Assembly (NCBI GenBank): GCA_902778135.1
Contig: CACYWP010000003.1
Location: 1 to 64,000 of the forward strand
Origin: an uncultured Coriobacteriaceae bacterium
GTDB lineage: Bacteria > Actinomycetota > Coriobacteriia > Coriobacteriales > Atopobiaceae
Reading direction: 5' to 3'
Length of the DNA stretch: 64,000 bases
In this document: piece after piece, positions 1-64,000 of the stretch
How positions within the stretch are numbered: position 1 is the first letter of the stretch
How the letters are laid out: each line of letters begins with the position of its first letter
Program-made: the position numbers and the translations under genes
The notes under the pieces: model-generated
Database searches by the model: none
What the model saw: the letters and a program-made list of their open reading frames with translations, nothing else
Told to the model about the DNA's origin: nothing

Positions 1-6
1 CAAGCC

Positions 7-37
7 GGGGCCGCGGCCAGGTGACGGCTGCGGCCCC
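7..37 (+). terminator. GC-rich stem-loop at the window edge
   Basis: GGGGCCGCGGCC (7-18) pairs with GGCTGCGGCCCC (26-37) around a 7-nt loop, with one G-T pair. There is no T-run after it, so it may be a weak or Rho-aided terminator of a gene lying left of the window. Confidence 0.45.
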
Positions 38-514
38 TCGTAAACCGGTCCGCATGTTCGCTATCAAAGTGTCGGTTGTCGACATAGCAAAGTGTCGACA
101 TCCTCATTGACAAATACAGAACGACGTGCGCTCTCAGTGTCCAGCGAGTGCGACAACGTGCACGTGCGGCCGACTGTCGAGCGCTGGTGACTCGAACAAG
201 GAAAACGGCGCACTTCTCACTCTTATTTGTGTCTCCATACGCTGCTATCCTCACAGTTGTTCCGGAGCCGAGGTCCATACCGGGGGCCGCCAAGAGCTCG
301 GACGCTCGGCGTGAGAGATGCCGCTGGCTAGGTGCGGGCCGGCGACTTTCTCGCTTTCTTAGGCGCATGTGACACGCACATATCCTGATGAACATGCCTC
401 GGGTCTAGCCATGTGACCTTTCCCGCCCGCCAACGGGAGCTGAGTGCAGAGAGCCGCCTTCCTGCTGAGGGGAAGGCGGCTCAACACTGTGCAAGATGCT
501 AACAGCATTCAGAG
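38..514. other. Gene-free stretch with tandem TGTCGACA palindromes and a hairpin
   Basis: I see no convincing gene here: open frames are short and lack good ribosome binding sites. Two identical TGTCGACA palindromes lie at 77-84 and 93-100, each within a copy of CAAAGTGTCG or close to it (65-74 and 88-97). A TTGACA hexamer follows at 107-112 without a matching -10. This could be an operator/promoter region or an element end. Confidence 0.4.
451..482. terminator. Perfect 12-bp stem-loop downstream of the minus-strand operon
   Basis: GAGCCGCCTTCC (451-462) and GGAAGGCGGCTC (471-482) form a perfect stem with an 8-nt loop. It lies 33 bp beyond the stop of the minus-strand gene at 515-2542, where a terminator is expected. 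It has no clear T-run on either strand. Confidence 0.5.
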
Positions 515-2542
515 CTATCTATAGCGCACAGTCTTTAAATGCTCACCACAATGGCCTATAACAATTTTATTTCTAACGTCATCGACATAATAATGGACTC
601 TGAAACCATTTTTACCTTTGATATGCGACCAAACAAAGATTGTTTCACCCTCGTACGTCCTCTTTCGTTGGTTTTTGCATTCTGGGTCTTTCATCGTTTC
701 ACTAGATTCCATTGGCGCTAGCTCAAATCCTGTTTTCTCATAGAATTCAATTGCGACGTCTTTACGTTCACCAAAGTAGCAATACCAGAGTACCGTTGCG
801 ACCGACCTCAGTATGACCCAGGCATTATCAAGATAGCTAACTGGTGCATTCTTCGCCGAATTCTTAGCTTCATTAAGGACGACGAGCTTGTCAGGAAAAG
901 CATTGGCCATGATGTCGAGCACTTCGATTACGCTGCTCGGCAGCTTCTTCTCAATTGCTTTATATGCTACCTGCTCATCGAGTAACTGACCTATTAGTGA
1001 CCTGTGTCTTTTCTGACCAGCCACGAGATCGTTATAACGCTCAAAGAGCGAATCACGAGCTGCGGTAATCTGAGCGAGCTCAACGCGTTGTTTCTCGGAG
1101 TCTTTCTTGAGGTCTCTATTTGAAACCTCTAAAGAGTCGACCATTGCGAATGCTTCGTCTAGCATTAAAGCTGCGTCATCACCCGCATCTGCCATGGCTT
1201 TAATTGATACAGCTTCCAGATGATCAACGGAATCAAGATTGCTGAGCGTCTCTTTGTACCGGATATATGACTCACGCGCTCTGGCACGCGTCAGTGACTT
1301 TACGTCCATAAATATTGGGTCGGGATTCGGCTGTAAAAGAATAGTCTCAGCTACAAGCGCTCTGTACTGGTCAAATGGTTCACCAGCATCTTCAATATCA
1401 GCCATGCGGTACGACGGACAGAGGATGGCGTCTTTAGGATTGTTGATATCGATACCGCCGGGATAAATACGGACACGACCAGGACGACCCTTAAACTCAT
1501 TTTCGGGCCCTCGCCGACGAAATATCTTGTTTAGGCGAAGTCGAACATCTTCTTGCGACATATCCGCATAGAAAACATCTGCCATTCCTGCAAGTCTATT
1601 GCAAAGACGCTGTGGATCTATGTCGAAATGGCCTTCCTTATCGCTAAGGACAAGCACTATTGGAATAGTTCTGTATGTATCACGAAGCATATCTTCGAAC
1701 ATGAACCATCTACTCGTCGAGTACGCACCTATCAAAGCGTCGCGACTGAGCGTGCTGTCTGCCGTTTCATCTTGCGTGATTTTTTGAATCATTAGTTCGG
1801 TTAGGCTAACGGGTACGCTACCGATGTAGGCTCTATTTGATTCATCAGAAATCGATGGTAGATTGGTCATCTCTGACACTTTCCTGAGAGCTGACGGCTC
1901 CATATGTATGCGATCCAATGACACGGCCTTTGCAAAGACGGGTGTGTCGGAAATCACTGGGAGATGCTCATCACTTGCTGCCAGGAAAGACTCGAAGAGT
2001 GTGTCGAGGAAGAAGTAAGGTACCTCGGCATACGCTTCGTCTTCTACCCATACACCATAAGTGCTTACGCATACATATAGCCTCACGCGCTCTTCATCGG
2101 ATTCCATGCAGCAGGTAACGTGCCACCGTGTATACCAGAAGTTTGGAGGGTATTCGTCATAGTAATCACCGGGGGTCTCGTCTATGACGCAATCGTATTC
2201 CACCGCAAAGTACTGTGGTGCCTCCTTTGTTCCATCACCCACCTCGATGACGGAGACGACGCAAGCCATCTCATCTTCATAGCCGTCTGTAAATCGCGTC
2301 CCCTCATAGCCAGCTGGATACTGTACGCCTTCAAACAGAGGGCTGAGTGTGTCTGCACCATCTGAAAAGTCGAAGGCCAACAAGTCATGGACAGGCGACC
2401 ATTCTATTTCCATCGTATGCATCTCAAACGTTGCAATAAGGCTTTCAATACCGCACATGACCTGCCAACAGGTCTCCTCGCGATCGCCATTACAGGGATA
2501 CTCAAGCGTTGTTCTGAAGAAAATCTTGTCCGAGGGAGTCAT
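515..2542 (-). CDS. Unknown 675-residue protein at the end of a defence-like operon
   Basis: I cannot assign a function. The protein is acidic and cytosolic-looking (no signal peptide or membrane segment). Its centre (about residues 280-390) carries a block with PIVLVLSDKEG, LAGMADVFYADM and RVRIYPGGID. From memory this resembles a block found in uncharacterised, often coiled-coil-containing actinobacterial proteins, but I could not check it. Residues about 450-530 are predicted coiled coil (repeated E/K/L heptads). The C-terminus ends in FRVHYYVDD...IGHCGEHL, a small beta-rich module. The ATG at 2542 is preceded by GAGAGG. It follows the GIY-YIG gene by about 65 bp on the same strand, so it may share that operon's job. 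Confidence 0.7.
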   Translation of the reverse strand: MTPSDKIFFRTTLEYPCNGDREETCWQVMCGIESLIATFEMHTMEIEWSPVHDLLAFDFSDGADTLSPLFEGVQYPAGYEGTRFTDGYEDEMACVVSVIEVGDGTKEAPQYFAVEYDCVIDETPGDYYDEYPPNFWYTRWHVTCCMESDEERVRLYVCVSTYGVWVEDEAYAEVPYFFLDTLFESFLAASDEHLPVISDTPVFAKAVSLDRIHMEPSALRKVSEMTNLPSISDESNRAYIGSVPVSLTELMIQKITQDETADSTLSRDALIGAYSTSRWFMFEDMLRDTYRTIPIVLVLSDKEGHFDIDPQRLCNRLAGMADVFYADMSQEDVRLRLNKIFRRRGPENEFKGRPGRVRIYPGGIDINNPKDAILCPSYRMADIEDAGEPFDQYRALVAETILLQPNPDPIFMDVKSLTRARARESYIRYKETLSNLDSVDHLEAVSIKAMADAGDDAALMLDEAFAMVDSLEVSNRDLKKDSEKQRVELAQITAARDSLFERYNDLVAGQKRHRSLIGQLLDEQVAYKAIEKKLPSSVIEVLDIMANAFPDKLVVLNEAKNSAKNAPVSYLDNAWVILRSVATVLWYCYFGERKDVAIEFYEKTGFELAPMESSETMKDPECKNQRKRTYEGETIFVWSHIKGKNGFRVHYYVDDVRNKIVIGHCGEHLKTVRYR

Positions 2543-2607
2543 GTCGCAGCCTCTCTGATGGGTATTACTCGTTAGCTAGGGTGGAACATGGATACAGGTA
2601 CAAACGT

Positions 2608-3441
2608 CTATAAATCTTTGAGCAATGTGCCATCGGCTGCCTTCCACTCTTTACGCCCTGATGAACTACGGCCCAATACGACTGAAGATGCAGCAGATGG
2701 TGCACTGAACTCGTAGTCCTTCGTAAATGTCCCATTCGATATTGTGCCATCTGACTCGAGGTTCACCCTGAGAGCTGCATACCTGTGATTATCTGGAGTG
2801 AAATGATCAGCCATATGGTCGGATACCGTTGAGCCCGACATGACTATGAAGCCCGCCGGGCTGACAAAACCCTTCGCCTGGGCTTTATTGCCGACACAAT
2901 TGAGAATTTTTGTTTTAGATGAGGTCTTTTTTACTGGCACAAGGACACGATACCCGAGAGCATTGAGCAATACCGCAATGTTGCCGAGGAACTCTTCCAT
3001 CGAAGCAACTTGCGACTCCTTGAGCACCGTCGCCCCATACGTCGCTCTGGTGAGGACTTCATAGCGCCCACACTTTTTAGTCTCATCGACGAGGCGCCAC
3101 TCGAGATAACGGATGAGCGCCTTGTTGAGATCAGCACCTACAAAACAGACGGCTGTGCTCCAATAGTATTGCTCCTTGTCGTTCTTGTAGTCGTTGAGGT
3201 GCTGGCGCAGGCGCTTGAGGATGTTCTCCGCCTCTCCTATGTAGACACTGTCAGCACCGTTGTCGTCCTTGCAGAACAGCAGATAGACTCCGACGCCCTG
3301 GATGTCGTCACGTTGACATGCGTCTACCTCAGTGCGAGGAATCCTTATCGCCTTGCCGTTCCAGTTGGAGAGCTCGGCAGTGACCAGACCATCGGCCGTA
3401 CCTTCCACAAGGAACATCTCTATCGTCTTACCGTGTGCCAT
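2608..3441 (-). CDS. GIY-YIG nuclease-like protein with DUF4357
   Basis: The N-terminal half carries a GIY-YIG fold: GVYLLF at residues about 51-56 and VYIGEAENILKRLRQH at 66-81, with the expected arginines. The C-terminal end (SAPSAASSVVLG through GRKEWKAADG) is the DUF4357 signature. GIY-YIG domains cut DNA, and this architecture is often found beside restriction-modification genes. I chose the ATG at 3441 because AGGGTG lies 6 nt upstream and the family usually starts just before the KTIxxFL strand. An in-frame ATG at 3459 is the alternative; it begins only 5 nt after the helicase stop. Either way it is the next gene of the helicase/methylase operon. Confidence 0.85.
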   Translation of the reverse strand: MAHGKTIEMFLVEGTADGLVTAELSNWNGKAIRIPRTEVDACQRDDIQGVGVYLLFCKDDNGADSVYIGEAENILKRLRQHLNDYKNDKEQYYWSTAVCFVGADLNKALIRYLEWRLVDETKKCGRYEVLTRATYGATVLKESQVASMEEFLGNIAVLLNALGYRVLVPVKKTSSKTKILNCVGNKAQAKGFVSPAGFIVMSGSTVSDHMADHFTPDNHRYAALRVNLESDGTISNGTFTKDYEFSAPSAASSVVLGRSSSGRKEWKAADGTLLKDL

Positions 3442-3464
3442 AGCTATCACCCTATCCATGGCTA

Positions 3465-6400
3465 CTAGTGCATGCTTTGAACGTTCTCTTCGATGTAGTT
3501 GATATCCTCATTGGACAAGCCATACCACTCGTAGAGCTGGGCGTCTATTTCCGCGACTGAAGCCGTCCAGTCGATATTGGAAGAAATGCCAAAGCTCTGC
3601 TGTGGGACCCTTCCCCACACCGCTGAAGAGGCGTGCTGTGTCACCTTCATCGTGCCAAGCAGCGCACGCACAAACTTCGTCTTGAGGTACTTGGCGCAGG
3701 CGACTGCTTCCCGCTCCTCGTCGAATTGGCCTATGGCCAAGAACGTGTCCGTCTGACCAACACCCGGAACTCCGATGATCGGCTCACTCAAAGTTTCGCC
3801 AAACTTGCCCGAACCCTGTGCTTCCGCAATGAAGACCTTATAGAAGTTCAAAGTGTTCGAATCATTCTCGGTCACATAGTCACGACGAACCCACTTGTAC
3901 GACCTACCCGCTTTTGTGCGGCCGAGTATCTGAATATACTCCCTGCCATCCTGTGGCTTCGAATCATGGAACGCAAAATCAAACTCGTCGAGCTCAGATG
4001 AGATGATTTTGTCTTTGGTCCCCTTATTCAGAACATATCGCGCAGAAGGATTCTCTTCAAAGAAAACACTAGTGAAATGGAAGATACCTTGGCTGCTGAC
4101 GATGTCTCTCAACGGTGCAAATCCTTGGCTGTCAATGACCTTCATTACTATGGGCTTCTGACGCTCGTCCTTCAGCATGATACGGACAGGGCCAAGAATC
4201 TTATGCTCATCACGATACGTAATGACAACCCCGCCCTTTATCTCGGCAGAGGGGAACACCTCCCTCGCATCCGGGAAATACTCGACGACTGAAAGATGCT
4301 CATCTTCGAGCATCCTCTGGTTGAAGTCCTTCGGCGTCATCCCCTGGTTGAACAAGAAGCGCGCGGGGGTAATGAGAGACACCTTATCAGAGAGTTTGAA
4401 TGCAGCGTCCATGAACATGTGATATACGGGGTTAGCCCTACCGTTGCCTTCGACCTGCTCCTGGTACGGTGGATTGCCGACTACAGCCGAAAACTCAATA
4501 GCCACTTTACCTCCCAAATCCCAGTACCTGGGCCTCTTTACCTTATCAATGAACTGCTTGGGCTTGTGCTTAAGCGTGCCGATCAGATTATCGAAATAGT
4601 GGGCCTGGATCCTTCCACCCATATAGCCGAGCAGCGTACGGCGTGTAATCGTCTTTGCCATTGGTGTCTTGCAGACTACGAAGACATTCGTTTCCACCGT
4701 CTCAAGCCAGAGGCGACGCTTTGCCTCGAAATCCATGCCTCTTTCCTCTTTACCTGCCCTTGAGCGGTATTCGGTATAAGTCACATACAGAGGATAGAGT
4801 CCGGTCTTGCTGTTAATCTCGAGTATGCGCGCACCAGGATCGCCGAAGACTTCTCGTGTAGTAGCGCCCCTATCTACGAAGCGTGGTTGGTCAAGGACTT
4901 CCTGATGAGTCTCATCGAAGAAGTCCCATCCACCCAGACAATCGCTCAGATGCATATTGACGACACGCCAGGGCGTGAGCACCGTCTCCTTGTCCGGATT
5001 CTTGAAGTACGTAAACAACGCGGCGATGCGTTTCACACGTTCGGTCGGCTCAAGTCCGTCCGCCCTGTGGGCGATGTCGCGGATGCGGTGCCCAGCCGCG
5101 ATGAACACGTCCTCATCATAGAAACGCATGAAGTCACGGAACATCTTCTTTGTAACGCCCTTGGGCATGAACTCGTCCCAGGAGGCATCGTCGACCATCT
5201 GGACGAACTCCTCTAGCGTTATGTCCTTGTCGTAGGGCGTGTCCGCCCCGAAGATGAGCATGGGCATGCGGACGGAAATCTGGCGCAGGATCGAGATCGC
5301 GTTATCGCGGTTCTTCTTCGCCTCCTTGCGCTTTGCCAGCAGCTCCTTCTCCTCCTCGGTGAGCTCCCGCTTGGGCTTCTTCTTGGCCTTCTCGAGCTTC
5401 TCATACTCCTCGTCGGTAAGGCCCTGCTTGTTGACCTCTATGTCGTCGACCGCCTTCGTGGGCTTGGATGCGCCCACGATCTTCTTGAGGTCGCTGAAGG
5501 CCGTTAGGTCGCCGTCGGTGAGCCCGTACAGCTCCTCCGAATAGAGGTTCTGGTCCTCGAACCCGCTGCGCACCACGCGGTCGGCGTAGGCGCGCTTCAT
5601 CTGCTGGAGCAGGACGCCCGTGTCGTACTGCGTCATCTCGGAGCCGGAGATGGCAATGACCGGGCAGAAGTTGAGGAAGGCGCCCAAGCGGTCCCTGTCA
5701 TGCTGGGTCGTCTTTCCTGGCTTCGCCGACGCCTTGACGGCCTCGGCGACCATCTTGAGCGTGCGGTCGGGCGCGAAGTCGAAGACGTATGCGCATTCCT
5801 TTGCCTTGCCGTCGATCTGGCCCGGTGACTGCACGCGGAATATGGTCTGCAGGTAGTTGGCGGCGCTCGTGCTGTAGGAGCCCGAGAGCATGAGGACAGC
5901 CGACCACTCCTTGACCGTGACGCCCGTGGTGAGCCGCCCGCAGGAGAGCGTGATGGTGTAGTTGCCTAGTGCATCGGCCTTCTCGATGGCTCCGAGCACC
6001 TTGCCCAGCGCCTCGCGGTCCTCCTCGTCCTCGTCGTCACCGTCACCCGCCACGTTGACGACGCGGAAGGCGCCTGAGCCGAAGACGGGATGATCATGCA
6101 TCAGCTTGGAGAGGGCGCGTGCCTCGCGCACCCCCGGCACCATCCAGAGCGAGTGACGGAACATGTCGCGGTACTCCTCCGTCGAGAAGGGGTACTGCGA
6201 GGTGTCTGAGGGCGTACACATGAGGTCGAGGAACGCCCTGACGTCCTGCTCGTGCACGAAGTCTCCCAGCCTTGCCGTCTCAGGCATGTCGGCGTGGTCG
6301 CGGCTGAAGTTGCCCGTCCAGGTGCGGAAGAACTCGCGGAAGTTGAAGGCCACGTCGGTGTCGCCCATATAGCGGGAGGACCCAAAGACGTCACCAAGAT

Positions 6401-7517
6401 CGTAGGTGTAGATGCGCAGCTCGGGCAGGTCTTCGTAGGGGTTGGAGTCGCCGAAGTGGGTGGCCCACCAGTCCTGCTTGGCCTTCTGCTCCATGACGTA
6501 GTCCCAGGTGAACACCTCGGCGTCCTCGTAGTCGGAGAGGATGTTGAAGGGGGTGCCCGAGAGGGCCAGGAACTTGGTCTTGCCCTTGTTCTCCTTGACG
6601 ACCGCCTTGACCGTCTCGTCTCCCAGGGTGGTCTGCGTCCCCTCGTGGGCCTCGTCCACGATGACGAAGTCCCAGACCGTCCTGAAGACGTCGTCGTTCT
6701 TGTCGAACTTGCCGCCGACCTTCTTGGACCCGCGCAGGTCCTGTATGGATGCGAAGTAGACGAAGGGGTCGCCCGACTCGAGCAGCGACTGGAGCGTGGC
6801 GCCCGTTCCCTTTGAGCCGTAGCGGTAGCCCATCGAGGCGTCGAATATCTTGTCGAAGTCCTCGTACCAGCCCTTGTCCACGACGGGGCGGTGGGTCATG
6901 ATGATCGTCCGTTTGAAGCCCATGCGCCGCACGACCTCGAGAGCTGTGAGCGTCTTGCCGAAGCGCATCTTGGCGTTCCAGAGCATGCGGTTGGAGACCT
7001 TGAACTGTTCCTTCGTCTGATCAATGGCTTTTAGCTGCTCGGGACGGAAGACAATAGGGGTCTTCACCTTCGTAGAAGTACCGGAAAGGTTGGCCCGCTG
7101 GTTCTTGTACGCCTCGATCGCCTTCTTGGCGGTTGCGAGGTCCACGGGGTACCACTCGCCGCCCGTGGTGTCGGCAATTTTGACGTTGTGGATGTGCGAG
7201 TTCTCCAGCACTGCGTGGACGTCGTAGTCGCGGAAGCTGTCGAGAAATGTCACGCCATGCCTGGTGACCTGGCGCACGGCGAGCTCAGTGTGCAGCAGGT
7301 TGTAGGAGAAGCCACCCGTGTTGGTGAATCCCTTGATTCTCTCGCGGGCCGCCTGGTTGAGGGCCTTGCAGTTGGGAGGGAGCTTGTCTATCGGGTCGTC
7401 CGTGTGGACCGTCGCATCGCCGATCTTGAGGACGCCCGCGTGGGCGTGGTCCCTGACCTCCATCACATAGATGAGCTTGTAGCTGGTCGTGGGCTTGAAC
7501 TTCTGCGCTGCTGTCAT
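3465..7517 (-). CDS. T5orf172-like / DEAD-type helicase / Eco57I-type DNA methylase fusion
   Basis: A 1350-residue protein with three parts. Residues about 15-110 look like a T5orf172/GIY-YIG-related module (KLIYVMEVRDH, KIGDATV). A superfamily 2 helicase follows: P-loop AKMRFGKT at about 180-188, DEAH box IVDEAHEGT near 286, and a C-terminal lobe with TGVTVKEW and QTIFRVQSPG. The last third is an N6-adenine methylase with the NPPY catalytic motif near residue 1014. A lysine-rich coiled linker lies between helicase and methylase. The ATG at 7517 overlaps the stop of the upstream gene (ATGA) and has AAGGGAAGAG before it. An in-frame ATG at 7598 exists but lies inside the neighbour. Probable role: restriction-modification or a related DNA defence enzyme. 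The methylase's SAM-binding motif seems to sit in the separate upstream subunit. Confidence 0.88.
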   Translation of the reverse strand: MTAAQKFKPTTSYKLIYVMEVRDHAHAGVLKIGDATVHTDDPIDKLPPNCKALNQAARERIKGFTNTGGFSYNLLHTELAVRQVTRHGVTFLDSFRDYDVHAVLENSHIHNVKIADTTGGEWYPVDLATAKKAIEAYKNQRANLSGTSTKVKTPIVFRPEQLKAIDQTKEQFKVSNRMLWNAKMRFGKTLTALEVVRRMGFKRTIIMTHRPVVDKGWYEDFDKIFDASMGYRYGSKGTGATLQSLLESGDPFVYFASIQDLRGSKKVGGKFDKNDDVFRTVWDFVIVDEAHEGTQTTLGDETVKAVVKENKGKTKFLALSGTPFNILSDYEDAEVFTWDYVMEQKAKQDWWATHFGDSNPYEDLPELRIYTYDLGDVFGSSRYMGDTDVAFNFREFFRTWTGNFSRDHADMPETARLGDFVHEQDVRAFLDLMCTPSDTSQYPFSTEEYRDMFRHSLWMVPGVREARALSKLMHDHPVFGSGAFRVVNVAGDGDDEDEEDREALGKVLGAIEKADALGNYTITLSCGRLTTGVTVKEWSAVLMLSGSYSTSAANYLQTIFRVQSPGQIDGKAKECAYVFDFAPDRTLKMVAEAVKASAKPGKTTQHDRDRLGAFLNFCPVIAISGSEMTQYDTGVLLQQMKRAYADRVVRSGFEDQNLYSEELYGLTDGDLTAFSDLKKIVGASKPTKAVDDIEVNKQGLTDEEYEKLEKAKKKPKRELTEEEKELLAKRKEAKKNRDNAISILRQISVRMPMLIFGADTPYDKDITLEEFVQMVDDASWDEFMPKGVTKKMFRDFMRFYDEDVFIAAGHRIRDIAHRADGLEPTERVKRIAALFTYFKNPDKETVLTPWRVVNMHLSDCLGGWDFFDETHQEVLDQPRFVDRGATTREVFGDPGARILEINSKTGLYPLYVTYTEYRSRAGKEERGMDFEAKRRLWLETVETNVFVVCKTPMAKTITRRTLLGYMGGRIQAHYFDNLIGTLKHKPKQFIDKVKRPRYWDLGGKVAIEFSAVVGNPPYQEQVEGNGRANPVYHMFMDAAFKLSDKVSLITPARFLFNQGMTPKDFNQRMLEDEHLSVVEYFPDAREVFPSAEIKGGVVITYRDEHKILGPVRIMLKDERQKPIVMKVIDSQGFAPLRDIVSSQGIFHFTSVFFEENPSARYVLNKGTKDKIISSELDEFDFAFHDSKPQDGREYIQILGRTKAGRSYKWVRRDYVTENDSNTLNFYKVFIAEAQGSGKFGETLSEPIIGVPGVGQTDTFLAIGQFDEEREAVACAKYLKTKFVRALLGTMKVTQHASSAVWGRVPQQSFGISSNIDWTASVAEIDAQLYEWYGLSNEDINYIEENVQSMH

Positions 7518-8461
7518 GGCACTCTTCCCTTCACGAGGGACCTGAACTCCACCGGCTTTGCCCCGCCCGTGCACCATCTCCAGTCCTTGACCAGGCAAGG
7601 CACGGGTTCGGTGCCCGGCTCCTCATCATCGCCGAAGAGGGCGGGCTGCCATGAGGTGGCCGGCCTTTCGGCATACGGCACGGTGTAGGTGTAGCCATCC
7701 ATCTGGAAAACGTTCCAGGCGATGACGTTGGCGAGCTTGCGGAACTCCTCCTTGAGGAGGGGCGCCGAGAACTGGTGCTGATGCGCGTCCTCCACCGCCG
7801 CGAGCACGTTCTCGCGCGCTATGAGCACGTTATCGCCCTGGAAGTCGTAGGCGTAGGTTGCCTCGAGGGCGCGGCGCGTCCACTTGAGCCACCCGGCCCC
7901 GTCCGCGCAGTTCTCGCACACGACGCGCAGCTTGCGGTCGAGCAGGCCCACCCTGTCGGGGAACTGGATCGTCTCGCCCGTCGTGGCGTCGTAGCGCGTC
8001 GTGATGTAGGGGGCCTCACCGCACGTTATCTCGAGCACGCGCTTGTCGACGTAGCCTTGCCAGGTGTGCTCCTCGTCGAAGCTTATGGGCTGGGCCTTCG
8101 TCGTCCACCCTCGCTCGGTCTCGACGTTGAATCCTGGGTCTCGGCCGAACCAGGCCGCATCCACCTGGTTGTTCTGCGCGTTGCAGACCCAGGCAGGCGT
8201 GAACACCTCCGCCTTGTCGCGCGTGCGGTGACGCTGCTCCTCCTCGCTCTTGGTGACGCGGGGGCGGATCACGTCGAACCCGAATCCTCGCACGAACTCG
8301 GGATTCATCTCGCACCCGGGCTGGTACTGGGGGCCGAGGCTTGCATATGCGTCGGTGGCCCAGCGGAGGTAGCCGCCCGTCGTCTTGTCGGTCAGGAGCG
8401 TCCTCAAAGTGCGCTCGTCACGTTCCGCTATCACGCGCTCGTCGATGTCGATTGCCTCCAC
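7514..8461 (-). CDS. Restriction-modification methylase subunit (SAM-binding half)
   Basis: A 315-residue protein with a type II/IIG-like adenine methylase N-terminal region: VFTPAWVCN at about 84-92 (motif X-like) and LEITCGEAPYI at about 143-153, placed where the SAM-binding motif I belongs. No NPPY motif is present; that motif is in the next gene, whose start overlaps this stop (ATGA). So the two proteins probably build one methylase. The start codon is GTG at 8461, set by a perfect AGGAGGTGA six nucleotides upstream. First gene of the minus-strand operon. Confidence 0.82.
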   Translation of the reverse strand: MEAIDIDERVIAERDERTLRTLLTDKTTGGYLRWATDAYASLGPQYQPGCEMNPEFVRGFGFDVIRPRVTKSEEEQRHRTRDKAEVFTPAWVCNAQNNQVDAAWFGRDPGFNVETERGWTTKAQPISFDEEHTWQGYVDKRVLEITCGEAPYITTRYDATTGETIQFPDRVGLLDRKLRVVCENCADGAGWLKWTRRALEATYAYDFQGDNVLIARENVLAAVEDAHQHQFSAPLLKEEFRKLANVIAWNVFQMDGYTYTVPYAERPATSWQPALFGDDEEPGTEPVPCLVKDWRWCTGGAKPVEFRSLVKGRVP

Positions 8462-8834
8462 ATGTCACCTCCTATGAGTATGGGGCTGATGTAAGTTGCC
8501 GCAACGATGATTCTAACAAGGTGTGCGGACACAATTGCTGGGTCACCGCTCCGCATGGTATTCCTCTCGGTAAAACGCCCCCTCTTCAGGCGTTGGTCAT
8601 CAGGATGAGACGTAATTGGATGTGGCAAAGACCGTGCTGCGCAAGTCCTTGACATTAATTTGCCCTTGCGATGAGTGTTTTTTACAGTTTCTCGTACGTA
8701 TAACCGCTAGCGGCTTGATGCCATTTGTGTCTCTGTCAATGAGTACAATTCTATAGGTATCCACATTGGAGGGTGAGCTATACCAGCAATAGGGTCACGC
8801 GAGCACATGACAAGGTTAAGGGCGGAGAGGCTAC
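8462..8834. promoter_or_regulatory. Divergent intergenic region between the two defence-like operons
   Basis: This 373-bp stretch separates divergently transcribed operons and must hold promoters for both. It is AT-richer than the genes beside it. A run containing TACAAT and TATAGG (about 8744-8758) could supply a -10 box for the plus-strand gene, but I see no well-spaced -35. AGGAGGTGA for the minus gene lies at its left end. No small gene is convincing. Confidence 0.45.
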
Positions 8835-11800
8835 ATGACAGATGACAAGGGCACAATCCGACTATTCACCACGCTGCTTGAAGACGCGGAAACGCGACTT
8901 CGCGAAACTCTCGAACTCGTAACAACAGGAAGAGCTCCGACCGCTGAGCAGATTACTGGACTCAACAACTCGGTAGTCGGCCTCAGGAAGTCTTACGACG
9001 CGCTTAGAGCGGCGGCAACCGGCGGAGGTGACACGATTGCTAATGAGCTTCCTGGATCTCATTACATAGAGATGCTCGAAGAGAAGCAACGCATGAATGC
9101 TCTTAAGGCGCGATTCGAACAGGTGATGCATATTCTGACGCTGTTCGAAACAGTCAAATCTGATGTCGAGGCTTTTGACGAGGCCATTGCGCCATATAGA
9201 AAAGAGACCGCTGACGCTCTCTCGTACCTCTCGGCAATAGATGACTTCGCGGTTCCGGAATCGTATGCACAGATGGCAGAGCCCAGAAAACTGTTCATAG
9301 ATGCGGTGAATCTCGATACTCTTGACTCTGAAGAGGGACTGGAACTCCTAGATAGGATGGGGAACGCTTATCCTCTCAAGGTGCATCAGGGGTTGATGTT
9401 CGGTAGATACTATCTTGCCAGCGATACACAGACTGCAGCCATTTATGATGCGTCATCGAAGAAGACGGTAGCTGACGCGGTTCTGATCGAGCCTCACGAC
9501 ACTGTAATTGATGCTTCAAATGAGGAGACAGGTGAAGAGGAGACAGCAACCGAGGAGAATGCATCCGATGTAACGCCGAACGTAACGCGCCAAGAGCCAG
9601 CTCGGCTAACTGTGGTGCCGACCGCCCTCACTGGCGAAGACGAGTCAATTGATGCAAGCCAACATGACCATGCGAGTGACTACCTGCTTCCAATGCAGGG
9701 CTCAAGGACAACAAAAAGTGTCAACGTTGCATCGTGGAGAAGAGACTTTCTTAACACTGCGCCAAAATCGATTCGAGTCACTTTGCCCACATTGGCATTC
9801 TTCGAGTGCCTCAACGCTGAGCAATTCGAGTTGATATCTGGGTACATGGACAACGGCAGAGATAAGCCCGCGGACGTGCGCAAAGCAATCGATTACATGC
9901 TTCGAAAAGGTCTTGCAGTCAAATACGATATGAGTGGCGAGACGATCTACTGCCTGTCTGACTACTCATGCCAATTGGTTGCCAAAGATGGAATAAAGAA
10001 TCTTAAGCGTGGACGAGTCTCTTACTGGACCATGACGTTTCGTGAAGACTGCAGAGGATTCGACGATCGGGTCTCAACGGCGTTTCTTCGGGCACGGCTA
10101 TTGAGGAACGAGCTGTTCGTCAAGTTTGCTGAAGCGGTTGCCGCTCTCCACCGCGAGAGGAGAATGGGTCCGGTCGCACACACCGTTACCTTTGATGCTG
10201 ACGACTCGATGACGGTGCGTCTCAAGTGGGATGGCGCGGTGTATGCGTGTGCCCTGCTCTCGTCTGGCGAGCGTCCTCCTGAAGATGCGGAGAACATCGT
10301 CATCGTGGCAGGGGACGACGAGAATCTGCATGCCTCTCTCCTAGATAGCTTTGCCGGGAAGGTGTTCGTAGTTCACGACGGGACTATCACCTTGGCAACG
10401 CTCAGCGAAGTCGTGGAGGGAGTGCTGAGCGATGAGGATACCGATAACGATTCACATGCCACAGGCGAAACGCGGGACGAGGGAAATGCTAGTGTCACAG
10501 AGCCTGTCACTGAAAGTGAAGGCGAACAGCCTGTAGTCTTGAATTCGGCTGACGAAGAAGAGAGCACTTCGGAGCCGCCGTACAAAGACGAGGTGCTCGA
10601 CCGCACCGTAGAGTCCGATAAGACTTCCGAGTCTGAGAGCGTCGTACCTCGTGATGAGTCTTCGCAGGTGGTCGATGGCGGTACTGCGGTAGTGAGTCAA
10701 GCAATACAAAATGATGAGAACGATGAGGAACAGGTTGCAGCACCTCTAGGTGATACCACGCCTGTAATGCAGACGGTTGTGAGCGAGGCTCATGATGAGA
10801 GCCGGAGTGTCATCGAGGATCAGGCTGGAGAACGGCTGCACGCCACCAATCGTGATGTCTTAGATCTCGGCCCTGCGGACGCCGAGCTGGCCGAGTGCCC
10901 CTCTTGTGAGCTTTCGAGTGAGATATGCGAGGGCATCGTAACTGGCACATACGGCACATGGGAGGACTCGAACTTTAGCGAGAGAATCGGAGTCGCTATA
11001 ACCTTTGCTAAGGCGGTGGCGCTTTCCGATAATTCCAAAGACAACGAGGGGCTCTTTCACAAGCTGTTACTGTCAACTGATTCGAACATTGCCCCTCACC
11101 AATACACCCTTGACCAGATTCGCGAAGCCTTTACAAATCCTGGACAGGACGAATTCGAGCAGGCTCTTCTGCTCTGCACCTATCTGCGCGCGATGTTCAA
11201 TCCAACGAAGCCGTACGATTATGCCCTGTGGGATGCCTTCGACTTCTACGCTACCAACTATGACGACTATTTCGCCTCCTATCCCGAGGCGAAGATGCTA
11301 TTTGAGGAGATGCAGGGCATCCACGAGATTTCGAAGGAGCACGGCTTTACTCCGGCAGTTATTGACCGGCTGGACGAGCGAGCCCGCAAGAAGAACCGGT
11401 TGCAAGAAATCTGCGCAACGGCACGAGAGCTCATGACTGTCCGAAAAGTGAAGGAGCAAATCAAGGGAGTAATTCAATTTCATGAGACGGCATTTGGGAA
11501 ACACAGCGAGCTTGGGATCGCAATGGCCGCAATTGCCGACGATGACGAGGGCGCGCTTGATATGGTGTCCAAACTTGCGCGCCGATTTGCTGGAGACGAA
11601 TTGATTGCATCTAGCTCCAACACCGATGCTATCAAGGACGATATTTCACAGACGTGGAGGGAGAAGGTCCTCCCTCGCATTAACACACACAAACACAAGG
11701 GGAATCGTGACCTGGACTATGACGCGCGTAACACGGCGATTGCTGAGTATCTCAAGCGAGTTGAGGTGATGTGCGCGTGGGTATCCTACAAAGAGTCTCG

Positions 11801-14495
11801 CGTCACCGACGAGGTGCTAAAGGCCATGGGTGACAAGAGGCTTCGTGTCCTGAACGCCTGTGACCGCGCGCTCGACTCCGTAGCCGATACAAAGCACCAA
11901 ATTGGCGGCGAATTCCTCTATTGGACAATCGAGGATATCGCGGAGAGGTTGCGTGGAACGAGCGGTAATTCGGTTAGCTACATTGACTTTCTTCGCACGG
12001 GACTTATCAGCCTTTCTGATGAGATGTTGCCGTTAGTTGAAGAGATGGAATGCAAGGTGTCGCATTTTGAGCCTTGGAGACGCATCCTGTCTCATGTTCA
12101 GCAGCGAGGGTCTAGCCTTCAAGATGCTTACGCTCGGATCCAAGATCCTGAGAACTCGAGCGACAACGTGCGCCAGGCAGAACAACTCCGAAGTGTTCTT
12201 GGGATACAGCCACTCAGCAGTCGAGAACGAGAGGAGGCCATTGAGCTGGCAGCCAAGCAGGCAGATTCCAAGTTGTCATCGCTGAAGGACGACCTTGAGA
12301 TTTGGTATGCGTATGGTCGAATCAACGATGACCAGAGGGAGACACTTGCGGCAATTGCCGATGACCTGCGCGAGCCAATGTACGAAATGGCCAACTTCGA
12401 TCTCTGGCATATGATGCTCGATGCACTGAGGAAGACTGCCGACGACTGGTCTGTGGTTCAGTTCCATGAGCTTCAGGATCGCTGCGATTCTGCGCGACTA
12501 CAGCTACGTGGCTCTGAAGAGTCTCCGCTGCTCGAGGAGGCTGGCAGACTTCTGAAGGACGAGCGCAACTACGCTGTTGTGGAGGACTACCTAAATCGTT
12601 TTGAGGCGGGCGAACGTGACATCACTCGTCATGACTTCGATGATGAGGAAGACGAGTTCGCTAGGTTCATGTCCGATGAGGTATTCCAACCGCTTTACGA
12701 GCGTGCCGTTGCCGGTAAGGAAACGACCAATAGGTTCAAGATTGCGGCAAAACGACTTGTGGCGGAGCGGCATACGGAGGACTGGACGGAAGAGCAGTTT
12801 GAAAGCTCCAACAAGCTGATCGCAAGTTGGCCGTCGAATAGGGGGTACAGCACCACTCAGCTTAGGGATCTCTTCGTCGGAATGGGATTCGATGCCACTT
12901 ACGGCGAGAAGGTGAAGGCGACCGACCTTAATGTTGAACACTATCGAGTGCACCTCAGACCGACCGCCAGGAATCATCAGAGTTACAACCATCCCATCGC
13001 AGCATTCGGCACCCAGGCAGCTGAATCGGTTGATGTGGTAGTTACCTATGAAAATGCGAGCCCCCAATCTGTCGTGCAGCTCGTATCTAGTCTTCATGCG
13101 AACGAGGCCGTAGCCGTTCTGGTCGATTACCATCTGGACCGTGCAAGCCGACGCAAGGTGGCAGAACTCTATATGAAGATGGCCTCGCGCCCTACTAAGT
13201 TTTTGCTCATTGATCGGGTCCTGCTCATGCACTTGGCGCAGGCGCAGCTTCGCGAACGCCTTGCCATGCTTCTGAAGTGCACTCTGCCGCTTACCTACCT
13301 ACAGCCTTTCACGAATGGTGGCGGTTCAACCGCTGACGAAATGTTCTGTGGGCGAGTAACTGAGCTCGGCAAGATAATGGATTTCAACGGCGAATGCATC
13401 ATCTACGGCGGTCGACAGCTAGGCAAGACCGCCATCTTGGAGCGAGCGGCAAGCCTAGTGAATGACCCTGAGAATCATCAGCTCGCTGTCAAGGTGAGCA
13501 TAAAGGGACTATCTGACGAACAAATAGTAGTCCAGAAGATCTCAACGGAATTGAACCGTGAGCTCAAGAGGGTCAGGAAGTCACTCTCCCTCGCAAAGTG
13601 CTCAACAGTGTATGAGCTTTGCCAGGAGATTGACGAGCTGTTCGAGTCGAAGACCGTATCACGCATGCTCCTGCTGCTCGACGAGACCGACTACTTCCTC
13701 GCCGCCATTTCCGGCAACGAGTACGCGCAGCTCGAGCCGCTTGATGAGCTGCGGATGAGGCGTAGCAGTTCGTTCAAGTTTGTTCTCGCTGGCTTGCACA
13801 ACGTTGTGAGAGCGACGCGCAACACCAAGAATGTCATCTTCGGCCGGCTTGGCGAGCCCGTCTGCATCAAACCCCTTCCGCCCCGCGATGCGCTGAGGCT
13901 GCTCAGGCGCCCCCTTTTGTACTTGGGCTATCACGTGGACTACCCGAACGTCGAGACCATCCTCACGAACACAAACTATTACCCCGGTCTGGTGCAGTTC
14001 TTCGGAAATAAGCTCGTCGAATCTATGTCGACCCACTTCGACGTCTATTACAAGGCGAGCCGATTGAATCCGCCATACCCCTTGAAAGAGAAGCAGCTGG
14101 CCAGCATATTCACGGACTATGACATCAACGTTGCGATACGCGACAAGTTCATGGCGACCCTCGAACTTGACGAGAGAGACCGATACATGCTCATAGCTCA
14201 GATTATCGCGGCAATCTACTATGAGCGTAAGAAGAAGGGCCTGCCCACCAACGAGGGCTTCACCCTACATGAGATAAAGGGTTTCTCAGACGAATGGCAC
14301 TTCTCGAAACTTTCGCTTGAAACCAACGACACCTTCATGGCTCTCCTCGATGAGTTGTGCGAGATGGGGGTCCTCACGCACGTCGGAGCTTCGAGGGACC
14401 ACTACAGAATCCGTCGTAGTACATTCCTCGGATATATCGGCTCCGAGGAGGCTATTTGGGATGCCTTCGATAAGGAGGAGCTCGATGAGGGATAG
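8835..14495 (+). CDS. Giant P-loop (STAND/AAA-like) ATPase, candidate defence sensor
   Basis: The 1886-residue protein has a C-terminal NTPase: Walker A YGGRQLGKTAI around residues 1523-1533 and Walker B LLLLDETDYF around 1611-1620, then a helical region ending in what looks like a winged helix. The block just before the P-loop (FLLIDRVLLMHLA, MFCGRVTELGKIM) resembles a layout I recall from large actinobacterial STAND-type ATPases. The N-terminal 500 residues are helical. Residues about 520-655 are acidic and low in complexity, a probable linker. The middle (about 700-1500) is helical, with no catalytic motif that I recognise. It overlaps the next gene by 11 bp. Such ATPases often sense an invader and switch on a linked effector, which fits a HEPN partner; the role is inferred. 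Confidence 0.85.
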   Translation: MTDDKGTIRLFTTLLEDAETRLRETLELVTTGRAPTAEQITGLNNSVVGLRKSYDALRAAATGGGDTIANELPGSHYIEMLEEKQRMNALKARFEQVMHILTLFETVKSDVEAFDEAIAPYRKETADALSYLSAIDDFAVPESYAQMAEPRKLFIDAVNLDTLDSEEGLELLDRMGNAYPLKVHQGLMFGRYYLASDTQTAAIYDASSKKTVADAVLIEPHDTVIDASNEETGEEETATEENASDVTPNVTRQEPARLTVVPTALTGEDESIDASQHDHASDYLLPMQGSRTTKSVNVASWRRDFLNTAPKSIRVTLPTLAFFECLNAEQFELISGYMDNGRDKPADVRKAIDYMLRKGLAVKYDMSGETIYCLSDYSCQLVAKDGIKNLKRGRVSYWTMTFREDCRGFDDRVSTAFLRARLLRNELFVKFAEAVAALHRERRMGPVAHTVTFDADDSMTVRLKWDGAVYACALLSSGERPPEDAENIVIVAGDDENLHASLLDSFAGKVFVVHDGTITLATLSEVVEGVLSDEDTDNDSHATGETRDEGNASVTEPVTESEGEQPVVLNSADEEESTSEPPYKDEVLDRTVESDKTSESESVVPRDESSQVVDGGTAVVSQAIQNDENDEEQVAAPLGDTTPVMQTVVSEAHDESRSVIEDQAGERLHATNRDVLDLGPADAELAECPSCELSSEICEGIVTGTYGTWEDSNFSERIGVAITFAKAVALSDNSKDNEGLFHKLLLSTDSNIAPHQYTLDQIREAFTNPGQDEFEQALLLCTYLRAMFNPTKPYDYALWDAFDFYATNYDDYFASYPEAKMLFEEMQGIHEISKEHGFTPAVIDRLDERARKKNRLQEICATARELMTVRKVKEQIKGVIQFHETAFGKHSELGIAMAAIADDDEGALDMVSKLARRFAGDELIASSSNTDAIKDDISQTWREKVLPRINTHKHKGNRDLDYDARNTAIAEYLKRVEVMCAWVSYKESRVTDEVLKAMGDKRLRVLNACDRALDSVADTKHQIGGEFLYWTIEDIAERLRGTSGNSVSYIDFLRTGLISLSDEMLPLVEEMECKVSHFEPWRRILSHVQQRGSSLQDAYARIQDPENSSDNVRQAEQLRSVLGIQPLSSREREEAIELAAKQADSKLSSLKDDLEIWYAYGRINDDQRETLAAIADDLREPMYEMANFDLWHMMLDALRKTADDWSVVQFHELQDRCDSARLQLRGSEESPLLEEAGRLLKDERNYAVVEDYLNRFEAGERDITRHDFDDEEDEFARFMSDEVFQPLYERAVAGKETTNRFKIAAKRLVAERHTEDWTEEQFESSNKLIASWPSNRGYSTTQLRDLFVGMGFDATYGEKVKATDLNVEHYRVHLRPTARNHQSYNHPIAAFGTQAAESVDVVVTYENASPQSVVQLVSSLHANEAVAVLVDYHLDRASRRKVAELYMKMASRPTKFLLIDRVLLMHLAQAQLRERLAMLLKCTLPLTYLQPFTNGGGSTADEMFCGRVTELGKIMDFNGECIIYGGRQLGKTAILERAASLVNDPENHQLAVKVSIKGLSDEQIVVQKISTELNRELKRVRKSLSLAKCSTVYELCQEIDELFESKTVSRMLLLLDETDYFLAAISGNEYAQLEPLDELRMRRSSSFKFVLAGLHNVVRATRNTKNVIFGRLGEPVCIKPLPPRDALRLLRRPLLYLGYHVDYPNVETILTNTNYYPGLVQFFGNKLVESMSTHFDVYYKASRLNPPYPLKEKQLASIFTDYDINVAIRDKFMATLELDERDRYMLIAQIIAAIYYERKKKGLPTNEGFTLHEIKGFSDEWHFSKLSLETNDTFMALLDELCEMGVLTHVGASRDHYRIRRSTFLGYIGSEEAIWDAFDKEELDEG

Positions 14496-15543
14496 CATGG
14501 CAAGTTTCTGGTGGGAGTCAGTGACAGGGCCGGCTACTGTTGTGACCAGAACGGTCTCATTGCTGGGAGAGGCACAATGTGTTGCCATCCGTCGTCCGTG
14601 TCATTTGCCTTGGGAGGATAAGTTTCGTGATGCCGTCATCGAGGGATTACGTCGTCAACAGTCGACGAGAAAGCTCCTGATCGAGGTCGTTGAGGACGGA
14701 AGATCGACAAGTCCGGAAGAAGTTCTTCCCTCCTACGCACTCGATGACGAAGCCTTGTCATGGCGCCCCCATCGGGAGAGTCTTGCCGCCTTCCTGAGGA
14801 GAACAAGGGCATTGCAGGGCCTGCTTATATGGGTCCGGAATCTTGACACAGACGGAGCACGCAAGTGGGCGGAAGTTTGTGGTGGCATGAAACAGGCTAG
14901 TGCCGCTGACGGCGTGATTCTGCTAGAGTGTCCCGACGTGCACCTCGCTGGCGTTTCGGAGGTCCGCTATGCATCCTTAGTGAGCGAGTATGCTTCTCGT
15001 CTCCTGTGCTCGACTATAGCAGACAGCACATTGCCACCGAGCTCCACAGACGAGCGGAAAGACTACACTGCAGCATTGCTATCGCGCCTGTGTGAGGGAG
15101 ACGCTGAGCTCGCTTTGAGTCTATCAGAGGTCTATCGGCCCGGGCTTGATGAGCCACTTGACGCAATGGTCCGCCTCTTTAAGGAGATGAATGAACTATC
15201 CGAAAAGTGGTATATCCACGTCTGGGAAGCACAGCTCGAATGCCTTTTCCCCATTCTGGAGTCAGAGCGTTTGCGAATTGTGGATAGGCATGCCAATCAG
15301 TTGGATGAACTTTGCGCAGAGGGATTGACTGACGCATTTGATGAACCCGTCAAGAGCAGGTACGACATAGAAATCGGAACGCTATACTGGCTTTCAAATG
15401 GCAGTTGTCCGTATCGTATGAGACTGCGCGATTGTGACGAGAGCGAACAAACGCGAATAGGCGTTCTTCGTGATTGCAGGAACTCCTTAGCTCACCGCCA
15501 TATTGTAAGTGAGGAAATCATTCGCCAGATTGTCGGTTATTAG
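14485..15543 (+). CDS. HEPN-motif protein, candidate RNase effector partner of the ATPase
   Basis: A 352-residue protein. Near the C-terminus it has CRNSLAHRHIV, an RxxxxH motif (R332, H337) typical of HEPN ribonucleases, preceded by an amphipathic helix region (VWEAQLECLFPILESERLRI) as in HEPN bundles. The N-terminal part is not recognised. The ATG at 14485 is fixed by AGGAGG six nucleotides upstream, inside the end of the ATPase gene, so the two are translationally coupled. An in-frame ATG at 14317 lies far inside the ATPase and lacks a binding site. The pair looks like an ATPase sensor with a toxic RNase effector; this is inferred from motif and context. Confidence 0.75.
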   Translation: MRDSMASFWWESVTGPATVVTRTVSLLGEAQCVAIRRPCHLPWEDKFRDAVIEGLRRQQSTRKLLIEVVEDGRSTSPEEVLPSYALDDEALSWRPHRESLAAFLRRTRALQGLLIWVRNLDTDGARKWAEVCGGMKQASAADGVILLECPDVHLAGVSEVRYASLVSEYASRLLCSTIADSTLPPSSTDERKDYTAALLSRLCEGDAELALSLSEVYRPGLDEPLDAMVRLFKEMNELSEKWYIHVWEAQLECLFPILESERLRIVDRHANQLDELCAEGLTDAFDEPVKSRYDIEIGTLYWLSNGSCPYRMRLRDCDESEQTRIGVLRDCRNSLAHRHIVSEEIIRQIVGY

Positions 15544-15597
15544 GATTATGACCATAAGACCTTTAGGTGCTAGTAATTACAAACGTTGACCGACGTG

Positions 15598-15614
15598 GCA
15601 TGTTAAGCACATGC
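15598..15614. promoter_or_regulatory. Inverted repeat upstream of the iron-type uptake operon
   Basis: GCATGT-N5-ACATGC is a perfect inverted repeat 39 bp before the start of the substrate-binding protein gene. A TTGACA hexamer lies directly after it (15617-15622). Position suggests an operator for a metal-responsive repressor; no regulator is identified. Confidence 0.4.
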
Positions 15615-15653
15615 TGTTGACAATACATTCATGGGATGAAGGAGGTTTGTACC

Positions 15654-16727
15654 ATGAGGATTCTGTATAAAGTAGGCGCCTTGTTCTCTGCGGTTCTCAT
15701 TGTCGTCGCATCTTTGGTTGGTTGTGGGTCACCGAACAGTGAAGAGAGAACACGCACCGTAACTGACATCATGGGCGCCGAAGTCGAGATACCGACAGAA
15801 GTCGACGAGGTAATCAATCTTTACCCATTCGGCTGCCAAATGATGGCAGGCCTCGGGTTGGAAGACTATCTCGTGGGAATCAGCGAGGACACAATCGAGA
15901 CCGGTTGGATTGAGGAAATGTGCCCCAAGATTAAGGACATTCCCACTTACTCGGACGAGGTGTCAGCAGAGACCTTGCTGGCAGCGAACCCCGATATCGT
16001 CTTCTGTGGCGACCCTGACTACGCGGAGGAGCTGCGCGGCAAGGGCGTCCCCTGCATAACCTTCGCATATCTCAGCATCGACGACCTCAAGTTCAACGTT
16101 AGACTGCTCGGCGAGGTCCTCGGAGATGACGCCAAGGAGAAGTGTGACCTCTACTTACAGTATCTTGATGAGCAGATTGCCGATGTCCACGACGCCTTGG
16201 ACGGCGTAATCACCGAGCGCGAAACCATGCATTACATCAATGCGGCGAACGACAAGGGCTTCTACAAGACTGCCGGTGCCGGCTCTACGACAGACTACTG
16301 CGCACAGCTCTCCTTCGTCGACCTCTCGACTGCCCCACTCATCGAGTTCCCCGAGTCGAAGGTAGACCCTGAGGCCCTGCTTGCCACCGACCCCGAAAAC
16401 GTCATCATCGGCGGCAGGTACCAGCACGTCATCTACGACGACATTCTTGCTGCCGACGAATGGCAGCACATCGCAGCTATCGAGAACGGCAATGTCTTCA
16501 AGATTCCGATGGGTCTGTCAGCCTGGAATCGTTACAGCCTCGAGACCGCGCTGCTCATCCCCTGGACTGCATCTGTCGTGTACCCTGATCAATACGAGTT
16601 CGACGCCGTACACGAGACAATCGAGTTCTACAAGACGTTCATGGGCTACGAGCTAACAGAAGAGCAAGCACAGTACATGATCGAGGGGCTGACGCCGCTT
16701 GGAGAAAAAGAGATCTCAAGTCGATAG
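15654..16727 (+). CDS. ABC transporter substrate-binding lipoprotein (iron/siderophore/cobalamin class)
   Basis: A lipoprotein signal (MRILYK..., hydrophobic stretch, lipobox LVGC with Cys24) precedes a FecB/BtuF-type fold: a VTDIMGAEVEIP start, then a two-lobe periplasmic-binding layout with long linker helix. Length (357 residues) is normal. Probable substrates are ferric siderophores, haem or cobalamin; the sequence does not say which. AAGGAGG lies 8 nt before the ATG at 15654. An upstream ATG at 15636 is part of that binding site and is not used here. First gene of a three-gene uptake operon, overlapping the permease by 29 bp. Confidence 0.88.
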   Translation: MRILYKVGALFSAVLIVVASLVGCGSPNSEERTRTVTDIMGAEVEIPTEVDEVINLYPFGCQMMAGLGLEDYLVGISEDTIETGWIEEMCPKIKDIPTYSDEVSAETLLAANPDIVFCGDPDYAEELRGKGVPCITFAYLSIDDLKFNVRLLGEVLGDDAKEKCDLYLQYLDEQIADVHDALDGVITERETMHYINAANDKGFYKTAGAGSTTDYCAQLSFVDLSTAPLIEFPESKVDPEALLATDPENVIIGGRYQHVIYDDILAADEWQHIAAIENGNVFKIPMGLSAWNRYSLETALLIPWTASVVYPDQYEFDAVHETIEFYKTFMGYELTEEQAQYMIEGLTPLGEKEISSR

Positions 16728-17757
16728 GTACAACCTGAACAAGCGGAGGAGGAACAGAACGGTCGCACTCCTACTAGTGCTCCTTCTCTTTCTGGCCGTG
16801 ACGTCTCTCTTGGTTGGCCAATACGGTGTCTCTCCACTCGAGACCATCAGGATTCTCGCGGGCATGAGCTCGGAATCCGACAGCGTTGTCCGTACGGTAA
16901 TGAGCATCGTGCTCAACATAAGGCTGCCAAGGACGTTCGCCGCCATCGTGATTGGAGGTTCGCTTGCCGTTGCCGGCCTTACATACCAGTGCGTCTTCAG
17001 GAACATCTTGGTTTCCCAGGACGTCCTCGGTGTGAGTACGGGTGCCTGCACTGGCGCTGCCGTCGCGATAGTACTAAACCTGTCATCAGCCTGGATTCAG
17101 GGACTCTCGTTCGTAACGGGAGTGCTGACCGTCGTGACGGTATTCCTGCTCTCGCGGGCAATCCGGGCTGATCGAACGCTCTCACTTATACTCTCAGGCA
17201 TCCTAGTGAGCGGGTTGATGGGCTCCGTGCTGGGATACATTAAGTACATGGCCGACCCCCAAACGCATCTTCAGAGCATCGTCTTCTGGACCATGGGCGA
17301 CCTGTCCTCCATTGGCATGGAGCAGATTGGCCAAGCGTCCTTCCCCATGGTCGTGTGCATCCTGATCGTGTACTTGGGCAGGTGGAAGCTCAACTTCTTC
17401 TGCTACTCCGACGGGGAAGCTACGAGTCTCGGCTTCGATATAAGGTTGCACAGGGCCATCTTTCTCGCGGCGGCCACGCTTCTCGTCTCGATGGCGGTCT
17501 CCATCTCCGGCTCCATCGGGTGGATCGGACTCGTGGTGCCTCAGCTAGTAAGAAGGGTTGTCGGGACCGACAACACCGACACGGTGGGGTCGTCCTTCTT
17601 GGCGGGGGCAATCTTCCTGCTGCTCATGGATGTGGTCAATAGGCTGGTGTCGGCCGCCGAGCTTCCCATCAGCATTCTCACCGGGTTGGTAGGGACGCCA
17701 ATCTTCGTGGCATGCCTCCTTCTAAAGCAGCGAGAGGATGTGGAGCGCCATGATTGA
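16699..17757 (+). CDS. FecCD-family ABC transporter permease
   Basis: A very hydrophobic 352-residue protein with about eight to ten membrane segments and FecCD-family hallmarks: SVVRTVMSIVLNIRLPRTFAAI, then GSLAVAGLTYQ near the N-terminus, and SGSIGWIGLVVPQLVRR near the C-terminus (coupling loop to the ATPase). A basic N-terminal tail precedes the first helix. The start codon appears to be TTG at 16699, inside the end of the binding-protein gene. It forms the channel for the substrate delivered by the 15654-16727 lipoprotein. The homodimer is usual because no second permease gene is present. Confidence 0.9.
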   Translation: MEKKRSQVDRYNLNKRRRNRTVALLLVLLLFLAVTSLLVGQYGVSPLETIRILAGMSSESDSVVRTVMSIVLNIRLPRTFAAIVIGGSLAVAGLTYQCVFRNILVSQDVLGVSTGACTGAAVAIVLNLSSAWIQGLSFVTGVLTVVTVFLLSRAIRADRTLSLILSGILVSGLMGSVLGYIKYMADPQTHLQSIVFWTMGDLSSIGMEQIGQASFPMVVCILIVYLGRWKLNFFCYSDGEATSLGFDIRLHRAIFLAAATLLVSMAVSISGSIGWIGLVVPQLVRRVVGTDNTDTVGSSFLAGAIFLLLMDVVNRLVSAAELPISILTGLVGTPIFVACLLLKQREDVERHD

Positions 17758-18544
17758 GGTAAGCGGCCTCTCCGTCACCTACGGCAGGGGAATGCCGGAC
17801 GTCATCAACAACATGAGCTTCGACCTAGACAGGGGCTGCGTACTGAACATCCTCGGTCAGAACGCCGCGGGAAAGACCACGTTAATCCGGACGCTCACGA
17901 GGGAGCTGCGGGGTTACAGAGGTTCGGTCAGAATTGCAGGCAGGGAGATTACGGATTACTCGATTCGGGACTACGCGAGGGTGGTTGGTGTGGTGTCGAC
18001 CTCGTTCAGTACCTACCAGAACCTTCTGGTGGCGGACTACTTGATGACCGGGTTTGTCAGTCAGATGGCTCCGTTGTCCAAGCCGAGCGATGAATATGCT
18101 CAAAAAGCTTTCGACATCCTTGAGAGATTTAGTAAACAGGATTTGTTCAACAAGCAGATTGATCAGCTCTCCTCTGGCGAGCGTCAGATTGTGATGATTG
18201 CAAGGGTGCTGCTCCAGGACCCAGACGTCGTGATAGTCGACGAGCCCACCGCTAACCTAGACGTCAGGAACCAGATAGCTGTGTTGAATGAGATTCGGCG
18301 GCTCTCGTCCGAGGGTTACACCGTTGTAGTCACGTCCCATAATCCGGGTCACGCGCGCGTTATGGGCGGTAAGACGTTAATAATGGGTGCTGGTATGTAT
18401 ACCTTTGGGGATACGAATCAGATTCTCTGCGAGGAGACGCTTTCCGGATACTATGGACTCGATGTTGCGATGCGGTCCATAGATAGTTTTGAGTGCATGG
18501 TCTTTCGAGATGGCGCTCGAGACGGAGTGGAGCTTGTCTTCTAG
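17750..18544 (+). CDS. ABC transporter ATP-binding protein of the iron-type uptake operon
   Basis: Complete ABC ATPase of 264 residues: Walker A GQNAAGKTT (36-44), signature LSSGERQ, Walker B VVIVDEPTANLD and the switch histidine in VVTSHNPGH. It powers the permease encoded just before, whose stop codon overlaps this start. I chose ATG 17750 with GGAG four nucleotides upstream; ATG 17738 adds four residues but has its binding site too close. No terminator is evident after the gene. Confidence 0.9.
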   Translation: MIEVSGLSVTYGRGMPDVINNMSFDLDRGCVLNILGQNAAGKTTLIRTLTRELRGYRGSVRIAGREITDYSIRDYARVVGVVSTSFSTYQNLLVADYLMTGFVSQMAPLSKPSDEYAQKAFDILERFSKQDLFNKQIDQLSSGERQIVMIARVLLQDPDVVIVDEPTANLDVRNQIAVLNEIRRLSSEGYTVVVTSHNPGHARVMGGKTLIMGAGMYTFGDTNQILCEETLSGYYGLDVAMRSIDSFECMVFRDGARDGVELVF

Positions 18545-18660
18545 AAGCCTCGTGTGAAGCATAGTGGCATTCCCAATTTCCATCTGCAAGACTAAGGTCC
18601 ATGCCTGTCAGCATGGGAGACATATACTGGTGCATATTTGATTGCCGTGGCGGTTTTTGA

Positions 18661-18819
18661 ATGATTGTCGATCCGAAGATTGTTGGTCACAATGTTGAGA
18701 AGCTGCGCAGGTTGTATGACGAAACCCAGTCCCAGCTCGGAAGTGTCGTCGACCTCTACAACACCGCTGTCTTTATACCCAGGCATCCCCAGGCAACGAC
18801 CTCAGCCGGCGCTTCTTAG
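18661..18819 (+). pseudogene. Decayed Xre-type regulator, remnant of a paralogue of the 51716-52582 gene
   Basis: A 52-codon frame begins DPKIVGHNVEKLRRLYDE and continues TQSQLG, matching the start of the intact Xre regulator at 51716 (DPRIVGRNIERLRRAYGE, RQVDLG). After the first helix of the HTH the similarity fades and the frame stops, so the recognition helix and the whole effector domain are missing. The operator-like 19-mer found after the intact gene also follows this remnant. I read it as a truncated copy. Confidence 0.6.
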
Positions 18820-18850
18820 TGAGATTGCTCGAGCTCTATGAAAAAGACTG

Positions 18851-18869
18851 ACTTCACAGTTTGTGGAGT
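18851..18869. promoter_or_regulatory. Operator-like 19-mer shared with the 52605 site
   Basis: ACTTCACA-GT-TTGTGGAGT is a near-perfect inverted repeat and matches 17 of 19 bases of the site at 52605-52623. Both sites lie 3' of an Xre gene or remnant and about 60 bp before the next start codon (18933 and 52682). This suggests a binding site of the Xre family. Confidence 0.5.
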
Positions 18870-18932
18870 GGGACTGACCTCCCATGCGAGTAGATTCACA
18901 GCAGTGTCAATTACAGAGATTGGAGAACAGTC

Positions 18933-19283
18933 GTGGACATCAAGGTGAGGACAGTCAAGCGAAATCGAATCGGTCGGGACCTCGACCTGTCGGGAACGAA
19001 ACTCAGGGAGAGCGATGTCGAAATCCTCTATGATCTCGTCACCAACATCAATGACTTACTCGGGGAGACGCGCACAACCAGGGGGTCTTACACCGGCTTC
19101 AGCTCTGACGGAAAGTTCATACGCACTGAGTCCGATACCTACACCATCTGCCAGGACGATGGCGGCATCTTTGTGGATCACCACCACGAGTATCATGACG
19201 ACGATGGCGACTCCGGCTCCTATGACGAGCGTGTTGCTGACGGCAGGGGCATCATTAATCTACTCAGGACCGTTTTCAAATAG
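18933..19283 (+). CDS. Small cytosolic protein of unknown function
   Basis: A 116-residue acidic protein with no signal peptide, membrane helix or motif that I recognise. A histidine/aspartate-rich patch (DHHHEYHDDDGD) near residues 78-92 could bind metal. The start is GTG at 18933 with GGAGA upstream. It is the first of a run of small plus-strand genes (to 20201) and lies just after the shared Xre-type operator. Confidence 0.6.
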   Translation: MDIKVRTVKRNRIGRDLDLSGTKLRESDVEILYDLVTNINDLLGETRTTRGSYTGFSSDGKFIRTESDTYTICQDDGGIFVDHHHEYHDDDGDSGSYDERVADGRGIINLLRTVFK

Positions 19284-19304
19284 TCTTCAACGCACAGGAG
19301 ACAT

Positions 19305-19320
19305 GTTGTCATATGACAAC
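19305..19320. promoter_or_regulatory. Perfect 16-bp palindrome
   Basis: GTTGTCATATGACAAC is fully self-complementary, between the 116-residue protein gene and the small DUF1232-like gene (45 bp before its start). It may be an operator. Confidence 0.35.
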
Positions 19321-19364
19321 GCCCGATGGCTAGGGACCAACGAGCGGAAGGGAAGGGTTCACCA

Positions 19365-19502
19365 ATGGAGAACAACGGCTTCGATCCCATCAAGATCCTC
19401 TTCATCCTCAGCATCGCACTCTACGTCATATCACCCGTTGACGCCCTTCCCGGTCCCATCGACGACATCATCCTTCTGATGTACTGCTTCAGGAACAAGT
19501 AG
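19365..19502 (+). CDS. Tiny DUF1232/YkvA-like membrane protein
   Basis: A 45-residue protein: a short polar start, then ILFILSIALYVISPVDALPG and IDDIILLM. The SPVDALPGPIDD segment matches the core of the DUF1232 (YkvA) signature, here reduced to a single hairpin. GAAGGG lies 7 nt before the ATG. Normal family members are longer, so this is a minimal form. A strong GC hairpin follows. Confidence 0.6.
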   Translation: MENNGFDPIKILFILSIALYVISPVDALPGPIDDIILLMYCFRNK

Positions 19503-19523
19503 AGCGCTCGGCACAGACCCAAC

Positions 19524-19547
19524 CCCGGGGCGGGCTTCCGCCCCGGG
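19524..19547 (+). terminator. GC-rich stem-loop after the DUF1232-like gene
   Basis: CCCGGGGCGG (19524-19533) pairs perfectly with CCGCCCCGGG (19538-19547) over a GCTT loop. No T-run follows. It lies 22 bp after the stop codon. Confidence 0.55.
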
Positions 19548-19625
19548 CCCAGCGCTTGCACAAACGAAGCAACTAGGGTCCGAAGCACCACAACGAATCA
19601 ACCCAAAGAATCGAGGAGGACTAAC

Positions 19626-19949
19626 ATGTCACATTTCACGATTGCCATCGTTCTCGCCATCGTCGCAGTGTCATTCCTTCTGGGCCGTCTCTCGGTCAGA
19701 GTGGTGCGCGACAGGCACCTCGAGGGCAAGCGCGACGAGCTCATGGCCATCAAGGAGGGACTGATGGAAGTCTCAGACAACCTCACGCGGCGGGAGGAGG
19801 CGCTCCGCTCCAAGTGGCAAGCGATGGTCGTTAGCGCGAGCGAGATCTGTGCGCTCGCGAATGGCAGCGAGGGCACTTGGACCCCAGATGACGACCGCTT
19901 CCTCGACAGCTGGTCGTCTGCCGAAAGCGTTACCAAAGTCGAGGAGTAG
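19626..19949 (+). CDS. Membrane-anchored small protein
   Basis: A 107-residue protein with one N-terminal membrane helix (residues about 5-22, TIAIVLAIVAVSFLLG) followed by a basic, probably coiled-coil cytoplasmic part rich in Arg/Glu. GGAGG lies 6 nt before the ATG. Function unknown; it precedes a zinc-ribbon protein on the same strand. Confidence 0.65.
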   Translation: MSHFTIAIVLAIVAVSFLLGRLSVRVVRDRHLEGKRDELMAIKEGLMEVSDNLTRREEALRSKWQAMVVSASEICALANGSEGTWTPDDDRFLDSWSSAESVTKVEE

Positions 19950-20000
19950 CAACCTAACATGCAGGTAAGGCTCTCAAACGGAAGAGGAAGGAATAGTACG

Positions 20001-20201
20001 ATGGCTACTTGTTCAAGATGCGGCGACGAATTCAATGTCTCAACTGCCAGGCGGAGCATCGGTCAGAAGTACGGCGCGGGATCCTACGACGACTACTTTC
20101 CGGACGGCGACGTTTGCGAGGAATGCGCCGACCTCGAACTTGGCTCAGCAGAGGCCGAGGGGGCGGAGGTCATGGATCTGATGGATTGGGAGTGGGATTA
20201 G
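20001..20201 (+). CDS. Small zinc-ribbon-like protein
   Basis: A 66-residue protein with two CxxC pairs (CSRCG at the start and CEEC near residue 41), suggesting one bound zinc ion. The tail is acidic (EGAEVMDLMDWEWD). I chose ATG 20001, with AGGAAGG upstream, over an in-frame ATG at 19959. Function unknown. Confidence 0.6.
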   Translation: MATCSRCGDEFNVSTARRSIGQKYGAGSYDDYFPDGDVCEECADLELGSAEAEGAEVMDLMDWEWD

Positions 20202-20768
20202 CCAACTCACGATAACCCAGATGGTTCGGTCAGGCATGAGTGATTGCTCCTCAATCTAACCTGCGAGTGAGCGCGTATTCTCATCCTGCTGTGCGGTAGG
20301 GCGAGGCCCTGATTCAGTCCATAAGTGACTGAGTCGGGGCCTTGCGACACGAGGTTGAGATCGGTGCGCGATTGGAAGGCAATCAAGCGACCCGAAACAA
20401 AGTGCACGGCGTATGGTACATAATCTCGAGAAGATACGGTGGTGTATCTAATCGCAAGTCCAAAGTTCGCTATCGTCGGTCGCCAGACTGGGTAACTCGC
20501 GGAGTCTTGGCGTCGCAGGGACTAAAGCCGCGCTCACATAACCCAATCCTTATACCGATTCATGCCACAGGGACTTTGCGTGCAGGTACCTGTTGACATT
20601 GCCAATTCCCGTGTCGCTCTATAACTGTTGCTGCTCCAGACGCAAATATCGAAGAGTACGGTTACCAGCGCAATGCTCCCGATTAGCGCTTGCATTGAAT
20701 TTCTCAAAACAAACGTCTGATAGCATTAATGATTACTAAAGCATTCCCCGGTCGTAATGGAGACACAC
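20202..20768. other. Gene-free 567-bp stretch with a long hairpin
   Basis: No convincing gene. The main structure is a 16-bp stem: AGGCCCTGATTCAGTC (20304-20319) with GACTGAGTCGGGGCCT (20327-20342), two G-T pairs and a 7-nt loop, about 100 bp after the zinc-ribbon gene. It could be a terminator or part of a small RNA. The stretch then becomes AT-richer towards the next start, and presumably holds its promoter; a TTGACA hexamer is at 20593-20598, but the nearest -10 is too far. Confidence 0.4.
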
Positions 20769-22808
20769 ATGGAGTTCCAGCACGTATTGCCTATGGACGT
20801 CGATGGGGCGACTCTCTTCGGACTCGACCTCGACATACTTCACTCCAATGTAATTGACTCCGATGGCCTCAGACAGTGGGCAGATACGCTCGCTGACACG
20901 TTTGCTTTTCTCGATAAGAAGCTGAAAAACGATGCCGCAACGACATTTCGCAATGCCTTTTTCTCGGAGCTTCAAGCCTTTTGCCTGTTAATAGCCACTG
21001 CCGACGGCCCTCTGACCGATAACATGCTGGCAGCAGTAAACCACCTCGTTGGAGACCGAGTCATTAGCTCCAATGATGCCGAACGGATACTGGACGATAT
21101 AGGCAACAGCGTGTGGCTGCAGGAATACCCATTAACATTTATGGTGCTCGTTCGCCACGCGTCCCAAGGCAAGGACATTGTTTCCGCTGGCGAGATTTAC
21201 TACTTCTACCATCAGGTGGCAAGGTTCATATACTCCATTGAGCACAATGATGACTTTGACGAAAACAGTGTGGCACGCGGCTACATTACCGCCTACAAGA
21301 AGTACGTGGAACGCGTGAGCGTACTTGGTTTTGAACTGCCACCAGAAGACCAGCGAAGCATCAGGGACGTTTGCGGAGAATGGACAAATCTGATGCGGAT
21401 AGAGCGCGGCCAGCTAACACGAGACATGATTGGTACATGGGAAGGGGTCTCCGGTGACGTTTTGTCTATTGGCGATTTCACGCGCATTGCTCTCTGGGGT
21501 GATGGCAGGGGCCGCATGGGCGTGCGAAGGCTCGAATGGGTAGTCAGCACCCTGCCAGACTCGAACGTGCAGGCAGCAGCCATTCAGGTTGACGGAATCA
21601 ATGCAATCATCATCATGCTGCCACTCGGCCCAGACAGAGTGGTAGCCACGGTGTATTCCGATAACGAGTTACTAGATCTCAAGTCCGCCATCTATCAACG
21701 CGATTTGCAGAATGCTTCGCCGAACTCTCCCACAGCGAGTAGAGCCGTTGTCAGAACGGCTCCAAAAGAATCAACCCTTGTGCAACCGCATGCTACGTCT
21801 AGCTATACGGGAACACCGCAAGTGAAGCTGCCTTGGCAGCTCATTGCGCTGTCCATATTAGTATTCGGTTCTGTAATTCACGGTATTGCGACCAAACCTG
21901 CCAAAACATATGAACGAGCATCGGGATACTACGAGTCGGGGCAATACGAATTGGCAGCAAGCGCCTTTGAGGAGCTTGGGAACTATGAGGACTCCGACGC
22001 AATGTTGCAGAAAGCCCTCGAAGGAGTCGCGGCAAAGGAAGCCGAGGAAAACGCCGGAGAGAATCCCGACGCCTGGGAGGCAGCAGCTCAGGCATACGAG
22101 AAGCTTGACAACGAGAAAGGCGAGACCGAGGCCCAGGACTGTCGCAACCATGCAGCTTATTACAAAGGAAAAAAGCTGATGGCTGACGGCAAGTGGAAGA
22201 AGGCCAAGAAGGCCTTTGGCAAAATCACAGTCAAGAACTTCGAGGATGTTCCTAGTCTTATTAACGAATGTGATACGCACGTCACCTACGAAGAGGCCGA
22301 GTCGCTCCTTGCAGATGGCAGCTACTATGAGGCATACGTCAAGTTCAACTCGATAGAAGACAGCACGGTTGAGGGGTTGCCAGACCTGTCTGAGCGTGCT
22401 CAGGCATGCATTCAGGACATCCCCGAGACTGGCGTGATGTACACAGATCCAAATTACATGTCCACCGCCGTACCGCTCACGATTAAGAATGAAGATGTAA
22501 ACACGTACTACAAAATCTACGACGGCGAAACCTCAACCTTAGTTATGGCAATCTTCATCCGGCCAAGCGAATCAATCGACGTTAGCTTGCCTTCTGGAGA
22601 GTACCGAATGAATGAAGCCCATGGGAAGCATTGGTTTGGCGAGAAAGATATGTTTGGTGACGAGGGAGGCTACTATCACTGCCTCTTTAGTGGCAACGAG
22701 CTTGCGGAGCTTGAGTGGGGCTACAGCTATACAATCTCGACCAGCTATGGCTACCCAATCGGAGGAAGCACGATCAACAGCGAGGAAATTGACAAGGATT
22801 CGTTCTAG
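20769..22808 (+). CDS. Single-pass membrane protein with TerB-like N-terminus and TPR-like repeats
   Basis: A 679-residue protein. The N-terminal 200 residues are helical, with a segment (FCLLIATADGPLTDN) that loosely recalls TerB-like domains. One membrane helix lies near residues 355-375 (LPWQLIALSILVFGSVIHGIA). Next come about 180 residues of TPR-like helical hairpins (YYESGQYELAASAFEELGNY and similar), then a beta-rich C-terminal domain with many aromatic residues. So about half the protein is likely extracytoplasmic. ATG 20769 has GGAG six nucleotides upstream; ATG 20757 is an alternative. Function unknown. Confidence 0.7.
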   Translation: MEFQHVLPMDVDGATLFGLDLDILHSNVIDSDGLRQWADTLADTFAFLDKKLKNDAATTFRNAFFSELQAFCLLIATADGPLTDNMLAAVNHLVGDRVISSNDAERILDDIGNSVWLQEYPLTFMVLVRHASQGKDIVSAGEIYYFYHQVARFIYSIEHNDDFDENSVARGYITAYKKYVERVSVLGFELPPEDQRSIRDVCGEWTNLMRIERGQLTRDMIGTWEGVSGDVLSIGDFTRIALWGDGRGRMGVRRLEWVVSTLPDSNVQAAAIQVDGINAIIIMLPLGPDRVVATVYSDNELLDLKSAIYQRDLQNASPNSPTASRAVVRTAPKESTLVQPHATSSYTGTPQVKLPWQLIALSILVFGSVIHGIATKPAKTYERASGYYESGQYELAASAFEELGNYEDSDAMLQKALEGVAAKEAEENAGENPDAWEAAAQAYEKLDNEKGETEAQDCRNHAAYYKGKKLMADGKWKKAKKAFGKITVKNFEDVPSLINECDTHVTYEEAESLLADGSYYEAYVKFNSIEDSTVEGLPDLSERAQACIQDIPETGVMYTDPNYMSTAVPLTIKNEDVNTYYKIYDGETSTLVMAIFIRPSESIDVSLPSGEYRMNEAHGKHWFGEKDMFGDEGGYYHCLFSGNELAELEWGYSYTISTSYGYPIGGSTINSEEIDKDSF

Positions 22809-22830
22809 TTTATCGGTCTGCCTAGAACGA
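22800..22830 (+). terminator. Stem-loop across the stop of the TPR-like gene
   Basis: TCGTTCTAG (22800-22808) pairs with CTAGAACGA (22822-22830). The stem is AT-rich and lacks a T-run, so terminator function is doubtful. Confidence 0.35.
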
Positions 22831-23048
22831 CGATTTCACACAAACTGGCTGTTACATGCAAAAGCGCCGGAGCTGGCTCCCGTGGCCTCACGGGCGATGG
22901 GCATGTCGTACCTCCGTGATGATGAGGATTTCCCATGTGAGCGTGGGGAAAACCGTTTTGTGATGTTGGGGACTTTCAGGCTACGTCAGACAGTTCAACG
23001 CTGGCAAACGTTGGCTACGAGGTCCCTTGCCGCCCTACGTGCGGCGGA

Positions 23049-23065
23049 CGCCCCGGGAGGGGGCG
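23049..23065 (-). terminator. Short hairpin after the toxin gene
   Basis: CGCCCC-N5-GGGGCG lies 11 bp beyond the stop of the Doc toxin gene on the minus strand. It is GC-only and has no T-run. Confidence 0.4.
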
Positions 23066-23075
23066 AGGCCCGGCG

Positions 23076-23462
23076 CTAGAGGTTGCGGGAAACCCACCCG
23101 ACGAGCTCCTCGTAGGATACCGTCCCGGCCGCGACACCGAGCATGGTCTCGAGCAGCTCATCAGCCCTCGGCTTGAATGAGAACCCGTTGATGCGCAGGA
23201 AGGCGCCCATGCAGGCGGTGGCAGCGCGCTTGTTGCCGTCGAGGAAGGGGTGGTTCCTCGCGACCCCGTAGGCATAGCGTGCGGCCTTCTCGGCGATTGT
23301 CGGGTAGAGCTCGACGCCTCCGAACGTCTGGAACGGCTGCGCCAGAGCAGACTCGAGGAGGCCCTCGTCGCGGAGGCCGGGCAGCCCGCCGAAGCGCTCC
23401 AGCGACGTCTCGTGTATCGCGAGGGCCTCCTCCAGCGTGAGCGCCCTCACGCGCGCGCTCAC
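23076..23462 (-). CDS. doc: Doc-type (Fic fold) toxin
   Basis: A 128-residue protein of Doc length with the Fic active-site motif HPFLDGNKR (H71-R79) and the usual second helix TLEEALAIH. Doc toxins phosphorylate elongation factor Tu and stop translation. The start is GTG at 23462, overlapping the antitoxin stop (GTGA), with GAGGAGC upstream; an open frame running further upstream only reads through the antitoxin gene. Second gene of a phd/doc operon beside the integrase, where it may stabilise the element. Confidence 0.92.
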   Translation of the reverse strand: MSARVRALTLEEALAIHETSLERFGGLPGLRDEGLLESALAQPFQTFGGVELYPTIAEKAARYAYGVARNHPFLDGNKRAATACMGAFLRINGFSFKPRADELLETMLGVAAGTVSYEELVGWVSRNL

Positions 23463-23662
23463 TTGGCGAGCTCCTCGAAGACCTGGGCGTACTCGTCCAT
23501 GAAGTCCACGGCCACGTCGACGGCGTCGCGCTCGACCGGGGCGATGACCACCCACGGCTTGTTGTTGCGCAGCACCGTGACGGGCGTCCCCGTCCTGTTG
23601 ACCTCGGCGGTAACGCGCGAGAAGTTGGCCTTTGCCTCGGCGAGCCCGATCGTCACGGCCAT
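23459..23662 (-). CDS. phd: Phd-type antitoxin
   Basis: A 67-residue protein with the Phd/YefM N-terminal dimer fold: IGLAEAKANFSRV, then GTPVTVLRNNKPWVVIAP. The C-terminal helix (VDVAVDFMDEYAQVFEELAK) should block the toxin. GGAGG lies 6 nt before the ATG. It is the first gene of the operon and probably represses its own promoter. Confidence 0.92.
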   Translation of the reverse strand: MAVTIGLAEAKANFSRVTAEVNRTGTPVTVLRNNKPWVVIAPVERDAVDVAVDFMDEYAQVFEELAK

Positions 23663-23698
23663 GCGGCACCTCCATAGTTAGTCTGAATTCTGGTCAGT

Positions 23699-23704
23699 AT
23701 TATA
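23699..23704 (-). promoter_or_regulatory. Probable -10 box of the phd/doc operon
   Basis: Read on the minus strand, 23704-23699 is TATAAT, 37 nt before the antitoxin start. GAATTC with near-symmetric flanks between the two may be part of the operator. No good -35 is seen. Confidence 0.45.
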
Positions 23705-23775
23705 CCCACTCTCGACAGGAGGAAGGAGATGGAGGGCCTCGCCGACCTCGGCGGCCTGCGCCGGGACAGCCCCGC

Positions 23776-24996
23776 TCAGTGTCGCCCCGCGTCTGCGTAT
23801 GCCTCTATCTCTCGCTTGCTGAGTCTCCTGCCGACGACATCGTCGATGGTTGCCGCAGCGGCACGCTTCGAGTTAGGGTCGGCGCTGGCGTAGATGTTGA
23901 GCGTCATGGCGGCGTTCGAGTGGCCGAGGATCGAGCTGACGGTCTTCACGTCCACACCCTCGGCGATGGCGTAGGTCGCGAAGGTGTGGCGCAGGTCGTG
24001 GGAGGTCGGGCGCTTCCCCTGCGTGCCGACGAGCCCCATGGAGTCTGAGAGGGTCCTCCAGCCCTTCGAGACCATGGCCGGCGACATGAACGAGCCGTCG
24101 ACGCCCCCGAGGACGTAGAGGCCCGCCATGCGGTCCTCCGTTGGCGCGAGGCCGGCCACGACGAGCTCCGTCGACTGGGCCGCATTGCGCTTCCTGAGTG
24201 CGTCCGCCAGGGCCGAGGCCATCGGCACGTCGCGGATCGAACCCCTCGTCTTGGGCTGCTTCACGTAGTTGGTCCCGTTGTAGCGCGCGATCGAGCGCCT
24301 CACCCAGATGGTGCGCGTCTCGAAGCTCACGTCGGACCACCTGAGCCCGCAGATCTCGCCCTCGCGCATGCCGGTGGAGATCGCTATGAATACCGCGAGG
24401 TTGAAGGGCGTGCTCGACGCGGCATCGAGGTAGGTCAGCGGCGCGCGGCGCTGCGAGTCCGCGAGCGCGTTGGGCAGCGGCGCGTCGAGCTTCGGCGGCC
24501 TCACCGCGGCCATGGGGTTCTTGCTCAGCAGATCGGTGTTCACCGCGTGCCTCAGGGCGCTCTTGAGCAGGTTATGGACCTTCCTGACCGACGACGCAGA
24601 GAGCCCGTCCGCGATCATCATCGCCTCCCAGGCCTGCACCTGGTCGGCCTTCAGCTGTTTGAGCCTGACGTTGCCTATCCCGTCCCTGATGTGCTTGAGC
24701 AGGTACCCATAGATGCTCACCGTGGAGCGCTCGAGTGCGCGCACGTCCTCGAGCGACTTGATGTAGGACTCCACGTACTCGTAGACGGTCATGGACTCGC
24801 GGGACTCCCACTCCAGCCGCTCGTGCTCCTGCTCGAGCTTGAGGCGGACCTCGAGCAGCTCCCGCTTGGCCTCGGCCTTCCCCTTGGCCTCGAGCGTGCG
24901 CACCGTCTGGCGCCACTCGCCGTCGGAGTCCTTGTACTTGAACACCCCGCGGAAGGGCGGCTTCTTTCCTCTCAGGAAGGCGGTCTTGTAGTGCAT
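23776..24996 (-). CDS. Tyrosine site-specific integrase
   Basis: A 406-residue phage-type integrase. The N-terminus has an AP2-like arm-binding region (FKYKDSDGEWRQTVRTLEAKG), then a SAM-like core-binding domain (about 65-160), then the catalytic domain with STGMREGEICGLRW (Arg), HDLRHTFATYA (His-x-x-Arg), LGHSN (His) and the nucleophile tyrosine in LNIYASADP. All catalytic residues are present, so it should be active. It lies 175 bp from a tRNA 3' fragment, the likely attachment site. AAGGGGAAGGGG precedes the ATG. Confidence 0.95.
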   Translation of the reverse strand: MHYKTAFLRGKKPPFRGVFKYKDSDGEWRQTVRTLEAKGKAEAKRELLEVRLKLEQEHERLEWESRESMTVYEYVESYIKSLEDVRALERSTVSIYGYLLKHIRDGIGNVRLKQLKADQVQAWEAMMIADGLSASSVRKVHNLLKSALRHAVNTDLLSKNPMAAVRPPKLDAPLPNALADSQRRAPLTYLDAASSTPFNLAVFIAISTGMREGEICGLRWSDVSFETRTIWVRRSIARYNGTNYVKQPKTRGSIRDVPMASALADALRKRNAAQSTELVVAGLAPTEDRMAGLYVLGGVDGSFMSPAMVSKGWRTLSDSMGLVGTQGKRPTSHDLRHTFATYAIAEGVDVKTVSSILGHSNAAMTLNIYASADPNSKRAAAATIDDVVGRRLSKREIEAYADAGRH

Positions 24997-25170
24997 GCGA
25001 GCCCCTTCCCCTTACACCAAACGTGCACCAAATCGCTTGGTGCACGTGCACCAAAGTTGCGATTTCTCGTTGTCACTCAATGGCGAAGGATAGCGTCGAT
25101 GACCCGTCTGATCTGGCGATTTCTGCGAGCGTGTTCCACGCTGGCGAGAAAGTTTACGCAAATGAGCCTT

Positions 25171-25215
25171 CTGACACGGAAGAGGTCACAAGTTCAAATC
25201 TTGTAACGCCCACCA
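25171..25215 (+). other. tRNA 3' half (probable tRNA-Val(GAC)), attachment-site remnant
   Basis: From CTGACACGGAAG onward the sequence matches a tRNA from the anticodon loop to the end: anticodon probably GAC, 3' side of the anticodon stem, variable loop AGGTC, T arm ACAAG-TTCAAAT-CTTGT (25188-25204), acceptor strand AACGCCC (25205-25211), discriminator A and CCA. The 5' half is missing, so this is not a working tRNA. A break at the anticodon loop is typical of tyrosine-integrase crossover. The native terminator follows at once. Confidence 0.7.
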
Positions 25216-25223
25216 CGAAAGGT

Positions 25224-25262
25224 GCAGGTAGATGGCATAAACCTTCTACCTGCTTTTGTTTA
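25224..25262 (+). terminator. Intrinsic terminator of the disrupted tRNA gene
   Basis: GCAGGTAGA (25224-25232) pairs with TCTACCTGC (25245-25253), followed by TTTTGTTT. A classic Rho-independent terminator nine bases after the tRNA 3' end. Confidence 0.8.
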
Positions 25263-25498
25263 GGACACTAAACGGGACACCAAATAGGACACCAAAAACG
25301 GGAGTCTCGTCAAAAGTCGGGTGTTTTCTCTTTCGGCCGGTTACCTGGCCAAACAATCGACAGGTCGAATCACAAAACCCTAAAGCCGGAGCTTTGGTGT
25401 CCACGTTGGGCTTTGTGTCCTGTGTTGTGTCCTTAGGGACGGACCATGGTGTCCGGGAAGTCGCCGCTCCGTCTTGACGGCGCCGATTATGCAGCTTA

Positions 25499-25523
25499 AC
25501 CTGTATTAGTAATTATTACAGGT
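25499..25523. promoter_or_regulatory. Inverted repeat, probable operator of the Rrf2 regulator
   Basis: ACCTGTA-N11-TACAGGT is a perfect inverted repeat 17 bp before the Rrf2 gene start. A TTGACG hexamer (25474-25479) upstream could be its -35. Rrf2 proteins usually control their own operon from such a site. Confidence 0.6.
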
Positions 25524-25540
25524 ATGCGAAAGGGGCAGCG

Positions 25541-26002
25541 GTGAACGACACGCGGTTCTCGTCGGCGGTGCACCTGCTCATACTCGTGTCGGAGGCCGAG
25601 TCGCCCATGTCCTCCACGCAGATGGCCGAGAGCATCGGGGCTAACCCGAGTTGGGTGCGCAAACTCGCGACGTCCCTGCGCGAGGCGGGCATCATAACGA
25701 GTCGTCCCGGACGGGCCGGCTTCAAGCTAGCTGTCCCGGCAGGTGAGCTCACGCTGCTCGACGTGTACCGGGCGGCATGCGGGCAGCAGACGGTGCGCGT
25801 GTTCGAGGCGCACCGCAACCCCAGCGACGCCTGCATCGTGGGCCGCCACATACGGCCCGTCGTCGAGGCGCTGTTCGCGGACGTGGACGAGGCCGCCACG
25901 CGCGCGTTACGGGAGAAGACCCTGGCGGATTGCATAAGGCTCCTGCGCGAGGACGTGGACAGGACGGGCGATAAATACGCCCGAGAAGGAGGAGCCAGAT
26001 GA
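25541..26002 (+). CDS. Rrf2-family transcriptional regulator
   Basis: A 153-residue winged-helix protein: FSSAVHLLILV start, HTH region STQMAESIGANPSWVRKLATSL and wing GRAGFKLAVPAGELTLLDVYRA, all typical of Rrf2/YwnA. It lacks the three-cysteine cluster of FeS-binding members such as IscR; only two scattered cysteines are present. GTG start with AAAGGGG upstream. Overlaps the oxidoreductase gene (ATGA), so it probably controls it in response to a redox or electrophile signal. Confidence 0.92.
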   Translation: MNDTRFSSAVHLLILVSEAESPMSSTQMAESIGANPSWVRKLATSLREAGIITSRPGRAGFKLAVPAGELTLLDVYRAACGQQTVRVFEAHRNPSDACIVGRHIRPVVEALFADVDEAATRALREKTLADCIRLLREDVDRTGDKYAREGGAR

Positions 26003-27000
26003 AGGCAGCAGTGCTGACCGGCTACGACAAGAACGGGCGCGCCCTCGAACTGCGCGAGCTTCCCGTGCCCGAGCTGGCGCCGGGCGAGGTGCTGGTGCGC
26101 GTCCATGCGGCGGGCGTAAACCCACTCGACAACATGGTCGTGCGTGGTGAGGTGAAGCTCATCGTGCCGTACCGGTTTCCGCTCGTGATGGGCAACGAGC
26201 TCGTGGGCACGGTCGAAGCGCTGGGCGATGGCGCCAGGCGCTTCGCCTTGGGCGATCGCGTGTACGGGCGCATGCCGCTCGCCAAGATCGGGGCATTTGC
26301 CGAGTACGCGGCCGTGGGCGAGACAGCGCTCGCCAAGGTGCCCGAGTACCTCTCCGACGAGGAGGCCGCCTGCGTGCCGCTCACCGCGCTCACCGCCTTG
26401 CAGTCCCTCGAGCTCATGGGCGCCAAGGCCGGCGACTCCATCTTCATCTCTGGCGGCACGGGAAGCCTCGGGGCCATGGCGGTGCCCATAGCGGCCGTCA
26501 TGGGGCTCGAGGTGGCCACCAACGGCAACGGCTCGTCCGAGGACCGCATGCGGGCGCTTGGCGCCTCCACGTTCATCGACTACCGCAAGCAGGACTACGT
26601 CGAGGTGCTGAGCGACGTCGACCACGTGCTTGACACCTTGGGCGACCGCGAGCTCGAGCGCGAGTTCTCGGTGCTCAGGCCCGGCGGCACGCTCGTCTCG
26701 CTGCGCGGCATGCCCAACGGCGAGTTCGCGCGGCGCTCCGGCTTCCCGCTATGGAAGCGCCTGGCGTTCGGCATGGTCGGGCGCACGTACGACAAGATGG
26801 CAGCGAAGCGAGGACAACGGCACCGCTTCGTCTTCGTGCACGAGGACGGCGCGGGGCTCGGGAAGCTGCCTGAGCTGCTGGGAGGCCGCAAGATCGAGGC
26901 ATCCGTCGATAAGGTCTTCCCGCTCGACGAGGTCAACTCCGCCATGGAGAAGGTAGCCGCAGGCGGGTCCAAGGGCAAGACGATCCTCAGGGTTTGCTAG
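25999..27000 (+). CDS. NADP-dependent quinone-oxidoreductase-type dehydrogenase
   Basis: A 333-residue zinc-free medium-chain reductase (QOR type): GroES-like start MKAAVLTGYDKNGRALELRELPVP, VHAAGVNPLDNMVVRGE, and the nucleotide-binding GGTGSLGAMAVPIA near residue 152. The cysteine and histidine zinc ligands of alcohol dehydrogenases are absent. It probably reduces quinones or reactive enones with NADPH. The start overlaps the stop of the Rrf2 gene and has GGAGGAG upstream. Confidence 0.92.
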   Translation: MKAAVLTGYDKNGRALELRELPVPELAPGEVLVRVHAAGVNPLDNMVVRGEVKLIVPYRFPLVMGNELVGTVEALGDGARRFALGDRVYGRMPLAKIGAFAEYAAVGETALAKVPEYLSDEEAACVPLTALTALQSLELMGAKAGDSIFISGGTGSLGAMAVPIAAVMGLEVATNGNGSSEDRMRALGASTFIDYRKQDYVEVLSDVDHVLDTLGDRELEREFSVLRPGGTLVSLRGMPNGEFARRSGFPLWKRLAFGMVGRTYDKMAAKRGQRHRFVFVHEDGAGLGKLPELLGGRKIEASVDKVFPLDEVNSAMEKVAAGGSKGKTILRVC

Positions 27001-27102
27001 AGGGAAGTCGCGCTGGCGAGGAAGAGGTCTGACCACTGGTCGTGTTTACAGACTGCATGTTCGGTTAGCCCTCGTCTAGCCTTGTTCTACCTGCAGAAAC
27101 AA

Positions 27103-27140
27103 CCCACTCACAGTTGGTCGCCGACAACTGTGAGGGTGGG
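27103..27140. terminator. Bidirectional stem-loop between convergent genes
   Basis: CTCACAGTTG (27107-27116) pairs with CAACTGTGAG (27125-27134), and CCCA/GTGGG extends it. It lies between the oxidoreductase (plus) and the DUF285 gene (minus), both ending towards it. Confidence 0.6.
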
Positions 27141-27224
27141 CGAAACACCTGGCTCTATGGTGGAGTCCACGAGAGCCTAGTTGGGGGCCGCGGAGATCGC
27201 AACCCCCTCGACCTCGGACGTAGC

Positions 27225-29795
27225 TCACTTCAGCATGTACGTGTCGGCGACGTTGTCTGGAATCGGGTTGATGATGGACTCACGGCAGTCATACTCCGTG
27301 CCGTCCGAGGCAGCCACCCAGATGCCATAAGGCACACTGCCCCACATTCCGCCCTTCGGGTTGCAGAACGCGAATCGCTCGCCAAGGGTGAGGGACGTCA
27401 GCGACGTGCACAAGCCGAACAGCTGCGACATCTTTTCGACAGAGGCGGTGTCGAAGGTCGACAGGTCGAGGGAGGCAAGTGCTTGGCAGCCGTAGAACAT
27501 TTCGCCCATGTTCGTGACGGACGAGGTATCCCAGCCAGAAACGCCGAGGTTCGCAAGCGATGAGCAATCGCGGAACAACCCACTCATGTCCGTCACACGG
27601 GAGGTGTGCCAACCGGAGACGTCGAGGGTTGTGAGCGAGGCGCAGTAGCGGAACATCTCGGTCATGTGCGTCACAGAGGAGGTGTCCCAGGCGGAGACGT
27701 CGAGGGACAGGAGCGATCGGCAACCGTAGAACAAACCGCACATGTTCGTGACGCGGGAGGTGTCCCAACCGGAGACGTCGAGGGTTTCGAGCGAGGAGCA
27801 GCCGCGGAACATGCCAGCCATGTTCGTAGCGGACGAGGTGTCCCAGCCGGAGACGTCGAGGGTTTCGAGTGAGCAGCAGCCATGAAACACGCCCAGCATG
27901 TTCTCCACCGAGGAAGTGTTCCAGCCGGAGACGTCGAGGGTGGTAAGTGAGTTACATCCATAAAAGAACCCAGAGAACATCTCGGCCATGTTCGTGACGG
28001 ACGAGGTGTCCCAGCCAGAGACGTCGAGGGTGGTAAGCGCGTGGCAGGACTCAAACATGCTGTCCATGCGCGTAACGGAGGAAGTGTCCCACGTAGAGAC
28101 CTCGAGGGCTACCAACGAGGAGCAGTTATCGAACATTTGAGCCATGGATATCACGCAAGAGGTGTCCCAGGCGGAGAGGTCGAGGGTGGAGAGCGACTCG
28201 CAGGAGTAAAACATCCCATCCATGCGCGTCACGGACGAGGTGTCCCAGCTGGAGAGGTGTATCGACGCAAGCGACGAGCACCAGTGGAACATATGGCTCA
28301 TGTCCGTCACGGAGGAGGTGTCCCAGTCAGAAGCGTCGAGGGACTTGAGCGAGTGGCAGTTGGCAAACATGAAGCTCATGTCCTCCACGAGGGAGGTGTC
28401 CAGGAGCGCGAGGTCTGCAGTGATCATGTTGTCGCACTGCTCGAAGAGTCGGCAGCCCGAGTCAACGATGGCGCCTTGCTTCGCGACCACGGACGTGATG
28501 GCGGAACGATACATCCGCCACGGAGCCTCGCGCGAGCAGATGATGTCACCGAAGAGAACCAGCGTGCCGTCGTCCTCGAGGCGCCAACCCTCGCCGCAGG
28601 GCGGTTCCCACCAGGACAGGTCGTCCGATGCGAGGGATTGACATCCCTCGAACATTCCGGCCATGTTCGTCACAGAGGAAGTGCTCCAGCGGGAGATGCC
28701 CAGGGTTTTGAGCGAGGAGCAGCCGGAGAACATGCCAGACATGTCCGTCACACACCATGTGTACCAGTCGGAGACGTCGAGAGCCACCAGCGAGGAACAG
28801 CCAGAGAACATGCCGGCCATGTCCGTCACCTCGGAGGTATCCCAGCCGGAGACGTCAAGAGAGGCGAGCGAGGAACAGCCGGAGAACATGCCATCCATCC
28901 ACATTGCGGAAGAGGTGTCCCAGCCGGAGACGTCGAGGGATGCGAGCGATGAGCAGCCGCGGAACATCTCACTCATGTTCCTCACGGAAGAGAAGTTCCA
29001 GCTAGAGATGTCGAGCGACGTGAGGGAGGAACAGCCGGCAAACATGAGGCACATGTCCTCCACGGCGGAGGTGTCCAAGAGAGCGAGGTCCGCGGAGGTC
29101 ATGCGACTGCATCTCTCGAACAGGCGTCGGCACGAGTCCACGCTGGCGCCTTCCTTCGCGACCACGGACGTGATAGCCGAGCGGCATCCCTGCCATGGGG
29201 CCCAATCCGGGCACTCCACGGAACCGAAGATCACGAGCGTCCCATCGCGCTCGAGGCGCCAGCCCTTGCCGGAGGTGGTGACGAGCTCGTAGGTGTCGGT
29301 CTCTTTGGTGAGTCGCTCGATGGAGGTCACCCTGAAGCCCCATCCCGCAAAGTCCAAGTCGGCAGAGAGCCTGATGGAGAAGGAACCTGGGCTCTCGACT
29401 GCGATGGTCGTTCCGGCGAGAGCGGTGCCCGTGTAGCAGTAGAGCACCACCCCATTCGCATCCAATATCCAGATGTGGTCGCGCCTCTCAGCGGTCTGGG
29501 TCTCGTCGTCGAAGGTTACCAGGAATCCCTCGGTTGCCCCCTTGTCCACGTAGGTCCAGTTGTTGAAGATGCCGGGTTTGTAAGGGTGCTCGCTTTGGAA
29601 GTCGCCGATGTTATCCGGAGTGACGACGAAAGCCTCGGCGGAGGAGATGGAATCCGGATAAGCGGTTGTGCCATCGCCCGCGTCAGGACAGTAGACGCCC
29701 ACAAGGCTGTCCAGGTCGATTCCCGCAACACCCCTATGCACGTCCTCAGTCTCGTCGGGGGGTAGGACACTCCCTGAAAGACTCGACTCGCTCAT
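27225..29795 (-). CDS. DUF285 (BspA-like) leucine-rich repeat protein without signal peptide
   Basis: An 856-residue protein dominated by about 20 copies of a 24-residue DUF285 unit of the type LDVSGWDTSSVTNMxxMFxGCSSL. There are two arrays, each headed by the same cap: GKGWRLERDGTLVIFG near residue 174 and GEGWRLEDDGTLVLFG near 398, each followed by an APW...RSAITSVVAK segment and LALLDTS. The N-terminal 170 residues are a separate beta-rich domain. No signal peptide, lipobox, LPXTG or GW anchor is visible, which is odd because this family is normally surface-exposed and binds host or partner proteins. AAGGAGGG precedes ATG 29795; a longer in-frame start at 29825 also lacks a signal. Confidence 0.88.
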   Translation of the reverse strand: MSESSLSGSVLPPDETEDVHRGVAGIDLDSLVGVYCPDAGDGTTAYPDSISSAEAFVVTPDNIGDFQSEHPYKPGIFNNWTYVDKGATEGFLVTFDDETQTAERRDHIWILDANGVVLYCYTGTALAGTTIAVESPGSFSIRLSADLDFAGWGFRVTSIERLTKETDTYELVTTSGKGWRLERDGTLVIFGSVECPDWAPWQGCRSAITSVVAKEGASVDSCRRLFERCSRMTSADLALLDTSAVEDMCLMFAGCSSLTSLDISSWNFSSVRNMSEMFRGCSSLASLDVSGWDTSSAMWMDGMFSGCSSLASLDVSGWDTSEVTDMAGMFSGCSSLVALDVSDWYTWCVTDMSGMFSGCSSLKTLGISRWSTSSVTNMAGMFEGCQSLASDDLSWWEPPCGEGWRLEDDGTLVLFGDIICSREAPWRMYRSAITSVVAKQGAIVDSGCRLFEQCDNMITADLALLDTSLVEDMSFMFANCHSLKSLDASDWDTSSVTDMSHMFHWCSSLASIHLSSWDTSSVTRMDGMFYSCESLSTLDLSAWDTSCVISMAQMFDNCSSLVALEVSTWDTSSVTRMDSMFESCHALTTLDVSGWDTSSVTNMAEMFSGFFYGCNSLTTLDVSGWNTSSVENMLGVFHGCCSLETLDVSGWDTSSATNMAGMFRGCSSLETLDVSGWDTSRVTNMCGLFYGCRSLLSLDVSAWDTSSVTHMTEMFRYCASLTTLDVSGWHTSRVTDMSGLFRDCSSLANLGVSGWDTSSVTNMGEMFYGCQALASLDLSTFDTASVEKMSQLFGLCTSLTSLTLGERFAFCNPKGGMWGSVPYGIWVAASDGTEYDCRESIINPIPDNVADTYMLK

Positions 29796-29854
29796 TTCCG
29801 ATTCCCTCCTTCTGTCCCGCTGCACCCAGCGGTAACGCGCAAGGCCTTTGCTGG

Positions 29855-30256
29855 TCAGTCCTCAGATCCCGGAAGGGTCCTTGCCGAGAGGAACGACGCG
29901 ACGTACACGGTCGCTCCGCCCAAAAACAGCAGTACGGAAGTGCCTGATGCCTCGGTGTCGCGTGCCCAGGCCCCGTCCAATGCGCAAATCAAACCCATGG
30001 CGACCAAGGTGTCGCCAACGTAGTCGCCAAAGGTGATCGCCCAAGGCCGCCTCTTCTGGTCCCATATGCTGCGGGCAACCAGATGCCTTCCTATCGTGAA
30101 GAGTGGGCCTGGTATGATTCCGCATAGTGTTGCCGGACCACCATAGTAGCTGCCAAAGGCGGCGGCAGCACAAAAGACCGCCAAAGCGATCGCCATCAGG
30201 GCAAGCAAGGCGCCGGCTATACCACAGAGGACCCGCAATACCGTCTTTGTCGTCAT
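29855..30256 (-). CDS. Small multi-pass membrane protein
   Basis: A 133-residue protein with about four hydrophobic segments (near 8-32, 38-58, 78-95 and 105-125). AAGGAAATG lies before the ATG. No family recognised. It is encoded upstream of the DUF285 gene on the same strand, 59 bp away, so the two could be co-transcribed. Confidence 0.6.
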   Translation of the reverse strand: MTTKTVLRVLCGIAGALLALMAIALAVFCAAAAFGSYYGGPATLCGIIPGPLFTIGRHLVARSIWDQKRRPWAITFGDYVGDTLVAMGLICALDGAWARDTEASGTSVLLFLGGATVYVASFLSARTLPGSED

Positions 30257-30624
30257 GCGCGCATTTCCTTACAGCTGATGGGAAGACTGACTGATCGCGA
30301 CTCATATTCTATGCGGACAGCTCGGGCTGAGGAAGAAGGCCGAGGCGTTTCTTCGTTGCGGCGATGCAACCCCTCCCGAGATAAAGAGGGGGCTTCTCCT
30401 CGGGTAGACCTTGCGAGAACCCCGAGGTAGCCCCTCTCCTCGACGAAGCGCCAGTCCGATCTTGTGCGGCAGACGGAGTCGAGCGACGCAAAAGGCAACG
30501 GAAACCGAGCGCCTACCCGGGTGGCGGCAACGCGCTGGCCACCGGTCGTTGCCATGACGCCGCCAATGATTTACCAAACTCCCAGCTACACTCTCTATGA
30601 GGCAGGACGCCACGAGGAGGGGTC
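30257..30624. other. Divergent intergenic region, no gene seen
   Basis: Between divergently transcribed small membrane-protein genes. It holds only a weak inverted repeat (CCCGAG 30375-30380, CTCGGG 30399-30404) and no convincing gene or promoter. Confidence 0.35.
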
Positions 30625-31098
30625 ATGGCATCGCACATGGGCAAGGGATCCAGACCTGCAGGCAGGAGCCCCCACGGCATACTCGTCGCCATCGTGGGAT
30701 GCGCACTGCTGGTGTGCGGCATCGCGATGGTCGTCCGCGCGTTCGCGCCGGACCCCGACTCCAACGGTCGCCCGCGAGAGAGCGTGCGGGCCGACCTCTC
30801 CTTCACCGAACACGAGCCGGATAGCCACTACGACAGCGGGTACAGGTGGTGGGGCACATACGTTTGGTCGTACCAGGGGTCTACCGGCTATTACGAGGCC
30901 AGCAAGGGATATGAGAGCAAGGTGGACGTGCCCAGGCACCACACCGTCCACATCTACCTGGGAGAAGACGACACTTGGTACACCGTCGAGGGACGTGAGG
31001 CAGGCGGGCTGCTCGTCGGGGGCGTCGCGCTGGTCGCCGTCGGAGTTGCGGGAATCGTGTTCGGCATCCTCATGCGCAGAGCGAACGTTGCGTTCTGA
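30625..31098 (+). CDS. Two-pass membrane protein of unknown function
   Basis: A 157-residue protein with membrane helices near residues 18-40 (ILVAIVGCALLVCGIAMVV) and 126-148 (GGLLVGGVALVAVGVAGIVFG). The loop between them (about 85 residues, rich in Tyr, Trp, His) is probably outside the cell. The layout resembles DUF3592-type proteins, but I am not sure. GAGGAGGGG precedes the ATG. Confidence 0.65.
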   Translation: MASHMGKGSRPAGRSPHGILVAIVGCALLVCGIAMVVRAFAPDPDSNGRPRESVRADLSFTEHEPDSHYDSGYRWWGTYVWSYQGSTGYYEASKGYESKVDVPRHHTVHIYLGEDDTWYTVEGREAGGLLVGGVALVAVGVAGIVFGILMRRANVAF

Positions 31099-31422
31099 GG
31101 GGGTTAGCCGATAGGTAGAACCGTTGTTTGCCCATCTTTACTTGGAGTATCTTATCCCCTTGCATCATCGGTATTCTTCTCCTCGGTGTCGGCTTCTACT
31201 TGCTCAGCCTTGTAGGTGTTTTCGTTCTCGACTGTTTTCAGCTTACTTTCGCTGTTTTTTGCTTCGCACCGCAGTGAGAGATGAGCTTGGCCGCCCCGCC
31301 GTACGCCAAGAGTCCGAAACACTAAACCCGAGGAAGTCAACATATGCCGAAACCGGAACGATGACCTTATCGTCCTCTGCTAGATTCGATATCTCGTAAG
31401 GCTTTCAAGAGGGACGGTAAGC
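31099..31422. other. Intergenic stretch, no gene seen
   Basis: AT-richer than its neighbours, presumably carrying the promoter of the 709-residue protein. No clear structure or small gene found. Confidence 0.3.
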
Positions 31423-33552
31423 ATGGCTGAAAAGCGGGTCTATCGAGCAGAAGCCGTAATACCATACCCGTGGCAGATTAGGTACCGTACGGGGTTGAAC
31501 CCAGAGAAAACTGCCATTTCTTCCAGGCGCGAGTTCCTCGGTTACTTCAGCTATAACGACGCCATCAAGGTGGTTGCAGAGAATATTAATGACAGATACT
31601 ACGAAAAGCCCAAGCCGCCTGGCAACGATGCAGGCGGAGGAACAATCGAGTTTCACTTCATATCGGACGTGCGCATTCCGTCAGGAACACGTCGGAACAT
31701 CATTCACCATAGTCTCGTGAAAAGTCACCTGAGCATCCAACAGGCTGCCGAGCTTAACATCGAGTTTGCCAACCTGGAAGGCGGGGTTGTGCCGACATAC
31801 TCCTCGAACCTGACATTCCTCGGATTCTATGCAAGGGAATACGCAACCAGAAGATGGGGTAAGGCGCGAAAGTCCGACAGGGTTCAGGGGAAGTTCGTCG
31901 TAAAAAACAGGGTCAAAGACGACATACGCTATGACCTGCTCTCAAGCCAGGTTTTGGCGCCTAACCATGAGGCTCTAGGCGAGAAAAGGTTACAAACCCT
32001 GGCATTAGCCTTGAGGCCGCTCGTTCTGGAGAAACTAGGTTCTGGTTTGGGCTCTGCGTCCGATTTGACCGACTTCCTTCACCTAATCGTCGGACTGAAC
32101 GGAACTGTCTATAGTGTCAGCACGAAGAGCGGGTCCTTTGTGGGTCATTTCAAGGAATCCCGGGTGCTTGAGCTTTGGGGGGACTACACGCCTGACGACG
32201 ACAGAAAGGTTATCCTTCTCGGCAAGGATCTCCCTGATGAAGAGCGTGCCCAGCATTTGCGTGAGGAATTTGATACCGAAAGGCTGAATGATGGCAAGCA
32301 CGCTCTCGAAATCGTTGATGCGCTCGCCCAGCTAGGCGATGACGTCGACGACACCATCGTTCGCACCTATTCCGATTCGCTGCCAAGCGACAGCAAGGCG
32401 AGCGTGCAGACCATCCCTCGCAACTCGGACTGGAGGTCACTCTTTAGGCGAGTGAGGGCATGCATAGACGCGGTTGAGCACGACCCTGTTGCCGGAGGCA
32501 AGGTGCTGGGTAAGATACGGTCAGAGTTTGGCGATGGTAACCACGGAGCCTTTATCTCAGCTACGAGACGCGCCTTTGCCTCCACAGATAGGGAGATCTG
32601 CATACTGAACGGGATGGAGCTTGGTCCGGAACAGGTGCTCACCCTTGCGCTCGTTGGTCACAGAGAGGCGACGGCATTGCTGACCGAAGCCCTTCTGATC
32701 GAGGCTGAGGGAGGAATCGCTGAAAGAAACTCGCGCAAGGCAACCCGTGAAAGGTACGAGCGGAACAAGAGCGTTGAAGACTTGCCCGAATGGGCTAAAC
32801 CCGAAAGAGCCTTTCTTCTTGAGTGGTCCGAAAAGACGATGGAGAAGGAACCCGTAGGGCTCATCGATGATATCGCCCACTTCATCGCGAAGCGCATCAA
32901 GAAAGGCGGCGTTAACGTCCTCGTGTTCGATGCGGAACTGTACTCAGAGGTAACCGGCGCCGATATCGTGGGCAAAGGTACGGGCGGGATCGAAGAGTTC
33001 CCCTTCCCAATGACAATCGTACGAATGACAGACACGCCCGGTGTATACGGAATCGCAGTCTTCCTCAGGCAAGAATTCCGCAAGGCTGCCGTCACCGAAT
33101 TCGGAAAAGACGGCAAGTATTCGGACGGTTATGAGGTCGCTTACATCCTGAGCAATGGCGGTATCACCCTCGAACCCAGCACCCGCACCGCGTCCGTCGG
33201 GGAGAAGCTCACCACCTATCTTGATTGCGACAACGCGATGATTGAAGTTGTGTATGTGGACGGTGGAACTTCGGGCAGAAGGAACAACCCCAGGCCAAAA
33301 GCTGTGCGCCCAGAGTATGTACGCGGTGCAGACTTTATCGTTGGAACGCAGGTTGTGACCGAACGGGAAAGGCAATCGAGAGGTGCAAAGAAGATCATCA
33401 AGAGAGCCCACTTCCGCAGGGGCTTCTACAAGAGGCAACGCGTTGGCCCGAGGGATGCATGGCACTACGAGACTCGTTGGATCAAACCAACCTTCGTCCA
33501 TGGAAGCGAGAGCATCGTTACGGAGCGGAGGGTAAAGCGACTCCTCCTCTAG
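31423..33552 (+). CDS. Large unknown protein with basic C-terminal module
   Basis: A 709-residue soluble protein I cannot name. The first 300 residues are mixed alpha/beta. About 400-490 are helical and charged, followed by a domain around 490-610 (INVLVFDAELY-like strand, TIVRMTDTPGVYGIAVFL). The last 60 residues are strongly basic, with a His/Arg/Trp pattern: AHFRRGFYKRQRVGPRDAWHY and RWIKPTFVHG. Similar endings occur, from memory, in uncharacterised proteins of plasmids and phages of Gram-positive bacteria. GAGGGACGG precedes the ATG. It is a lone gene. Confidence 0.7.
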   Translation: MAEKRVYRAEAVIPYPWQIRYRTGLNPEKTAISSRREFLGYFSYNDAIKVVAENINDRYYEKPKPPGNDAGGGTIEFHFISDVRIPSGTRRNIIHHSLVKSHLSIQQAAELNIEFANLEGGVVPTYSSNLTFLGFYAREYATRRWGKARKSDRVQGKFVVKNRVKDDIRYDLLSSQVLAPNHEALGEKRLQTLALALRPLVLEKLGSGLGSASDLTDFLHLIVGLNGTVYSVSTKSGSFVGHFKESRVLELWGDYTPDDDRKVILLGKDLPDEERAQHLREEFDTERLNDGKHALEIVDALAQLGDDVDDTIVRTYSDSLPSDSKASVQTIPRNSDWRSLFRRVRACIDAVEHDPVAGGKVLGKIRSEFGDGNHGAFISATRRAFASTDREICILNGMELGPEQVLTLALVGHREATALLTEALLIEAEGGIAERNSRKATRERYERNKSVEDLPEWAKPERAFLLEWSEKTMEKEPVGLIDDIAHFIAKRIKKGGVNVLVFDAELYSEVTGADIVGKGTGGIEEFPFPMTIVRMTDTPGVYGIAVFLRQEFRKAAVTEFGKDGKYSDGYEVAYILSNGGITLEPSTRTASVGEKLTTYLDCDNAMIEVVYVDGGTSGRRNNPRPKAVRPEYVRGADFIVGTQVVTERERQSRGAKKIIKRAHFRRGFYKRQRVGPRDAWHYETRWIKPTFVHGSESIVTERRVKRLLL

Positions 33553-33764
33553 TGGCTTGTAACAACGTTATGTCTATGACGCGATGGAGCCGATATGGCC
33601 AGGAGCGAAACACAACCTGGCCCCATCGCGAACAACCGCTGACACCCCGCCAAAGGCATCTCCTTCCGCGGTCTGCCATTGCCTGCAGGTAGCCCTGCTA
33701 TCATGTTGTAGGTTTCTTAAGGCAACAACCATCGGGCCTTCTGGACGAGCTGGCTAGGGAACGT

Positions 33765-36095
33765 ATGAACGCACTGATCTACGCCATGATCTACGCGGGC
33801 AGTGCCTTGATGGCATACAACATCGTGCGCTGCTACGGCTTCGTCAAGCGCATGCGCACGGTCAACGGCCTCGAGATGAGCCGCGCAATCCTTCCCATCC
33901 CGCTCATCCTGCTCATCTGCTTCCTCATCGGCTACCTGGCAGTCGCGCTGTTCGGCACGCCCGACTTCATCATCGCGGGCATCCTGTTCGGCGGCAGCGT
34001 CTTCGTCTTCATCGTGTTCAGCGTCATGTACCAGATCATCGGCCGGCTCCGCGAGAGCAACGACCGGTCGGACGCGCTCTACGAGGAAACCCGCAGCGAG
34101 CTCGCGTCCCTCACCGAAGACTGCCTGTCGGTGCTGCACGTCAACCTGACGCGAAACGAGATCGAGGAGCGGGCGGGCAAGGCGCTGTCGGCAAAGGACC
34201 TCGCGGCGCAAAGCTACACGGAACTGCTGGCGTCCCGCGAGGACCGGTTCCCACCTGCGGCCAACACCCAGCCCGCACAGCAGGCCTTCACCCGCACCGA
34301 ACTGCTGAGGACCTTCGCGGCAGGCCATTCGGAAGTCGAGGAGACGCACTACTGCCTGCTGGAAGACGGGCAGTCCTGCTTCGTGAAGACGCACGCGACG
34401 CTCGCCGTTCAGCCGGGAAGCGGAGACGTGATCGCCTTCATCACGGAGACCGTCTGCAACGACGAGATGGTCAACGACACCATGATCAACAAGGCCCTCA
34501 TCGGCCAATACGATGCCATTGCCTCGATTCTTGGCGGGCAGTACCGCGTTGTCATAGGAAACGCCAGCCTGCGCGGAGACGCCCCCGACGACGCCCAGGC
34601 AAACACGGGCAGCAACGCTCACCTATCCTGCAGCTACGATGACTACCTGGACCGCCATCTGGCCCCGGCGATCGACGGCAGCGACGAGGACAGGGCAGCC
34701 CTGATCGACGCCCTTCGCCTGGAGCGCGTCGAGTTCGAGCTGGCCCGACGCGAGCCGTACAGCGTGCCGGTCGCCCTGTCGCTCGACAGCGAGGTGCGCT
34801 ACAAGCGCTTCGACTTCTACGTGGTCGACCAGCAGGCAGAGTTCTTCATCCTCCTGCAGTCCGACACGACCGAGGCGCGCCGCGAGGAGAGGGAGCGCAA
34901 CGAGCTGCTGGCCCAGGCGCTCAGCGAGGCGCAGCGCGCGAGCCAGTCCAAGAGCATCTTCCTCTCGAACATCTCGCACGACATCCGCACGCCCATGAAC
35001 GCGATCGTGGGCTACACCGACTTCGCCAAGAGAAGCGACGATTCCGCCCAGATGCGCGAATACCTCGAGAAGATCGACTCGTCGAGCAAGTACATGCTCG
35101 CGCTGCTCAACGACGTGCTCGAGATGAGCCGCATAGAGAGCGGCAAATCCGAGCTCGACCTGACCCAGGCCAGCCTGCCAGCCCTCATGGACGACGTCCA
35201 CGACCTGTTCGAGAGCCAGATGGCGGAAAAGGGCATCGCCTACAGCGTCGACTCGTCCCAGGTCAGGGATGGCTGCGTGATATGCGACAAGACGCGCCTG
35301 AACCGCGTGCTGCTCAACCTCGTCAGCAACGCGTACAAGTTCACGCCCGAGGGGGGCACCGTCCAGGTGCGGCTCGCGCAGCTTGACAGCACGCGCGAAG
35401 GCTACGGATCCTACGAGCTTCGTGTGAGGGACACGGGCATCGGCATGTCCGAGGAGTTCGCGCACAAGATCTTCGACGCGTTCGAGCGCGAGCGTAGCGC
35501 GACGGCCAGCGGCATCGCCGGCACCGGATTGGGCATGGCCATCACGCGCAACATCGTGGACATGATGGGTGGCACGATCGACCTCGTCTCCAAGCAGGGC
35601 CGCGGCACCGAATTCACCGTCAACCTCGAGTTCGAACTGCAGGCGAGGGAGCTCGGTGACAACCAGCCGAGCCCGTGCGAGCGTCAATACGAGCCCGTCG
35701 ACTTCACGGGCATGCGCGCGCTGCTCGTGGAAGACCAAGTCATCAACCGCGAGATCGCCATCATGATACTGGAAGGCCTGGGCTTCGAGGTCGACGAGGC
35801 CGAGGACGGGGCACAGGCGCTCGTGCATCTGGCCAGCTCCGAGGCCGGACGCTACGACGTGGTGATCACCGACATCCAGATGCCGGTCATGGACGGCTAC
35901 GAGCTGGCACGCTCCATCCGCAGGCTCGATGACGCGGAGCTCGCCCGCATCCCAATCGTCGCCATGTCGGCGAACGCCTTCCAGGAGGACGTCAGGGCAT
36001 CGAGCGAGGCCGGCATGGACGCGCACGTCGCCAAGCCCATCGACGTCGACGTCCTCTCCAGGACGCTCTCGGAGGTCCTTGCGTCCGCGCGCTGA
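33765..36095 (+). CDS. Hybrid sensor histidine kinase with receiver domain
   Basis: A 776-residue membrane kinase: helices near residues 1-22 and 42-92, a cytoplasmic sensor region (about 95-375), then HisKA with phospho-acceptor His405 in SNISHDIRTPMN, HATPase boxes LNLVSNAYKFTPEGG, RDTGIGM and GTGLGMAIT, and a C-terminal receiver with Asp703 in ITDIQMPVMDGYE plus the conserved Lys in HVAKPID. No output HTH and no partner regulator gene next to it. It ends 16 bp from the end of the convergent TIR/TPR gene. Confidence 0.93.
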   Translation: MNALIYAMIYAGSALMAYNIVRCYGFVKRMRTVNGLEMSRAILPIPLILLICFLIGYLAVALFGTPDFIIAGILFGGSVFVFIVFSVMYQIIGRLRESNDRSDALYEETRSELASLTEDCLSVLHVNLTRNEIEERAGKALSAKDLAAQSYTELLASREDRFPPAANTQPAQQAFTRTELLRTFAAGHSEVEETHYCLLEDGQSCFVKTHATLAVQPGSGDVIAFITETVCNDEMVNDTMINKALIGQYDAIASILGGQYRVVIGNASLRGDAPDDAQANTGSNAHLSCSYDDYLDRHLAPAIDGSDEDRAALIDALRLERVEFELARREPYSVPVALSLDSEVRYKRFDFYVVDQQAEFFILLQSDTTEARREERERNELLAQALSEAQRASQSKSIFLSNISHDIRTPMNAIVGYTDFAKRSDDSAQMREYLEKIDSSSKYMLALLNDVLEMSRIESGKSELDLTQASLPALMDDVHDLFESQMAEKGIAYSVDSSQVRDGCVICDKTRLNRVLLNLVSNAYKFTPEGGTVQVRLAQLDSTREGYGSYELRVRDTGIGMSEEFAHKIFDAFERERSATASGIAGTGLGMAITRNIVDMMGGTIDLVSKQGRGTEFTVNLEFELQARELGDNQPSPCERQYEPVDFTGMRALLVEDQVINREIAIMILEGLGFEVDEAEDGAQALVHLASSEAGRYDVVITDIQMPVMDGYELARSIRRLDDAELARIPIVAMSANAFQEDVRASSEAGMDAHVAKPIDVDVLSRTLSEVLASAR

Positions 36096-36111
36096 GCCCC
36101 CTCCCCCACGT

Positions 36112-39100
36112 CTAGGCCCCGAAGAACCGCCGCAGCGCCGCGCCAAACCCCCTTCTGACCGGCTCCTCTTCCTCGACCTCGTCTTCCTCGTCGTCGAAGT
36201 CGTCCTCGTACTCGAGGTCGTCCTCGTCGTAGGGCTCGTCGTCCTCGTAAAACCCGTCGTCCTCGTCCTCGAAGAGCTCGGGGTGCTCCCTCTCCAGAAA
36301 CTCCAGGTCGACCAGCGTGGAACGCGCGTCGGGGTCATCGTCGCCGAACTCCTGGCACTGCAGGTCGTAGGCACGGCTGAGCAGCTCGCACTCCTTCTCG
36401 AAGTTCCCCTGCTCGCCGTAGGTCAGGGCCAGGTCGGCCAGCGACCGCAGGGTCCGCCGGTCCGTCTCTCCGTAGAGCCGCTGCTTGAGCGTGTGCTCCC
36501 GCTGCTGCAGGAACAGCGCGCGGCTATAGTCCTCCAGCTCGTCGCAGACCTGCGCAAGCGCCGTGAGGGCTGCAATCGTGTCCTCGTGCTCGTCCCCCAT
36601 GACCTCGCGCCGCAGCTCGTAGGAGCGCTCCCTCAGCCTGAGCTCCTCGCGCAGCTCGCCCTTGCCCCCATGCTCCTCGGCCAGCTCGTCCATCGCGTCG
36701 AGCGTCCTGGGGTCCCTCTCCCCAAACTGCTCCATCAGACGGTCGTATGCCCGCTGGCGCTGCGAGGCCTTCCTGACGCCGGACGGCCGGGCCACAAGGG
36801 ACGGGTCGGCAAACGTCATCTGCGTCTGTGGTCTCGCATGGGCCATCAGGGCTGGCGCAAGGGACTCCAGCGGTATCGTCGGCTCGCCGAACTTGGCGTT
36901 CGGGCCACTGAGCTCGGCAACCGCCGCAAAGACCGCCTCCGGGGAGATCTCGCCCTCCTCGGCGCGCAACAGCTCGAGGGTTCCCCCGAGAAACCCCACA
37001 TGCAGGATGTGGCGCCACTCCGGACGCAGCAGCCCCACGATCCGGTCGCCCGCGTCCCCCTCGCCGCCGCCATCCAACCCGGCACGCGCCCCCTGCCCCC
37101 GAAGCTCGGAGATGGCCTCCAGCATCGCCTGGGCCTGCCGCGTCAGCGGATGGCCCTCGCCAAGCGCCTGCCCCAGCCCCTCGCATGCCCGCCGCGCCTT
37201 CTCCTCGGCGACATCATGCTCCCCCAGCAGCGCGTGGGACGCCGCCAGGTAGGAGAGCGTCGTCAGCGCGTCGGGGTGACTCTCGCCCAGCGTCTCGCAT
37301 TGCGCCTGGTAGGCACCTGCGTACAGGTCGTTGGCCACCTTGCACCGGCCACCTCGGACGAGGTTCGAGGCCACGTCGACCATCGCAGCCAGGGTGTCGG
37401 GATGCCGCTCGCCCAGCACGCGCCTCCGTAGCCCATAGGCCTGCTCTGTCATCTCGGAGGCAACGTCCCAGTCCCCCACCCGCGCCGCGCAGCCGGCATA
37501 GTTGCCCATCGCCGTCAGGGTGCGTGGGTTGATGTCGCCCAGCGCCTTGCGGAAGCCCCTGTAGGCATCCCGCGTGAGCTCGAGCGCCCGCTGGGAGTCG
37601 CCCAGCGCCTCGAAGGTCAGTCCCAGCTCGTTCATGGATGCCAGCGTGTCGGCATGCCCCTCCCCCAGGATGTCCGTGCGCTTGTCCAGGAGGTCCTCGT
37701 TGATGTACAGGGCCTGCTCGTAGTCGCCCAGCGCGCCGTGCACGATTGCGAGGTTGCTCCGGGCGCTGAGGTTCTCGGGGTGCTGCTCGTCCCATAGCCT
37801 CTGGTAGAGGTCGCACGACCGCTTGATGGCGTCAAACGCCTTCTGGTATTGGCCCAGCTCGAAGTACACGCTGCTCAGAGCGGTCAGGTCGCGAGGCAGG
37901 TGGCTGTCGTAATGGCCCGCCATGTACATCGCGAGCAGCGAGGTGGCAGCCTCGCCCTCTATCTTCGTGCGGGAGAACAGGGCAAAGCTCTTCATCTCGG
38001 AGAGCCGCTCCAGGATCGACGCGGCCTCCTCGTACGCCCCGGCATCCACGAGGGAGCTCGCCAGGTTGTGGCGCTCGTTCACCGTGATGAAGAAGTCGGG
38101 CCCGTAGTGTATCTCGCACTGTGCCACGATGCGCCGCTGCCAGTCCAGCGCCTTGCCAAGGTCGATATCGACGCCCTGTCCCTGCTGGTACATGGTCTTG
38201 AGCTTGTTCATCGCCTTGATGAGTCCCGCGTCGGCCGCCCCGCCGATGAGCCCGACGGCACGGTCTCGGTCGACCTCCATGTCGATGCCATCGAGGTATG
38301 CCAGCCCCATGAGGTAGTCGTGCTCGGGGTCGCCCGCCTTGTTCTGGAGGTCGACGTCCGACAGGATGCCCAGCAGGCCCTTGTGGACCGCATCCTTGTC
38401 CGTGGACAGCACGCACGCGGGGATGCCCTTGAACTTGCTCTTGAGCTTCGCATGGTTGGTGTCCACCATCTCCACGGGCAGGACGTCCATGCCCGCGTCG
38501 CGTGCCGTCGGATACTCCTCGGCCATCACAAAGTTGGGCTTTCCATCCGGCTCCTCGAGCACGTTGGGCGTCACGAGGAGCATGAAGAGCCTGCTCGCCC
38601 GCAGGGCGTCATCGATGGATTCCCTGAAGCTCTCGCCGGGCACCAGGAACTCGTCGTACCAGAGGGCGACGTCGCGAAGCTCTGGCTGCTCATGGACGAG
38701 GCGCATGAGCTCGTTGGCATGCGCGCGATCCTTCTTGCGGTAGCTCAGGAAGATGTAGGCGTCGAAGGCGTCCCTGATCCTGCGGGCAGTATTGTCGCTG
38801 GTCAGCGTGGAGTCGAGGTGGTTGCGAAGCTTGTCCTTGTAGTCGACGGCCGTCACGTCGGCCTGGTGGCGGTCGACGAACTGCAGCTCGCCGAAGCGGT
38901 CCTCGCGACTGTAGACCTCGAGCACCTCGGGGCTGATCACATCGGGGTCGGTCACGATGGGAAGCACCGGGATGTGGTGCCTGCGGGCGTAGGGGAAGTC
39001 CACGTCCATGGCGCGGTTCGGCTGGGTGAGGAGGCGCCTCGACACCGGGATGATGAAGAGGTTCATGCGCTCGAGACCGGAATGGAGGACGTCGGGTGGC

Positions 39101-39285
39101 AGGCTGTCGACCATGCTCTCGGCATAGTAGACGGCGCAGTCGTGCGTCCTGAACAGGTCCTCGCAGATCGGCGAGAACGTGTCGGCGAAGTCGTCGGGGT
39201 GGCAGGTGAAGTACACGCGGGGCTTCCGGCTGATCGAGACGTTGTCCTTGGACCGCACCCTCAGAGACTCCATGGCGAGTTCCAT
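36112..39285 (-). CDS. Double TIR / Sel1 / TPR protein
   Basis: About 1057 residues. Residues about 17-120 form a TIR-like domain (RVYFTCHPDDFADTF ... LFIIPVSRRLL). A second, more canonical TIR lies at about 174-290: YIFLSYRKKDRAHANEL, LWYDEFLVPGESF and LFMLLVTPNVL; the glutamates in GESFRESIDDAL sit near where TIR NADases keep theirs. Sel1-like repeats follow (about 310-370), then two long arrays of kinesin-light-chain-type TPRs (YEQALYINEDLL, LGEGHADTLASMNELGL), then a very acidic tail and a basic end. TIR-TPR proteins act as NAD-cleaving or signalling enzymes in bacterial immunity. Start uncertain: ATG 39285 and 39273 are both possible. Confidence 0.85.
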   Translation of the reverse strand: MELAMESLRVRSKDNVSISRKPRVYFTCHPDDFADTFSPICEDLFRTHDCAVYYAESMVDSLPPDVLHSGLERMNLFIIPVSRRLLTQPNRAMDVDFPYARRHHIPVLPIVTDPDVISPEVLEVYSREDRFGELQFVDRHQADVTAVDYKDKLRNHLDSTLTSDNTARRIRDAFDAYIFLSYRKKDRAHANELMRLVHEQPELRDVALWYDEFLVPGESFRESIDDALRASRLFMLLVTPNVLEEPDGKPNFVMAEEYPTARDAGMDVLPVEMVDTNHAKLKSKFKGIPACVLSTDKDAVHKGLLGILSDVDLQNKAGDPEHDYLMGLAYLDGIDMEVDRDRAVGLIGGAADAGLIKAMNKLKTMYQQGQGVDIDLGKALDWQRRIVAQCEIHYGPDFFITVNERHNLASSLVDAGAYEEAASILERLSEMKSFALFSRTKIEGEAATSLLAMYMAGHYDSHLPRDLTALSSVYFELGQYQKAFDAIKRSCDLYQRLWDEQHPENLSARSNLAIVHGALGDYEQALYINEDLLDKRTDILGEGHADTLASMNELGLTFEALGDSQRALELTRDAYRGFRKALGDINPRTLTAMGNYAGCAARVGDWDVASEMTEQAYGLRRRVLGERHPDTLAAMVDVASNLVRGGRCKVANDLYAGAYQAQCETLGESHPDALTTLSYLAASHALLGEHDVAEEKARRACEGLGQALGEGHPLTRQAQAMLEAISELRGQGARAGLDGGGEGDAGDRIVGLLRPEWRHILHVGFLGGTLELLRAEEGEISPEAVFAAVAELSGPNAKFGEPTIPLESLAPALMAHARPQTQMTFADPSLVARPSGVRKASQRQRAYDRLMEQFGERDPRTLDAMDELAEEHGGKGELREELRLRERSYELRREVMGDEHEDTIAALTALAQVCDELEDYSRALFLQQREHTLKQRLYGETDRRTLRSLADLALTYGEQGNFEKECELLSRAYDLQCQEFGDDDPDARSTLVDLEFLEREHPELFEDEDDGFYEDDEPYDEDDLEYEDDFDDEEDEVEEEEPVRRGFGAALRRFFGA

Positions 39286-39522
39286 TCTCTCTCGGCTTGT
39301 GGCGACATGCAGGCAGAACCAGTGTAACCCCGAGATGGGCGAACATCTCCGCAGGTCAGCCCCTTCATCGACCATATGCCGGAAAACCCGGTCCGCAGCC
39401 ACGGGGCGCATGCCTCTCGCAGGCCCCTTCGTCCCAACAAGCCGCCAGGTGCGACGGACGGCAAGGTTGATGCACTAGACTGGGCACTGACGCAGCGCCG
39501 ACACGTGTAGGAAGGAGGGTGC

Positions 39523-39693
39523 ATGAACATCGAGGACCTGACCCAAGAGCAGCGCCAGAAGCTCACAGCGTGCAAGACTCCCGAGGATGTGCTTAGCCTG
39601 GCAAAGGCCGAGGGCGTCGACCTCACCGACGAACAGCTCGAAGACATAGCGGGTGGCAAGAGCTGGGAAGAGATAATCTACCACGGCTACTAA
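39523..39693 (+). CDS. 56-residue peptide with Nif11-like, double-glycine leader
   Basis: The sequence runs MNIEDLTQEQRQKLTACK, TPEDVLSLAKAEGVDLTDEQ, LEDIAGG and then KSWEEIIYHGY. The leader part, with its two helices and LxxIAGG ending, is the Nif11/TOMM-type RiPP leader, cut after Gly-Gly by peptidase-type ABC exporters. The remaining 11-residue core has no cysteine and only one serine, so it is not a lanthipeptide; it could be a signal peptide or a Tyr/Trp-modified product. GGAGG lies 4 nt before the ATG and a terminator lies 84 bp after the stop, so it is a single-gene transcript. No maturation enzyme or exporter is encoded next to it. Confidence 0.75.
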   Translation: MNIEDLTQEQRQKLTACKTPEDVLSLAKAEGVDLTDEQLEDIAGGKSWEEIIYHGY

Positions 39694-39776
39694 GCCCAAG
39701 ATGCGCCGGTGACGGCAGAAGGGACGGGCATTGCCCGTGATGGCCCACCCCACCGGCAGGAAGTCGATCGGCCCAT

Positions 39777-39815
39777 GCCCCATCTCGTCTCGAGGCGAGG
39801 TGGGGCGTCCTTTCG
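39777..39815 (+). terminator. Terminator after the leader-peptide gene
   Basis: GCCCCATCTCGTC (39777-39789) pairs with GGCGAGGTGGGGC (39794-39806) over a TCGA loop with two G-T pairs, then GTCCTTTCG. Good intrinsic terminator shape with a short T-run. Confidence 0.65.
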
Positions 39816-39849
39816 CCAGACTGCCCGAAGGCCACCCCGTCCTGCGCCG

Positions 39850-40233
39850 CTACGCGTCCAGCCACTCGACGAGCACGTACTGCTGCATGATGGCAAAGAC
39901 GTGCTCGGGAGAGGGAATCTCGAGGAACTCCGCGTACTTGCGCACGAAGAGCGCGCTGAGCTCCTGGTGGAAGTCCCGCACGATGTCGGCGATGTCCGCG
40001 CCGGGATGGTGCCGCAGGTACTCGTCTATCGGCAGCTCCCGCGAGAACTCCCGGAACTGCTCCATCGAGATGCCCATGCCCACGTCGTGCAGGTAGCAGC
40101 CCATGAGCAGCGTGTAGATGGCGTCCTCGTTGAGCCTGGACGCCTGGCTGGGACCGATCAGGCGGTTGCAGAAGTCGATGACGCTCATGCTGTGCAGCGT
40201 CGAATGGTCGGTGTACTCCGGGAACAGTGACAA
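39850..40233 (-). CDS. Short HD-domain protein, possibly truncated
   Basis: A 127-residue protein with an HD phosphohydrolase start: FPEYTDHSTLHSMSVIDF (first His), then LLMGCYLHDVGMGIS (the HD pair). The later conserved motifs of the domain are missing, because the frame ends shortly after the second helix pair. Relatives are several hundred residues long, so this may be a truncated gene. Start is TTG at 40233 with GGGGGAG upstream. Confidence 0.6.
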   Translation of the reverse strand: MSLFPEYTDHSTLHSMSVIDFCNRLIGPSQASRLNEDAIYTLLMGCYLHDVGMGISMEQFREFSRELPIDEYLRHHPGADIADIVRDFHQELSALFVRKYAEFLEIPSPEHVFAIMQQYVLVEWLDA

Positions 40234-40300
40234 GGGACGACTCCCCCACTACACTCAGATGAGGCACGTCCGGAGCGTTCCGACAGAGGGGGTGGGGACC

Positions 40301-40732
40301 ATGGCAGAGCCCGACCTGCGCGCCTGCGCCGAACATAACCGTGCGGTCTTCGATGAGGTCCTGACACCCTATGTGGCCACGAAGCTCACGCGCGTGCTGT
40401 CGCAGCTGCCCCGTGGGTCGCGTACCGGGTGGTTTGACGCCTCGAGCTGCGTCTGGTGCCTCTTCGACGACGAGGGCTTCGCGCGCTCGGGCGACGCGGG
40501 CAGGCAGCTGCGCGACGAACGGGGCGAGGGCTGTGACCTGCAGGCGTACTGGAGCATGGGGGACGTCATGATGCCCGGTGCATGCGACGAGCGCTGGGTC
40601 GCCGAGCGCATCGCCGAGGAGGCGACGCGGCAGCTCTCCTCGCGCGGGTACCGGTGCACGCGGGAGGAGCGCGAGGCAGAGGGAACGACGCATCTGGGGG
40701 TGCGCTTCCGCAGGAGGTTGCTGGGCTGGTGA
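40301..40732 (+). CDS. Unknown 143-residue soluble protein
   Basis: No family recognised. The protein is charged and helical, with GWFDASSCVWCLFDDEGFARSG in its centre and a basic C-terminal tail (GVRFRRRLLGW). GAGGGGGTGGGG precedes ATG 40301. Divergent from the HD gene. Confidence 0.6.
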   Translation: MAEPDLRACAEHNRAVFDEVLTPYVATKLTRVLSQLPRGSRTGWFDASSCVWCLFDDEGFARSGDAGRQLRDERGEGCDLQAYWSMGDVMMPGACDERWVAERIAEEATRQLSSRGYRCTREEREAEGTTHLGVRFRRRLLGW

Positions 40733-40938
40733 TCCTCGCGCGGCGTCGGAGTTGTCGCGACAGGGTGCCGTGGCGTGGGGCAGAGGTCGTGCGCGGGGAA
40801 GCTGGCCAGATTGCCTCCGGGCGGCGCAATCGTGGGCACGTGTGGTACATTCTGCTGTCGGCTGAGGAATGCAAAGGCCAGCCTCACGATACTGATGACG
40901 CAACCGCACTCCCCTATCGGCAACGGAAAGGAACCGAC

Positions 40939-41793
40939 ATGGCACTCTTTGGATCGACGGGCAACGCAGCACAGCCCTCCAACCCCTTCAGCTTCCCGAA
41001 CCTCGAGAACGCAACGCGGCACTACACGCATCGCCTGGGTCGCTTCTCGGTGCTCGAGCACGAGCGCGACATCAGCGTGGCACCGGACAACGCGGTCAGC
41101 GAATACTTCATGGCAAAGATGGGCGTCCGCCGACGCCAGCTGGTGATCCGCCTGGAGAACGGCTCCTCGGCCGTCATACAGGCCGGCGCGATGCAGTGGA
41201 TGCTGGGCGACATAGAGATGACCACGGGCGTCAAGGGGGCAGGCGACCTGTTCGGCAAGATGGTCAGGGGGGCCGTCACCGGCGAGCGCGCGATAAAGCC
41301 CGAGTACCGCGGCAACGGTATGATTGTGCTGGAGCCAACGCACAAGTACATCATCCTGCAGGACGTCGCGAAGTGGGGGTCGGGCGGCATCGTGGTCGAG
41401 GACGGCATGTTCTTCGCCTCGGAAGGCACCGTGCAGCACAGGCTGGTCGCGCGCTCCACGGCCTCTTCCGCGTTCGCCGGTGGAGAGGGCTTCTTCAACC
41501 TCGCGCTCAGCGGGTCGGGCGTGGTCGCGCTGGAAAGCAACGTCCCCTTCGAGGAGCTCATCGAAATCGACCTCGTGGGCGACACGCTGAAGATCGACGG
41601 ACACATGGCCGTCGCCTGGTCCGCAACGCTGGACTTCACCGTGGAGCGCTCGGGCAAGTCGCTCATCGGGTCTGCGGCGTCCGGCGAGGGTCTGGTCAAC
41701 GTCTACCGCGGCACCGGAAAGGTCCTGATGAGCCCGGTCGCGTCGAGCCTCACCCTGGGGACGGCTGCACACAACGTGAGCGAGAAGGTGTAG
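40939..41793 (+). CDS. AIM24 / TIGR00266-family protein
   Basis: A 284-residue protein of the AIM24 family: repeated GGEGFFNLALSGSGVVALES-like beta-helix strands, VVDxxxxxA-type early motif (RLENGSSAVIQAGAMQWMLGDIEM) and the C-terminal GEGLVNVYRGTGKV. Its role in bacteria is not settled; some are linked to membrane or tellurite-type stress genes. AAAGGAA precedes ATG 40939. A 15-bp stem follows the gene. Confidence 0.88.
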   Translation: MALFGSTGNAAQPSNPFSFPNLENATRHYTHRLGRFSVLEHERDISVAPDNAVSEYFMAKMGVRRRQLVIRLENGSSAVIQAGAMQWMLGDIEMTTGVKGAGDLFGKMVRGAVTGERAIKPEYRGNGMIVLEPTHKYIILQDVAKWGSGGIVVEDGMFFASEGTVQHRLVARSTASSAFAGGEGFFNLALSGSGVVALESNVPFEELIEIDLVGDTLKIDGHMAVAWSATLDFTVERSGKSLIGSAASGEGLVNVYRGTGKVLMSPVASSLTLGTAAHNVSEKV

Positions 41794-41828
41794 GAAGGGT
41801 CGCAGGGTCGGCTGATGCGGTCGGAAAC

Positions 41829-41860
41829 CCACCCCCGTTGACCGAGGTCAGCGGGGGTGG
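41829..41860 (+). terminator. Very stable stem-loop after the AIM24 gene
   Basis: CCACCCCCGTTGACC (41829-41843) pairs with GGTCAGCGGGGGTGG (41846-41860), one G-T pair, minimal loop. No T-run. It lies between convergent genes and may serve both. Confidence 0.6.
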
Positions 41861-41968
41861 ATGCGTTCGGGGTGGTGGTGACTGGAGTCATTGGCTGGAG
41901 CCAAGCCTGCGACAGCCGGGACGTCGCCTGCGGAAGGTTGTCCCCGCACACTGGTCTCGTCGCAAACC

Positions 41969-42526
41969 CTACCTTGCCACCAGCAGCACGACGCCCGATA
42001 TCGCCGACACCGCTGCCAGCAGCACCAGCACCCACATCACCGTCCTGGCCTTGGACTGCTCGTGCACCCTGAAGAAGGGGTATGGTCCGTCCACCACGCG
42101 ACGTGCGTTGAGCCAGAGCATGGTGAGGCCGTAGGCCAGCGTGATGGCCACCGGCAGTGCGAGGGCGCGGGCGGAGGCATGGCTCTCGACCAGCACGTAG
42201 GAGACCGTGGAGAGTGCGGGGCAGAGCACGTGGTGGTAGACCCCGTTGCCGGACCACAGGAGCTTGTGGGGGTCGCCCCCCATGGGCACGAGCACCAACA
42301 CCGTCACGGCTGCCGTCATCACCAGCATGCAGACGCTGGTGTAGCGCAGCACCGTGACCCATGCGGGCTGCCCGAACGCCACCAGCAGCACCGACGCGAC
42401 CAGGGCCAGCATGTTGGAGATCTGCGTGTAGTAGATGAGCAGCCGCAGCCACCCGCGCTCGGAGACCGCTATCGAGAGTCCGCGCAGCTCGAGCGCAATG
42501 ACGAGAAGGTTGAGTAGGCGTGCCAT
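41969..42526 (-). CDS. Six-helix membrane protein, Pr6Pr/FAR-17a-like
   Basis: A 185-residue protein with about six membrane helices. The order YYTQISNMLALVASVLLV, then RYTSVCMLVMTAAVTVLVLV, then GVYHHVLCPALSTVSYVLVE (with paired His) resembles the Pr6Pr/androgen-induced-like membrane family, some of which are lipid hydrolases. GGAGA lies 6 nt before the ATG. Function uncertain. Confidence 0.65.
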   Translation of the reverse strand: MARLLNLLVIALELRGLSIAVSERGWLRLLIYYTQISNMLALVASVLLVAFGQPAWVTVLRYTSVCMLVMTAAVTVLVLVPMGGDPHKLLWSGNGVYHHVLCPALSTVSYVLVESHASARALALPVAITLAYGLTMLWLNARRVVDGPYPFFRVHEQSKARTVMWVLVLLAAVSAISGVVLLVAR

Positions 42527-42797
42527 GGAATCTCTCCGGGGACGTGGGCGTTTGGCATCTCTGCCTCCTTGCAGGATTGCACGATGGTGCGCGGGTAGGC
42601 CCCTGTGGTCCGGCGCACGGTATGGGAGGGGCTTTCTGCGGGATGGTGCGGGGCGAGCGGGGCGAGGTGCCCTTCACAGCCTTGAGGCTTGCCACGGACT
42701 CCCCGACCGTACCTGATGGGATAAGATGAACGAGTTGCCCGACTCAAGGAGCGAAACATGTCCCAGGCCATGCGAAGCTGTAGGGGGCGAGCCGTCG

Positions 42798-43388
42798 ATG
42801 TCACAAGAGAACCCTTCGGTCGGCTACTACGATCGCAACGCGTCCGCCTTCGTGCGCGGCACCGTCGGCGCATCCATGGGAGAGGCGCTGGACGCGTTCT
42901 CGGCCATGCTCCCAGAGCGTGCGCACGTGCTGGACTGGGGCTGCGGTAGCGGTCGCGACTCGCTTGAGCTGCGCAAGAGGGGCTTCGAGGTGACGTCCGT
43001 GGACGCCTCACCCGCCATCGCCGAGGAGGCCCTGGCCGCAACCCAGACCATCGTACGCGTCGAGACGTTCGACAAGCTCGACGAGATCGAAAGCTATGAC
43101 GGCATCTGGGCATGCGCGTCGCTGCTGCACGTGAGGCCGGAGGAGCTGCCAGCCGTGCTGGCAAGGGCACATGCGGCCCTTCGGCCAGAGGGCGTCCTCT
43201 ATTGCTCGTTCAAGTACGGGGTCGACGCAGGCGTGCGGAACGGGCGTTGGTTCACCAATCTGAACGAAGACGCGCTGTCAGAGTTGCTGCAGCCTCTCTT
43301 CCACATCGACCGCATATGGACCTCTGCCGACGTGAGGCCGGGAAGGGGTGACGAGCGATGGCTGAACTGCCTGGCAACCAAGCGTTGA
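42798..43388 (+). CDS. Class I SAM-dependent methyltransferase
   Basis: A 196-residue enzyme: YYDRNASAFVRGT start, SAM motif VLDWGCGSGRDSLEL (glycine-rich loop), VTSVDASPAIAEEA with the acidic ribose-binding Asp, and SYDGIWACASLLHVRPEEL. The substrate is not clear; it looks like a small-molecule or protein methylase rather than a DNA one (no NPPY or DPPY). I chose ATG 42798 near the usual family start; an in-frame ATG at 42726 would add 24 residues without conserved features. The end overlaps the HNH gene by 31 bp. Confidence 0.85.
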   Translation: MSQENPSVGYYDRNASAFVRGTVGASMGEALDAFSAMLPERAHVLDWGCGSGRDSLELRKRGFEVTSVDASPAIAEEALAATQTIVRVETFDKLDEIESYDGIWACASLLHVRPEELPAVLARAHAALRPEGVLYCSFKYGVDAGVRNGRWFTNLNEDALSELLQPLFHIDRIWTSADVRPGRGDERWLNCLATKR

Positions 43389-44518
43389 TTGACGCCACGG
43401 GCGACGCCTTTCGCTCGTCACGACTCGAGCGGATGCTCTCCAACTTCGCCGCAAGCTACAAGCTGTATTGGCTGCGCGGCATCTTCGACGAGGCTGTGGC
43501 GGGTTCCGACGTGGTGCCCATGCGCAGGCTGGCGGCACGGATGGTGGCACTCGCATGGTACCCCGTCACGTACTTCCGGCTGAACCTGGGAGCCTCCGAC
43601 CGTCTGGCGGCGGCGGTCATCCGTGCGCATGAGGTGTGCGAGCTGCGCGACGATGCCACGGAGAAGCAGATACAAGAGGCCGTCCTCTCCTCGGACGACC
43701 CGGAGCTGGTCAAGAGGCTGAACGACCTGTGCGGATACGTCCCCTACCGGCTGATTCGTCCCTTCTACGCAGATAGGCTGAGTGCCGAGAAGGAGCGGCT
43801 GGGAGTCTCTACCTACCACTTCGAGCAACAGGTCAATCGGCTGGTCATCGAGTACAACGGACAGGACAGGGCCGGCGCGCCTTACACGCTCTCCCCCGCT
43901 GACGGCACCATAGAGCTGGACCCCGCGTGGGCCACTTACTTCCGTGACAACCGTCATGTGGTGCAGGGATGGCTGGACATGCGGCTGGTGGGCTACCTGC
44001 AGGCACGAAACCCCAGCGTACCGGCCATACCCCTGAAGATTCACCCACCACAGAAGCGCGACCTCTCCGCCGCGCGCAAATGGTGGACGGAGGCTTTGGG
44101 CGACCACGAGTTTCGCGAGATCTATACGGGCATACCCTTTACGGAGGCAGCGTTCGAGGAAAACGGTCCCATGAGCGTGGACCACTTCATCCCGTGGAGC
44201 TTCGTGCTGCACGACGAGCCATGGAACCTTGCCCCGATGTTTCGCAACACCAACAGCTCGAAGGGCGACCGTCTGCCCGACGTGGGCGCGTACCTGCAGC
44301 CATTCTGCGCCCAGCAGTTTGACGCACTGACCACGCTGCGCAGGCGCGGAGGACGGCATCGCAAGATGTTCGAGTCGTATGCGACCATCGACCCACATGT
44401 GATGGAGTACGAGCGCACGGATGCAGCGAGGGAGTCGTTTGCGCAGGCGGTGTCGCGGGTAGTGCTGCCGTTGCACCAGATTGCGGTGAACCAGGGGTTC
44501 CCGGTGTGGGCGGGGTGA
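43358..44518 (+). CDS. HNH endonuclease-domain protein
   Basis: A 386-residue protein. Its core MSVDHFIPWSFVLHDEPWNL, followed by PMFRNTNSSKGDRLP, is an HNH nuclease motif (Asp-His, then Asn and Lys-Asp). The N-terminal 200 residues are helical and not recognised. GAAGGGG precedes the ATG, which lies within the end of the methyltransferase gene, so the two are coupled. From memory such methyltransferase/HNH pairs recur, but their job is not known to me; restriction-like defence is possible. Confidence 0.82.
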   Translation: MAELPGNQALIDATGDAFRSSRLERMLSNFAASYKLYWLRGIFDEAVAGSDVVPMRRLAARMVALAWYPVTYFRLNLGASDRLAAAVIRAHEVCELRDDATEKQIQEAVLSSDDPELVKRLNDLCGYVPYRLIRPFYADRLSAEKERLGVSTYHFEQQVNRLVIEYNGQDRAGAPYTLSPADGTIELDPAWATYFRDNRHVVQGWLDMRLVGYLQARNPSVPAIPLKIHPPQKRDLSAARKWWTEALGDHEFREIYTGIPFTEAAFEENGPMSVDHFIPWSFVLHDEPWNLAPMFRNTNSSKGDRLPDVGAYLQPFCAQQFDALTTLRRRGGRHRKMFESYATIDPHVMEYERTDAARESFAQAVSRVVLPLHQIAVNQGFPVWAG

Positions 44519-45533
44519 GAGAGTCAGGATTCCGTGCGACACCTTTTCTTAGAAGTGCATCGTACTCGGATCAGCCCCTGTTGCCTCTCGTGCGGTTGTA
44601 GCCGCTACCATGCACAGATAGATCTTTGGACTGTTTTGGACACCTTGCCCCTCTTTATTCACAGCTAAACATGGGCTAAGACGTGCCGGCAGAATACTCA
44701 GATAGATAAGACAGCAGATGTATCTATCCTTTCATTATTCATTTTGTTACATAGTATTATTATTGTATTGGTTTTGTAATTGAGATTAGGAGGCTTCGGT
44801 TATACCTGTAACCTATTTAGTTAGAATGCTAATGTTCAGAAACCATCAGATATGAATCCGAATTCACGCACTTGAGGATGATGTAACAACGCCTGGCCGT
44901 ACAGTCGAGTCGAACCCCTCTTTTAGTGCTAGTCTGAAGGACTGTGGTCAATATTGCGACGTTTTACACGCTCAGATTCTGCTCTCCCGAGCGACACGAT
45001 GAATGGGACGGTGATTGAGTTGGCTTGTAATCGCAACATAATTGATGCGTATATCTCAGTGACAACACGCGTTTCTTGAAATAGGTATAGCTATTCAAAG
45101 CAGAGTGAAGTCATCTTTGGTTAAATAGCCGCGTGCAATCAGGGGTTTCTGAGGATGTAGGGGTAGACCAGCTAGAGTGCTATCTGGCTTACTGCGAATC
45201 AGATTCTAGCTGTGAATCGAATCGACATTGGAGCCAAGCAAATACACGATGGGGTGGTTGGCGAAAGAAAACGAGTTTTCTTCGCCAGCCTTCATGACAA
45301 GACTTCTAGCAAAACCCCATAACCACCTCTGCTGCTCTCATACCATCGCATCGTCAGAGGTTCCACATTAAGTTTCAAATCACAATCACCCCTAGAGTAA
45401 CGTTAGTCGCAGGATAGACATCCTAGGTCGGTTTTAGTCACAAAGAGAGTTCGCTATTTATCACAATGATGTAACCTTTCGTCACTAGCAATACGAGAGC
45501 CCTTCATCACCGATGTCTAGGAGCGTGACAGCC
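44519..45533. other. AT-richer 1-kb stretch without genes, with a long-range hairpin
   Basis: No frame of convincing length or start is present. The base composition is clearly AT-richer than the flanks. The main structure: GGCGAAAGAAAAC (45260-45272) pairs with GTTTTCTTCGCC (45275-45286), and outside it ATGGGGT (45249-45255) can pair with ACCCCAT (about 45316-45322). It may hold promoters, a non-coding RNA or the scar of a lost gene. Confidence 0.45.
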
Positions 45534-46745
45534 ATGTCCGACAACCTGACCACCATAGATCCAGACGAGATCGAAGCCCTCGACCAAGAGGTCTCCATCG
45601 CAGACGTTTCTGTCGACGAGGACATCCCCATGACCGAGGAGGAAGCATGGGCCTACAAGATCCTCAAGCGCGCTGCGACGCTCAAGGGCGTCACAATCAA
45701 CCGTGAGACGTTCCTACGCACCGAGCTTTCGAAGAAGTGCCCTCCCAAAGTAGTCAAAGAGGCCATCGCCACCAATCCCCAACTCGCAGGCGTCTCCATG
45801 GAAATCATGGACGAGCTCGCTGACGCTGCCATCAGCATCGAGACACGCAAGGTCGCAGGCCTCTCCGCACTTGCTGGGTTACCAGGCGGGCTTGCCATGT
45901 TCGGCACCATCCCAGCAGATATCGTCCAGTACTTCGCCCACTCGCTGCGCATCGAGCAGAAACTGGCATACCTTTACGGCTGGGAGTCGTTCCTCAACGA
46001 GGAGGACGAAGTAGACGATGAGACCATGTACCGCCTCATCCTGTTCCTCGGCGTGATGATGCAAGTTGGTGGCGTGAACACCTCGCTGATCAAGTTTGCC
46101 GCCCAGACTGCCAAGGTGGGGGTCGCCAAGGCCATCCAGAAGCAAGCACTGACCAAGACGCTCTGGTACGTACCCCTTAAGAAGGTGTTGCGCGTGGTGG
46201 GTGTCAACGTCACCAAAAAGAAATTCGCCGAAGTAGTGGCAAAGGGCGTACCAGTTGTTGGTGGTGTAGTGTCCGGCGGATTGACCTATGCGACTTTCCG
46301 GCCCAGCGCCATAAGCCTCAAGAAGCACCTCAGGACGTTGCCCCAGGCGACAGGTGTAATCCTCCCCGAAGATGAGATGAAGGCCGTACTTGAACAAATC
46401 GACAAAGAGTCCGAGGCCGACTTCAAGGCAGCACTCGGCGCTGCGGGCGAAAGGGCAGCTGAGGCCGCATCTGCCGCAAGGGAAAAGGCTGCAGTGGTAG
46501 CGGATGCAGCAATGGACACGGCTGGCATAGCCGCAAAGGCAGCTGCAGCAGGCATCCGTAAGGGCTTCGGAGGGGTCTCGGCGAGAATTGGCAAGGCGCG
46601 TGCTGCCGCCAAGAATCGAGCGGACTCCCCTACCTCCGTTGACGCAATCACCGACCAGCTCCGTTCCTACAAGGAGATGCTCGACGAGGGACTCATCACG
46701 CAGGAAGACTACGACGCAAAGAAGAGGGAGCTGCTAGGACTGTAG
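45534..46745 (+). CDS. EcsC-like protein with C-terminal SHOCT domain
   Basis: A 403-residue protein. The central region (LAGLPGGLAMFGTIPADIVQYF, then AYLYGWESF) has the hydrophobic hairpin of EcsC-type proteins. Next comes an Ala-rich amphipathic stretch (about 305-365). The C-terminal 30 residues are a SHOCT motif: QLRSYKEMLDEGLITQEDYD followed by AKKRELL. SHOCT motifs often mediate oligomerisation. I chose ATG 45534 (GGAG upstream) over 45513. It shares an operon with the NADAR fusion, 12 bp apart. Confidence 0.75.
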   Translation: MSDNLTTIDPDEIEALDQEVSIADVSVDEDIPMTEEEAWAYKILKRAATLKGVTINRETFLRTELSKKCPPKVVKEAIATNPQLAGVSMEIMDELADAAISIETRKVAGLSALAGLPGGLAMFGTIPADIVQYFAHSLRIEQKLAYLYGWESFLNEEDEVDDETMYRLILFLGVMMQVGGVNTSLIKFAAQTAKVGVAKAIQKQALTKTLWYVPLKKVLRVVGVNVTKKKFAEVVAKGVPVVGGVVSGGLTYATFRPSAISLKKHLRTLPQATGVILPEDEMKAVLEQIDKESEADFKAALGAAGERAAEAASAAREKAAVVADAAMDTAGIAAKAAAAGIRKGFGGVSARIGKARAAAKNRADSPTSVDAITDQLRSYKEMLDEGLITQEDYDAKKRELLGL

Positions 46746-46757
46746 GAGGAGACTCGC

Positions 46758-48344
46758 ATGCAGGACCGCTACGCAGGGGACATCGGAGACTACGGCAAGC
46801 TCGGAATGCTGAGGGCCTTTGCCTCGAAGGGACTCTCGATCGGCATCAACTGGTACCTGGTCGACACGCCCGTCCAAGAGCTCGCCGTCAACGACGGGGG
46901 CAAGCTCATACCAAACGAGCTGGCATCATGCGACCCCAAGCTCGCCGATACCCTGCGAGCCATCTCCCTTAGCCCAGAACGCTCCATACGGGCAATAGAA
47001 GAAGCCAACCTTGTCCCCAAGGCGCGCTACTTCTCGGCCACAGTGCCCATCGAAGGCCGCGCCGAATGGCACGCCCAGGCTCTCTCGGTTCTCGCTGGCA
47101 CGAACCTCGTCTTCCTCGACCCCGACAATGGCCTGCTCGTAAAGTCCGTGGGCAAACGCTCTGCCAAGAGCCCCAAGTACACCTTCTACGAGGAGGTTGT
47201 CGACTACCTCGCCAGAGGCCAGAGCGTCGTGGTGTACAACCACCGCAGCAGGAAGAAACCAGAGGCTTACTTCGGGGAGATCTACGAGAGGCTGGCGGCT
47301 GCCGTACCATTGGCAGACGACATCACGGCCATCACCTTCCCCAGGGGCTCCGTGCGCGACTACTTCGCCATCAGCGCAAACCCCGAGCACACAAGGCTTA
47401 TCCACGAGGCCTTCGACGACCTCTTCAACGGTCCATGGAGCGATGTCGGCATGTGCAAGCTCCAGTCCCTCCCCTATCGCCCGCAAGTCCACGCGCCCAC
47501 CTCAAGCAGGAATCGAGAGGACATTATGAGCACCAGCACCGTCCCAAGCCCCCAGGTCATCGGCTTCTGGCACGAGTACGATCCCCTCGGCTGCCTGTCT
47601 AACTGGCACTCCAGCGGCTTCGACTTCCACGGCACCCACTTCGCGACGAACGAGCACTGGATGATGTGGCAGAAGGCACGTCTGATGGGCGACAAGGACA
47701 AGGCCGCGCAGATCCTCGCAGCACAGACCCCACAACGTGCGAAGCAGCTTGGCGGCGAGGTCAAGCCCTATGACGGCAAGCTCTGGGATGCGGTCCGCGA
47801 GCAGCTGGTCTACTACGGCGCACGCGAGAAGTTCCTGGCAAACGAGGCCGAGCGCGACGAGCTGCTGGCCACGGGCTCGGCGCTGCTTGCCGAAGCTTCG
47901 CCCTACGACAAGACCTGGGGCGTGGGCCTGACGGCTGACGACCCGCGCTTCGCCAACTCCGCCAAGTGGAAGGGCGACAACCTCCTCGGCCGCGCGCTGA
48001 TGCGCGTGCGCGCGGACATCCGCCAGCTCATCGCCCTCGGACGGTTCGAGGAGGTGCGCGACGGAGGCCCTCAGCTCGACGACTGCATCGCACGCATGAC
48101 GTTGCTGCAGCTCTCGCGCGTGCCGAACGTCAGGACAGCCGTCTACTGCTATGCGGAGATCGTCAGCCACGCGGTGCCGCACAAGTACCCAACCGCAGGG
48201 GCATACCTCAAGAAGGAGCACGACGCGACCGTCGAGGGCATCACACAGTCCATGCAGCTCAACATGGGCAACGGCCTGCCCGTCACCGGCTGGTACGAGC
48301 TGGTCCGCGAGCTACAGATCCAGCAGGCGCTCGGAAGGCTGTAG
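46758..48344 (+). CDS. Fusion: DYGKLG-type unknown domain + NADAR (YbiA-like) domain
   Basis: A 528-residue protein. Residues 1-245 form an uncharacterised domain with RYAGDIGDYGKLGMLRAF, LVFLDPDNGLLVK and VVVYNHRSRK. Residues about 268-440 are a NADAR domain: IGFWHEYDPLGCLSNWHSSG, THFATNEHWMMWQKARLMGD, then NLLGRALMRVR at its end. NADAR proteins act on ADP-ribose-type N-glycosidic bonds. A helical tail follows (about 445-528). The junction holds AGAGGA and then ATG (47526, M257), which looks like the start of a once-separate NADAR gene. GGAGGAG precedes ATG 46758; a strong terminator ends the operon. Confidence 0.85.
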   Translation: MQDRYAGDIGDYGKLGMLRAFASKGLSIGINWYLVDTPVQELAVNDGGKLIPNELASCDPKLADTLRAISLSPERSIRAIEEANLVPKARYFSATVPIEGRAEWHAQALSVLAGTNLVFLDPDNGLLVKSVGKRSAKSPKYTFYEEVVDYLARGQSVVVYNHRSRKKPEAYFGEIYERLAAAVPLADDITAITFPRGSVRDYFAISANPEHTRLIHEAFDDLFNGPWSDVGMCKLQSLPYRPQVHAPTSSRNREDIMSTSTVPSPQVIGFWHEYDPLGCLSNWHSSGFDFHGTHFATNEHWMMWQKARLMGDKDKAAQILAAQTPQRAKQLGGEVKPYDGKLWDAVREQLVYYGAREKFLANEAERDELLATGSALLAEASPYDKTWGVGLTADDPRFANSAKWKGDNLLGRALMRVRADIRQLIALGRFEEVRDGGPQLDDCIARMTLLQLSRVPNVRTAVYCYAEIVSHAVPHKYPTAGAYLKKEHDATVEGITQSMQLNMGNGLPVTGWYELVRELQIQQALGRL

Positions 48345-48350
48345 GCGGCC

Positions 48351-48388
48351 AAGGGGCCATGGCACTGGATGCCATGGCCCCTTTTCTC
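48351..48388 (+). terminator. Intrinsic terminator of the EcsC/NADAR operon
   Basis: AAGGGGCCATGGCA (48351-48364) pairs perfectly with TGCCATGGCCCCTT (48370-48383) over CTGGA, followed by TTCTC. A strong Rho-independent terminator seven bases after the stop. Confidence 0.85.
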
Positions 48389-48490
48389 ACATTCCTGCGG
48401 GCGCTAGATGACGTGATTGGAAGCGAACCGTCCATGTACGCCTAGCGCGAGTCTCCATCCTTCAGACCGCGGCAAATATCGGCCCTCATA

Positions 48491-48913
48491 CTATGGTCGT
48501 CCTCCGTTCGCCAAGGCAATCATGAGATACACGATCCAGGTAACGAAGACGATGCCAATGCGAAGCCTTTTGTCGAGCTTCTGATTGCGCATGACCAGAA
48601 TTGTCAAAGGTACGGGGAAGGCAAGAATCCAGCCGAGTACCCATAACCATGTCCTGCGTTTCCTGGGCCTTTCTTGTTGGGCAGGTATCTGGTAGGGCTG
48701 CTGGTCCAAGCTCTGGGCATATTCTGCCTGCGCCCTTTGGCGCCCCTTCTCGAACTCGTAGCCTGCCTGCTCCGCGTTGTCATAACGGATGTGCCGAGCC
48801 TCATCGTCGATAGGAAAAGTGGCCCCGCAGTACTGGCACGAGGCCTTCCGGTTTTCGATGTCGACGCTCAGCTGCGCTCCGCATGCTGGACAAGTAAAGG
48901 CAACTAGCTTCAT
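48491..48913 (-). CDS. Zinc-ribbon membrane protein
   Basis: A 140-residue protein beginning with a zinc ribbon: FTCPACGAQL and ASCQYCGATF (two CxxC pairs). A charged, Gln-rich linker follows, then two membrane helices (TWLWVLGWILAFPVPLTILV and IGIVFVTWIVYLMIALA). This layout is common in small Gram-positive membrane proteins of unknown role. ATG 48913 has GGGG upstream; an ATG at 48952 would add 13 residues. Confidence 0.72.
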   Translation of the reverse strand: MKLVAFTCPACGAQLSVDIENRKASCQYCGATFPIDDEARHIRYDNAEQAGYEFEKGRQRAQAEYAQSLDQQPYQIPAQQERPRKRRTWLWVLGWILAFPVPLTILVMRNQKLDKRLRIGIVFVTWIVYLMIALANGGRP

Positions 48914-48971
48914 CCGAACCCCAAACTCGAGAGTAGAGGGAAACGCCCACACGGGTTCGATCTACCCGCAC

Positions 48972-49916
48972 CTACTCTTCCTTGTCTCCCTTGCTCTTTG
49001 CCATCGGCAGTCGCGGAACAAAAGTGTCAGATCCACTCATGGCTGACGGCTGGAAGAATGCCTTCACCATCCAAGCCATGATGAGAGGCGTCAGCAACGG
49101 AATCGCACAGGAAGTGACGACCAGCACGGCAAACCCTTCCGTCACCTGCGTGAGAACCACCCTCGCCCAAGCGACGAGCTCCTTGACCTTTCCGGTTGTC
49201 ATGTTAACAACCGAGTCAACTGCCGCGCCGACAGTGTCTCCGGCATTGCCGATGAGATTGTCCCACCACTGCCCGTCGTCTGACGACGTGTTCGTCGCTT
49301 CGCTCTTATCGTCCTTGTCGGCATCAATCTCCTCTGAGATCTGTTGCGCGTTTTCTATTGCCTCAGTGATGGTGAGGTCATATGTGTTGCTGATCATGTC
49401 GACCACAAACACGCTGGTTGGGACAGCCCTCCATGCAATCAGGCCAATTATGAGTACCTTGATGGCTCCCACCATGATGGGGTTTCTGAACGGAACCCTC
49501 CTTGGCATAACGTTTGCAACAATCATGAGGATGCAGCAGAGGGGCACCAGCCACGAGAAGAAAGCATAGCCAAACACGACGAGCAGATACTTCTCGAGAA
49601 GGATTGCCCCCGTAACAATGGCGAGGTCCTTGCTTATCTCGGCAAGCTGATTGGCTATTGGAGTGCATGCGTCATCCGGAATCATGGTTATTGCAGCAGA
49701 CGCACCTGCCGAAGCGACAGACAGCCCCGCAGCCGATGCCTTCTGCTGATCAAGGACTTCTATCTCATGCGTATAGCTATCGACCGAGGAATACCTATCA
49801 GAAAGGGTGGTTCGCGAAAAGAGACAGAGAACAATGCACCCGATGATGATGCCTATCTTGATAAGAATCTCCCGTGGACCTTCTTCAACCCTCTTAACGG
49901 CTGAAAGATCAATCAT
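48972..49916 (-). CDS. Multi-pass membrane protein of unknown function
   Basis: A 314-residue protein with about four membrane segments (near 18-35, 105-130, 140-165 and 255-285), an acidic cytoplasmic or external loop (residues about 195-225, DADKDDKSEATNTSSDDG), and a short basic end. No motif recognised. GGGAGG lies before the ATG. It precedes the zinc-ribbon gene on the same strand, 58 bp apart. Confidence 0.7.
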   Translation of the reverse strand: MIDLSAVKRVEEGPREILIKIGIIIGCIVLCLFSRTTLSDRYSSVDSYTHEIEVLDQQKASAAGLSVASAGASAAITMIPDDACTPIANQLAEISKDLAIVTGAILLEKYLLVVFGYAFFSWLVPLCCILMIVANVMPRRVPFRNPIMVGAIKVLIIGLIAWRAVPTSVFVVDMISNTYDLTITEAIENAQQISEEIDADKDDKSEATNTSSDDGQWWDNLIGNAGDTVGAAVDSVVNMTTGKVKELVAWARVVLTQVTEGFAVLVVTSCAIPLLTPLIMAWMVKAFFQPSAMSGSDTFVPRLPMAKSKGDKEE

Positions 49917-50262
49917 CTACGACCTCCCTTTGCTCGCGGACTAACTGCGAAAACAAACAGCCCATTGCACTTCTACGCTGACATGACCGGAAGCAACGGA
50001 ATGCCCCTCGGCCGGAGCAGGAACATTCTACGCTGCATCACCGACCGTACTGACAGCCGCATGTTACATTCGGTAACATGCACCAACGAACTCGGTTACC
50101 GCCTACGCCTCCTCATGGGCATCTCGAACACGACAAACCCCCGCCCCCGCCCCTTTCCGCACCCCCACACGAAACACCACCGAACGCAACACAAGCACCA
50201 TCGCCAGTTGGTATACCGTGAGAGCCATCAAAGCCCCGCAAGCGCAACACCGGGAGGCACCC
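49917..50262. promoter_or_regulatory. Divergent intergenic region with an inverted repeat
   Basis: Between the divergent membrane-protein and GTPase genes. It holds GCATGTTAC-N5-GTAACATGC, a perfect 9-bp inverted repeat at 50059-50081, a likely operator or small stem. No gene seen. Confidence 0.45.
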
Positions 50263-51483
50263 GTGAAGAAGACAGAGTCCCTGGAGCCCGCTCCCCCACT
50301 AGGCAACGTTCTCGTCATCGGCGGTTCTGGCGTCGGGAAGTCGACCCTCATCAACGCCGTCATCGGCGACTACGTCGCACCCACCTCCTGGGGCAAGGCA
50401 GGCACCGAGAAACTGGAAATCTACCAGGACGAGTCGATTCCCTTCCGCCTCATCGACTCCATGGGCTTCGAGGCCTCCTCGAAGAGGCAGCACAAGGCGG
50501 TCAGCGCGGTCAAGAGGTGGTCCAGGGAGTGCGCCAAGGAGGGACGCGAGGACAACCAGGTCAACGTCATCTGGTTCTGCGTGGACGGGACGGCCGCGCG
50601 ACTCTTCGAGAAGACCATCTCCCAGCTCAACGAGGCGACCTCGATGTGGAAGTCGGTGCCCGTCATCGCGGTCATCACCAAGTCCTACTCCGACTACGAG
50701 AAGGAACGCAACGTCCAGATGGTCCGCGAGGCCTTCGAGCCGCATGGCGAACAGGGTCCCCTCGACGTGTTCCGGAAGAAGCCCGACTACTCGAAGCGCC
50801 TGAAGAGGATCATCCCCGTCGTGGCCCAGGCATGGAAGCAGTCCGAGACCAACGTCGTCGCTCCCTACGGCATCGACGAGCTCATCGAACTAACGAACGA
50901 GCTGATGCCAGAAGGGCTGGAGTGCGCCAAGGGCGACCTGCAGGACTTCGTCATGGCACGGCGGCGCGCACTTTCGCAGGGAGTCATCGCGCCTTGCGTG
51001 GCCGCAGGCGCCATCGTGGGAGCCCTTCCCCTGCCCATCGCCGACGCCATGGTCCTCGCGCCCGTCGAGGCCACCGAGGTCAACGCAATCGCCAGGATCT
51101 ACGGCCTTGCCAACGGGGAGAAGTTCGACGCCATCTCCGACACGATCATCGACGTGGGCACGGTCAGCGTCGCCGCCAAGGGAGCCATCGGCGTGCTCAA
51201 GGCCATCCCAGGCATCAACCTCGCCGCCGAGGTGCTCAACGCGACGGTCGCCGCAAGCTTCGTCGCGGCGCTGGGCGAGGGCTGCGTCTACGTGTTCGAG
51301 CAGATCTGCACCGGCAAGATGGACGACTCCGACCTCGAGTCCATCCGCCGCTACTTCGAGGAGATCCTCCAGAGCCAAGAGTTCCTCGCCAGGGTGGCGG
51401 AGGCGCTCAGGTCGATGCGGGGTGGCATGGATCCCGCCGCCATCGCCCGTGCGGTCAGCATCCTCTTCGCGCCAGCGGAGTGA
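50263..51483 (+). CDS. GTPase with hydrophobic C-terminal tail (DUF697-like)
   Basis: A 406-residue P-loop GTPase: G1 GGSGVGKST (residues 20-28), G3-like DSMGF and G4 TKSYSD. The second half has the hydrophobic hairpin of DUF697/EcsC-like domains (CVAAGAIVGALPLPIADAMV, then VLNATVAASFVAALGEG), so the protein probably sits at the membrane. The start is GTG at 50263 with GGGAGG five bases before it; GTG 50218 would add 15 residues and has no binding site. Role unknown; related proteins handle membrane stress. Confidence 0.85.
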   Translation: MKKTESLEPAPPLGNVLVIGGSGVGKSTLINAVIGDYVAPTSWGKAGTEKLEIYQDESIPFRLIDSMGFEASSKRQHKAVSAVKRWSRECAKEGREDNQVNVIWFCVDGTAARLFEKTISQLNEATSMWKSVPVIAVITKSYSDYEKERNVQMVREAFEPHGEQGPLDVFRKKPDYSKRLKRIIPVVAQAWKQSETNVVAPYGIDELIELTNELMPEGLECAKGDLQDFVMARRRALSQGVIAPCVAAGAIVGALPLPIADAMVLAPVEATEVNAIARIYGLANGEKFDAISDTIIDVGTVSVAAKGAIGVLKAIPGINLAAEVLNATVAASFVAALGEGCVYVFEQICTGKMDDSDLESIRRYFEEILQSQEFLARVAEALRSMRGGMDPAAIARAVSILFAPAE

Positions 51484-51715
51484 GGCCCATCGGCAGGCGC
51501 CCTGTCACGTGGCCTGAACGTGGTTGGGACCGTTCCCGTTCAGACAGATGGCCACGATGTGGGGCGTACTTTCTCGTCATCTTCCGCCCCCTCGCAGGCC
51601 AATGGTGAGAGCTTACGGAAGGCCGCGGACACGAATGGCACCTCACATCGCCCGCGCAGGCCAGCTGATGCCCTATCCTTGTATCCATGCAGGCACACGG
51701 CCCAGCGAGGAAGAC

Positions 51716-52582
51716 ATGCAGACCGACCCCAGGATTGTTGGCAGAAACATCGAGCGCCTGCGCAGGGCGTATGGCGAGCGACAGGTCGACCTGGGCAGGG
51801 CCATCCACGTCTCCGGCAGCGCCGTCTCGAACTACGAGGGAGGCACGCGCATCAGCCCCCAGCTCATCGAGCGCGTCGCCGCCCACTACGGCGTCACCCC
51901 CTCCCAGCTCGAAAGCGACTCGCTCGACGTCACGCGCTACGGCGACGCGCGGGACTACGTGCGGACCACGCAGGTCCTCCTGCGATACCTCTTCAGGTTC
52001 CCCGCTGGCAGCTCCGAGAAAGGCTCGGACTTCCGGCTGGCCTGCGAGGAATGCCGGCGCCTGGCATCCGACGCGGACCTCTCGAACGGCATCTCGTTCT
52101 GGCGCACCGAGCTGCTGCGCTGCATGCAGGTCTTCAACGAGCACATGGATGGCCCGCTTTCGCTGGAGGCGATGGCCAACTTCAACTCCTCGGCCGTGGT
52201 GTACTGGCTCTTCCTGCCCGACGCCGACACGCGCGTCTACCTCGACCACCTGCGCCGGAACCCCACCCTGACCGAAGACGCGCTCGTCAGGCTGATGCTC
52301 CAGGCAAACGACGCCCGCAACGAGCACGGCACCCCCAACAGGGACCGTTTTGCCAGCGACTTCGAGGACACCATCTTCGACAACCTCTACTACATGAGGC
52401 AGGACCCCGCGTGGGCGGACTACGCCGAGCTCTTCGCGGCACTGCTCTACTTCTGCGGGTTCTCCGCGCCGGAGCTGGACCGGGAGACCAGGGTCGCGAT
52501 CGGCATGTACATGATCTACACCCAGGCGCGGCTGGGCAACGACCTGTCGCTGGCCTGCCTCGGCGAACTCTTCGACCTCTAG
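51716..52582 (+). CDS. Xre-family regulator with C-terminal sensor region
   Basis: A 288-residue protein. Residues about 8-65 form an HTH_XRE: NIERLRRAYGERQVDLGRAI, then SGSAVSNYEGG (recognition helix) and AAHYGVTPSQL. The remaining 220 residues are helical and not recognised. GAGGAAG precedes ATG 51716. An operator-like 19-mer lies 22 bp after the stop, and a decayed copy of this gene lies at 18661. Confidence 0.85.
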   Translation: MQTDPRIVGRNIERLRRAYGERQVDLGRAIHVSGSAVSNYEGGTRISPQLIERVAAHYGVTPSQLESDSLDVTRYGDARDYVRTTQVLLRYLFRFPAGSSEKGSDFRLACEECRRLASDADLSNGISFWRTELLRCMQVFNEHMDGPLSLEAMANFNSSAVVYWLFLPDADTRVYLDHLRRNPTLTEDALVRLMLQANDARNEHGTPNRDRFASDFEDTIFDNLYYMRQDPAWADYAELFAALLYFCGFSAPELDRETRVAIGMYMIYTQARLGNDLSLACLGELFDL

Positions 52583-52604
52583 CATCCGTACCTGCGCTTT
52601 CGCG

Positions 52605-52658
52605 ACTTCACAACTTGTGGAGTCGCCTCCCTCGCACACGGGGTACCTTTTATACCCC
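52605..52658. promoter_or_regulatory. Operator-like repeats before the 157-residue gene
   Basis: Two inverted repeats: ACTTCACA-AC-TTGTGGAGT at 52605-52623 (shared with 18851-18869) and GGGGTA-N7-TACCCC at 52640-52658. A TATACC that could act as -10 lies inside the second. This is probably the promoter/operator of the gene at 52682. Confidence 0.5.
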
Positions 52659-52681
52659 ACAGTCGGAAGAGGGAGGATGCG

Positions 52682-53155
52682 ATGAGCGACGCGCGCGACG
52701 GAATGGCCAACGACAGGCAGTTTCCTTTCACCGAGCACTTGGGGACCGTGACCCGCGACATGACCCGTGCGACGGTGGACCTGGGCTGGCTGGAGAACTA
52801 CGACCTCGACATGATCGACGCGGCCGAGATGTTCCTCACCTACCAGGCACGCGAGGTCGAGACCAACAACAAGAAGAGCCCCTTCGCGTCAAAGAATGAC
52901 CTGCTGGTCTACGCGCAGGGTATCGGGCGCCCCATCGCGGACTCCCTCGACTCCTGCAGGAAGGTCGGCGGCGAGGAGATGCTCGTGTCCCTGCTCTACC
53001 ACATCGCCAGCCTGGCGTACGGGCGGGGCGTGAGGGACGCCCATGACGGGAGGCTCTCGCCGCAGACGGTGCGCGAGCTCGCCAAGCGCTGGAACCGCCT
53101 TGACGAGAAGCACGAGGCGATGCGCGAGCTCTACGACGACATCAGGGTGTCCTAG
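52682..53155 (+). CDS. Unknown 157-residue protein next to the Xre regulator
   Basis: A soluble helical protein with no recognised family (RDMTRATVDLGWLENYDLDM near the start, VREDAHDGRLSPQTV-like C-terminal helices). GGAGG lies 5 nt before ATG 52682. It is preceded by the shared operator and probably controlled by the Xre protein. Confidence 0.6.
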   Translation: MSDARDGMANDRQFPFTEHLGTVTRDMTRATVDLGWLENYDLDMIDAAEMFLTYQAREVETNNKKSPFASKNDLLVYAQGIGRPIADSLDSCRKVGGEEMLVSLLYHIASLAYGRGVRDAHDGRLSPQTVRELAKRWNRLDEKHEAMRELYDDIRVS

Positions 53156-53191
53156 CGACTGGACGGCAGGCGACACACGAAGGAGCTGGAA

Positions 53192-53734
53192 ATGCACTTG
53201 ATCATCCACTTGACGCTAAACGGGTTCGCGTTGTTGGTCGGCGCCATCCTCTTCTTGAGGGTTGGGATGACCAATCTCCAAGGGCCTCTGCCGGACGCTT
53301 GCGTCGCGCATCTGCTTGGTGCCATACGCCATCTGCTTGACCTGATGCTGACGCTGACCCTGTGGTGCACGATCTGCCGGCGCATATGCATGGGTGCCCT
53401 GCATGTCCCGCTCCTCAGCATCCGCACCCTTGCGGAGACCGGCTCCGCCCTGCAGCGGTTGTTCGGTTTCTGCGTGTACAGCGGGCCTCCCCTCTTGCTC
53501 TTGGCCCTGATCGCACTCTTCTTTGCGTCGTTCGAACTCGAGGGCGATGGCGTGTCGCCGCAGGACCTCGTACCGTTTCACGGTAACGCCCTGCTCGACG
53601 CACTGGTTCGGCCGTTCGGGATCGCGACGCTGGTCTCGCGGCGGGAGGTCGGCACCAGAGACGCGATGGGCGCCCTCTTCGGAGTGGCATTCCTGACGTT
53701 TCTGGCGTGCGGGACCCTCGCCATCGCCGGATGA
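53192..53734 (+). CDS. Multi-pass membrane protein of the Xre cassette
   Basis: A 180-residue protein with about five hydrophobic segments (LTLNGFALLVGAILFLRV, LLDLMLTLTLWCTIC, PPLLLLALIALFFASFEL and a C-terminal one). AAGGAG lies 6 nt before the ATG. It is encoded 36 bp after the 157-residue gene and probably co-transcribed. No family recognised. Confidence 0.6.
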   Translation: MHLIIHLTLNGFALLVGAILFLRVGMTNLQGPLPDACVAHLLGAIRHLLDLMLTLTLWCTICRRICMGALHVPLLSIRTLAETGSALQRLFGFCVYSGPPLLLLALIALFFASFELEGDGVSPQDLVPFHGNALLDALVRPFGIATLVSRREVGTRDAMGALFGVAFLTFLACGTLAIAG

Positions 53735-53776
53735 CGGGACGAAGGCCGCGTTTTGGGCCTGACGGACAGCCACTAG

Positions 53777-53905
53777 TGGACGAAGTTGCGGATATGCGCG
53801 ATTTGAATGCGGTTTCCAGAGTAGTCACGGACAGCGACCTGCGCTTTTGTGGGGCTGATACTCTGGGGGTCCGCTAAAAACCGCGCATATCCGCAACTTC
53901 GTCCA
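53777..53905. repeat. 129-bp element with 24-bp perfect inverted ends
   Basis: The left end (53777-53800) begins TGGACGAAGTTGCGG and is exactly inverted at 53882-53905. Inside, GCGGTTT/AAACCGC and CCAGAGTA/TACTCTGG pair as well, so the whole element can fold into one long hairpin. It lies in the gap after the membrane-protein gene and carries no gene. It looks like a MITE-type or intergenic repeat element, or a structured RNA. Confidence 0.75.
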
Positions 53906-54009
53906 TCGCGAGGGCCTCCGAGGCCCATGCGGAGGGAAATCGACCCCTCTCAGGCGGGTCCTGGATGCATTTGGCCTATGGAAACGAGGCGCCACGCGCC
54001 TCAAGCAAG

Positions 54010-54019
54010 GGCATATGCC
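54010..54019. promoter_or_regulatory. GGCATATGCC palindrome downstream of the 83-residue gene
   Basis: A perfect 10-bp palindrome 17 bp after the stop of the 54036-54287 gene. Related palindromes lie upstream of the same gene. Confidence 0.3.
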
Positions 54020-54035
54020 GTCGTAGGCGCTCCCG

Positions 54036-54287
54036 CTACCAGTCGGTGTCCATCAGCGAGCGCACATACGTGAAGAACTTCGCACACTCGGGGATGCCGT
54101 ACTTCTTGCAAAGCGAGATGTTCAGGTCGACCTGCTTGAACCAGAAGCTCTTCAGGCTCTTGCTGGCACCTTTGGTCTCGCCCACCCACGCGCGGACTGC
54201 GGCGTGGTCGTCCATCCGGTCGTTCTCGACCAAGTCCAGCAACATGTCAGGAATCACGACGCAGTCGGGCAGGTTAGTTGTGTACAT
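54036..54287 (-). CDS. Unknown 83-residue protein
   Basis: A small helical protein (MYTTNLPDCVVIPDMLLDLV, then ENDRMDDHAAVRAWVGETKG, later KYGIPECAKFFTYVRSLMD). The DDHAAVRAW segment looks like a short amphipathic helix; a toxin/antitoxin-size product is possible, but no family is recognised. GGAGGGG precedes the ATG. Flanked by GCATATGC palindromes. Confidence 0.55.
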   Translation of the reverse strand: MYTTNLPDCVVIPDMLLDLVENDRMDDHAAVRAWVGETKGASKSLKSFWFKQVDLNISLCKKYGIPECAKFFTYVRSLMDTDW

Positions 54288-54332
54288 GGGTCCCCTCCAT
54301 TCTCTCGTCGCGACTCGCACAGCCCTATCTTC

Positions 54333-54348
54333 GCATATGCGCATATGC
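54333..54348. promoter_or_regulatory. Perfect GCATATGC tandem palindrome upstream of the 83-residue gene
   Basis: GCATATGC occurs twice in tandem (54333-54348), making a 16-bp perfect palindrome 46 bp before the minus-strand start at 54287. A likely operator. Confidence 0.4.
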
Positions 54349-54484
54349 CCTGTCCCGCCTTTTTCGCCAGAGTGATGGCCGTGACATCCGAGGCCAGAAA
54401 AAGGACATCCCCTCCGACCGCCGCGAGGCTCTCGGCCCCATCGCCGAAGGGGATGCCGCTTGCAAAGACAGCAGCTACCGTGGC

Positions 54485-55237
54485 CTATCCCTCGAAGCGG
54501 ACCAGGGGCTCCGGCGAGCCGTCGTCGAGCTCCGCGATCGTGTCGTCCGCACCGACCTTGAAGCGATAGTCCGTGTCCCACTCGCTGCCGCCGGTGGCAT
54601 AGTGGCAGCGCACCACGTTGGTGGAGACGACCTGCCACGTGCCCTCCAGCGGATCGTACCCCGACTGCCTCTGGACGCTCACGCCATCCTCCTCGAAGGT
54701 CACCATGAAGCCCTCGGGGTCGTTGGGATCCTCCACGAACGCGGTGCCCACGAGCAGCGCATCATACTCGGCCTGCGTGCGGTCGCCGCGGACGTAAACC
54801 GTGTCGCTCACCGCATCGTAGCAGGTGAAGTTGTCCTGGAAGGTGATGTCGACCTGTCGCTTGTCCTGCGGTGCGTCAGCCAGCGTGACCAGATGGTCGT
54901 CCACGACCTCCAGGTCCCAGACGGAATCCTCTCCGCCCTCCTCGTCGACGAAGGTCACGTCCATGCCGGCATCGTTGGCAGCATGGGTGAAGTAGAGCGC
55001 CTCGGGATTGGTCGGATCGGTCGGCCACCACATGTCGCTGGTGTTGTCGCCTTCCAGCCATCCCGGCTCGATGATGTCGGGAGCCTGCTTGGCCTCGTGC
55101 GACACGGAGGCCACTCCGGCAACTGGCCCGTCGCTCGGCTCGTCGATGCTGGGTTCGCCGCCTCCGCAGGCCCCGAGGCTCAGCGCAAGGGCCAGCGAGG
55201 CCGCGCCCACCATGAGTTTCGATTTGATGCGTGCCAT
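54485..55237 (-). CDS. Lipoprotein of unknown function
   Basis: A 250-residue lipoprotein: basic start, hydrophobic stretch and lipobox LGAC (Cys24). The mature part is acidic and beta-rich (two similar modules: LEGDNTSDMWWPT...VTFVDEEGGEDSVWDLEVV and DPLEGTWQVVSTNVVRCHYA), suggesting an extracellular all-beta fold. GAGGGG precedes ATG 55237. Not recognised further. Confidence 0.75.
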   Translation of the reverse strand: MARIKSKLMVGAASLALALSLGACGGGEPSIDEPSDGPVAGVASVSHEAKQAPDIIEPGWLEGDNTSDMWWPTDPTNPEALYFTHAANDAGMDVTFVDEEGGEDSVWDLEVVDDHLVTLADAPQDKRQVDITFQDNFTCYDAVSDTVYVRGDRTQAEYDALLVGTAFVEDPNDPEGFMVTFEEDGVSVQRQSGYDPLEGTWQVVSTNVVRCHYATGGSEWDTDYRFKVGADDTIAELDDGSPEPLVRFEG

Positions 55238-55406
55238 GTCCGTCCCCTCTTCCGTCGTCGTGATGCGACGCGCCTGGCCCCTCGAGGCCGCGCGCGCTAT
55301 CGTCAATTCTGATGCCTGGCGCGCCCCGCGCCATCACCCGCAGGCTCGGACCCGGCGAAGGGACGGCTGGGTCGGCCTGACGGCAAGGTTCGCACAAGAG
55401 TGCAGG

Positions 55407-55745
55407 TCACGATGCCTGCTGCACCGTCGCCCACCACTCCACCGCCTGATCCCAGGTCAGCACCAGCATGACGACGAAGGCAATGCCGGCCAGCACGCTG
55501 AGCAGGGCTGGCAGCGCGAACGCCGCCGCGCGCAGGGGATACTCCTCGCGGCGGCGGAAGTGCAGCCAAGCCACGCGGACAAGGGAGCCCAAGGCACCCA
55601 TGCCACACACGACGGACCCCAGGAACCATGGGAACGCCGGCCCGCTCACCCACATGGCAATCGCGCCGAAGAACGCGACAACCAGCATCCCCATGAGAAA
55701 GAACGGCCACAGGAGAGACAGCAGCACTACCGAACATCCAGCCAT
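55407..55745 (-). CDS. Small membrane protein directly after mnmA
   Basis: A 112-residue protein with three to four membrane helices (LSLLWPFFLMGMLVVAFFGA and later AALFALPALLSVLAGIAFVV-like). It starts immediately after the mnmA stop codon, with AAGGTGTGG inside the end of mnmA as binding site, so it belongs to that operon. Function unknown. Confidence 0.6.
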   Translation of the reverse strand: MAGCSVVLLSLLWPFFLMGMLVVAFFGAIAMWVSGPAFPWFLGSVVCGMGALGSLVRVAWLHFRRREEYPLRAAAFALPALLSVLAGIAFVVMLVLTWDQAVEWWATVQQAS

Positions 55746-56822
55746 CTATGCCACACCTTCCTTGTCAACGATGCCCCCGCCCAGGCACGTCACGCCCTCG
55801 TACGCCACGACGCTCTGGCCGGGCGCGACGGTACGCACCGGCTCGTCGAAGATGACCGTCGCACGCTCCCCCTGGGCACGCACGACCGCCTGACACAGCG
55901 GTCCCGTGTGCCGCATGCGCACGAGGTAGGTCCCCTCTGCAGGCGCTTGGCCCGAGATCCAGCGCGCGTCCCGCAGGCTCAGTGTGCGCGTCCACAGCCC
56001 CGGGCACTGCAGGTCCGCCGTCACGTAGACGACGTTCTCCGTGGTGTCGGTGGCCACCACATAGCGCGCCGGCCCACCTCCCAGGTCCAGTCCTCGTCGC
56101 TGGCCGACGGTGAAGAGGAACGCTCCCTCGTGGCGACCCAGCACGCGGCCGGTCTCCCACTCCACGACGTCGCCCGCGCGGCGCTCCAGCGTGTCCAGCA
56201 GGAACGTGCGCAGCCCCACCGGCCCGATGAAGCAGATGCCGTCCGAGTCGGGCTTGTTCTCGATGCCCAGGCCGCGCTGGGCACACGCGTCGCGCACCTC
56301 GGCCTTGCTGGCGTACCCGCCGATGGGGAAGACGGCCCTGTTGTACACGGCACCGGGGACGCGCCACATGAAGTAGGTCTGGTCCTTGTGCTCGTCGCAG
56401 CTGCGCAGCAGGCGCGCCGGGGCACCGTCCGTCCCATGCTGGACCCTGGCGTAATGGCCCGTCGCCACTAGGTCGGCCCCCTCGGCAAAGGCGCGCTCGG
56501 CGAAGGTGCCGAACTTCACCGTCTGGTTGCACATGACGTCGGGGTTGGGGGTCAGGCCGTGGCGGTACGCGTCGACCAGATAGTCCACCACCGTCTCGCG
56601 ATACTCCCGCTCGCAGTCCCACACCCGCAGGTCGATGCCCAGCGTGACGGCAACGCGCTCGGCATCGGCCAGGTCCTCGGCCCACGGGCACTTGAAGCCC
56701 GGCAGGTCCTGGGACCAGTTGCGCATGTAGATGCCCACCACGTCATGGCCCTGCTCCACGAGCAGGGCAGCTGCCAGCGCCGAGTCCACCCCGCCGCTCA
56801 TGCCCACGTACACCGTGCTCAT
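55746..56822 (-). CDS. mnmA: tRNA 2-thiouridylase MnmA
   Basis: A 358-residue enzyme that thiolates uridine 34 of tRNA-Lys, -Glu and -Gln. It has the PP-loop GMSGGVDSALAA (residues 7-18), catalytic cysteines Cys98 (NPDVMCNQTVKFG) and Cys197 (GICFIG), and the C-terminal beta-barrel part. Length is normal. The ATG at 56822 overlaps the stop of the cysteine desulfurase gene (ATGA), so sulfur donor and acceptor are made together. A long open frame upstream in the same phase is only the antisense-like shadow of the desulfurase. Confidence 0.95.
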   Translation of the reverse strand: MSTVYVGMSGGVDSALAAALLVEQGHDVVGIYMRNWSQDLPGFKCPWAEDLADAERVAVTLGIDLRVWDCEREYRETVVDYLVDAYRHGLTPNPDVMCNQTVKFGTFAERAFAEGADLVATGHYARVQHGTDGAPARLLRSCDEHKDQTYFMWRVPGAVYNRAVFPIGGYASKAEVRDACAQRGLGIENKPDSDGICFIGPVGLRTFLLDTLERRAGDVVEWETGRVLGRHEGAFLFTVGQRRGLDLGGGPARYVVATDTTENVVYVTADLQCPGLWTRTLSLRDARWISGQAPAEGTYLVRMRHTGPLCQAVVRAQGERATVIFDEPVRTVAPGQSVVAYEGVTCLGGGIVDKEGVA

Positions 56823-57985
56823 AGCTGCACCCCCACGCGCGCGGCCTCCTCGCAGACGACCTGTCGGATGGCATCGGCCGCGTAGTCGATCTCCTCCTCG
56901 GTGGTGGGCCGACCCAGCGTGATGCGCAGGCTGCCGCGTGCGACCTCGTCGGGCACGCCCATCGCCCGCAGCACGTGGCTGACCTGCATCCTGCTGGCCG
57001 CGCACGCGCTGCCGGTGCCCACGCTGACCCCGCGGCGCTCCAGCGCGATGACCAGCCGCGCCGCGTCCAGTCCGGGGAAGGAGACGTGCAGCAGCCCCGG
57101 TAGGCGCAGCTTGTCGCGACGCGGCCCCGAGACCACCATGCTCGCAAACTGCCCGGCCAGCTGGCGCTGCAGGCGGTTGCGCAAGCCTGCCAGCCTCCGG
57201 GCCTCCTCCTTGCGGCGCTGCGCCGCAAGCTGCATCGCACGGGCGAAGCCCACCACGCCCGCGACGTTCTCGGTTCCCGAACGGACGCCGCCCTCCTGGC
57301 CTCCCCCGCGCACCAGCGGGCGCAGCCGCACGTCGTCGCTGGTCCAGAGCAAGCCCACCTGCTTGGGCCCATACACCTTCGCCGCTGAGAGCGTCACCAG
57401 GTCCGCACCCAGGGAGCTGACGTTGACCGCCATCGTCGCCACGGCCTGGGAGGCGTCGGTGTGCAGGTAGAGGGGCGTGTGCTCCCCCGCCTCCAGCCGG
57501 CGCTGGCGCTCCGCCGCGACCAGTGCCCCGACCTCCCTGACCGGCTGTATCGCGCCGACCTCGCCATTGGCCAGCTCCACCGAGACCAGCTGGGTCTGCG
57601 GCGTCAGGGCCTGGGACAGCTGGGACAGGTCGACGCGCCCGTCGGGACCCACGCCCACCAGCACGTGCTCGCGTGCCTGGGCACAGGCCAGCACGCTCTC
57701 GTGCTCTGCCGCGTCGCACATCACCGGCCCGTCCACGCAGGCGAAGGCAAGGTTGTTGGCCTCGGTGGCACCCGCCGTCAGCGTCAGCTGGCCTGGCCGC
57801 GCGCCCATCAGCTGCGCCAACGTCGCACGGGCCTGCTCCAGGTCCGCACGCACGCCACGCGCCAGCGCGTAGGGCGCCGACGGGTTGTGGAAGCGCTCGG
57901 TCAGGTAGGGCAGCATCGCCTCCAGCACCTCGGGCGCCACCGGCGTCGCCGCACCATAGTCCAGATATGCCTGTGTCGTCGCCAC
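56819..57985 (-). CDS. Cysteine desulfurase (NifS/IscS class)
   Basis: A 388-residue PLP enzyme that takes sulfur from cysteine as a protein-bound persulfide: YLDYGAATPVAPEV, TAGATEANNLAF, PLYLHTDASQAV, PLP lysine K203 in SAAKVYGPKQVG, and the active-site Cys328 in GTGSACAASR. The residue before the lysine is Ala where many relatives have His. GTG start at 57985 with GGAGG upstream. It feeds MnmA, the next gene, and probably FeS assembly. Confidence 0.93.
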   Translation of the reverse strand: MATTQAYLDYGAATPVAPEVLEAMLPYLTERFHNPSAPYALARGVRADLEQARATLAQLMGARPGQLTLTAGATEANNLAFACVDGPVMCDAAEHESVLACAQAREHVLVGVGPDGRVDLSQLSQALTPQTQLVSVELANGEVGAIQPVREVGALVAAERQRRLEAGEHTPLYLHTDASQAVATMAVNVSSLGADLVTLSAAKVYGPKQVGLLWTSDDVRLRPLVRGGGQEGGVRSGTENVAGVVGFARAMQLAAQRRKEEARRLAGLRNRLQRQLAGQFASMVVSGPRRDKLRLPGLLHVSFPGLDAARLVIALERRGVSVGTGSACAASRMQVSHVLRAMGVPDEVARGSLRITLGRPTTEEEIDYAADAIRQVVCEEAARVGVQL

Positions 57986-58196
57986 TCACACCTCCACATC
58001 CATCAGAACTTTGACCTTACTACAAGTGGTCGCCGTATGGGGCGGCAGGCGCGGATGGCGGAGGGGTTTGGGGTGGTGGGGAGGTTCCGCGGGGCTGGGC
58101 CGCGGGCAGCCCGCCGGTTGGACACGGTGACGTCGGCTTTTGCCTCTTCTGGCGGTTCACGCGAAACGTTCAGGCTATTTTGGGAACAAGTACCGT

Positions 58197-58937
58197 ATGC
58201 AGCAGCGACCAAACATAGCCCTCGTCCCCGTCGAGCGCGACCTCGACGTCACCACCGTCAGCGCCTTGCGCTCGGTGGTCGATGGGCTCATCGGTCGAGG
58301 TTGCCGACGCATCATACTCAACATGTCGGGCGCCACCTACGTCGATTCTGCGGGGATGGCGCTTTTGCTTGCCGAAATCCGCCGGATGCGCAGCCTGGGC
58401 GGGCTGCTGTCGTTCACCAACGTCTCGGATCAGGTGCTGGCCATCCTGCGCCGCGCACGGGTGGTTGACTTCGCCCCCGTCTCCCGGCCGGCCGACCGCA
58501 CGGCCGAGCTGGCGCCCGACCCCTCGGTCAGGCCACTTTGGCGCACCGTCGTGCCCGTCGACCCCAACGACCTCGCGCTGACGCGTGCGAACGTCTCCCA
58601 TCTGCTGGAGCAGGTTCCCCTCTCCCACGACGAGCTGTTCGATGCGAACCTGGCCGTGGGCGAGGCGGTGGGCAATGCGGTCGACCACACGGATGGGAGC
58701 GATGCGATGGTCACCGTCATCGGTTATCCCGACCGTGCGGTCATCGAGGTGACCGACTGCGGTGAGGGGTTTGACCCCAGCGCCGTCTATGGCAGAAAGG
58801 TCGACTCATGCGCCGAGCGCGGCCGCGGCATCCGCCTGATGCAGCTGCTGGCCGACTCGGTGAGCATCAGGCCGCGACCCTCGGGGCCGGGCATGCTGGT
58901 GCGCATCGTCAAGATGGCGCACGCAGCGACTGACTGA
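58197..58937 (+). CDS. Fused anti-sigma antagonist (STAS) and anti-sigma/serine kinase (HATPase)
   Basis: A 246-residue fusion. Residues 1-105 are an RsbV/SpoIIAA-type STAS domain with the phosphorylatable Ser51 in YVDSAGMALL. Residues about 125-240 are an RsbW/SpoIIAB-type GHKL kinase: NLAVGEAVGNAVDH (N box), TDCGEGFDPS and RGRGIRLMQLLAD. Normally these are two proteins that bind each other; one chain means self-control or partner exchange with other copies. The matching PP2C phosphatase is encoded at 59445, but no sigma factor is seen in the window. The ATG 58197 has only a weak binding site. Confidence 0.9.
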   Translation: MQQRPNIALVPVERDLDVTTVSALRSVVDGLIGRGCRRIILNMSGATYVDSAGMALLLAEIRRMRSLGGLLSFTNVSDQVLAILRRARVVDFAPVSRPADRTAELAPDPSVRPLWRTVVPVDPNDLALTRANVSHLLEQVPLSHDELFDANLAVGEAVGNAVDHTDGSDAMVTVIGYPDRAVIEVTDCGEGFDPSAVYGRKVDSCAERGRGIRLMQLLADSVSIRPRPSGPGMLVRIVKMAHAATD

Positions 58938-58976
58938 GCCTGGGTGGCAGGCGAGCGGCTGTCTTGACCCAGAAGC

Positions 58977-58996
58977 GGACGGGTGGGCACCCGTCC
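58977..58996 (+). terminator. Hairpin after the STAS/HATPase gene
   Basis: GGACGGGTG (58977-58985) pairs with CACCCGTCC (58988-58996) across two bases. No T-run. Confidence 0.5.
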
Positions 58997-59000
58997 GTCG

Positions 59001-59098
59001 CTGGGGCCAGGCTTTCGACCGTGGAGAACCGTCCCAGATGGACAAACGGCTGGAGCCAGGTTTTCGACCGTGGAGAACCGTCCCAGATGGACGAACGC
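59001..59098. repeat. Two tandem 49-bp direct repeats
   Basis: The block CTGGGGCCAGG...GTCCCAGATGGAC repeats with a period of 49 bp (59001-59049, 59050-59098), with a few mismatches. It holds no gene and lies between the fusion gene and the tRNA genes. Confidence 0.7.
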
Positions 59099-59121
59099 GC
59101 CCATCCCAAGCCACAAAAGAA

Positions 59122-59149
59122 GAGACCGGAAGCGGATGCTCCCGGTCTC
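59122..59149 (-). terminator. Terminator of the tRNA-Gly/tRNA-Cys transcript
   Basis: On the minus strand GAGACCGG-N12-CCGGTCTC is followed by TTCTTTTGTGG, just past the tRNA-Cys 3' end. Confidence 0.75.
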
Positions 59150-59158
59150 GGTCCTGCT

Positions 59159-59232
59159 TGGAGGCGACGTCCGGATTCGAACCGGAGATAAAGGCTTTGC
59201 AGGCCTCTGCCTTACCACTTGGCCACGTCGCC
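59159..59232 (-). tRNA. tRNA-Cys (GCA)
   Basis: Full cloverleaf on the minus strand: acceptor GGCGACG (5' end at 59232) pairs with CGTCGCC, anticodon loop CTGCAAA gives GCA, T arm GGTTCGAATCC, CCA encoded. It shares a promoter and transcript with tRNA-Gly. Confidence 0.96.
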
Positions 59233-59274
59233 AGTTATGAAAAAGGCCGATGCTAGACCGGCCCGAAGAGTGCA

Positions 59275-59350
59275 TGGAGCGGGCTACGGGGTTCGAACCC
59301 GCGACCTCAACCTTGGCAAGGTTGCGCGCTACCAACTGCGCTAAGCCCGC
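59275..59350 (-). tRNA. tRNA-Gly (GCC)
   Basis: Minus strand: acceptor GCGGGCT (5' end 59350), D loop AGTTGGTAGC, anticodon loop CTTGCCAAG with GCC, T arm GGTTCGAACCC, CCA encoded. First gene of a Gly-Cys pair. Confidence 0.96.
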
Positions 59351-59361
59351 GTGCAGGAATT

Positions 59362-59390
59362 AATATACGCAAACCCCTCCCCCATTGCAA
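59362..59390 (-). promoter_or_regulatory. Promoter of the tRNA-Gly/tRNA-Cys operon
   Basis: On the minus strand TTGCAA (-35, 59390-59385), a 17-nt spacer and TATATT (-10, 59367-59362), ending 11 nt before the tRNA-Gly 5' end. A textbook sigma-70 promoter. Confidence 0.85.
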
Positions 59391-59444
59391 GAACTTTTTC
59401 CAACTTTTTTGAAGTTATCGAAAAGTCGCAGGTAGAGGCTGCAA

Positions 59445-61694
59445 TCAGACGGATCGGGCGCCCGCATTCCCTCCATCGCGCCCATCCCCCTGCGCTCCAA
59501 CCTCGTCGAACCGCAGGGCCACCATCGCCACATCGTCGTCCAGGCTGTTGCCCGTGAAGGCCTCGACGGTCGACAGCAGCCGGTCCAGCAGCCCCTCGAA
59601 GCCACGCTGCCCCTCGCGCATCGCCGCATCGCGCAGCCCGTCCTCGCCGAAGAACCGACCGTCCCCCGCGCGGGCCTCGGTCGTCCCGTCCGTGTACAGC
59701 AGCAGGATGTCGCCATCGGAGAGCCCAACCTTCCCATCCCGATAGGCCATGTCGGCAAACGCACCGACCACACCCGACTGCACGTCCAGCCACTCCAGCT
59801 CGCCAGTCCGATCGCGCAGCAGGATCGCAGGCGGATGGCCCGCCGAGCAATAGGTGAGCGTGGCCTGCTGCAGGTCGATGATGCCCACGAAGAGCGTCGC
59901 AAAGGTCTCCACGCGTGAGAATCCCAGCAGGAAGTCGTTGAGCAGTCGCACCATCCGCGCAGGAGCCAGCCCCTCCCACGAGTACGCCCCCAGCGCCGTG
60001 CGAACGGCAGCAGACACGGACGCGGCCTCGACGCCCTTGCCGGACACGTCGCCCATGATGACGCAGGCATGCCGGTCGGGCAGTCGGATCAGGTCGTAGA
60101 AGTCGCCCCCGACGAAGGCCGCCTCCGTCGCGGAGGAGTAGATGCCCGCCGAGGAGATGCCATCGACCTTCTGCAGCTCGTTGCGCATGCCCCTCTGCAG
60201 CGCCTGGGAGATGCGATGGTCACGCCGACGGCCCTGCTCACCCGACGAGATGGCGCTGACGGTATCGGCCACTTGGCGCAGGTACTCCAGCTCGAGGTCG
60301 TCGAAGGGCTCGGCGTCGGACGACCGCAACGCCAGGAAGCGCACCGGGTTGCCCTCGGCCGTGCCCCCGTCCACCAACGCTCCCAGGCAGGGTTCGCCCT
60401 GCTCGCGTAGCCACATCGCCAAGGGGGCGTCGGGCATCAGCGAGGTCACGCCGTCATCCGTGCCCAGCAGCTCGGCCGGGACGGCCATCTCGCTATGCGA
60501 GCGCGGCAGATGGACGATCTCGTGGCCATCCATCGCCGAGGAGCCGTCCAGAGGCGCGCAAACGCAGTCTAGGTCGCGCGAGACAGCGTCGTAGATGCGC
60601 TCCCGCGTATCCTCGGAGAAGGGCTCCGCCACAAGCGCGTCGCGCAGGTCTGTGGCGCTCGTCACCAGCTGGCCGCGACGCTGGGCCCGCATCGCCGAGA
60701 ACGCGCCAACGAGCTGCACCGCCAGATAGCGCGTGACGGCATCCAGGAGGTCCGCGTCGTCGCGGGGAATCGCGCGGGCGTTGCGCCAGCCCACCTCTAT
60801 GAGGGCGATGACATGCCCGCCAAAGCGCACAGGAACCGCCAGGAAGCTCGTAAAGGGCGGAAGTTGGCTGGAACGCACCCTGTGCGCCTCACGGGCCTCC
60901 TCGTCCATCACCGTGCGGTAGGAGAGCCTTCCCTTGCGCAGGCTCTCGCCCTCGGGAGGCAGCACGCGCAGGCGCAGGGCGTGCTCGCTGCGGGCCACGA
61001 GGCCGGCAAGCGACCGGCCGTTGGGAATGAAGCGCGGGACGGTCGTGCCACGCAGGGACCCGCTGGTACCACGCAGATGGTAGCCATCGGTCTCCGCCAG
61101 GTAGACCGTCGTGCCCGTGGCGTCCATCGTCTGGAGCAGCTCCTCCAGCACGCGCTCGAAGAGCGTCGAGACGCTTGGAGAGTCCAACGTGCCCAGCACG
61201 ATGTCCAGCGTGCCCGAGAGGCGACGGTTGGCGCGAGAGAGCTCCTCCACCAGGCGCTCGTGCTCCCTGGTGGCCGCGACGGTTCCCGAGTCGGGATGGG
61301 CGACCAGCAGGTAGGTGTCTCCCGGACCGGAGGCGCGCTCGCAGCGCACCGCCAGCGTCATGGGCGTGCCGTCGGCTGCGCTGCGCATGATGCGAGCGGT
61401 GCTGCCATCGGTGGAGAAGGGTAGCGAGGCCATCAGGAAGGGCGTGGACGGGGCCAGGCCCACCGCCGGGGGGAACAGCGTGCGGACGTCGGCGCCCACC
61501 AGGTCGGTCTGGGGGGACAGGGGTGCCGGGGCCAGCAGGCGCAGGGCCTCGTCGTTGGCCAGAAGGATCGTCCCCGCCCCATCGAAGGCGACCACCGCAT
61601 CGCTGGTGATGGCCAGCAGGGCGGAAAACACGCCTCCCAGGCTGCGCTCGCCGATGCCCGACACGCGCCGGATGCTGGTCTCCCCCTGTGCCAT
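59445..61694 (-). CDS. PAS/GAF-linked PP2C phosphatase (RsbU/SpoIIE class)
   Basis: A 749-residue protein. Residues about 12-130 are a PAS-type domain (SALLAITSDAVVAFDGAGTI); 165-330 and 350-490 look like GAF-type sensor domains. The C-terminal third is a SpoIIE-type PP2C phosphatase: AFVGGDFYDLIRLP, VIMGDVSGKGVEAA and SDGDILLLYTDGTTEA with the metal-binding aspartates. Such enzymes dephosphorylate STAS proteins, so the target is probably Ser51 of the 58197-58937 fusion. GGGAGG precedes ATG 61694. Confidence 0.9.
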   Translation of the reverse strand: MAQGETSIRRVSGIGERSLGGVFSALLAITSDAVVAFDGAGTILLANDEALRLLAPAPLSPQTDLVGADVRTLFPPAVGLAPSTPFLMASLPFSTDGSTARIMRSAADGTPMTLAVRCERASGPGDTYLLVAHPDSGTVAATREHERLVEELSRANRRLSGTLDIVLGTLDSPSVSTLFERVLEELLQTMDATGTTVYLAETDGYHLRGTSGSLRGTTVPRFIPNGRSLAGLVARSEHALRLRVLPPEGESLRKGRLSYRTVMDEEAREAHRVRSSQLPPFTSFLAVPVRFGGHVIALIEVGWRNARAIPRDDADLLDAVTRYLAVQLVGAFSAMRAQRRGQLVTSATDLRDALVAEPFSEDTRERIYDAVSRDLDCVCAPLDGSSAMDGHEIVHLPRSHSEMAVPAELLGTDDGVTSLMPDAPLAMWLREQGEPCLGALVDGGTAEGNPVRFLALRSSDAEPFDDLELEYLRQVADTVSAISSGEQGRRRDHRISQALQRGMRNELQKVDGISSAGIYSSATEAAFVGGDFYDLIRLPDRHACVIMGDVSGKGVEAASVSAAVRTALGAYSWEGLAPARMVRLLNDFLLGFSRVETFATLFVGIIDLQQATLTYCSAGHPPAILLRDRTGELEWLDVQSGVVGAFADMAYRDGKVGLSDGDILLLYTDGTTEARAGDGRFFGEDGLRDAAMREGQRGFEGLLDRLLSTVEAFTGNSLDDDVAMVALRFDEVGAQGDGRDGGNAGARSV

Positions 61695-61784
61695 GTGCGC
61701 CTCCCACCCAGTGGACGGTCTGTCGCCTGGGGACCGGATCGGCACGCTCGCCCATCTGTCAGGAAAACCGGTCCCTATAGCAGA

Positions 61785-61810
61785 AGGCGGGCTCCCAAAG
61801 GAGCCCGCCT
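61785..61810 (-). terminator. Terminator of tRNA-Leu
   Basis: AGGCGGGCTCC (61785-61795) pairs perfectly with GGAGCCCGCCT (61800-61810), loop CAAA, just past the tRNA 3' end, with a short T-rich tail on the minus strand. Confidence 0.65.
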
Positions 61811-61819
61811 GGTCTTGCG

Positions 61820-61909
61820 TGGTGTCGGAGGCGGGACTTGAACCCGCACGCCCTTTGATTAGGCACTAGCACCTCAAGCTAGCGCGTCTGCCAATTCCGC
61901 CACTCCGAC
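61820..61909 (-). tRNA. tRNA-Leu (GAG)
   Basis: Class II tRNA of 90 nt on the minus strand: acceptor GTCGGAG, anticodon loop CTTGAGG (GAG), long variable arm TGCCTAATCAAAGGGCG, T arm GGTTCAAGTCC, CCA encoded. Confidence 0.96.
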
Positions 61910-61930
61910 GTGCGTCTTAGCGCAACGACT

Positions 61931-61959
61931 ACAATAGCACGCCCCGCAATCTCGTGCAA
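61931..61959 (-). promoter_or_regulatory. Promoter of tRNA-Leu
   Basis: Minus strand TTGCAC (-35, 61959-61954), 17-nt spacer, TATTGT (-10, 61936-61931), 21 nt before the tRNA 5' end. Confidence 0.85.
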
Positions 61960-62049
61960 CGACTTTTTTCGCCACAGCCGCCGAATCTTCGCAGGGGTCC
62001 GCACGGTCGGCCGTGATGCCCCGGATTCGCCAGCGGATTCCCCAGCGAA

Positions 62050-63135
62050 TCAGGCGAGGCCCTTGTAGCCAAGGGTGCCGGGTGCGGCGGTGCGTCCGAA
62101 GGTGGGCTGGGCCGCCTGCTCGAGCAGGTCGTGGGACACCGCGACGATCCTCTCCTCGGGCACCGCGTTGTAGCGGTGGCAGGCACACCAGTGTCCCGGC
62201 AGCTCCTCGTAGAGGTCGGGCGCCGCAACCTCGCAGACGCCCTCCCGCGCAAAGCAGCGGTTGACGAAGCGGCAGCCTGGTGGCGGGTCGATGGGGCTGG
62301 GGACGTCGCCCTCCAGGATGATGCGCTTGCGGCGCGTCTTGGGGTCGACGCTGGGGATTGCCGACAGCAGCGCCTGGGTGTAGGGGCACAGGGGCTCGTG
62401 GTAGAGGTCCCGCTTGCCCGCGACCTCCATCAGCTTGCCCAGGTACATGACGCCGACGCGGTCGGAGACGTGCTTGACCACGTTCAGGCCGTGCGCGATG
62501 AAGAGGTAGGTCAGGCCCAGCTGGTCCTTCAGGTCGTCCAGCAGGTTGAGCACCTGGGCCTGGACCGACACGTCGAGCGCCGACACGGGCTCGTCGCAGA
62601 CGATGAGCTTGGGGTTGACTGCCAGGGCTCGGGCGATGCCCACGCGCTGGCGCTGGCCGCCGGAGAACTCGTGCGGGTAGCGGTTGCGCATGTAGGAGGC
62701 CAGGCCCACACGCTCGAACAGCTCGTCCACACGCGCGTCAACCTGATCTGGCGGCAGGATCCTGTTGGTGCGGATGGGCTCGGCGACGATGTCGCCCACG
62801 GTCATGCGCGGGTTCAGCGAGGCGTAGGGGTCCTGGAAGATCAGCTGGATGTCGGTGCACAGCGTCCTGCGCTCGCGCTCGTCCATGGCCGTCAGGTCGC
62901 GGCCTTCGAAGATGATGCGCCCCGAGGTCGGCGTCAGCAGGCCCACCAGCATCTTGCCGATGGTCGACTTTCCACAGCCGCTCTCCCCCACCAGGCCGAA
63001 CGCCTCCCCGCGTCGGATCTGGAAGCTGACGTCGTCGACCGCCTGGACGAAGGAGGTCGGCTTGCCGAAGAAGTTGGTATCCGCCACGAAGCTCTTGGTC
63101 AGGTGGCGCACGTCAAGCAGCACCTCGTCACTCAT
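62050..63135 (-). CDS. Oligopeptide/dipeptide ABC transporter ATPase (OppF/DppF class)
   Basis: A 361-residue ATPase: Walker [10 protein letters not shown] (near 50), signature [15 protein letters not shown], Walker [13 protein letters not shown] and the C-terminal Opp/Dpp cysteine region [15 protein letters not shown], seen in peptide transporters that carry an FeS-like or structural C-terminal domain. It overlaps the partner ATPase by 8 bp. A stretch after the C-terminal signature (about 40 residues) is specific to this protein. Confidence 0.94.
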
Positions 63136-64000
63136 GTTCGCCCTCCTCTCCCTGGAACAGGAAGCAGCGCACGCTGCGGCCCGGCTGTCCCTCGATCTCG
63201 CGCAGCTCGGGCATGCGCGTGCGGCACACGTCCATGCACCGGTCGCAACGGTCCGAGAACGGGCATCCCGGCGGCATGTCCAAGGGATTGGGCACCTGTC
63301 CGCGGATCATGAACAGGCGCTCGTTGTCGTCGTCCTCCAGGCGCGGGATGGAGTCCAGGAGCCCCAGCGTGTAGGGATGCAGGGGCCGCTCGAACAGCTG
63401 GTCGACCGGGGACTGCTCCACCACCTGGCCGCAGTACATGACCACGACGCGGTCGGCCACCTCCGAGACCACGCCCAGGTCGTGGGTGATGAGCAGGACC
63501 CCCATGTTGAACTCCTCGCGGAGGTTGTAGATGAGGTCCAGGATCTGGGCCTGGATGGTGACGTCGAGGGCCGTGGTGGGCTCGTCGGCGATGAGCAGCT
63601 TGGGGTTGCACGACAGCGCCATGGCGATCATGACGCGCTGGCGCATGCCACCCGACATCTGGTGCGGGTAGTCGCGGGCGCGCTCCTCCGGGCTGGGGAT
63701 GCCCACGACGCGCAGCATCTCGACCGCGCGGGTCCAGGCGTCCTGCTTGCTCATGCTGGTGTGCAGCCGGATGGCCTCGACAATCTGGTCGCCCACGCGA
63801 TAGACGGGGTTCAGCGAGGTCATCGGCTCCTGGAAGATCATCGAGATCTGGCCGCCGCGCACCTGCTGCATCTCCTTTTCGGAGAGGGCCAGCAGGTCCT
63901 TGCCGTCGAAGGTGATGCTGCCGTTGGCCACGTGGCCGGGCGCCTGCAGCAGGCGCATGATGGAGAGCGACGTCACGCTCTTGCCGCTGCCCGACTCGCC
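63128..64000 (-). CDS. Oligopeptide/dipeptide ABC transporter ATPase (OppD/DppD class), 5' end outside the window
   Basis: Partial: the visible 290 residues begin inside Walker A ([18 protein letters not shown]) and contain the signature [17 protein letters not shown], Walker [13 protein letters not shown] and the Opp-type end [18 protein letters not shown]. It pairs with the 62050-63135 ATPase to drive a peptide permease whose other genes must lie beyond 64000. Confidence 0.94.

Follow-up and report, generated by a model that had tools for sequence, protein, structure and literature searches.

A stand-alone Nif11-leader peptide and a putative trans-acting tryptophan prenyltransferase family in Coriobacteriia

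The 56-codon open reading frame at 39523–39693 (+) of the window (the whole 64,000-nucleotide stretch analysed here) appears to encode a stand-alone RiPP precursor, and we propose, with a probability of roughly one in two, that its Trp48 is prenylated in trans before the peptide is cut at a double glycine and exported. Under this proposal, ~20 Nif11-leader precursors scattered through the genome would rely on common machinery acting in trans: the leader would dock an enzyme of a family that we call A2, with a predicted ABBA (PT-barrel) fold; the docked enzyme would attach an isoprenoid to Trp48 (core position +3); and an NHLM-type C39 exporter would cut after G45 of the GG and export an 11-residue prenyl-peptide, or a shorter one if it is trimmed. 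The final product may act as a signal or an antimicrobial. More broadly, and with our confidence evenly divided, we envision an unrecognised RiPP system in Coriobacteriia of the rumen and gut in which leader-guided ABBA Trp prenyltransferases of a large family act in trans on dozens of dispersed Nif11 peptides that are exported by NHLM C39 proteins, KSWEEIIYHGY being one of the products.

The encoded peptide, MNIEDLTQEQRQKLTACKTPEDVLSLAKAEGVDLTDEQLEDIAGG followed by KSWEEIIYHGY, has 56 residues, and the gene and its surroundings carry the following features:

39510..39519, plus strand: ribosome binding site GGAAGGAGGG, read from the sequence, just 5' of the ATG
39523..39693, plus strand: Nif11-leader RiPP precursor gene, 56 codons and stop
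39523..39657, plus strand: leader of 45 residues, ending IAGG; the Nif11 domain covers residues 9–37
39622..39639, plus strand: L34(X)4L39 motif at positions −12 and −7, read from the sequence
39652..39657, plus strand: double-glycine cleavage site, from the sequence and the family alignment
39658..39690, plus strand: core peptide KSWEEIIYHGY, 11 residues, read from the sequence
39664..39666, plus strand: Trp48 codon, core +3, the family's conserved Trp and the proposed prenylation site
39775..39808, plus strand: 15-bp stem-loop between convergent genes, a possible transcript end without a T-run

The initial annotation had described a 56-residue open reading frame with a strong ribosome binding site and a Nif11-like leader, and both descriptions hold. 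The peptide matches the Pfam Nif11 model PF07862 with an E-value of 8.4e-7 (29.6 bits against a gathering cut-off of 23.8) and the same leader recurs in ~20 paralogues, which together argue against a chance reading frame; its match to TIGR03798 (NCBIfam) lies below the cut-off (24.6 versus 32.3 bits). Helices are predicted at leader residues 8–16, 20–30 and 36–43, and the precursor peptide modelled alone gives helices only. The L(X)4L motif is a contact site for C39 peptidases in published systems (PMC6363468) and for the MppC prenyltransferase (PMC12715784), and the GG cleavage site previously read from the sequence is kept in the family alignment. Of the terminator that had been credited to the gene, the stem-loop is there, 82 nt beyond the stop codon with a folding energy of −27 kcal/mol (z −4.4), but it lacks a T-run, and promoter and terminator scans returned nothing at consensus level and no canonical terminator for the peptide gene.

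On one side, the gene is divergent from a gene for a large TIR and TPR protein (36112–39411, −) that is similar in part to the TPR proteins of FxSxx-COOH systems. On the other, it converges with a gene for an HD-CE domain protein (39850–40233, −) that matches only positions 1–132 of 263 and is probably truncated. Comparison of the flanking genes of the window with fetched relatives revealed no shared gene order, and the matches came from a histidine kinase only.

Although it had been described as an orphan, at the genome level the peptide is one of many. A search for similar peptides in the source genome (3.17 Mb, 50 contigs), proposed in the initial annotation, found the leader again in ~20 paralogues, spread over at least nine contigs, the best of the others with an E-value of 7e-15 (26 matches at E ≤ 10 and 21 at E ≤ 1e-6 in this search; 23 at E ≤ 1e-5 in another). 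Their alignment shares the leader and GG throughout, and the cores vary except for a Trp at +1 to +5, mostly at +3; a GG followed by a hypervariable core, in a family of paralogues within one genome, is the pattern of Nif11-type leader RiPP precursors. The core was correctly reported to contain no Cys and one Ser, and calling it unusual was apt in that only 12 of 148 related cores likewise lack Cys, but with a Trp at +3 it bears the signature of the family. The suggestion that Trp could be modified agrees with what we propose.

As to export, the leader has L(−12), L(−7) and GG, the features by which C39 peptidases recognise their substrates (PMC6363468), and three C39 proteins are encoded in the genome, on contigs C1, C2 and C7. 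All three pass the TIGR03796 (NHLM_micro_ABC1) cut-off in one search, those on C1 and C7 in another; genes for the TIGR03797 partner adjoin the exporters on C1 and C2, a further ABC match adjoins the one on C7, and a paralogous precursor (C1:29080) sits 1.4 kb before the C1 exporter. A survey of 140 genomes from this taxonomic family found peptides in 41 of them and an exporter over the cut-off in 42, with 37 having the two together (Fisher p 7e-24). In the other four peptide-bearing genomes the exporter genes are split or truncated (~430–794 bits), so that exporter sequence accompanies the peptides in 41 of 41, and three genomes of the same genus (G007, G008 and G010) have neither peptide nor exporter. 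On these sequence comparisons, the leader and its role in export are well supported. A separate set of three GG precursors, with another leader type (LDLDGLDGVSGG) and long cores, lies directly after the NHLM exporter pair at C1:35222–36453 (L026).

The initial annotation had also proposed a genome search for a C39 exporter and would have counted against itself a genome lacking such an exporter or a RiPP enzyme, which does not apply: besides the three NHLM_micro_ABC1 exporters, the genome encodes a single LanM and eight proteins that resemble prenyltransferases. The annotation's statement that no maturation gene lies nearby was sound: C39, LanM, YcaO, SPASM radical-SAM and prenyltransferase-like proteins are all without a match on contig C3, where the peptide gene resides, an absence checked also by a lenient scan of the window. 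The prenyltransferase-like proteins belong to the A2 family, which came from clustering the genes that lie no more than 4 kb from related peptides. At ~335 residues, A2 is the commonest neighbour of those peptides (22 copies in 14 loci), and searches with its sequence came back empty in Pfam, NCBIfam and the PDB; only a fold search gave it an identity.

In an AlphaFold2 model of an A2 copy from contig C9 (pLDDT 91.7, pTM 0.91), helix–helix–strand–strand units are repeated, and a Foldseek search of the PDB with this model puts ABBA aromatic prenyltransferases at ranks 1–37, with probabilities up to 1.00. The best matches are the indole prenyltransferase IptA, tryptophan 5-DMATS, EpzP, DMATS1 and AmbP1; FamD1, an NphB-type enzyme (Streptomyces CL190), CymD and the peptide prenyltransferase LimF are also among the ABBA matches, and PirF appears at rank 41. 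The predicted fold class is thus clearly ABBA (PT-barrel), and because TM-scores are moderate (~0.5) and identities only 8–13%, the fold does not reveal the acceptor or the donor. Glu, Asp, Arg, Gln, Lys and Tyr residues are invariant in the A2 alignment, and many of the invariant Glu, Arg, Lys and Tyr residues fall on barrel strands of the model.

The eight A2 copies lie on contigs C9 (two), C38 (three), C29, C18 and C13. An enzyme with a predicted ABBA fold (the C9 copy) is therefore encoded in the same genome as the precursor without being clustered with it, and since neither the window nor contig C3 holds an A2 gene, any action on this peptide would have to be in trans. Elsewhere in the genome the two families do meet. 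The C9 pair precedes a precursor with the core TWYDCMNETW, and at C38:1647–7006 (L037) a single 5-kb locus contains a precursor with the core VEMTWERDCNCEP (Trp at +5), a SPASM radical-SAM gene and three flanking A2 genes. At C29:1639–5501 (L208), a LanM gene is followed on the same strand, without a gap, by an A2 gene; that locus also includes, at 1047–1322, a divergent GG precursor of another leader type with the core TGYFEGVLSVVIMEPACFEDD. We count the position of the C29 copy directly behind LanM, as in the published mpp cluster, in favour of prenylation.

We infer both the prenylation of Trp48 and the trans action on the KSWEEIIYHGY precursor, and one argument is that Trp and A2 occur together. 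A2 is found in 37 of the 140 family genomes, every one of them peptide-bearing (p 1e-29). A Trp lies within five residues of the GG in 118 of 148 coriobacterial-type cores versus 44 expected by shuffling (each core shuffled, 2000 rounds; maximum 63), and in the first five positions of none of the 45 LLKGL-type cores from Lachnospiraceae and relatives. Trp-headed cores make up 77 of 92 in genomes with A2 versus 1 of 45 in genomes without it (p 9e-22), a correlation of the candidate acceptor residue with the enzyme that speaks to association and not to chemistry. Among 24 individually searched genomes, 12 coriobacterial ones and G163 (labelled Erysipelotrichaceae) have both A2 and Trp-headed cores, and the 11 non-coriobacterial genomes that make up the rest have neither. 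These tests ignore shared ancestry, so their p-values are optimistic; 31 of the 41 peptide genomes come from two genera and Trp also follows a leader subfamily, and the association is partly phylogenetic. More telling are the contrasts within the genus and between phyla. No relative with the core KSWEEIIYHGY turned up in the 140 family genomes or in the 80 loci kept from a contig scan, so purifying selection on this core is not demonstrable.

A rival reading is that the peptide is secreted unmodified, the leader serving only cleavage and NHLM export and KSWEEIIYHGY being a plain signal or small bacteriocin. We regard this as unlikely though far from negligible. It would account for the lack of a maturase near the gene and for the exporter being the most consistent partner of the peptides, fragments counted, and the ComC and BlpC models match weakly, below threshold, at the GG. 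However, the core retains the Trp that follows A2 across genomes, and Trp-headed cores are all but absent from genomes with an exporter and no A2. Among the A2-free genomes are four from this family, including two of the same genus, in which exporter and peptides are both present; because these four still have the exporter, Trp follows the enzyme and not export.

A gene that is decaying or silent and has no product is a less probable explanation, which nonetheless has precedents within this expanded family: one relative has a frameshifted leader (C1:223633) and another contains a stop (C5:49211). The closest core relative, ADWWKCEEYHGHGR in L089, lies 0.75 kb from a 52-residue remnant of an enzyme gene, a sign that a precursor may stay on alone once its enzyme gene is lost. 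Against decay, the leader, GG and Trp are all intact here and the ribosome site is strong. The ADWWKCEEYHGHGR relative, with an A2 remnant close by, is also counted for the prenylation reading.

We further doubt that another trans-acting enzyme alters Trp48 or the Tyr and His residues, by radical-SAM cyclophane formation or crosslinking, or that LanM dehydrates the single Ser. Candidates are at hand: ten loci have a member of one of two radical-SAM families next to a related peptide, the genome itself encodes one LanM and six SPASM proteins that exceed the cut-off, and the XyeA triceptide model matches the peptide weakly (E 0.015). But the radical-SAM neighbours mostly stand beside Cys-rich cores, the residue at W+2 that triceptides need is not conserved in the family alignment, contig C3 has no SPASM radical SAM, and a lanthionine requires Cys together with Ser or Thr in the core. 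With no Cys and one Ser, lanthionine and thiazole chemistry are ruled out for KSWEEIIYHGY, and the only LanM of the genome lies unlinked to the precursor, on contig C29. One YcaO protein over the cut-off is encoded on C20, ~2.2 kb before one paralogue; that route was set aside for this core, which has no heterocyclisable residues beyond the one Ser.

The two radical-SAM families (L131:7163–8044, L104, L124, L097 and L105; L110:4432–5781, L111, L112, L139 and L163) adjoin Nif11-leader precursors such as GWSSPSCGDDTAWTYAC and MMWGDVCVGVACKVCRGYKGCKCY and are likely further maturation systems. Zinc-ribbon-like cores follow a Nif11-type leader and GG in L123, L126, L130, L132, L135, L142, L144, L152, L162, L165 and others, and two CxxC pairs occur in 41 of 45 LLKGL-type and 35 of 148 coriobacterial-type cores; these are apparently exported small zinc ribbons, a core type that was considered as the function of the family and rejected for this member. 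A family of ~400 residues without a Pfam match (MARRTLMQRDRELVDFEVDP...) adjoins peptides in six loci (L031:7359–8615, L096, L105, L126, L127 and L158).

Least plausible to us is that A2 proteins are non-catalytic, with the PT-barrel fold serving immunity, chaperoning or leader binding and Trp being a recognition residue, a reading that the remote similarity (8–13% identity) and the tandem repetition of divergent copies, as many as four at L139, would allow but that fits poorly with invariant Glu, Arg, Lys and Tyr residues that, in the model, could bind a prenyl diphosphate, and with the copy directly behind LanM.

These results connect an unannotated enzyme family with one particular residue of a large group of peptides that gut bacteria secrete, and genome-wide co-occurrence can assign a likely maturase to precursors without a nearby enzyme. 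If the prenylation reading is true, combinatorial sets of short prenyl-Trp peptides would be exported, ~20 natural test substrates would be available in one genome, and such bacteria would supply short lipidated peptides, which may be signals or antimicrobials. Leader-guided Trp prenylation, published for a single lanthipeptide cluster of a cyanobacterium, would also reach actinobacteria that are abundant in the ruminant gut.

Our literature search, which reached few subscription papers, found nothing linking Nif11, Coriobacteria and RiPPs, and the leader–exporter part of the system is already known. N11P peptides (TIGR03798) have been linked to the NHLM exporters TIGR03796/TIGR03797, including in Eggerthella lenta (Haft 2010, PMC2887384), and they share with the peptides here the leader family, the GG, large paralogous expansions and the NHLM exporter. 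The parts of that account on which we draw describe no prenyltransferase or Trp signature, and, unlike the N11P peptides described there, most precursors here are unlinked to any enzyme and the peptide falls below the TIGR03798 cut-off. In LahA/LahT of Lachnospiraceae, a C39 peptidase cuts many Nif11 precursors with diverse cores, as we propose here; those precursors stand in one gene cluster (PMC6363468), whereas here Trp-headed cores accompany a prenyltransferase-like family.

Trp is also the lipidation site of a short bacterial peptide in ComX/ComQ, where ComX is a signal, and in PalX/PalQ, but ComQ and PalQ have the isoprene-synthase fold and not ABBA; PalX has an NHLP-type leader, and ComX is matured by unknown proteases (PMC10853753). 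The cyanobactin prenyltransferases PagF, LimF, PirF and KgpF do have the ABBA fold, and LimF and PirF are in the Foldseek list for A2, but they act leader-free on macrocycles (PMC12715784) and A2 matches indole prenyltransferases better.

The nearest published system is MppC/MppE, in which a leader-dependent Trp prenyltransferase acts on a Nif11-leader lanthipeptide: in the mpp cluster of Moorena producens (2025), MppC geranylates the core Trp and requires the Nif11 leader, including L(X)4L (PMC12715784). It is the one characterised cluster for Nif11-leader-guided Trp prenylation, and its authors also mined related lanthipeptide clusters (PMC12715784). Common to both are a Nif11-type leader with L(X)4L, a soluble ABBA-type enzyme (predicted here) and a Trp in a short core; mpp has a LanM partner, and here one A2 copy (on C29) lies directly behind LanM. 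Unlike in mpp, most precursors here stand alone without LanM, the cores are mostly non-lanthipeptide and the leader is short (45 residues), and A2 has no Pfam or NCBIfam match. What is new is the unannotated A2 family, the almost strict pairing of A2 with Trp-headed Nif11 peptides across Coriobacteriia, and the arrangement of many precursors dispersed over the genome.
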